Below, in pieces: positions 1-31,017 of a stretch of DNA of 31,017 bases. The stretch is from Heterotrichella gracilis (lineage: Eukaryota; Sar; Xanthophyceae; Tribonematales; Xanthonemataceae), in assembly GCA_032358255.1 (NCBI GenBank), contig JAULBX010028249.1:1-31017 (forward strand), read 5' to 3'. Every line of letters starts with the position of its first letter. Within the stretch, counting starts at the first letter, position 1. The notes below the pieces were generated by a model. It was given only the letters and a program-made list of their open reading frames with translations. It had not been told where the DNA came from and searched no databases. Position numbers and translations under genes: made by a program.

Positions 1-1099
1 TGGTGGCTGGCGTGGTACGTACCGGGGCGGGGAGTCCCAGGTTTGCGTCGCTGAACACCAGGCGCGTGAGCTGCGGCATGTGGCCTGACAGCAGGTTGAC
101 CTCCTGCGTGCCCAGGTTGCCCCTGCCTACCTCCAACACCTCCAGGCTGCAGGGCAGGGCGTAGGGTATTATGGTTTGGGGCTGATTTTCAATACCCTAC
201 CATAGGGTCCCTATGTTGTCAGCTGTGCACCAGCTGAGCCTTGCTTGGAAGGAGTAGCACGGTGCAGGACCCAGGCAACGTGTGAGTTCTCACAAGGACG
301 CAACACCAAATGGTATGTTGGGGTTTGCAGGGTAGAGCTGCTTGGCGCCGTTTGTGTAAGGCTGCCTGCTAATCCTGCAGGTGCATCCTTTGCCCCGGAT
401 AGAAACGAACTATCTGTGGTGCAAGGCCACTCACAGTTGTGCAGTTTCCCATGGCTACTGCGGCCCCCCTCCCACTAAGGAGCCCAGGTGTCCATGTCAC
501 TGTCCCCTCGCGGTTGCACCTAGTGGGTGAGCAGTTACCTGTTGAGCAGGCGCAGCAAGCTGGTGAGGAACCTCAGCTCGAGGCACACACCCCGCAGGTT
601 GAGCTGCCTCACGTTCTGGTGGCGGTGCAGCAGGGCAAGCATCTGCACGGAGAGGAAAGTTGAAGGGTTTAGGGAGAAATTTACTGTACCAGCCACGCAC
701 TGGCTTTTGCAACAAGGGCAAGCCTGTGTGGATGCATGGTGGGACTGAACACCCACTTGTGGCTTGCAACGGCTGCAGGAAAAAGAACTGCAGCATGTTT
801 ACCTGATGCTCAGGCACCGAGTGCTTCTCAAAGTCGACTGCTGTCCAGAACTCGTCCGAGATGCTCACATCCCTCCACAGCCTGCTCACAGCCCCCACCC
901 GGCACAGGTCGGACAGGTCCAGCGATGCAAACAGCTGTTTGAGCAAGTCACCGTTGCCAAGCACGTCGTCCTGGGCCTCGCTGGGACCAGCCACGACTTG
1001 TTCTTGCCCGCCCATGAGTAGTCCTAGGAAGAACTGGTCTGCTTGGTCGTCTGACAGACCGACACTTGTGGGCAGTGGGTCTGGTCCCATCTCGGGCAC
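1..1099 (-). CDS. F-box / leucine-rich-repeat protein, 5' part (3' end beyond left edge)
   Basis: Minus-strand exons 1099-803, 642-539 and 146-23; the next donor (GTACGT) follows at 22 and the gene continues out of the window. Exon phases agree: 99 codons, then 34 codons plus 2 bases, then 1 base plus 41 codons. Residues about 51-97 form an F-box (DLLKQLFASLDLSDLCRVGA, then a W-R-D motif and EFWTAVDF), the segment that binds SKP1 in SCF ubiquitin ligases. Residues 100-174 are leucine-rich repeats (VRQLNLRGVCLELRFL, LEVLEVGRGNLG, LTRLVFSDANL), the usual substrate-binding part of FBXL proteins. The domains are seen; the role in protein turnover is family knowledge and the substrate is unknown. 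The start is provisional, because a TTGCAG acceptor-like site lies just 5' of the ATG, so an earlier exon is possible. Confidence 0.75.
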
Positions 1100-1808
1100 T
1101 GCTGCAACTAGGAATCATACGGAGTTGCAGCGCATGTCCTCCGCAAAATGTGACCTTAATATGCTTGATATGGTCAAGATTGTTGTCTCAAGACAGAGAG
1201 ACCCGCCACCAGGCAGATCCCAGCCCTCTCGCAGAATTGTACGTTGTGCGATGCAAGTGCCCGGCATGGCCTCAGTGTCGGTGCACCTCTCGAAGAGACC
1301 ACCGCGAGGTTTTCATATTGGGCTTTACCTGTAGCAGTTCTTGCCCGTTTCTCGGGCGAGGGAGGAGCGGAGGCAGACATTCCTTGACCAGCTTGACCAG
1401 AGTGCCCACATATCACTTCCAGTAAGGCTTTGCGGAAGGTTCGCCAAGAGGGATATCGCATACTTGATGCGGGCATACAACGAGGAGCACATGAGCAAGC
1501 ATACAAGCACCAAGCACAGGGATCAATAGCCTTCAGACGAGTACTCGCGTTTGCAACGCTGTATTTCAACAAAAAATATTCCAACAAGGCTTCATTCGTG
1601 GTTTTCCACAACGTTGTAAGGAAATACCAATCCCCACAAGGAGATACCAATCCCCACATTGCCAGGACAACCCCCAAAATGTCAAGAGCAGGGTGGCCCC
1701 AGCCACAACCAGTGGCCCAAAGCCCAGAAGAAGATTCAAGAACGGGTCATGTAGTGGGCACAGGGTTTGCAATTCACAGCACAAAGTGAACAGGCTCCCA
1801 CCAGAGCT
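1100..1808. other. Intergenic: upstream of F-box gene, downstream of G-patch gene
   Basis: No open frame here shows a recognisable domain or a consistent exon series. The only structure noticed is a short direct repeat, ATACCAATCCCCACA at 1625-1639 and again at 1645-1659. The region should contain the F-box gene's promoter and 5' leader; no specific element could be identified. Confidence 0.5.
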
Positions 1809-1813
1809 TTACA
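1809..1813 (-). terminator. Poly(A) signal TGTAA of the G-patch gene
   Basis: TGTAA on the minus strand (plus strand ttaca), about 315 bases beyond the stop at 2127. TGTAA is the usual chlorophyte polyadenylation signal; assignment to this gene rests on distance and strand. Confidence 0.5.
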
Positions 1814-2126
1814 ACCATACAATGGCATTGCCCACCTGCCACCAAAGGGCCACCACACTCGTGCAGAAAATAAATTGGAGTACAGCGCATCCACAAAAGA
1901 GTTCATTGTCTTATTCCTGCTAACCTATCCCCCTATCAATGCCCTACAATCACGCCAGGCTGGCCAGCCTCAACCTGTGCCCTGCACCCAATACCCTAAT
2001 GATACCCTATGCTCAAAGTGCAGAGTGACCCAGCACCCTGCGGCATGGCGCCACTCTCGCACTCACAGCCACGCCAACCCGCCACCGCATTCCCCCTTGG
2101 GACGCGATGGGATACCACTAATTGGC

Positions 2127-5100
2127 TCACGCCAAGCTAACCGCCCCAGCCTCGACCCTGAAGCGCGAGCTGGACCCCACAAGCCGCTCTATGTGCGCAT
2201 AGGCAGCCTCCCGCACCCCGCCGCTCAGCCCCGCGCCCTTGGCCACCCGCTTCTGGAGCTTGCGCAGCTTCAGGGCCTTGCCCCCACACTCTGCAAGCAC
2301 CGCAGCCACCACCTTCTTCCACTTGAGAGCAGGCAAGGGCTCAACCGACTCTGGTGCAGCAGGGGTTGTATCGCTGGTGCTGGGTGCGGCGGCAGCGGGC
2401 GTGGCGGGTTTTTGCTTCTTGCTGGGTTTCCTCCCCTGGTCTTTGGCGCTGTTGTCCTGCCCTTGACCCGAGGGCTCCGCTGCCTGCTGCAGCCGCCTGG
2501 CAGGGACTATGACAACCTCCACGGCCTCCACCTGCAGATTATATGAACATTATGATGTATTGATACAACGTAATAGACGTTTTTCATCATCGGTGTCTGC
2601 CGCAGCGACGGGAGCAGCATCAAAAAGGAGCTCCAGAGGAGGGACACTTTGCAGAGCAACATGCATGTGCACTGATGCACCAGCATGCGATATGCAGGGG
2701 TAAGCCAGGCAGGGATGCAACCCTCACCTGCAGATCCCCGCTCTCCGGCATTGGGGGCCCATCACCCCCCTCCCCATTTTCCTCCCTCTCTTCCTCCCCA
2801 TCGTCGTCGCTGTCCAGCCGGGTCCTGGTGCCCGCCCACCGCTCCCCCGCCACCTTTTTCGGCATGCTCCCCCTGCCCAGCCCCTGCTTCCCAGTGGTGG
2901 CTGTGGCGCTGGCCAGGTTGTACAGCGCGGTCTGGTCGTCCTCTGAAAACCCGTTGATTTTGACCTGCGCCAATGGTAGGGTCAGGTCAGGTGGGGAGCG
3001 GTGCGCACTGGCAGAGACAAAGCGCGGCTATAGCAATCAAGGGGTTATCTGGCTAGGCTGCATGGTGGTAGGAAATGTGAAAAAATCCGCGCCGTTGCGC
3101 ATATGCTGACTGACACCCGTAGTCAAGTTTGGGATAGTGGCACACAGAGCCACACAGCATGCAACTCATCCGCCAACATGCCAATGCCAACAAGCAGTGC
3201 CACACTTTCACTCATCCGTCAACATGCCAATGCCATATGCCACCTAGCCCACCGCCTCCCCTTCTTGCCACCCAACGCATCGGTATGCGCCACCAACCCT
3301 AAACCCTACACCCTGATCCCCAATCAGCATGCGCCACCCACCTTGGCACCCGTCCCTTGCGCAGCGCTCCCCGTTGCAAAGCTCATCCTAAAGCCCTACC
3401 CGATAAACCCTAAACCCACATCAGTTTGCGCCACCCACCTTGGCGCCCGTCCCTTGCGCAGCGCTCCCCTTGGCAAAGCTGACCCGCCGCTGCGCGCCCG
3501 CCCGCCCCGACACTACAAAGTAGCCGTGCCACCACAGCTTCTCGGCAGCAGCCTCTGGCCCTGCAGGGGCCGCGGTGGAGGTGGCGCCCTGCCGCTCGCT
3601 GCTTATGCCCTCTGACTGCGCACCTGCAAAGATCAAGATAAAAACATAAGGTACCATCAATGAATGGAATAACACGCATTGCTGTCCACTGCTGTCGCTC
3701 TCAGACTGCTCCCACCTGCATGATGGACTCCACCAACTTTGGTGGTCACATGCATAACGCGTGGGATGTTATGCATGTGACCATAACATCCCAACGAGTT
3801 TCACCAATTTCGGTGCCCTGGTGCGAGCCAGTGGCCCCTTAACTCCGCCCTTCTTTCTTTTATAGCATTCCAAAAGTAATGCCATAACACTTTTACTTCT
3901 TCTACTTGTAGTTTCCAAGGACTAGTCATTGAATCGGTGCAGTTCCAGCATGTGGCTACATGGAGTGTTGCGCCAGCACGGCCTGCCTGCGCCACGTGTC
4001 CCGTAGCAGCATTGCTGTGGGCGCCCTGTCGTCCAGGCAGCGGCCGCTGGGCGTGGCGGTCGCAGCCCCCTTGGGTGCCAACAAACCCTAAACCCTAAAC
4101 CACCACTATCGATGGAGGTGGTCAACGCCAGTGACAGCACGGCTTTTCCTTCCCCTCCATTCTTCCCTTCTCGCAAATGCACATGCCCCGCTGCAATCAC
4201 CAAAACCACACTGGCTGCACTCACACCACCCTGAGATTTTCGGGTTTAGGGTATAGGGCTGCACCGCCCTGATTGGGGTTTAGGCTTTAGGGTATAGGGC
4301 TGCACCCACATGACCCTGGGGTTTCAGGCTTTAAGGTTGAGGGAGGCACTCACCTGACGCGCTGGGTGCTCCGTCCACTGAGCGGGGGCCCTCCGAGGGT
4401 GGCGGGGTGCCCGGGGTGTCCTCTGCGCACGCTGGTGAGGCAGGGGCGGCCTCCGGTTCCCGGTCGTCAAACTGCAGGTGTGCAGGCAACCACTGAACAC
4501 ACACCTACACATGGCCTCGCACTACCCACGTGGCGGCTGCATGCAGCACGGCCCAAATGCCCAGCGTGCATGTGACAAGGCGGATGCTGCACCTGCAGTG
4601 CTCGTGAAACCAGTACTGACATGCTGTGATTTGACCCAGCACCCCGGAAGCAGATGATGACATGAAAATTGATTGAATGCCCCACGCAGATCTGTACATC
4701 CATGGCATGTTGGCACTCACGTCTTGCTGGTACTTGACGGCAAAGTCGGTGCCCAGAATGGCCGCAAGGTCGGTTGTGGAGTAGCCCTTGACCAGCTTGC
4801 CCTGCTCGCGCTTCTTGAACCGACCCACGTGGGTGGCGGACCGCACCCGCTTCACAGCCACCTCCTCCGCCTCCGCCTCCCCTTGCTCGCTCTCCCCCGA
4901 TTTTTCCGCCTTGCGCTTGCTCCCCTTGGGTTTAGCTCCATCGGCGGCAGCGGCCTTAACCTTTTTGGCGCGCTTGGCCTCCTGTGAGGCGAAACCTCCT
5001 TGGTCAGCCAGAGGGGCTGCTGTAAACCTTAGTTCATGCAGATCCCGGCAGCCCGCCCCAGCGCCAGCCAGTGTTTGGCAACGTGGCGCTCCCCGCGGGA

Positions 5101-6458
5101 TGGGGTTGGGTGTTGCGCGTGACACACATAGCGTATGTGCTTCAGGCGCAGAGGTGAAGCAGCAGTGTGACAATGCGGGGCGCAGTGTGCAGGGCGCGGT
5201 ACTTGTGTAGGTGCGTGCACGCGCCTCCTTTTCCTTCGTGGTCCCTAAATGGCTCCTCCCAAAATGTCGCTCTCGTATGGTTTGGAGGTTTGTTGCCATT
5301 GCATGCACACCCACCTTCTTTTGCTTCTTGGGTTTCTTGGCGGGCTCCTCCTCCCCTCCAGAAGCATCACTCTCCTCCTCTGTGTCATCCCCCTGTGCCT
5401 TGCTGGCATGCTGTGAGGTCACCTGGCTCAGCTTGGACAGCACCCCATCAAAGGCAAGCATGCCCAGGCACCAGTCCTTGGCGCGTGAGTCCGCCTCAAC
5501 CTGCGGGAGGGTTGTAGGGTTTTAGGGTTTGGTGCGGGAGTGTGCCGCGCCCTGGCGGCAGGGATGAGGGTTTGGCAAACCGAGCTGGGGTGTGGGGCAA
5601 GGCAGGAGTGGCAGCGCGTCTAGGCATGTGTCGCGGGGTGTGTACACCCGCGGGATAAGCCGTGGCAGGGCGTCTAGTGGAGAGTTTGCGTAGACCAGCT
5701 CAGTGCCTGTGTGGTACTAAGTGCGGGGCACGGGTGAGGAAGGTGTGCAGTGGTGGCTGGTCAGAAAAAGGTACAAAACGAATCACGGCCGTAGCTCATG
5801 AGGAAGGCAACAGTTTGTTTCTTGTCTCATCACACCAGCCACCAGCCTGTACAACTAGAGTGGGTGGCTTCAACCACATGCAGCTTACGTACGTCGCGAC
5901 CACAGCTGCTGCTGTGTAAGTCAAGAAAATCTGTACAATTCCAACACAGTTACTGCTCTGTACGTCAGGCGCTGTCAGGTTCCTGTTGTGGGTCAGGTGG
6001 TTCACAGGTGCATATGCATGCATATGCCAGCCATAACGTACCACGCCCACTCCCTTGTTGTCTATCTTCTTGGCCACCTTGACGTGCTCCCGGATACCTT
6101 GCTTGCTAGCACCCTGCAACACCCACAGCACGTTCAAGCCCCCACCATAGCAAACCCAGAGCTTGCTACACACGATTCCGTGATCTTAAGGTTCTTGCTC
6201 CCGCCAACCAAGTCGGCAAACATAACTGGGCTCTCTTGAAGCGGTTAATGGGAGCTAAGAGCAAATATTTCAAGGTTAAATAAGAGGGGTTGAATGCGTT
6301 CGTACCAGGCCTTCTCCCTCCTTCCACCCCATAGAGGCCATCAGCCTGTAGCCGGCAGACTGCTTGTCAACGCCTTGGTACCGCACAGGTATCGCCGCAC
6401 CGCCCTCCATGCTGCCTCCGCTGCGACCTCCGGAAGCAATGGGTTGGTGATTAAACAC
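2127..6458 (-). CDS. G-patch (D111) domain nuclear protein, plant type
   Basis: Eight minus-strand exons, all phases consistent: 6458-6306, 6113-6042, 5500-5315, 4981-4721, 4471-4354, 3623-3439, 2964-2728, 2531-2127; 538 residues. The G-patch spans about residues 34-75 (AGYRLMASMGWKEGEGL, then GASKQGI and KGVGV) and is split by intron 1. Further blocks resemble plant D111/G-patch proteins: HVGRFKKREQGKLVKGYS (about 188-205), a WW-GY/FVVSG block (about 294), NGFSEDDQTALYNLASATAT (about 329) and TTGKQGLG..MPKKVAG. Basic, K/E-rich linkers suggest a nuclear or nucleolar location. The C-terminus (LKWKKVVAAVL..LKLRKLQKRV) resembles the tail of LYAR-like nucleolar proteins. G-patch proteins typically bind RNA and activate DEAH helicases; that is family knowledge, not shown here. 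A second in-frame Met at residue 17 (6410) could be the true start, since related proteins begin shortly before the VRYxG motif. Confidence 0.9.
3331..3480 (-). repeat. Echo of G-patch exon 6 donor end in the following intron
   Basis: 3331-3383 repeats 3428-3480 (the 3' end of exon 6, its GT donor and the first intron bases) at about 50 of 53 positions. The copies lie 97 bases apart. CCCTAAA-like tracts (aaaccctaca near 3301, aaaccctaaaccc near 3405) flank and separate them. Confidence 0.85.
3744..3792. repeat. Two overlapping perfect inverted repeats (alternative hairpins)
   Basis: 3744-3758 (ggtcacatgcataac) pairs perfectly with 3768-3782, leaving a 9-base loop. The second arm is reused: 3763-3773 (gggatgttatg) pairs perfectly with 3782-3792, leaving an 8-base loop. 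Both lie in the intron between exons 5 and 6 of the G-patch gene, just 5' of the dispersed repeat at about 3812-3839. Confidence 0.85.
3812..3865. repeat. Dispersed repeat copy A (ggtgccctggtgcgagccag core)
   Basis: The core ggtgccctggtgcgagccag plus tggcccc, followed by a T/C-rich stretch (cttctttcttttat), recurs at about 18888-18957 with the same order of parts. The embedded GGTGCGAGCC resembles a degenerate tRNA B box (GGTTCGAGCC), so a SINE-like element is possible. This copy lies inside an intron of the G-patch gene. Confidence 0.6.
4083..4101. repeat. Interstitial telomere-like tract (CCCTAAA)n
   Basis: aaaccctaaaccctaaacc, the plant-type telomere motif, in the same intron of the G-patch gene. 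Two tandem copies of a related unit (gtttagggtatagggctgca) lie further along near 4243-4305. Confidence 0.85.
5511..5541. repeat. Interstitial telomere-like tract (TTTAGGG)n
   Basis: gttgtagggttttagggttt begins 11 bases upstream (minus-strand sense) of the G-patch exon 3 start, immediately beside its acceptor. It contains one TTTTAGGG and one TTTAGGG-type unit. Confidence 0.7.
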
Positions 6459-7108
6459 ACACTACACCTCAAGAAAGGGCAAAGCGGCTGTTGCCTCCTA
6501 CGTGTGAGTGGGTGGTGAGTCCACAAGGTGTTCAGTTCCTATGCTGGTTGTTGGGGGGCTGTGGACGAGGTGTGCAAGGGCTCGACCGCTGTCAAACTGT
6601 GGGGCACAGGCTGCAAACTGCAACTGCTCCTTCTGCGAGTTTTTGTAACAGGTGCACGCACGATATCGTGTTGGCTTTAGCTGTCAAGGCTGGCCGCCAA
6701 GTTTTTCGCTCCACCCATTTCACCCGTGGGTGCTCGACATATCATACCACCCCTGCTATCAGCCGTCACCCATCATGCCTAAACCAAGCCTTTTGGATAA
6801 GAGCCCGCAACGTTGGTCGCCAGAGGCTGTCCGCAGAGCCTTTGCACCATCTGTACATAGTACAGCTGGCCCTTGGAGCTCGCAAACCTACCTGGTGTGG
6901 CCCCTAGAAGGCCCGGTGTGGGTGGGTGGCATAGTTCTGCCATTGTTGCACTTTCACACCTAGCTCCAGGTGTGTTAAGTGGAGTTTCTAGTCCTGGGCT
7001 CCACTTTCTAGAGCCCCGCTCTGTTGGGTGGTTTCTGGTTGTGGGTTGAGCAAACTTTGCCGCGGAGTTGGCGCTAGTTTCTGGGTTGGACTCCTGTGCC
7101 GATCCAAA
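6459..7108. promoter_or_regulatory. Divergent intergenic region between G-patch and PPR genes
   Basis: This 650-base stretch lies between the two divergent start codons and must contain both 5' leaders and promoters. No gene was recognised in it. The only structure noted is an 8-base inverted repeat (aagtggag at 6977-6984, ctccactt at 6999-7006). No TATA box or other defined element could be assigned. Confidence 0.5.
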
Positions 7109-10100
7109 ATGCGCAGCTCAGCAAGGGCGCTCCGCCTGTTGGCCCGCCAGTTGCCGCAGCCGTCCGTATTCTACACCATCTCCTCGGACTCCCTGATCCC
7201 CACCTTCACATCCACCTCCGCCTCGCCCGGACCCAGCACCAGTGATGGCACTGGCGCATGCTCCTGGCGAGATGTGTACCCTACTAGGGTAGCCGCGGGC
7301 TATGCCTCGGCTGCAGGCTTCTCCACCACCCCAGAGGCGTCAGCGCCTGTATTGGAGCAGGAACCGACCGAGGATGTGGTCGAGGTGAGCGCATGTTGTT
7401 TTATTTATGGGTGCTCGCATGGGCGCATGGCGATCCCGGGGCTGTTACGGGGGTGCGCAGGCCTCGATCATACCCGTGTTGTGAGTTTAAAATCGAGTTT
7501 GGGCGTTCCCAAGGCGTGGCCAATAGTCCAAGCGTAGGGTTCGGTGGTGGCTGGTCGTTAAGGGCCAAATTGACATGCATGCATATGGCGCACCAGTACT
7601 CCCCTACACAGACCACTAGTGCTGCTGGAGGACGTGGGGCATAGAAAAGGTGGCAATATTTTATACAATATGATATCACATAGTTGGCCACTGGGGTCCT
7701 CTTGAGCTGCAGATCGAAAAATATGACTTCGATTCTGGTTCACGACCCGCTCCTCCTCCTACTTGCGGCCCCTACATTCCCCCTTGCACCCCCTTCCTTG
7801 CTGCTCCAGTCTTTTTCGACATCATATGCCTCCCATTATCTTCATTTCGCAGGTACCTAGCGCCGATGCGGACACCTGGGCAGCCACTGCCGAGGGTTCG
7901 GAGGGTGTGGTGCAAGGGGAGCAGGGGGGTGAGGACGGGGAGGGGGAGGAGGGGGACCACCACACCCCCCGCCACCGGTACCGCAGGCACCAGGTGGAGG
8001 TGCCAACCACCCCAGGGGCGCTGCTGGACGCCATGAGCAACCTGCTGGGGCAGCGCAAGACATGTGAGTGCCCCAGCGAGAAACCCTAAACCCCAAACCC
8101 TAAACAGCAACCTGCTGGGCCCAGCGCAAGCCTTGTGAGGGTCACCACTACAAGTGAAGAGAGTTGGCTGGCTGCGTGCAACCCAATCACATCAGCGCCG
8201 GTCGCTCTGTGCACAGCTTGCGCCAATTGGCCCTGTCTTGGCACCGTACCCTCTCTGCACTGCTTATTCGGAAGTCTGGGAGACTAACCGGTTGTGTAAT
8301 GGTTATCTTTGATGGTTGCGGAAACCCATCGTTAAATCTAGTAACTCGAAGTAGATGCCGGAAACCTACTTATTACAATGATTTTGTGCCCCGCAGTCGA
8401 GGTGTGCCGGCTGTTTGAGATGTACACCGCTGAGATGGAGGAGGCGGGCCTGCGGGATTCGGATCCCAAGAAGGTGGTGGTGTACCCCGAGGACAAGTGC
8501 CCACCCCCCACGGCTTGGAACCTCTACATGGTGGCGCTGTCAAAGTGAGGCCAGGAACCCTGAAACCCTTAACCCACAAACTCTAGTATCCCCCTTAGCT
8601 TTAGAACGCTAAGGATCGGAGCACAGGCGTCCATTTCCCCCGGGCATGGAACCTGTACAATTTGGCGGTGGGAGGCCAGGAACCCTAAAACCCTAAAGCT
8701 GGGGATGTTAGTATTACCCCACGGCAGCTGGTGGCGACTTCACCCACCTAGCAGCTAATAATCCTTGTCCATGCACCCCCACCCCCACCCCCACCCCCCA
8801 CCCTGCCCCATCACCCACCCCAGGCGCGACACCAGTCTGGGCTACATGCGGGCTGAGGTGAAGAAGGCCGAGGCCAATAGCCTTGGATTAATGCCATGTA
8901 CCCTCTTTTATGAAATATTGTAATATGATCGACTTACTTCTATTTGTCGTTCTTTCCCCCCCATCCATTTTATAGTACTAATCTAACCCCCTACCCCCCA
9001 CACACCCGCAGGCGCGACACCAGCCTGGGCTACATGCGCGCTGTGATGAAGAAGGCGGAGGCCAACGGGGTGCGCCCGCACGTGCCCATGTACAACGCAA
9101 TACTCAAGCGGTGCGCGGAGAGGGGCACGCCCGCTTCAGGCAGGCACGCGAACCAGCTCGTCAACGAGATGCTGGTGGGTGGCGGGGGGTGGGGGGTTGG
9201 CGGGGGAGAAAGTGGGGCGTGGGGGGTTGGGTGCTTGGTTGTCGGTGAGAGGCTGGGGTGTTTGGTGGAAGGGCTGGGGCGGGGTTGGTGAGGTGATGTG
9301 GGGGGGTGCGGAGAAGGCCTGCACGCCTGCATCGTGATTTGCTGGGTGGGGAGAGGGCCTGCACCAAGGAATGCAATCTGTGCGCTGGGTCATCTCAAAA
9401 CCTACAAATGAACCCTACATTTGAGCCCTAAACCCTAAACCCTGCACTTGAGCCCTAACCCTTGCCTCCCCGGTTCAGGAGCACAAGCTGCGCCCCACCT
9501 TCAACAGCTATGCATGGGCAATCACCGCGTGCCTGGATGGCTTTGAGATGAGCGCGGCAATGAAGTGAGTAGCAGAGGGGGTTTGGGGGGCAGGGGTAGG
9601 GGTGCATGGATTTTGAGGGGTATGGGTGCCGTTTGAGATGGATATGATTGGAGCAGGGTGAGTTGCCTTTAAATAAATGACTTGCTGCAAGAATCAAGCC
9701 TAAGATTATAATGCTAAAAAACTTTTATACCTTATTCGTGACATACTGATATACCACCGATACTCCTCAGAGAATGTACACCAGCGAGAGTACCTCTCTT
9801 TGATTGTTACTTATGATAAGGTAACCAATTAATATCCTGCACATGACAGTAACCTCAAATACCACGTATAGGCCGCTGAAAACTCCCACCTCCTTAATTA
9901 CATCAGATTTGCATTATCAATCACTCAATTTAATGTATTTTCTGCTGCGCAGGCTGCTGGCCCTGCTCAAGGGCGTGCGCACCAGCGAGAGCTCCGACGT
10001 GGCGCACATAGAGCGCAAGGCCCTCCGCGACCTCTACGGGCGGGGCATCATGTGCGCGGCCCGCCTGCGCCGCTTTGACGACGCATTGGCGCTCATGGAG

Positions 10101-13100
10101 GCGGCGGACGGGTCTGGGTTCGTCACCCCTGTGCTTGTGCTTGGTGACTTGCTGCTGTATGGGACCGNNNNNNNNNNNNNNNNNNNNNNNNNNNNNNNNN
10201 NNNNNNNNNNNNNNNNNNNNNNNNNNNNNNNNNNNNNNNNNNNNNNNNNNNNNNNNNNNNNNNNNNNAGGCGGGGCGCAGCGATGTGGTGAAGCTGGCGC
10301 TGGGCGAGCTGGCCAGGCTGAGGCAGCGGCCGGTGCGTGGAGGGGAAATTTACCTTTAGGGAAACCCTTGAGGAAGTTGTGTTAAAACCCTTAGGAGGGG
10401 GCGGGGTTTAGGGTTTAGGGTTGTGGCCCCTGTGCTTGTGCTTGGTGACTTGCTGCTGTATGGGACCGAGGCGGGGCGCAGCGATGTGGTGAAGCTGGCG
10501 CTGGGCGAGCTGGCCAGGCTGAGGCAGCGGCCGGTGCGTGGAGGGAAAACCCTAGGGAAACCCTTAAGGAAGTGCCGTGAAACCCTATGCCTAGTGGAAT
10601 CCTGGAAAGCAGACCGCAGACAGCCGTCGGCCCTCGCACACCTCTGTGTATGCTCTCCCCACCCCCTCTGTCGCCTTTTCATCCGCCCAACACAACCAAC
10701 CACCTACGGCAGCCCCGCCAGTCCCTTCAAGCTGTCTGAGGGCAGCCTGCTTGGCTGCCTCAACACCCTAAACTAAACCCTACAACCCTACAACCCTAAA
10801 CCGCCACACAGGCCACAGGCACCCACCCACCCCTTCCACCACGCTCAACCTCTCTCCACCCTATACACTCTCTAATTTCTCCCCCCCACCCACCCCCACC
10901 CCAGTTCAACTATGGTGGCCCCGCCATCCCCTTCAAGCTTGATGAGGGTAGCCTGCTAGCCTGCCTCAACACCGCCGCTCAGGCAGCCGACACCCAGCTG
11001 GCTGACCTTGCCTGGACCATGCTGCTGCGCTCGCTCAACCAGCCGTTTGTGTACAGGACCAAGCCCGGGGTGGTGCCGATAGGTGGGTGGATGGGGGTGT
11101 AGGGTGTAGTTTTCTAGGTTTGGAGATGCAAATTTGGGCAGCTCATAGGGTTTAGGGTTCAGAGACTAGGATTTGTGACATCCGGAGCACAGACCTTGCG
11201 CAGACTACCCTTTGTATGCTGCTGTGCTTGCCTAAACGCCTTCTCATTCCCTGCTTCACTTACCCTCTTGTCACCCCCTCATCACTCCTTCTGCCCCCTG
11301 GCTACCTTCCCCCTGTGCCCTCCCCTTGACACCAATTTCTCCCTCCCCCCCTGTGCAGACAAGCGCGATGGCGAGATTGCCATCTACGAGAAAGGGGAGG
11401 CAGTGGACTATGCAGCCCTGGTGACTCTGGCCACTCCTGAGCCAGGCCAGACCCTGCCCACTGTGGCCTCCTACCACGCACTCATCCACACATTCTGCGT
11501 GGCCAAGGAGTGGGAGTGAGTCCCCCAAACCCTTAAACTCTGGGGGTGGTGGTGGTATTAAAACCCTGCAAAAGTTTCTAAAATCCCAGCCCAAACCCTA
11601 GGGACCTGGTTACCCTGGCCAGACCCTGCCCACTGTGGCCTCCTACCACGCGCTCATCCACACGTTCTGCGTGGCCAAGGAGTGGGAGTGAGTCTCAAAA
11701 TCCCTAGATTTATGGTGACGGTGTTTGTAATGCCCTTAGACCTGCTGATGTGGTCGCGCAACCTCGTAACCCTAGCCAGCGACCCTCCTGCAACCTGTAC
11801 AACCCAACTCGCATTACAGTCCTACTGTCAGAAACATGCGTCAAGTACGTATATCCCATCTTACTATGTTTCTCCCACCCTCTCCCCTGCAGCAAAGCGG
11901 TGGCTGCCATCGTCCAACTTGCCGAGGCCCATGGCTCGGACCGCGAGGTGCTTGCCTACTTCGATGGCCTGGTGCCCCTGGTGGACCGCCTGGCCATGGA
12001 TGTGGGTGCCATTGACGCCATGTACTACCGGGTGGAGGGGATGGTGGAGGGGGGCGTGGAGGGGGCCAAGCGCCAGGCGCTGGGGGCGGTGCTGAACGCG
12101 GTGCTGGCTGCTTGCTCACAGGTGGGTGGGTGGGGAGGTAGGGTTTAGGGTTTCAATGTTTGGGTTTAGGGTTTGGGTGCGGGTGGGGTGGGTTTGTGGT
12201 ATGGGGCTGTGCTGCCCGCTTTTTTTTGGGCGGAATGGCGATCGCAAATGTGTTGTGTATCCAAACTAAGGGATACTGACAGGAAGGACTTGTATACAGC
12301 AAGCCGTGTGTTGGTGTGGGAGGTTATGAGTCATACAGTATGACATAATGATGTGATGACACTTGTTGACTCCCTCCCCCACTTGTTGACCGCAGATCGG
12401 CGACCTGAACCGCGCCTTTGAGACCTTTGAGGCCTTCAAGACCCTAGGGTTTGAGCACGACGTCAACTCATACAACGCGCTGGCCAATGGCTGCCTCAGG
12501 CACGGACAGCTGGAAACGGCGCACAAGGTGAGGTCATGTAGGGTGTAGGGTGTAGGGTGTAGGGTTTAGAGTTACGAGACCCACCGCCTGGTAGCCGACT
12601 CCGTACCATGCTCTTATTTGACATCCCTCAACGCAAACGCTACTGTAAATTCTACCCGGCAGCTGTTTCTAGAGAAGCTCCCCACCTGTGGCCTCACTCA
12701 AAACAACGAGACCCACCACCCCGTCGCCCACTCCTACGTCGTCTCCCGCAACATCCTCTCCATGTTGGCCACCCACCCTCCAACCCCCACCCTGTAACCC
12801 CCATCCTCACCCCCCTCCCCACCCCCCACCCCACCCGCAGCTGCTCCTCGAGGAGCTCCCCGCCCTCGGCCTGGCCCTCAACAGCGAGACCCACCACCTC
12901 ATCATCGACTCCTACGTCATCTCCCGCAACATCCCCGCCATGCTGGCGGCGCTCAACACCATGCGCAGCACGGGGCACAGCCCGCGCATCAAGCTGCTGC
13001 AGCGCATGGCGGCACGGTGCGAGCGGGAGGGGGACGAGGCCAGCCTGGGGCTGGTGCTGCGCCAGCTGGCGGCCAGGGGGTACCGCGTGCTGGGGCACAA

Positions 13101-13725
13101 CTCGTGGGTGAGTTGTAAGGCCATAGTTGAGGGTGTGGGGGTGACATTTAGGGTTTGGGATGCCTGCATCAAAGCTTGTGGGTGATGTGGATGGCTAGGG
13201 ATGTTGGTTTTGGGGTTCAGGATTTTGGGTGCCAAGGGCTGGGGGTGGCGTTGCGCGAGTTGGCGGCTAGTGGTACTGTACCGTGCTGGGGCTGAGCTCG
13301 TGGTGAGCTGGAGGGTTTTGGATCTGGTGCTGGCTGCCAGCTGGCAGCTGGCAGACAGGGGGTACCGGATCCTGTACCACTGGATCCTGTACCACCAGAT
13401 CCTAATGTGGGGCAGCTGATGGTTGCGTTTAGGCTGAAACCCCCCCTCCCTGGTGTGATCCTGACCCCCCCTTCCTCCCCTTCAGGTCAAGCGCTGGGAG
13501 GAGGAGGGCGGCGTGCAGATCCTGACTGGCTCCACCAAGTTCATCTCGAGGGAGAAAATGTACAAGAGGATAGCCAGGGAGAGCTATGGCAAGGACGAAA
13601 TCGCCCGCCGCGGCGGTGCGGGCCAGTCCACCTCAGTCCTGCCCCCTGTAAGCGAGGGAGGGGCAGGGGATGGTGGCAATGGGGAGGAAACTTTCGAAGA
13701 GGCTGAGCACAGGGCAGCAGCTTAG
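7109..13725 (+). CDS. Organelle-targeted P-class pentatricopeptide repeat (PPR) protein
   Basis: Twelve exons, phases consistent: 7109-7384, 7853-8063, 8397-8544, 9012-9174, 9479-9564, 9953-10332 (contains the N gap), 10905-11082, 11359-11515, 11893-12121, 12396-12527, 12841-13107, 13486-13725. About 788 residues if the gap has zero length. The N-terminus (MRSSARALRLLARQLPQPS) is Arg/Ala/Ser-rich with no acidic residues, typical of a mitochondrial or plastid presequence; an in-frame upstream Met at 7028 is an alternative start. PPR-type helical repeats are clearest at about 213-290 (VRPHVPMYNAILKRCAERG), 478-520 (TVASYHALIHTFCVAKEWDK) and 570-700 (VNSYNALANGCLRHGQLETA, TGHSPRI). The tail after about 710 is basic, then acidic. 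PPR proteins bind organellar RNA; the target is unknown. A relation to the Arabidopsis mitoribosomal PPR group (for example At1g26460) is a guess. Exon echoes fill several introns. Confidence 0.88.
8033..8146 (+). repeat. Echo of PPR exon 2 donor end, separated by CCCTAAA tract
   Basis: The end of exon 2 and its donor (about 8033-8076) are repeated at about 8105-8142 (cagcaacctgctgggcccag...ttgtgagg). The telomere-like tract aaaccctaaaccccaaaccc plus taaac (8081-8105) sits exactly between the two copies. Confidence 0.85.
8511..8696 (+). repeat. Echo of PPR exon 3 donor end
   Basis: 8511-8572 (end of exon 3, its donor and the following ggccaggaaccct) is repeated at 8641-8696 as gcatggaacctgtacaattt...ggaggccaggaaccc. 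The GT donor is lost in the echo. CCCTAAA-like runs follow both copies. Confidence 0.8.
8824..8878 (+). repeat. Echo of PPR exon 4 start with its own acceptor
   Basis: 8824-8878 matches the first 55 bases of exon 4 (9012-9066) at about 49 positions and is preceded by a pyrimidine tract and CAG (8821-8823). It encodes RDTSLGYMRAEVKKAEAN against the exon's RDTSLGYMRAVMKKAEAN, then runs into intron-like sequence and a stop. Confidence 0.85.
10125..10533 (+). repeat. Tandem duplication of PPR exon 6 end, spanning the N gap
   Basis: The echo at 10426-10533 (108 bases) matches 10125-10167 joined to 10268-10332 (43 + 65 = 108 bases), including the donor gtgcgtggagg. Between the two copies lies ggtttagggtttagggttgt (about 10404-10423). 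The intron bases after both donors also match in part (gggaaaccctt). Confidence 0.9.
10168..10267. other. Assembly gap of 100 N inside PPR exon 6
   Basis: Exactly 100 N, the conventional size for a gap of unknown length. The left flank ends ...tatgggaccg and the right flank begins aggcggggcgc. The nearby echo reads straight through as gggaccgaggcgggg with nothing missing, and a zero-length join keeps the reading frame (exon of 280 bases, one base plus 93 codons). Confidence 0.95.
10705..10773 (+). repeat. Echo of PPR exon 7 start
   Basis: 10705-10773 (tacggcagccccgccagtcc, ttcaagct, gagggcagcctgctt, tgcctcaacacc) is a degenerate copy of the start of exon 7 at 10911-10975. It ends in ccctaaactaaaccc, again a telomere-like tract. 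Confidence 0.85.
11442..11687 (+). repeat. Echo of PPR exon 8 donor end
   Basis: 11614-11687 repeats 11442-11515 at about 71 of 74 positions, including the GTGAGT donor at 11688. The copy stays open in the exon's frame (VASYHALIHTFCVAKEWE). CCCTAAA-like runs (cccaaacccttaaac, caaaccctaggg) lie between the copies. Confidence 0.9.
12135..12175. repeat. Interstitial telomere-like tract (TTTAGGG)n
   Basis: ggtagggtttagggtttcaa followed by gggtttagggtttggg, directly after the donor of PPR exon 9. No echo of exon 9 was recognised in this intron. Confidence 0.8.
12537..12613 (+). repeat. GTGTAGG/TTTAGG tract followed by a short echo of PPR exon 11
   Basis: Four tandem tagggtg units and a tagggttta (12539-12569) follow the donor of exon 10. 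Immediately after, 12575-12613 (cgagacccaccgcctgg, cgactccgtac) resembles 12884-12922 inside exon 11, making this the more distal of two exon 11 echoes. Confidence 0.7.
12663..12768 (+). repeat. Open, splice-competent echo of PPR exon 11 start
   Basis: 12663-12768 aligns with exon 11 at 12841-12946. It has its own acceptor (ggcag, AG at 12661-12662) and the same phase. It encodes LFLEKLPTCGLTQNNETHH and SYVVSRNILSML against the exon's LLLEELPALGLALNSETHH and SYVISRNIPAML. The frame stays open to a TAA at 12795, where a gtaacc donor-like site overlaps. Confidence 0.85.
13231..13400 (+). repeat. Two echoes of PPR exon 11 donor end
   Basis: 13231-13310 (ctgggggtggcgttgcgcga, ttggcggcta, gtgctggggctgagctcgtg, then gtgagctg) and 13324-13374 (ctggcagacagggggtacc) both resemble 13035-13115, the end of exon 11 with its donor. 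The second is followed by three short repeats of atcctgtaccac. Confidence 0.75.
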
Positions 13726-14084
13726 GATAATATGGAGGAGGGTCTTGTGGCCACTTTGGAACGAGGGTTTGGATTTCCAAGGGGTTGCAGCGCCGTTCAA
13801 AGGGCTGTTGGGGGTCCAAGGGGGCGTGCTTGCAGCTGGGGTCGGGGGCTGCCAGGGGTTTGACGGGGCTAGTTGCGGGGCAGACGGTGCGGCAGTGGTC
13901 TACATATGGGTGCTTGCAAAGCCCTTCTGGGGTGGATGGTTGTTGCGTGGGGGTGGTTTGTCAACTCGTCGTGAAAAGGTTTGATGATGGACCACGGCGC
14001 GTGCAGTGCAACCCTGAACGTAGTGGCAGGAAATAGAGTGATGGCTGGAAATAAAGAAAGTCTACACCCTGCACGCGAGTGCGT

Positions 14085-14089
14085 TGTAA
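14085..14089 (+). terminator. Poly(A) signal TGTAA of the PPR gene
   Basis: TGTAA about 360 bases after the stop codon at 13723-13725. The 3' UTR 13726-14084 shows no conserved coding frame. Confidence 0.55.
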
Positions 14090-14487
14090 CGAACTGTATC
14101 ATGTCACTGAGTCGTTTTGATGGAACCCCTCACTGAGGGGCCCTCAGTCTGGAAAAACCCTGGGAGAACCCTAGCCCGTGCTTGACTGGCGATGAAGGTC
14201 TCGCCAAACCTATTATTGAACCCTGCCGACGGCAAGATGCGGTGAATGACCAGTAGGCCCAGTATTTTCAGGTTTGCTGTGGACGTAAAGCCAGCCAGCT
14301 GCCCCACTACACCGCCACCAGGGCCCACGTTGCCACGCCCGCCATCACGTGTGCCATCGCCGCATAGCATAGCGGTTCTCACATCCGGGCGTGAACACCA
14401 GCCGACGTGCCACAGGCGAAGCTGGGGAGGGTTCAAGCGTGTATTCGCGGTGCCTAGCGAAAGTGGGGCCGCCTCTGTTGAGGGGGC
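14090..14487. other. Intergenic region upstream of the GARS gene
   Basis: About 400 bases between the PPR poly(A) signal and the GARS start, expected to hold the GARS promoter and 5' leader. Several short open frames overlap here, but none shows a domain. No defined promoter element was recognised. Confidence 0.5.
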
Positions 14488-18543
<4,056 letters not shown>

Positions 18544-18669
18544 ATAGCTTGTGCTTCCTGCAGCTGAGTTTGCCTGCAAAGTGCAGCGTTCGTTTGCGGT
18601 TTCTTATGAGTTATTTGTTCCTTTCTTTCCCATTTCTGTGAATGCCCCTTACTTGCATCAGTGTGGAGC

Positions 18670-18674
18670 TGTAA
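18670..18674 (+). terminator. Poly(A) signal TGTAA of the GARS gene
   Basis: TGTAA about 127 bases after the stop codon ending at 18543. Confidence 0.6.
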
Positions 18675-18719
18675 CAACATGATACTCTGATACAACTTGG
18701 CTGTTACAGTATCTGATAT

Positions 18720-18773
18720 CACAGTCTGCCAACTTTAAGGCTAGTATCAGTTGCTCACAGTTGGCAGACTGTG
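18720..18773. repeat. 15-base inverted repeat downstream of GARS
   Basis: 18720-18734 (cacagtctgccaact) is perfectly complementary to 18759-18773, with a 24-base loop. The loop contains aaggctagtatcag, which recurs at about 18819-18832. Confidence 0.8.
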
Positions 18774-18887
18774 ACACAAGGCTCAGTTCAGTGACCAACG
18801 AGCTGTGCCTGCTACTTAAAGGCTAGTATCAGTAGCATAGGGCCTGCAGGTTGTCGAGGGCTTTGTCAGGCACATGCCATTGGTTGT

Positions 18888-18957
18888 GGTGCCCTGGTGC
18901 GAGCCAGTGGCCCCCTGACTACGCCTCTGTGCGTTCCCTTTCTTTCTTTCTTCTTCT
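18888..18957. repeat. Dispersed repeat copy B (ggtgccctggtgcgagccag core)
   Basis: Shares ggtgccctggtgcgagccag plus tggcccc, then ctgactacgcc, with copy A at about 3812-3865. It ends in a longer tttctttctttcttcttt tract. The layout (core with B-box-like motif, then T/C-rich tail) is compatible with a SINE, but no complete tRNA head is visible. Confidence 0.6.
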
Positions 18958-19144
18958 TTCTAAACATCCCGGAAGGCTTGCAAGCAGTGAGTTGAGCGAA
19001 CCAAACAGGCTATAATACGCCCGGTTTGTACTATATGTACCGTTTGTTCATTGGCTTTTGAGTTGCATAGGCCACCGATTCCCAGCCGTGCTGCAGCACC
19101 AGCGTACTGTGCACTGTGCTTGAAAGCTAACAGCGCGCAGTGCA

Positions 19145-19172
19145 TACAGGCAAACCCCCTTGTTTGCCTGTA
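19145..19172. repeat. Perfect 11-base hairpin
   Basis: 19145-19155 (tacaggcaaac) pairs with 19162-19172 (gtttgcctgta) around a 6-base loop, in the intergenic region downstream of GARS. Confidence 0.8.
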
Positions 19173-19336
19173 AAAATATTCAAACAACCAACAACAAAAG
19201 CAAGCTGTTTCTTGTTTGGCAAACGAAGGCATGCAAAGCAATCTTGCACCAACGAAACTTCGAGCCGAGACGGAGGTCCTCCTTTGTGCTCTTCGTTCGG
19301 TTTCGCACCCGGGTACCCCCATGGCGCCAGCTGGAT

Positions 19337-19615
19337 ACAGTAAGTTTGGTGAAAACTGGGCCAACTTACCGTCCTGCGCGCAATTGCTTTCCGTGCGTCA
19401 CGCGCCGCGCGCCCCGTTGAGTAGATTTGGTGGAAACCGGGCAAATTTACTGGCCTCGCCGTCGCGCGACGCGCTCCGCGCGCACCGGAACAGTACATTT
19501 GGCAGAAATTGGGTCAACTTACTGTCCAAGAAGGTGCCTTGCGCGCGTTGCGTTCCGCATTGCGCGGTACGCGTCCCGTTCAGTACGTTTGGTAGAAACT
19601 GGGTAAACTTACCGA
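19337..19615. repeat. Four-copy repeat with palindromic core
   Basis: Core copies begin at 19339, 19420, 19492 and 19582, of the form agtaagtttggtgaaaactg...caacttac. The ends of each core are partly complementary (GTAAGTT..AACTTAC in copy 1, GTAGATTT..AAATTTAC in copy 2). Spacings are 81, 72 and 90 bases, all multiples of nine. The plus strand is open from 19216 to 19764 across all four, giving repeated F-G-x-N-x-x-N-L peptides. No known domain was recognised, so this is listed as a repeat rather than a gene. Confidence 0.75.
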
Positions 19616-19788
19616 TCACGTCCGACTGCATGATGCAGGACCGTCCCCCCGTCCTTTCAAAACTCCGCACCTTGGCGTCGCAAGGGTATACGTATGTAGC
19701 CAACAACAAAGCCAACTGTGTCGTAACCACTCCTATCGGTCGTGTTTCAGCCTCACCAGGGTGAGCTGACAAGCGCGTGGATCAACTT

Positions 19789-19871
19789 GGTGAGGTAGCT
19801 GGCAGTAGGCGTCATCGCCCTGTCCGGGTAGACGGGCGCAGCGAGTCCAGGTTTCGATCCCCGGTCGCACC
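19789..19871 (+). other. tRNA-like sequence, possibly a tRNA-derived SINE head
   Basis: 5' ggtgagg pairs with 3' tcgcacc at six of seven positions (one G-T). A T-loop-like ggtttcgatcccc (B box with one extra T) lies at the expected place. A stem gccc/gggc plus gtc/gac occupies the anticodon-arm position, but the loop is six bases (cgggta), so it is not a functional tRNA. Downstream come a short body and a ttttgctttttgctttttgc run (about 19911-19930), like a SINE tail. No poly(T) terminator directly follows. Confidence 0.35.
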
Positions 19872-20489
19872 TTTCGGTAGTTGGCCTGGGGCCAAGGTGG
19901 CAGTGTATGTTTTGCTTTTTGCTTTTTGCTTGCACTTGCCCCACCAAGTGTCCTCTGCTGGTGCCCACCCTAGCCTCGTCATAGCCTGACAACGGTTGCT
20001 TTGCGTTGGTTGGCTTTTGGACTGAGACCAACCACTGCCACTGCCGCATGTGCATGTGCGCAACTCATGCCATGTGCAGTGCTCCTGTTACCACACCACC
20101 TCATAAAGCACCACCCCACCCCACCCACTCCTCCTCGTTCTATCTTTCTTTTGCACGCGCAGGCAGAAAGAAACAAAGTGAGAGAAGGGGACGCACAAAG
20201 GCGGCGTTAGCGTGCCACCTGTCGCAACAGGCACTCAAATGCACTAAGGCTTCACCTACAAGATAACCTAAGGGTTAATGGAGATACAAACGAGATGTCA
20301 GTGGCCTGGCGGACCTGCACAGAAAGACTTTTAGAAAAACTCTGATAGAAAAGCACAGCTGACATTGTCAATCAGATTCTGTTGACAGTTATAACGATAA
20401 AAGATATACCACCTGTCCTTCTAGACTGGCAGCGGCTGAGCAGTGTTGGGCGTGTGCACCATAATGATAAAATGCGAGACTGACCCGTC

Positions 20490-20660
20490 CGCCTCCCCCC
20501 TTAAGCAGCGCGGATGTGGCCAAGCAGCCTGAGGGTTGTGCCGTAGGGTTTAGGGTTGTCAGCTCCCCCCTCCAAGCAGCGCGGATGTGGCCAAGCAGCC
20601 TGAGGGTTGTGTCGTAGGGTTTAGGGTTGTCAGCTCCCCCCTCCAAGCAGCGCGGATGTA
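20490..20660. repeat. Tandem repeat with TTTAGGG motif at the 3' end of the RUN-PX gene
   Basis: A unit of about 70 bases (ctcccccctccaagcagcgc, ggatgtggccaagcagcc, tgagggttgtg.cgtaggg, tttagggttgtcag) occurs twice plus a partial third copy that overlaps the last codons of the RUN-PX-RH gene. The gene's stop codon lies inside this unit. Confidence 0.9.
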
Positions 20661-23600
20661 GCCAGCGTTGCCACGTGCCCCTCTGCAGCCTCCAGCCACT
20701 GGGGCAGGCGCGAGAACGCCCCCTGGCTCAGGTCCTCCAGCTCGCGCAGTGACCAGTAGTCTGCGCCCTCCAGCATGTAGCGCTTGGGGCCCACCTTGGA
20801 CAGCAGCTGGGACACGCGCGCATCCAGGTCGGGGCCCTGAGGGGACGGGAATTTGATAAAGGGCTGATGAGAACACAAAAGACAGCTTTTTCGATACCCT
20901 GGGTATCAGAAAGGTATGCAGATTAAGATTTAATCATCAGCTTTGACAAGACCACAGCCAGGCCCTGCGGAGCCTAAGAAGGCTGCATTCTCCTATCAAA
21001 CATTATTGGTTACTGGCACACATTTTACGCCCAGAATTCAACCCGCATTCTTAACCCCACACACACCTTGCTGCGAGTGGCCGCCAGCGCCTTGACTATC
21101 CTGGTGCGCAGGTCGCGCGCCTTGGCCAAGGGGGGAACCCTCGCCAGGAGACCAGGGTTGACTTCGCTGACGCACAGAAGGGGTTTGTCGTACACCGAAG
21201 CCAGGAAATCGGCCGCCGGGGCGCTGATCGGGTGCTTGGAAAAGTCCCAGGAGCGCAGCACTCGAGCGGGGATGACGGCGGTGGCGTTTTGGTGGCAGCT
21301 GTGGCAGTAGAGCTGGCCGGTGTAGTCACACATGCGCGCCACCTGGCAGGGAAGGGGCAAACGGGATGTGATGCAGGCAAGTGGGAAATGGTGAGTATGA
21401 TGATGATAGGGATGCTAAGCATGGTGGCAGGCGGTTCATTCACACATACACATTTTCTTGATGGGGGGCTGCACATGACTCCTGTGGTGCATGGCGGGGG
21501 GTGCATAAGGTAGTACCCACAGCCAGTACCTATGTGGGTGCATGTCGCCCCTCCCCTCTCAATAGCCAGCCCCTGCCACCCACCTTGCTCACCCCCGCTC
21601 CCCAGCCGGACCCCTTCCCTGCACCCTTGAAGGGCTCCCGGCAACCTGCGCACGCCCCCCCCTGCACCGCCACCTGCTCCGCCTCGCTGCGCTTGGGGGG
21701 TGGGTGGGTGATGAGGCGGATGGAGCCACCGGATGGTGCTGGTGGGGGTGGTGCTGTGGCTGTGGGTGGTGGTGGTGGGGTCTTGGAGCCCCCAAAGAAC
21801 CAGCCTGTGGGAGTGGAAACAGAGGGTGGTTGGTTAGTGGGTGGTGGGTGGGACGGGTTGGTATTCAGATCACGCGACACTGGCTATGCCCCAGATCCCC
21901 AACCAGTGAATTACCCTCAACCTGTAATCAGCACATGCACAATATAGGAGGCTGTCAATTGCGGAGGGGTTCTATCTGATGATGATCCAGTGCGTTGTCC
22001 CCATCCGACCATCTCAAGCCCAAGCCCAACCCACACGCACCCACAGCTCCTCCCGTCCAGCCCTGTCCCTCCTCCCCCACCGGTGCCCCCCCCTGCGCCC
22101 CCTCCCTGTCATCCTGAGGGGCCAGAAATGCCCTGAAGGGGGCGCTGGAGGCAAGGCCAGGCGAACCAGTGAGCACCTCCCGCAGGCACAGCTCAAGCAG
22201 TGCGCGGCGCGCCTCGACCACCTCCGGTGCCATCCTGCAGGCGCAGCTCAAACATTTCAACAAGTGAGCACCTTTGCGAGCAATGTTCAAGCGGTGAGCA
22301 CCTCCCGGCAGGCACAGGTCAATCAGTGCTTCATCATCTCGGGTGCCATCCTGCACACAGGGTAGGAGCCAGCACCTGATCCACAACACAACAAGCCTGC
22401 CTCTAGCACCCCACACAAGCCACCACCCTGCAGGTGGATTCCAATGTCCCCACTGGCCACTCAATGCCCTCCCCTTCCATGTACCCTGGTGTCGCTGCTT
22501 CAGCCATCATCGACAATGCCGCCACCGCCGCATATGACCACACCCACACCACCACTGATCACCACCACTCTCACCTGAGGTTCCCTGTCACCCCCCTGGC
22601 CTTGCTTATGTCATCCCAGCATGCGGGCAGCGGGCCCAGCCTCAGACCCTTGAGAGCAAGCCGCAGGGAAGCAAAGTCCCTGCAGGAGGAATGGGAGTTG
22701 TTACGGTAACGGTACATGCCGTAGGAAGGATAGTATATTGAGTTTGAGGGTTCCACAGCTGATTTATTTCAGCAATATTGGTTAATTGTCATGGTTTCAT
22801 ACAACATAACAATGAGTGCATTGCAACTGCCGTGAAGCTGGTGGCCACTTTAGCCACCACCCAGTGCCCTATTGCTAGCTAAACCCTAGGCCAGGGTCCC
22901 AGCCTGGTGTCTCACCTGAATCTGTGCCGCACGGTCCACGTAGCCCCCTCATGTGATTCCACCTCCACCACATAAGCGGTGAACTCGCTGTGGGGGGTTG
23001 CACGAGTGGGTGGGGTGGGGGGCTCGGACACCGACTCCGCGCCAGTCACGCGCACCTGTAAGTGGGGGACGGAGATGTGGAGGTGGATGGGTGTGGGGCA
23101 TGAGGGGTGACGTGTCCCGTAAATAGGCCACGTTGCACCAAAACAGAGAGAAGGAAACAATACCATAATTGAAAAATGGCAGTAGGGATGAAGATGCTGC
23201 AATTCAAGTTGGGCTTGCACCATGAGCTGCTTGCGATCACTCATTCACATCTGCACTCTCACAACAACACAACAATTAGGTATCACACAGATAAAACAGG
23301 TATCATTGCTCCACAGTGAGTACTCTGTAGTGTTGAGCCATGAGTGAGGGGGAGGGCACTGCATTACCTGCTTAATCGTGAAGGAGGTGCCATCATGGGT
23401 GCCAGGGGAGGTGCCGCCATCCGACAGCAATGGAGAGGAAGCATCTGAGGCGAGGGAGGCTGCACCGGGTGAAGGGTGGGCATCGGCCAGCGCACCATTC
23501 ATGTCCTGCAGGCAATAAGGCATCCAGTGGGGGTAGTTATGAGTATAATTTAGGATGCTAACAACTTGAACCTGAGCTTGTCGGTCCCAATAAGGTGGCA

Positions 23601-26600
23601 TACCTCTGGCAATGCTTCTTGTGCATCGTCTGTGGACACATGTGTTGGCACAGGTCCACCGCCCTCCCTGCCTCCTGGCAGTGCCTCGTCATCGAGAGAG
23701 CCAACATCAGCACCAGATGGCTCCGACCCCTGATCATGGACTGATATACTGCTATCCCTGTGATCCCCTGCAGCCTCCAATTCAGATGGACCTCCAGTTC
23801 CCATTTTGATATCATTACCCCCTGGTAGGGTATCAGGACGATCTGACTGGCGCTCATCTGAAGCTGAGGGCTGATCATGGCTATCTGCGTCCCTGACTTC
23901 AACCTCAATTATGTGCTGAGGTGACGCCAATGGATGCCAGGCAACGGAGTCAGCACTTGGCTGTGCACTACCGCTTTTGGAAGGTCCCACAGGTTCTGTA
24001 GCAGTAGAGGTTGAGGTACCAATCTCCTCCGGCTGTTCTGATTGGCTGTCAGACTGTTGAACATGTGGTTCATTGGTAGCTGGACTTTGCAATTGTGGGC
24101 CAGATGGAAACTGTGAATCTGCACTAGCTGATGGGCTGGAGGTTCCGGCTTCATTCATTGTCGCGCTGCGTTCATCATCTTGCGCCTGTTGACCACCACA
24201 CATGCTCTCCTGCCTGTCACTAGCTTGATGGCTGTCAGCCGCGCAGTCCTGCTCTGCAGCACTCCCATTCAGCTCCAGGTTGCTGCCAGGCTCAGCTGCA
24301 TCAAGGAAGCAGGCAAAACTAGCTGATCGGCCCAAGGGCTCGTCTGGCTGATTAGGAATATCAGTTGCTGCAGGCTGGGTGCTGTTGCCCATTGTGGAAG
24401 GGGTTGATGTGTCAAGATCCTCAGCTTCAGGTGCAGAGAGGGAGGGCGGATGGTCAGCACTACTTTGCTCCTTTGAAAGCCTTGGCACTGGTGAGCACAA
24501 AAGCATGGTGTCAGCAACCTGTGGGAATGCTCAATGGATTTAATGGCACAGCATGATATGATAGCAACCCAAAAATACTTCTGGATCATGAATGTCCTGT
24601 CCATTTGTCGTATTCATACCAAGGTTTATGATCTACAAGCACTGGTCCCCTTTTCAGCAAATTCAATGTTATCTCACACAAGGCACAGGCACTAGATGAA
24701 TGGGTGAGAGTATCCCTCTTCTGCACCTGTGAGTGACGCACACCTTTGCTCATAAGCAGGGGGTCATCCATGGACAGCAGCCGGCAGAAATCCCTCTCCT
24801 CAGACGCCAGCGAGGCCAGCACCTCCACACCACCAGCCCCTGTCTTCCCGCCCTTATGATCCGGCACTCCAGCAGCTGACGAAAATGCACTCTGCCTCCC
24901 ACCTCCCCAATGATCCCCTTCCAATGCCTGAGCAGCGGCTGACACCCCATCACCATCAGCCACACTTGATTCCCTCCCCTGATCCTCAATCACCACTTCC
25001 TCCCTGGCGCCAAAACATTCACCCAGTGACCTTTCCTGCGCCTCCTCAACCCCCACCGCCTCCCTGGTCCCCACACCTCCACCCAGTTTCCTCCCCTCTC
25101 CCCCATACACCACCGCCTCCCTGGCATCCTCCACCAGCAAGGGACTCAGAGTTCTGTCCTCGGGGCTGAGGCACGTGGAGGTGGCGCCAGGTGGCAGGCT
25201 GTGGTTGGCTGCAATGCCCAGATCCTCCTGACTGCTGGCTGATTGCAGGAGGGAGGTGCGGAACTGGTCTGTCATGAATGCGTCCCAGCCATCCTTGCTA
25301 GACGCCCTCAGAACAGCCTTGGGGTCCTGGGCAATTAAAGGGGATATGTCACACAAAAGGGGGGACACAACACAAAATCTCCACGTCATGCCACCATCAT
25401 CCTAGACACATATTTTTGCATTTGCTCACCACTGCGGCATCGTCCCCGGAATGCCTATCCCAGTAGGAGAGCGTGCCTGGGGACAGGGGCTGGGCCTGGC
25501 GCTCAGGGGAGGACAGCGGTGACAGGGGGGAGAGCACACCCGAGGATGACGGGCGCTGACCACCCTCGGAGATCTTGACAGGCCGAGGCCGTCTGCACCA
25601 AACAGCTTGTTAATTAAAAATATATTTTAGAAGATGAGAAGGCACCAAATTACGATGCTCACGCATCAGCAGGCACGTGGGTTGAGAAAAGGAGAAGCAT
25701 GCGCCATTCCATGTGCTGCCACCCTAATGCACTACGTATATCATCACATTGTTAGGCGCATACACCCTGTGACCCTATACGAGTCACTCCAACGACAGCA
25801 CACCATGCAAGCATGCGCCAACATAACTCACCACTCTCCAGCAGCATTTATACCTCCCCGATAGATGCATTTCCAATCAGAAGGATTTTTGAACACCCAC
25901 CTCTTTTTCCTGCCCACCGAGGGCTCTCCGCCCCGCCCCACCCGTTCCCAGTCCTGCACATCCACCCCTGTGCCATCTGATGAGGAGCGCCTGCCTGACC
26001 ACAGGCCACTCATGGCCGCCATCAGGCGCCTGCCATCCTCCTCAGGGCCTGGGGTTACAGTGGGGACGCGGGTGGGGAAACGTGATTGCATGTAATACGT
26101 TTCGCGCACCAAACATGTCCACTGTCCAACTGCAGGAGGCCTATTCTTGAATAAAAGTACATTGCCTATCTGCCAGATATAGCTGTTCACGCAATTGCAC
26201 AGCACAGCCCAATCCCCGCTTGGTAGTCACGTCCATGCATCTCAGCAGCAGAGCCTATAACAATGCCATTTTGCGCCACATGGGGTACTTGATTAGCCAA
26301 ATTATGCCCAGGCAGCGCCTGTCTGCCTGACAAACATCGTTCCCTCCCCTCACCTTGTTGCGCCTGCCCTGCTTCCGGCTCCACCGCCAGCAGGAACCCC
26401 ACCGCATCCAGACCCACCAGCAGGCCAAGCAGCAGCCCCGCAGCGTCCTCGTCGCGCATGATGCTCCCCCTGCACATTGCCACACTCACCTGATTACAGC
26501 CTATCATAATAATACGGTAACCTACTCATGTTGGGAGCTGCCTTCGCCGAGTATAACTCTTAAGCCATTACCCACCCACACAACACCCCACCCCTTCCAA

Positions 26601-29600
26601 CCCCCACACGTGCCGCACCCGCACATCTCACACCACTGCCGCACAAACACACAGGCTGGCGCCACACATCCAACCATTTGAACCTAACTCACCCCCCACC
26701 AACCCCTATATTTATTGCACCCGCACCTCTCATACCACTGTCGCACAAACGCAGGCTGGTGGAACACGGCCAGCAGGCGTTCGCCCAGCGCCCCTGCATT
26801 CAAGCTGCTGCGCACCCACATGTGCAGCCGGTCTGCGTCGCTGTGGTGGCCTGCCAGGCTCCTGATTGGCTCCACGCCCAGCTCGGTGCCAGGTGGCAGC
26901 TGCTGGCTGACCGCCACCAGCATGGCGAAGGGGGTAGCGCGGCGGGACACGTGGTGCAGGAAGCCCTGCCAGCCGTCCTTGAGGGGGGAGGGCCTGCGGG
27001 TGAGGCCGGGGGAGGACGGGACACTGTTAGCGTTGCACTAAAATTGCAGTTGTGGATTTGACTGGACCTCACGCCCCATTTAGACAGCGCGGGAAGTTTC
27101 ATTGAAACAAGATACCTATGCCCCATTTGGATTGCGCGGGTGTTGTCATTGTAACAGGACATCATCATTATACCATATACCAGCAACTATTCATGCCTTC
27201 CTTTATAATTTAGGTAATAACAACATCCATGTTAGCAGGCACCCTTGCCTTACACAGCTTGCACCACTGCCATGTATGAGCATGCATCACTGCGCTTTCA
27301 TGCTCAAAACATGGCCACGTTCGCAGGGTGAAAAAGCAAGGAAGCCGCTCAGTACGAGTGTCGCTCACCGCATCTTGAATTGCAGCATTTCCTCCACTCC
27401 ATGCACCACATCCCCCACACCCGCATGTGAGTCTGACAGCCGCTGATTGACTCCTGTCGAGGCCTGCACATAACATTCATGGAAATGGTCTAAATGTTTG
27501 AAACCATGGTTCAAAACTGTTCATACATCTAAAAATCATACTCGCCAATGATGAACCAACACAGTGCTCGTCAAAATGAACCACCACGATGCCCAGTGAC
27601 TTGCTGTTTGTCAGCAGCAACAAGCACCAATGTGCTGTGTCGAGTCATGGCCACCTGTCCATGCTACATGCGTAGACCGGAGCCTCACCTGCAGAAGCAG
27701 CGTCCCCGCAGCCTGCATGCGCAGCCGCAGCCCCTCCCTGGCCTCATGATCCTCCTCAGAAATGTGTCCACCCCTGACCGACGCCACCCCATCCCCAGCC
27801 ACCATCCCCACACCATCACCGCCGCCACTGGCTACCCCACCCGCACCCTCCTCCCGACCGGTGCCACCTGGGCGAGCTGCGTCCATGCTGGGCCTGCGTG
27901 TTGCCAGGCGCTGGGCAAAGGAAGAGACAAATGCGCGTGCCTTCAACAGCTGCTGCCCAGCTGCCTCCCGTTGCCCTCGCTGCGTGGGGATCGCGCCCTC
28001 TCCCTGGGGTTGGGCCGCAGCCGCGTCGGGGGTTGGCGGCTGTGGACCAGGCACAACCTCCAAGAGCACCATGACCATGGATTGGAGGGCAACTAGGCGC
28101 ACAGCCACATAGGCGGCAGGTGGTGACTGCATGGTGCTGTTTGTCCTGACCCGATCTGCCGCCAGAGAAGGTGGCAACATTTCTGGCGTTGTGGCTGCAC
28201 CAGGTGTGGCATTGTCGCCATGCGATGCAGGCAGGTCACTGGCTAATGCCTCTGCCTGATCGCCAATGGGCATAGATCCCGCCTGATCCAGTGCCCCATC
28301 TGAGCTGTGCTGGCGCTGGAACCTGCCGCTGATGTTGTGGAACAGGTCCTTTGCTTTCCTAATTTGCGCTGCCGCTACATGCTGCAGTGGTGCAGCATGC
28401 GCATTGCCCGCCGATGGCGCGCCATCCGGTGTCACAATCAGGTTGCACTGCACAGTGCCGCTGGCCTCATTGGGCAGGAGCTCCACCCGTATGATTTCAT
28501 CTGTGTGTGAGGTGAAGCGTTGCTTGAGGGACCTGGTTGAGGTCTTTAGAAGCTCGCCCAGCGAATGGCGCCTTCGATCGGCAGGAGCGCCTAGTGCGGT
28601 GTCAGTTGTAGATGCTGTTTGGGGCTCCGAGATGGATGATGCATCAGAGTTGCTGGCGGGATGGATTGCTGTGGTATTTGAGGGCGGCGGAGGTGGTGGC
28701 GTGGGCGGGAAGGGGTAGATTGCAAGGTACCCTGCGCCCTGATGCCATGCACATGGCGCAATTAGTCATGGGACACGTGGCGTGTGTCCAAAGCGAGGGC
28801 ATCTAGGCTGCTTGGCAGTGGTGAATGATGCTTGAAGCGTCACCATTTGTTGCAGTGCAAAGACCGCAAGCTTCAGTGTGGGTCAGCTATTGTCATGTGC
28901 AAGCATCCACCTAGCCAGACCCACGTACCTTGAGGGCATCCAACTCCTCTGCCAACACCTTCACAACCTGCCTGTCCCGAACGGGCGCCGAGCGGACATA
29001 GGCGGTGTGGATTTGCGGCTGGCTTTGCAGCTTGGTCAACCAGCTGCCCAAAGTACCGTCCTTCAGCGCCTGTGCAAGGTCAACAATGCAGGCTTTCCTT
29101 CAAAATGAAGAGGTTTAGACAACCATGTGGAGTATTGTTGTAACAGTGAAACAGTACCTCTTGAATCCACAACAGCTCTGCAGACCTTTGGTATTGTAAA
29201 ACCAGGTATCGTGCTCGTTCCACTGCTGGGCTCAGCAACAATGGGTAGGCCTTTTCCATAGCTTGCACCACCATCCACAGCGAGGCTGATACAGCACGGT
29301 TGCCACAAAGCCCCTCCTGTCACAGAAATTTTAACACTACTTACATCCTGGGGAGGTTCCATCTCAGTAAGGTTTGTCGCAATATGAGCGCGATATGCAT
29401 GCATTGTCCACACGACTTCAATGATATGTACAGGCAAGCTGCACTGTATCTATACAACTTGCAAGCGCTTCGGAGTTACAACCACAACAGACTAGTAACG
29501 CCGTGGCAAGTTACTGGTAGCCCTGGTGACTTACCTCCAGCACAACTCTAACCCTGTCAACAACGACAGGAAGCTTGTCCGAATCTCCATCGTTCAGCTC

Positions 29601-29663
29601 AATGGCTTGGCGAAGCTCCCAAACGTAGATACTAGCTACTGAACCACCGCCACTTCCTGCCAT
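20630..29663 (-). CDS. RUN, PX and Rubicon-homology (DUF4206) domain protein
   Basis: Eighteen minus-strand exons, phases consistent: 29663-29535, 29316-29158, 29069-28929, 28738-27689, 27463-27369, 26993-26727, 26469-26354, 26048-25901, 25592-25430, 25326-24727, 24518-23604, 23505-23368, 23055-22916, 22679-22575, 22234-22041, 21804-21584, 21342-21067, 20836-20630; about 1,687 residues. Residues 1-493 match no family I know. RUN domain about 500-655 (LHMWVRSSLNAGALGERLLA, WYERGSIMRDEDAAGLLLGL). A long Ser/Pro/acidic linker follows. PX about 1310-1440 (FTAYVVEVESHEGATWTVRH, split RFR-DF motif, LPACWDDISKARGVTG). Rubicon homology about 1505-1687 (CAGC zinc pair, MCDYTGQLYCHSCHQNATAV, IPARVLRSWDFSKHPIS, RYMLEGADYWSLRELEDLSQ). 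PX domains bind phosphoinositides, RUN domains bind small GTPases, and RH domains bind Rab7, so a late endosome or autophagy role is inferred. The 24727/24518 junction is uncertain (alternative 24744/24487). The last zinc cluster of RH is missing. Confidence 0.83.
22167..22357 (-). repeat. Echo of RUN-PX exon 15 start with acceptor
   Basis: 22292-22356 is a degenerate copy of 22167-22240 (start of the exon beginning at 22234, acceptor CTGCAG included). A shorter third fragment lies at about 22262-22293 (gtgagcacctttgcgagcaa). The echo lies upstream of the exon in transcript sense. Confidence 0.8.
26611..26762 (-). repeat. Echo of RUN exon 6 donor end
   Basis: 26611-26663 (gcacccgcacatctcacacc, actgccgcacaaac, caggctgg) copies 26714-26762, the end of the RUN exon with its donor. 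The echo lies downstream in the intron in transcript sense. Confidence 0.8.
27071..27161. repeat. Tandem pair of about 43 bases in RUN-PX intron 5
   Basis: gccccatttagacagcgcgg with tttcattgaaacaagata (27071-27112) is followed by gccccatttggattgcgcgg with tgtcattgtaacaggaca (27120-27161). It is not derived from a recognised exon. Confidence 0.7.
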
Positions 29664-29993
29664 CGCGGCCTTGTTGGTATCACATCGCAATCACTGTAAA
29701 GACATGAACGTTCCAGCTCGAGCGTGCTCCACCGCGATTCCAATCTGTTAATGTTACGTCACGGTAAGCAGGTTGGGTGTATCCCTCGTGTCAGCAGACG
29801 TTAGTTCTTCCTTATCTGATGGGCCTTCAAAGCAAAGTCCATATTACCAACGGACGGGGTGCATAAAAGCTTGGAGAGTGCTTGGTACTCTCAGTGGGGT
29901 TTGAAAAGGGTAATCCAGCACAGGAAGGGAAGACAGGGCCTGAGTTGTTCGGTCCAACAACAGCCGAACTGTGGTTCGCAGCCTTCCATATCC
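29664..29993. promoter_or_regulatory. Intergenic region upstream of the RUN-PX gene
   Basis: About 330 bases between the RPS3 poly(A) signal and the RUN-PX start codon, in tandem minus-strand orientation. It should carry the RUN-PX promoter; no specific motif was recognised. Confidence 0.45.
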
Positions 29994-29998
29994 TTACA
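29994..29998 (-). terminator. Poly(A) signal TGTAA of RPS3
   Basis: TGTAA on the minus strand about 310 bases after the RPS3 stop. Another TGTAA at 30286-30290 is only 18 bases from the stop and is less likely. Confidence 0.45.
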
Positions 29999-30307
29999 AC
30001 CAGATAATGGTTCAGGAGTGCAACTTGACCGGGTCATGCATTGACTCGGTGCCCGGTGCGTTTGGTTTTGCAAGCTCCAGACTTTGTAGTGCCTGGCGCG
30101 TTCGAGCAGAATTGCATGCACCCCACTGTTGTTGATCTACCAACACCTGATGATGATATCCAACACAAGCATGCAGCACGCTGCACACACCCACTCAACC
30201 AAGCATGCCATGCCATGCATCGCCACCACACCCTGACACGCACAGCGGCCAGCACAGCGGCCGAGACTACGAGAGGTTTGTGCGGTTACAGCGGGCTATG
30301 GTACAGC

Positions 30308-30457
30308 TTAGACAGCAATTGGCTCCGACTCCTTGCCGATGTATGGCTTGTCCGACACAAACTCCTCCTCCTTGGGTGTGTGGACCTGGACCACATCGGG
30401 CAGCGGCGTCTTGGGCCCGTTCCTTCCGGTGGGGTCCCACTCCTTCATGATCTTGAC
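30308..30457 (-). CDS. RPS3: 40S ribosomal protein S3 (uS3), last exon only
   Basis: A 49-residue terminal exon on the minus strand, entered by a CTGCAG acceptor in phase 0 and ending in TAA. It begins [20 protein letters not shown] and continues [13 protein letters not shown], the well-known C-terminal block of eukaryotic uS3 (KVKIM..WDP.G..GP..PLPD.V..H.PKEE). The tail after it ([15 protein letters not shown]) is variable among species. uS3 lines the mRNA entry site of the small subunit. The upstream exons with the KH domain are not in the window: 30458-31017 behaves as intron and shows no further uS3 sequence. Confidence 0.92.
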
Positions 30458-31017
30458 CTGCAGGCAGGAGGTGGGGGATTGGGGTCAGGCAGGGGGTGGT
30501 GGTGGGGTCAGAAAGGGGTTGCGTGGGGGTGGTGACGTGGCGGTGGGGTTGAAGTGGAGTGGTTGGTGTGGATGGTGGAGGTGCAAGTGGCTGCCCTCCA
30601 TGCCCTCCAAATGAACATCGACCCATGCGTCCTAGGATCATGCTGGGTGAAGCGCCGGACTAACGTGCTCAAGAACCATGCACCCCAGGTTCCTCCTATC
30701 ATCAGCAGAAAACCCTTGCCCACAGGTAAGCAACCCCAAGCAGTAACATGCATTTCCCAGGTGAGATGCACACACAAAGGCGAGCTACATCCTCAAAACC
30801 CCCAGATGTGTGGCATGCATTCCATGGCGTGCACGCAAAAAGGACTATATCCGACGACACCAAATTGCATCATTGCGGAAAACTAAGAATGCAGCCTGCA
30901 ATCCCCCCATACGTCCAAATCCCCCTGCCACTCCCTCGCCCAAACTCAGGGACATTAGGCTAAGCTGGTTGGGACATTTAGGACGTTTATCAGACGATCG
31001 GCTTCCTAAATGTATGG
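30458..31017 (-). other. Intron of RPS3 running off the right edge
   Basis: In minus-strand sense this precedes the last RPS3 exon. Its open frames carry no uS3 sequence or other domain. The part next to the acceptor is C/A-rich (cacccc-type) in transcript sense. Confidence 0.6.

Follow-up and report, generated by a model that had tools for sequence, protein, structure and literature searches.

Fill-in of the staggered ends left by paired nicks or patch-type breaks yields short tandem duplications in plants, and we know of no telomeric insert at such duplications. Introner elements are insertions that carry target duplications and are removed by splicing. In mammals, interstitial telomeric sequences, which are short telomere-repeat runs inside chromosomes, are inserted at double-strand breaks, and one class bears a direct target duplication ascribed to staggered breaks; in the sections of the two reports considered here this class is minor (6/130 rodent, 4/25 primate and 3/66 horse loci), and human exons hold zero such insertions (PMC2246262, PMC7215372). 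In potato, according to the section considered, a tandem genomic duplication over an intron–exon boundary of an RdRp gene inherited its splice signals and founded a new intron (PMC4974935). Here we describe exon edges duplicated within introns of the alga Heterotrichella gracilis, in many cases with the genome's own telomere repeat at the seam.

The window, the whole stretch of 31,017 nucleotides that was analysed, holds a complete PPR gene, the 12 joined exons of which form one open frame of 788 amino acids when a 100-N gap within exon 6 (10168–10267) is omitted. The predicted protein contains PPR domains (PPR_2, 8.4e-14) and had no relatives at E ≤ 0.001 among 7,994 candidates scored. The initial annotation had listed degenerate copies, or echoes, of the ends of exons 2, 3, 6, 8 and 11 and of the starts of exons 4, 7 and 11. 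We aligned every intron with both adjoining exons, making 22 comparisons with 40 dinucleotide shuffles apiece, and the result bears out this list, as all eight echoes beat all 40 shuffles; the impression that nearly every intron carries one was overstated, the eight falling in 6 of the 11 introns. The features are as follows.

7109–13725, + strand: PPR gene, 12 exons, 788 amino acids (joined translation and domain match)
8036–8068, + strand: original of the exon 2 end, donor included (shuffle-tested alignment)
8081–8105, + strand: telomeric tract at the exon 2 seam, abutting the echo (gap to right copy 0)
8106–8139, + strand: exon 2 end echo with decoy donor (shuffle-tested alignment)
8506–8572, + strand: exon 3 end and intron start, original copy (self-alignment)
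8637–8697, + strand: echo of exon 3 end and intron start, donor lost (score 50; exon part 28 against 25)
8801–8877, + strand: exon 4 start echo with decoy acceptor (original 8989–9065)
10268–10377, + strand: original of the exon 6 end, donor included, 3′ of the assembly gap
10404–10422, + strand: telomeric tract at the exon 6 duplication seam
10423–10573, + strand: exon 6 end echo with decoy donor (start read by eye; aligned edge 10411, inside the tract)
10701–10767, + strand: exon 7 start echo, acceptor lost (original 10907–10973)
10768–10802, + strand: telomeric tract immediately 3′ of the exon 7 echo
11442–11533, + strand: original of the exon 8 end, donor included
11593–11600, + strand: short telomeric tract close to the exon 8 duplication seam
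11614–11705, + strand: exon 8 end echo with decoy donor
12656–12769, + strand: exon 11 start echo with decoy acceptor (original 12834–12947), without a telomeric tract
13239–13310, + strand: exon 11 end echo, decoy donor shifted one base (original 13045–13115), closest telomeric tract about 80 bases off the seam

Scores against the shuffle maximum were 130 against 31 for the end of exon 6, 133 against 25 for the end of exon 8, 101 against 27 for the start of exon 11, 83 against 22 for the start of exon 4, 74 against 35 for the start of exon 7, 55 against 34 for the end of exon 11 and 38 against 25 for the end of exon 2. The margin is narrow for the end of exon 3, the exon part of which is weak alone and reaches 50 only with its intron flank added, and the exon 6 echo is less secure in that it adjoins the assembly gap. 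All eight lie 0–5 bases from the splice site, with exon-part identities of 76–100%. None of the remaining 14 comparisons rose more than one point above its own shuffle maximum; a weak echo claimed for the start of exon 6 proved marginal (a 12-base match, 27 bases into the exon, scoring 24 against 23). By reading of the sequence, a donor or acceptor is retained in six of the eight, as the initial annotation had said of most.

That annotation had also proposed searching introns against their flanking exons beyond this gene. We sampled about 270 kb of the 68.5-Mb genome, the echo survey covering 251 kb, and predicted 42 genes with a custom small gene finder; five of six predicted proteins scanned contain domains. 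The finder recovered 9 of the 12 PPR exons exactly, missed the two ends of the gene and, close to the N gap, called the exon 6 echo as an exon, and a hand-made PPR model replaces its version in the survey and later tests. Echoes occur in 42 of 321 predicted introns. At a score of at least 40, 49 of 620 intron–exon comparisons were positive, against a mismatched-intron null of 0.0, and 37 of the 49 lie at most 2 bases from the shared splice site. Within 500 bp, direct pairs gave 112 raw matches (87 non-redundant, 14 of them intergenic by the custom annotation) and inverted pairs 3. Three low-GC, probably bacterial loci (L013, L017 and L032) were excluded from genome tests. Locus L024, a protein-repeat array, contributes three rows to the 49 echoes and was excluded from the intron-part, codon-position, seam-cover, both-copy-tract and intron-birth tests; together with L014, which holds inverted gene copies, it was also excluded from the pair, tract and simulation tests and the density correlation.

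Adjacent direct copies hold sequence from both sides of the splice site. The intronic side is also copied in 20 of 37 echoes at p < 0.05, with about 2 expected by chance; in the other 17 no copy of the intron part was detectable, and the exon part is often a closer match than the intron part of the same echo. Echoes are thus tandem DNA duplications spanning a donor or acceptor. Echo–exon differences fall 70/72/140 by codon position, and only 2 of 41 gap runs are multiples of three. With codon positions 1 and 2 changed equally and often, and the frame broken by 39 runs, no coding constraint is evident and the echoes drift like non-coding DNA. The near-identical echoes of exons 6 and 8, with their poorly matching intron parts, raised gene conversion, which is unneeded for the set as a whole because the third-position surplus fits synonymous change in the exon; it may have acted in single cases. 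An intron-birth signature, in which the intron end resembles the upstream exon end or the intron start the downstream exon start, was found at a score of at least 28 in 3 of 314 introns (null 0/1,492), and these three hinge on gene-model choices. Boundary echoes reach the same cut-off in 53 of the 314, and we reject intron birth as the main process.

The seams of these duplications are rich in CCCTAAA, the genome's telomere repeat, which is located at contig ends: (CCCTAAA)5 starts at most 10 bases from the start of seven listed contigs and also lies near the end of contig C872. Telomeric words cover 23.5% of the seam, compared with 8.5% of the corresponding position in the outer copy (p = 0.0006) and 6.8% of sister introns of the same gene (p = 0.0006); introns above 900 bp were excluded from the position test. 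Within 30 bp of the seam cover is 23–27%, against 4% at matching places in non-echo introns. Of 45 echoes, 21 carry a telomeric word in both copies, and part of the tracts may therefore be older than the duplications; 17 have none up to 60 bp from the seam. In the junctions inspected, what lies between the copies is telomeric words and intronic sequence; no shared mobile element was seen in them, the cross-intron comparison being the mismatched-intron null. Tract orientation shows no preference near the 5′ splice site (28 versus 26), and tracts nearer the 3′ splice site are 42 C-type versus 10 G-type, a bias that would fit either a role as branch sites or the elimination of decoy TTTAG acceptors.

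Taking the tracts as the starting point, independently of gene models, direct copies flank 22 of 60 tracts, compared with 44 of 480 random non-coding places and 0 of 214 mismatched flanks, and align across 17 to 181 bases. Two arrangements lie in the window outside the PPR gene.

3323–3480, unstranded: copy, telomeric tract (3404–3417), copy
20493–20664, unstranded: tandem copies at offset 70, with telomeric tracts at 20544–20557 and 20615–20628

Among held-out tracts, 5 of 16 have flanking direct repeats at a score of at least 30 (mismatched 0/240) and 9 of 16 have no flanking copy at score 26. Copy, tract and copy follow one another with zero bases between at L036 and L043, and with one base at L046. 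Telomerase extension of broken 3′ ends predicts a polarity that the tracts did not show (16 of 31; 8 versus 10 among opposed tracts), in a test where divergence blurs copy edges. L048, with its tract at a contig end, was excluded from the held-out and polarity tests.

We put at roughly 60% the probability that staggered breaks are filled in and joined, often with a telomeric insert, and that duplications spanning a splice site survive through splicing. Both overhangs of a long-staggered break would be filled in and the ends joined again, so that the sequence lying between the nicks becomes a head-to-tail duplication, in many cases with a brief stretch of the cell's telomere repeat at the seam; the mammalian insertions with target duplications are a precedent. 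Exon-internal duplications and telomeric inserts would be purged by selection. Where a donor or acceptor is spanned, the spliceosome would use the original, outer site, and the duplication would persist because its inner copy and the telomeric run leave with the intron. The intron would lengthen and the copied exon edge decay as neutral DNA, which would give the graded identities. The data directly show local direct copies with intron sequence in them, telomeric enrichment at seams, neutral drift, occurrence across the genome and a scarcity of same-exon pairs; breaks, fill-in, end joining and choice of spliced copy are steps that we infer, and telomerase is an unproven source of the repeats. 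Counted against this repair model are the seams without a tract, tracts in both copies, unflanked held-out tracts, the negative polarity result, uncopied intron parts and the boundary excess.

The initial annotation had offered selection for spliceable duplications and staggered-break repair at splice-site-like sequence as explanations. The former is supported: pairs confined to one exon number 1 against 12.8 expected by relocation, the near absence that selection predicts, and it complements staggered-break repair. The latter is supported as to the repair, although nothing found needs a splice-site-like break site. Exon–intron and intron-only pairs stand at 49:13, a ratio of 3.8 compared with 0.9–1.3:1 in a simple simulation (p = 3e-4), and young pairs alone, at 11:3, are non-significant (p = 0.17); relocation and simulation both depend on the custom gene models. 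Selection and detection leave a moderate, unexplained excess at boundaries.

The most serious competitor, though an unlikely one, makes the tract the cause: pre-existing telomeric tracts would be fragile G-rich sites at which breaks or fork stalls produce tandem duplications. Tracts in both copies at 21 of 45 seams agree with it, as do the correlation between tract and duplication density (Spearman 0.79, 21 loci) and the 37 of 59 motif-bearing introns that lack an echo; a seam cover 2.8 times that of the corresponding outer-copy position and the exact copy–tract–copy order at L036 and L043 speak for an insert. Less likely again is ordinary random short tandem duplication, arising through slippage or end joining, with selection and the slower decay of exon copies deciding which pairs are seen; the link with telomeric repeats would then be a coincidence. 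This reading would account for the scarce same-exon pairs, the neutral drift and the tractless seams, but not for the seam enrichment, the tract-centred and held-out results or the ratio of 3.8. Templating of exon ends into introns by RNA or R-loops, another of the initial proposals, we regard as very improbable: the better-matching exon parts and the boundary excess would suit it, and against it stand copying that does not stop at the splice junction but takes in intron sequence in those 20 of 37 echoes, telomeric DNA at the seam and local direct copies outside genes. We reject functional echoes, whether alternative exons or selected decoys, on the codon-position and frame-break counts; GT is in register in 15 of 18 donor-side echoes by reading, yet drift of about 8.3% per site would alone, by arithmetic, spare about 84% of GT pairs. 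Collapsed or misjoined haplotypes, which the N gap within the exon 6 duplication unit might suggest, have a negligible chance given graded divergence over many contigs and zero N in 20 sampled stretches.

Returning to telomere-marked repair of staggered breaks, a wider version is possible but doubtful: in this lineage such repair might be a main ongoing engine of intron growth, preferring exon edges, leaving paired splice sites for the spliceosome to distinguish and occasionally founding an intron with a telomeric CTAAA as branch site. Telomeric tracts near many splice sites coincide with doubled splice sites. The echoes would supply a mutational reason for intron lengthening and would form a sizeable natural collection of break-repair scars that differ in age and have readable seams. 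Full-text literature, mostly judged by titles and abstract starts and with subscription journals thinly covered, yielded no earlier account of duplicated exon edges marked by telomeric repeats. The echoes resemble plant paired-nick duplications as short tandem copies, the telomeric repeat at many seams being a feature of this genome's echoes; unlike introner elements, they show no shared mobile element in the inspected junctions. With the potato duplication they share a tandem copy across an exon–intron boundary with splice signals, but the section of that account considered here mentions no telomeric repeat, and the usual outcome in H. gracilis is a longer old intron (PMC4974935). As in the mammalian insertions, to judge from the sections cited above, short runs of the species' own telomere repeat are flanked by target duplication; here 22 of the 60 sampled tracts, and 5 of the 16 held out, have flanking copies, many of which span splice sites.

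Rebuilt by hand, the PPR gene comprises a 788-aa full frame in 12 exons; its protein contains PPR domains, and no relatives were found at an E value of 0.001 among 7994 candidates scored. The window features considered here are:

7109-13725, plus strand: PPR gene
10168-10267: gap of 100 N inside exon 6 of the PPR gene
15683-15762 and 15866-15945: two direct copies, 76% alike at an offset of 183, where the phosphoribosylamine-glycine ligase gene begins and the gene-finder models split
20493-20664: tandem copies (offset 70; 96% identical along 102 bases) separated by telomeric tracts, within or next to a gene predicted on the minus strand

Intron-exon comparisons in the PPR gene revealed echoes, degenerate intronic copies of adjoining exon edges, at the splice boundary in 8 of 22 cases, each above all 40 shuffles, which bears out the edges listed in the initial annotation (ends of exons 2, 3, 6, 8 and 11; starts of exons 4, 7 and 11). 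Its statement that nearly every intron carries an echo was too broad, as 6 of 11 do. The exon 3 end rises barely above shuffles in exon-intron comparison and draws its support from a separate self-comparison; the weak echo proposed for the exon 6 start is marginal in exon-intron comparison. A telomeric tract, meaning an internal run of the telomere repeat, lies at or near the seam between copies in four of the eight echoes (exons 2, 6, 7 and 8). The true length of the N gap may be zero, because its two flanks abut in the intronic echo.

The assembly (G000; 68.5 Mb, 903 contigs, with the window as whole contig C573) is mixed, some contigs having low GC and long intronless frames and others a GC of about 0.5-0.6 and introns. 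The former are probably bacterial, given the low-GC stretches (0.31-0.41: L001 and L002 from contigs C1 and C43, plus L013, L017 and L032) and the long intronless ligase frame in each of L001 and L002. Our genome sample comprised 25 stretches of 10 kb, of which three low-GC ones were left out. A small gene finder trained on 251 kb (sampled stretches plus window) recovered 9 of the 12 PPR exons exactly, and Pfam domains were present in five of six predicted proteins scanned (for example, CAF1B, 1.3e-112; Peptidase_S10, 1.2e-81; GARS_A, 1.6e-80). Stretch L024 carries two repeat arrays of about 126-base period (3204-4604 and 7322-8488) that appear to be a gene for a repeat protein and its duplicate. 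In L014, one gene region recurs several times between 295 and 8045, its copies alternating in orientation and matching at up to 88% over 325 bases.

Across these 251 kb, 49 of 620 intron-exon comparisons, in 42 of 321 introns, scored at least 40, where mismatched introns predict 0.0; at a score of at least 35 there were 55 against 0.3 expected. Stretches L015 and L016 (contigs C140 and C160) have introns but neither the telomeric 7-mer nor local duplication. Within 500 bp, direct hits numbered 112 raw (87 non-redundant) against 3 inverted, 102 of the 112 at offsets of 50-300 bp, with three-copy arrays in some cases. The intron next to the splice site was also copied in 20 of 37 boundary-touching echoes and not detectably in 17. 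Being direct, local and partly inclusive of the intron side, the echoes are therefore tandem duplications that cross a donor or acceptor site and leave the original splice site outermost.

Over-represented intron 7-mers were headed by telomere-type words (AACCCTA, 124 versus 9.5 expected); ATGCAT-type palindromic words were also enriched (TGCATGC, 116 versus 49.7; ATGCATG, 101 versus 33.3). CCCTAAA/TTTAGGG is the real telomere repeat of this genome, because its arrays start within 10 bases of the contig start in at least seven contigs among the matches listed. Along with the gene content, TTTAGGG telomeres may point to a green alga or one of its relatives as the source. The repeat does not occur in the predicted exons (64 kb), a result partly built in, as the finder cannot cross an in-frame stop. 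Tract density tracks duplication density (Spearman 0.79, p=2e-5, 21 loci), and echoes occur in 22 of 59 motif-bearing introns versus 24 of 262 without the motif. Telomeric cover reaches 23-27% in the 30 bp nearest the seam, against 4% at equivalent places of non-echo introns; over the nearest 40 bp it is 0.235, whereas the outer copy has 0.085 and introns of the same gene 0.068 (p=0.0006 for each comparison). A telomeric word separates echo from splice site in 33 of 45 echoes, compared with 29.5% of controls. When we started from the tracts and ignored gene models, 22 of 60 had direct-copy flanks, versus 44 of 480 positions drawn at random from non-coding sequence of these loci (p=1e-7) and 0 of 214 mismatched flanks.

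As a held-out set, 17 internal (CCCTAAA)5 loci were chosen by position, sequence unseen, among the matches listed, leaving out apparent chromosome ends; one was a contig end and was dropped (n=16). Flank scores reached 30 in 5 of 16, versus 0 of 240 mismatched pairs, and 26 in 7 of 16, versus 2 of 240; nine tracts had nothing at 26. In L036 the same 64 bases (61 identical) stand on either side of the tract with no base between. L043 is similarly built (21 bases, 19 identical), as is L046 (17 bases, all identical, one base between), and L044 reads copy-tract-copy-tract-copy; in L049 a tandem pair lies left of the tract, not flanking it. Head-to-head tracts, a TTTAGGG run meeting a CCCTAAA run, occur in L018 (472-506) and L046 (500-550), a pattern that the joining of two capped ends would leave.

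Of the 49 echoes scoring at least 40, 37 lay no more than 2 bases from the splice site that borders the echo-bearing intron. In a separate count of direct pairs, exon-intron pairs exceeded random relocation within loci (49 seen versus 24.4). Exon-exon pairs across an intron were also in excess (10 versus 2.7), and same-exon (1 versus 12.8), intron-only (13 versus 23.2) and intergenic pairs (14 versus 23.9) in deficit. Exon-only events are removed by selection, and boundary events stay visible longer, the exon copy being constrained. With both effects simulated, exon-intron pairs per intron-only pair came to 0.9-1.3, against 3.8 observed. Tracts lie within 75 bp of a splice site in 69 of 106 cases (47.7 under uniform spread), and in 43 of 63 in introns without echoes (30.9 expected). 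A moderate bias to exon edges beyond selection may therefore exist; among young pairs, the exon-intron excess (11 versus 3) was not significant (p=0.17).

Differences between echo and exon fall 70/72/140 on codon positions 1/2/3 (45 echoes, 853-861 sites at each position); of 41 gap runs, 39 disrupt the reading frame. Freely drifting echoes would account for some 71 differences at every position, and the remaining 69 at position 3 are compatible with synonymous change in the exon. The echoes look neutral, and their graded identities appear to reflect ages. New introns are an unusual outcome (intron-birth signature in 3 of 314 introns). The best candidate, predicted intron 4 of g0 in L019 (3883-4142, minus strand), would have been made by a 164-base duplication with a telomeric tract and is equally readable as a donor-spanning echo.

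We propose that telomeric repeats would be inserted during break repair. Telomerase may make the telomeric run; the polarity expected of it was not seen (16/31), nor any overall bias among opposed tracts (8 versus 10). A single-step insert is argued against by the tract in both copies of 21 of 45 echoes and by the 17 of 45 whose seam has no tract closer than 60 bp, part of which repeated events at one place (compare L044) and decay may explain.

Telomeric insertion at breaks is already known, and so is tandem duplication at exon edges; the two combined, this often and at splice sites, were not found in the literature searched. In the potato case, tandem duplication is reported to have given a new intron, unlike the usual result here (PMC4974935). 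Break repair by telomeric insertion would resemble the mammalian process, in which telomeric repeats are reported to be inserted at breaks and a minor class, likewise resembling the events here, includes target duplication ascribed to staggered breaks (PMC2246262, PMC7215372).
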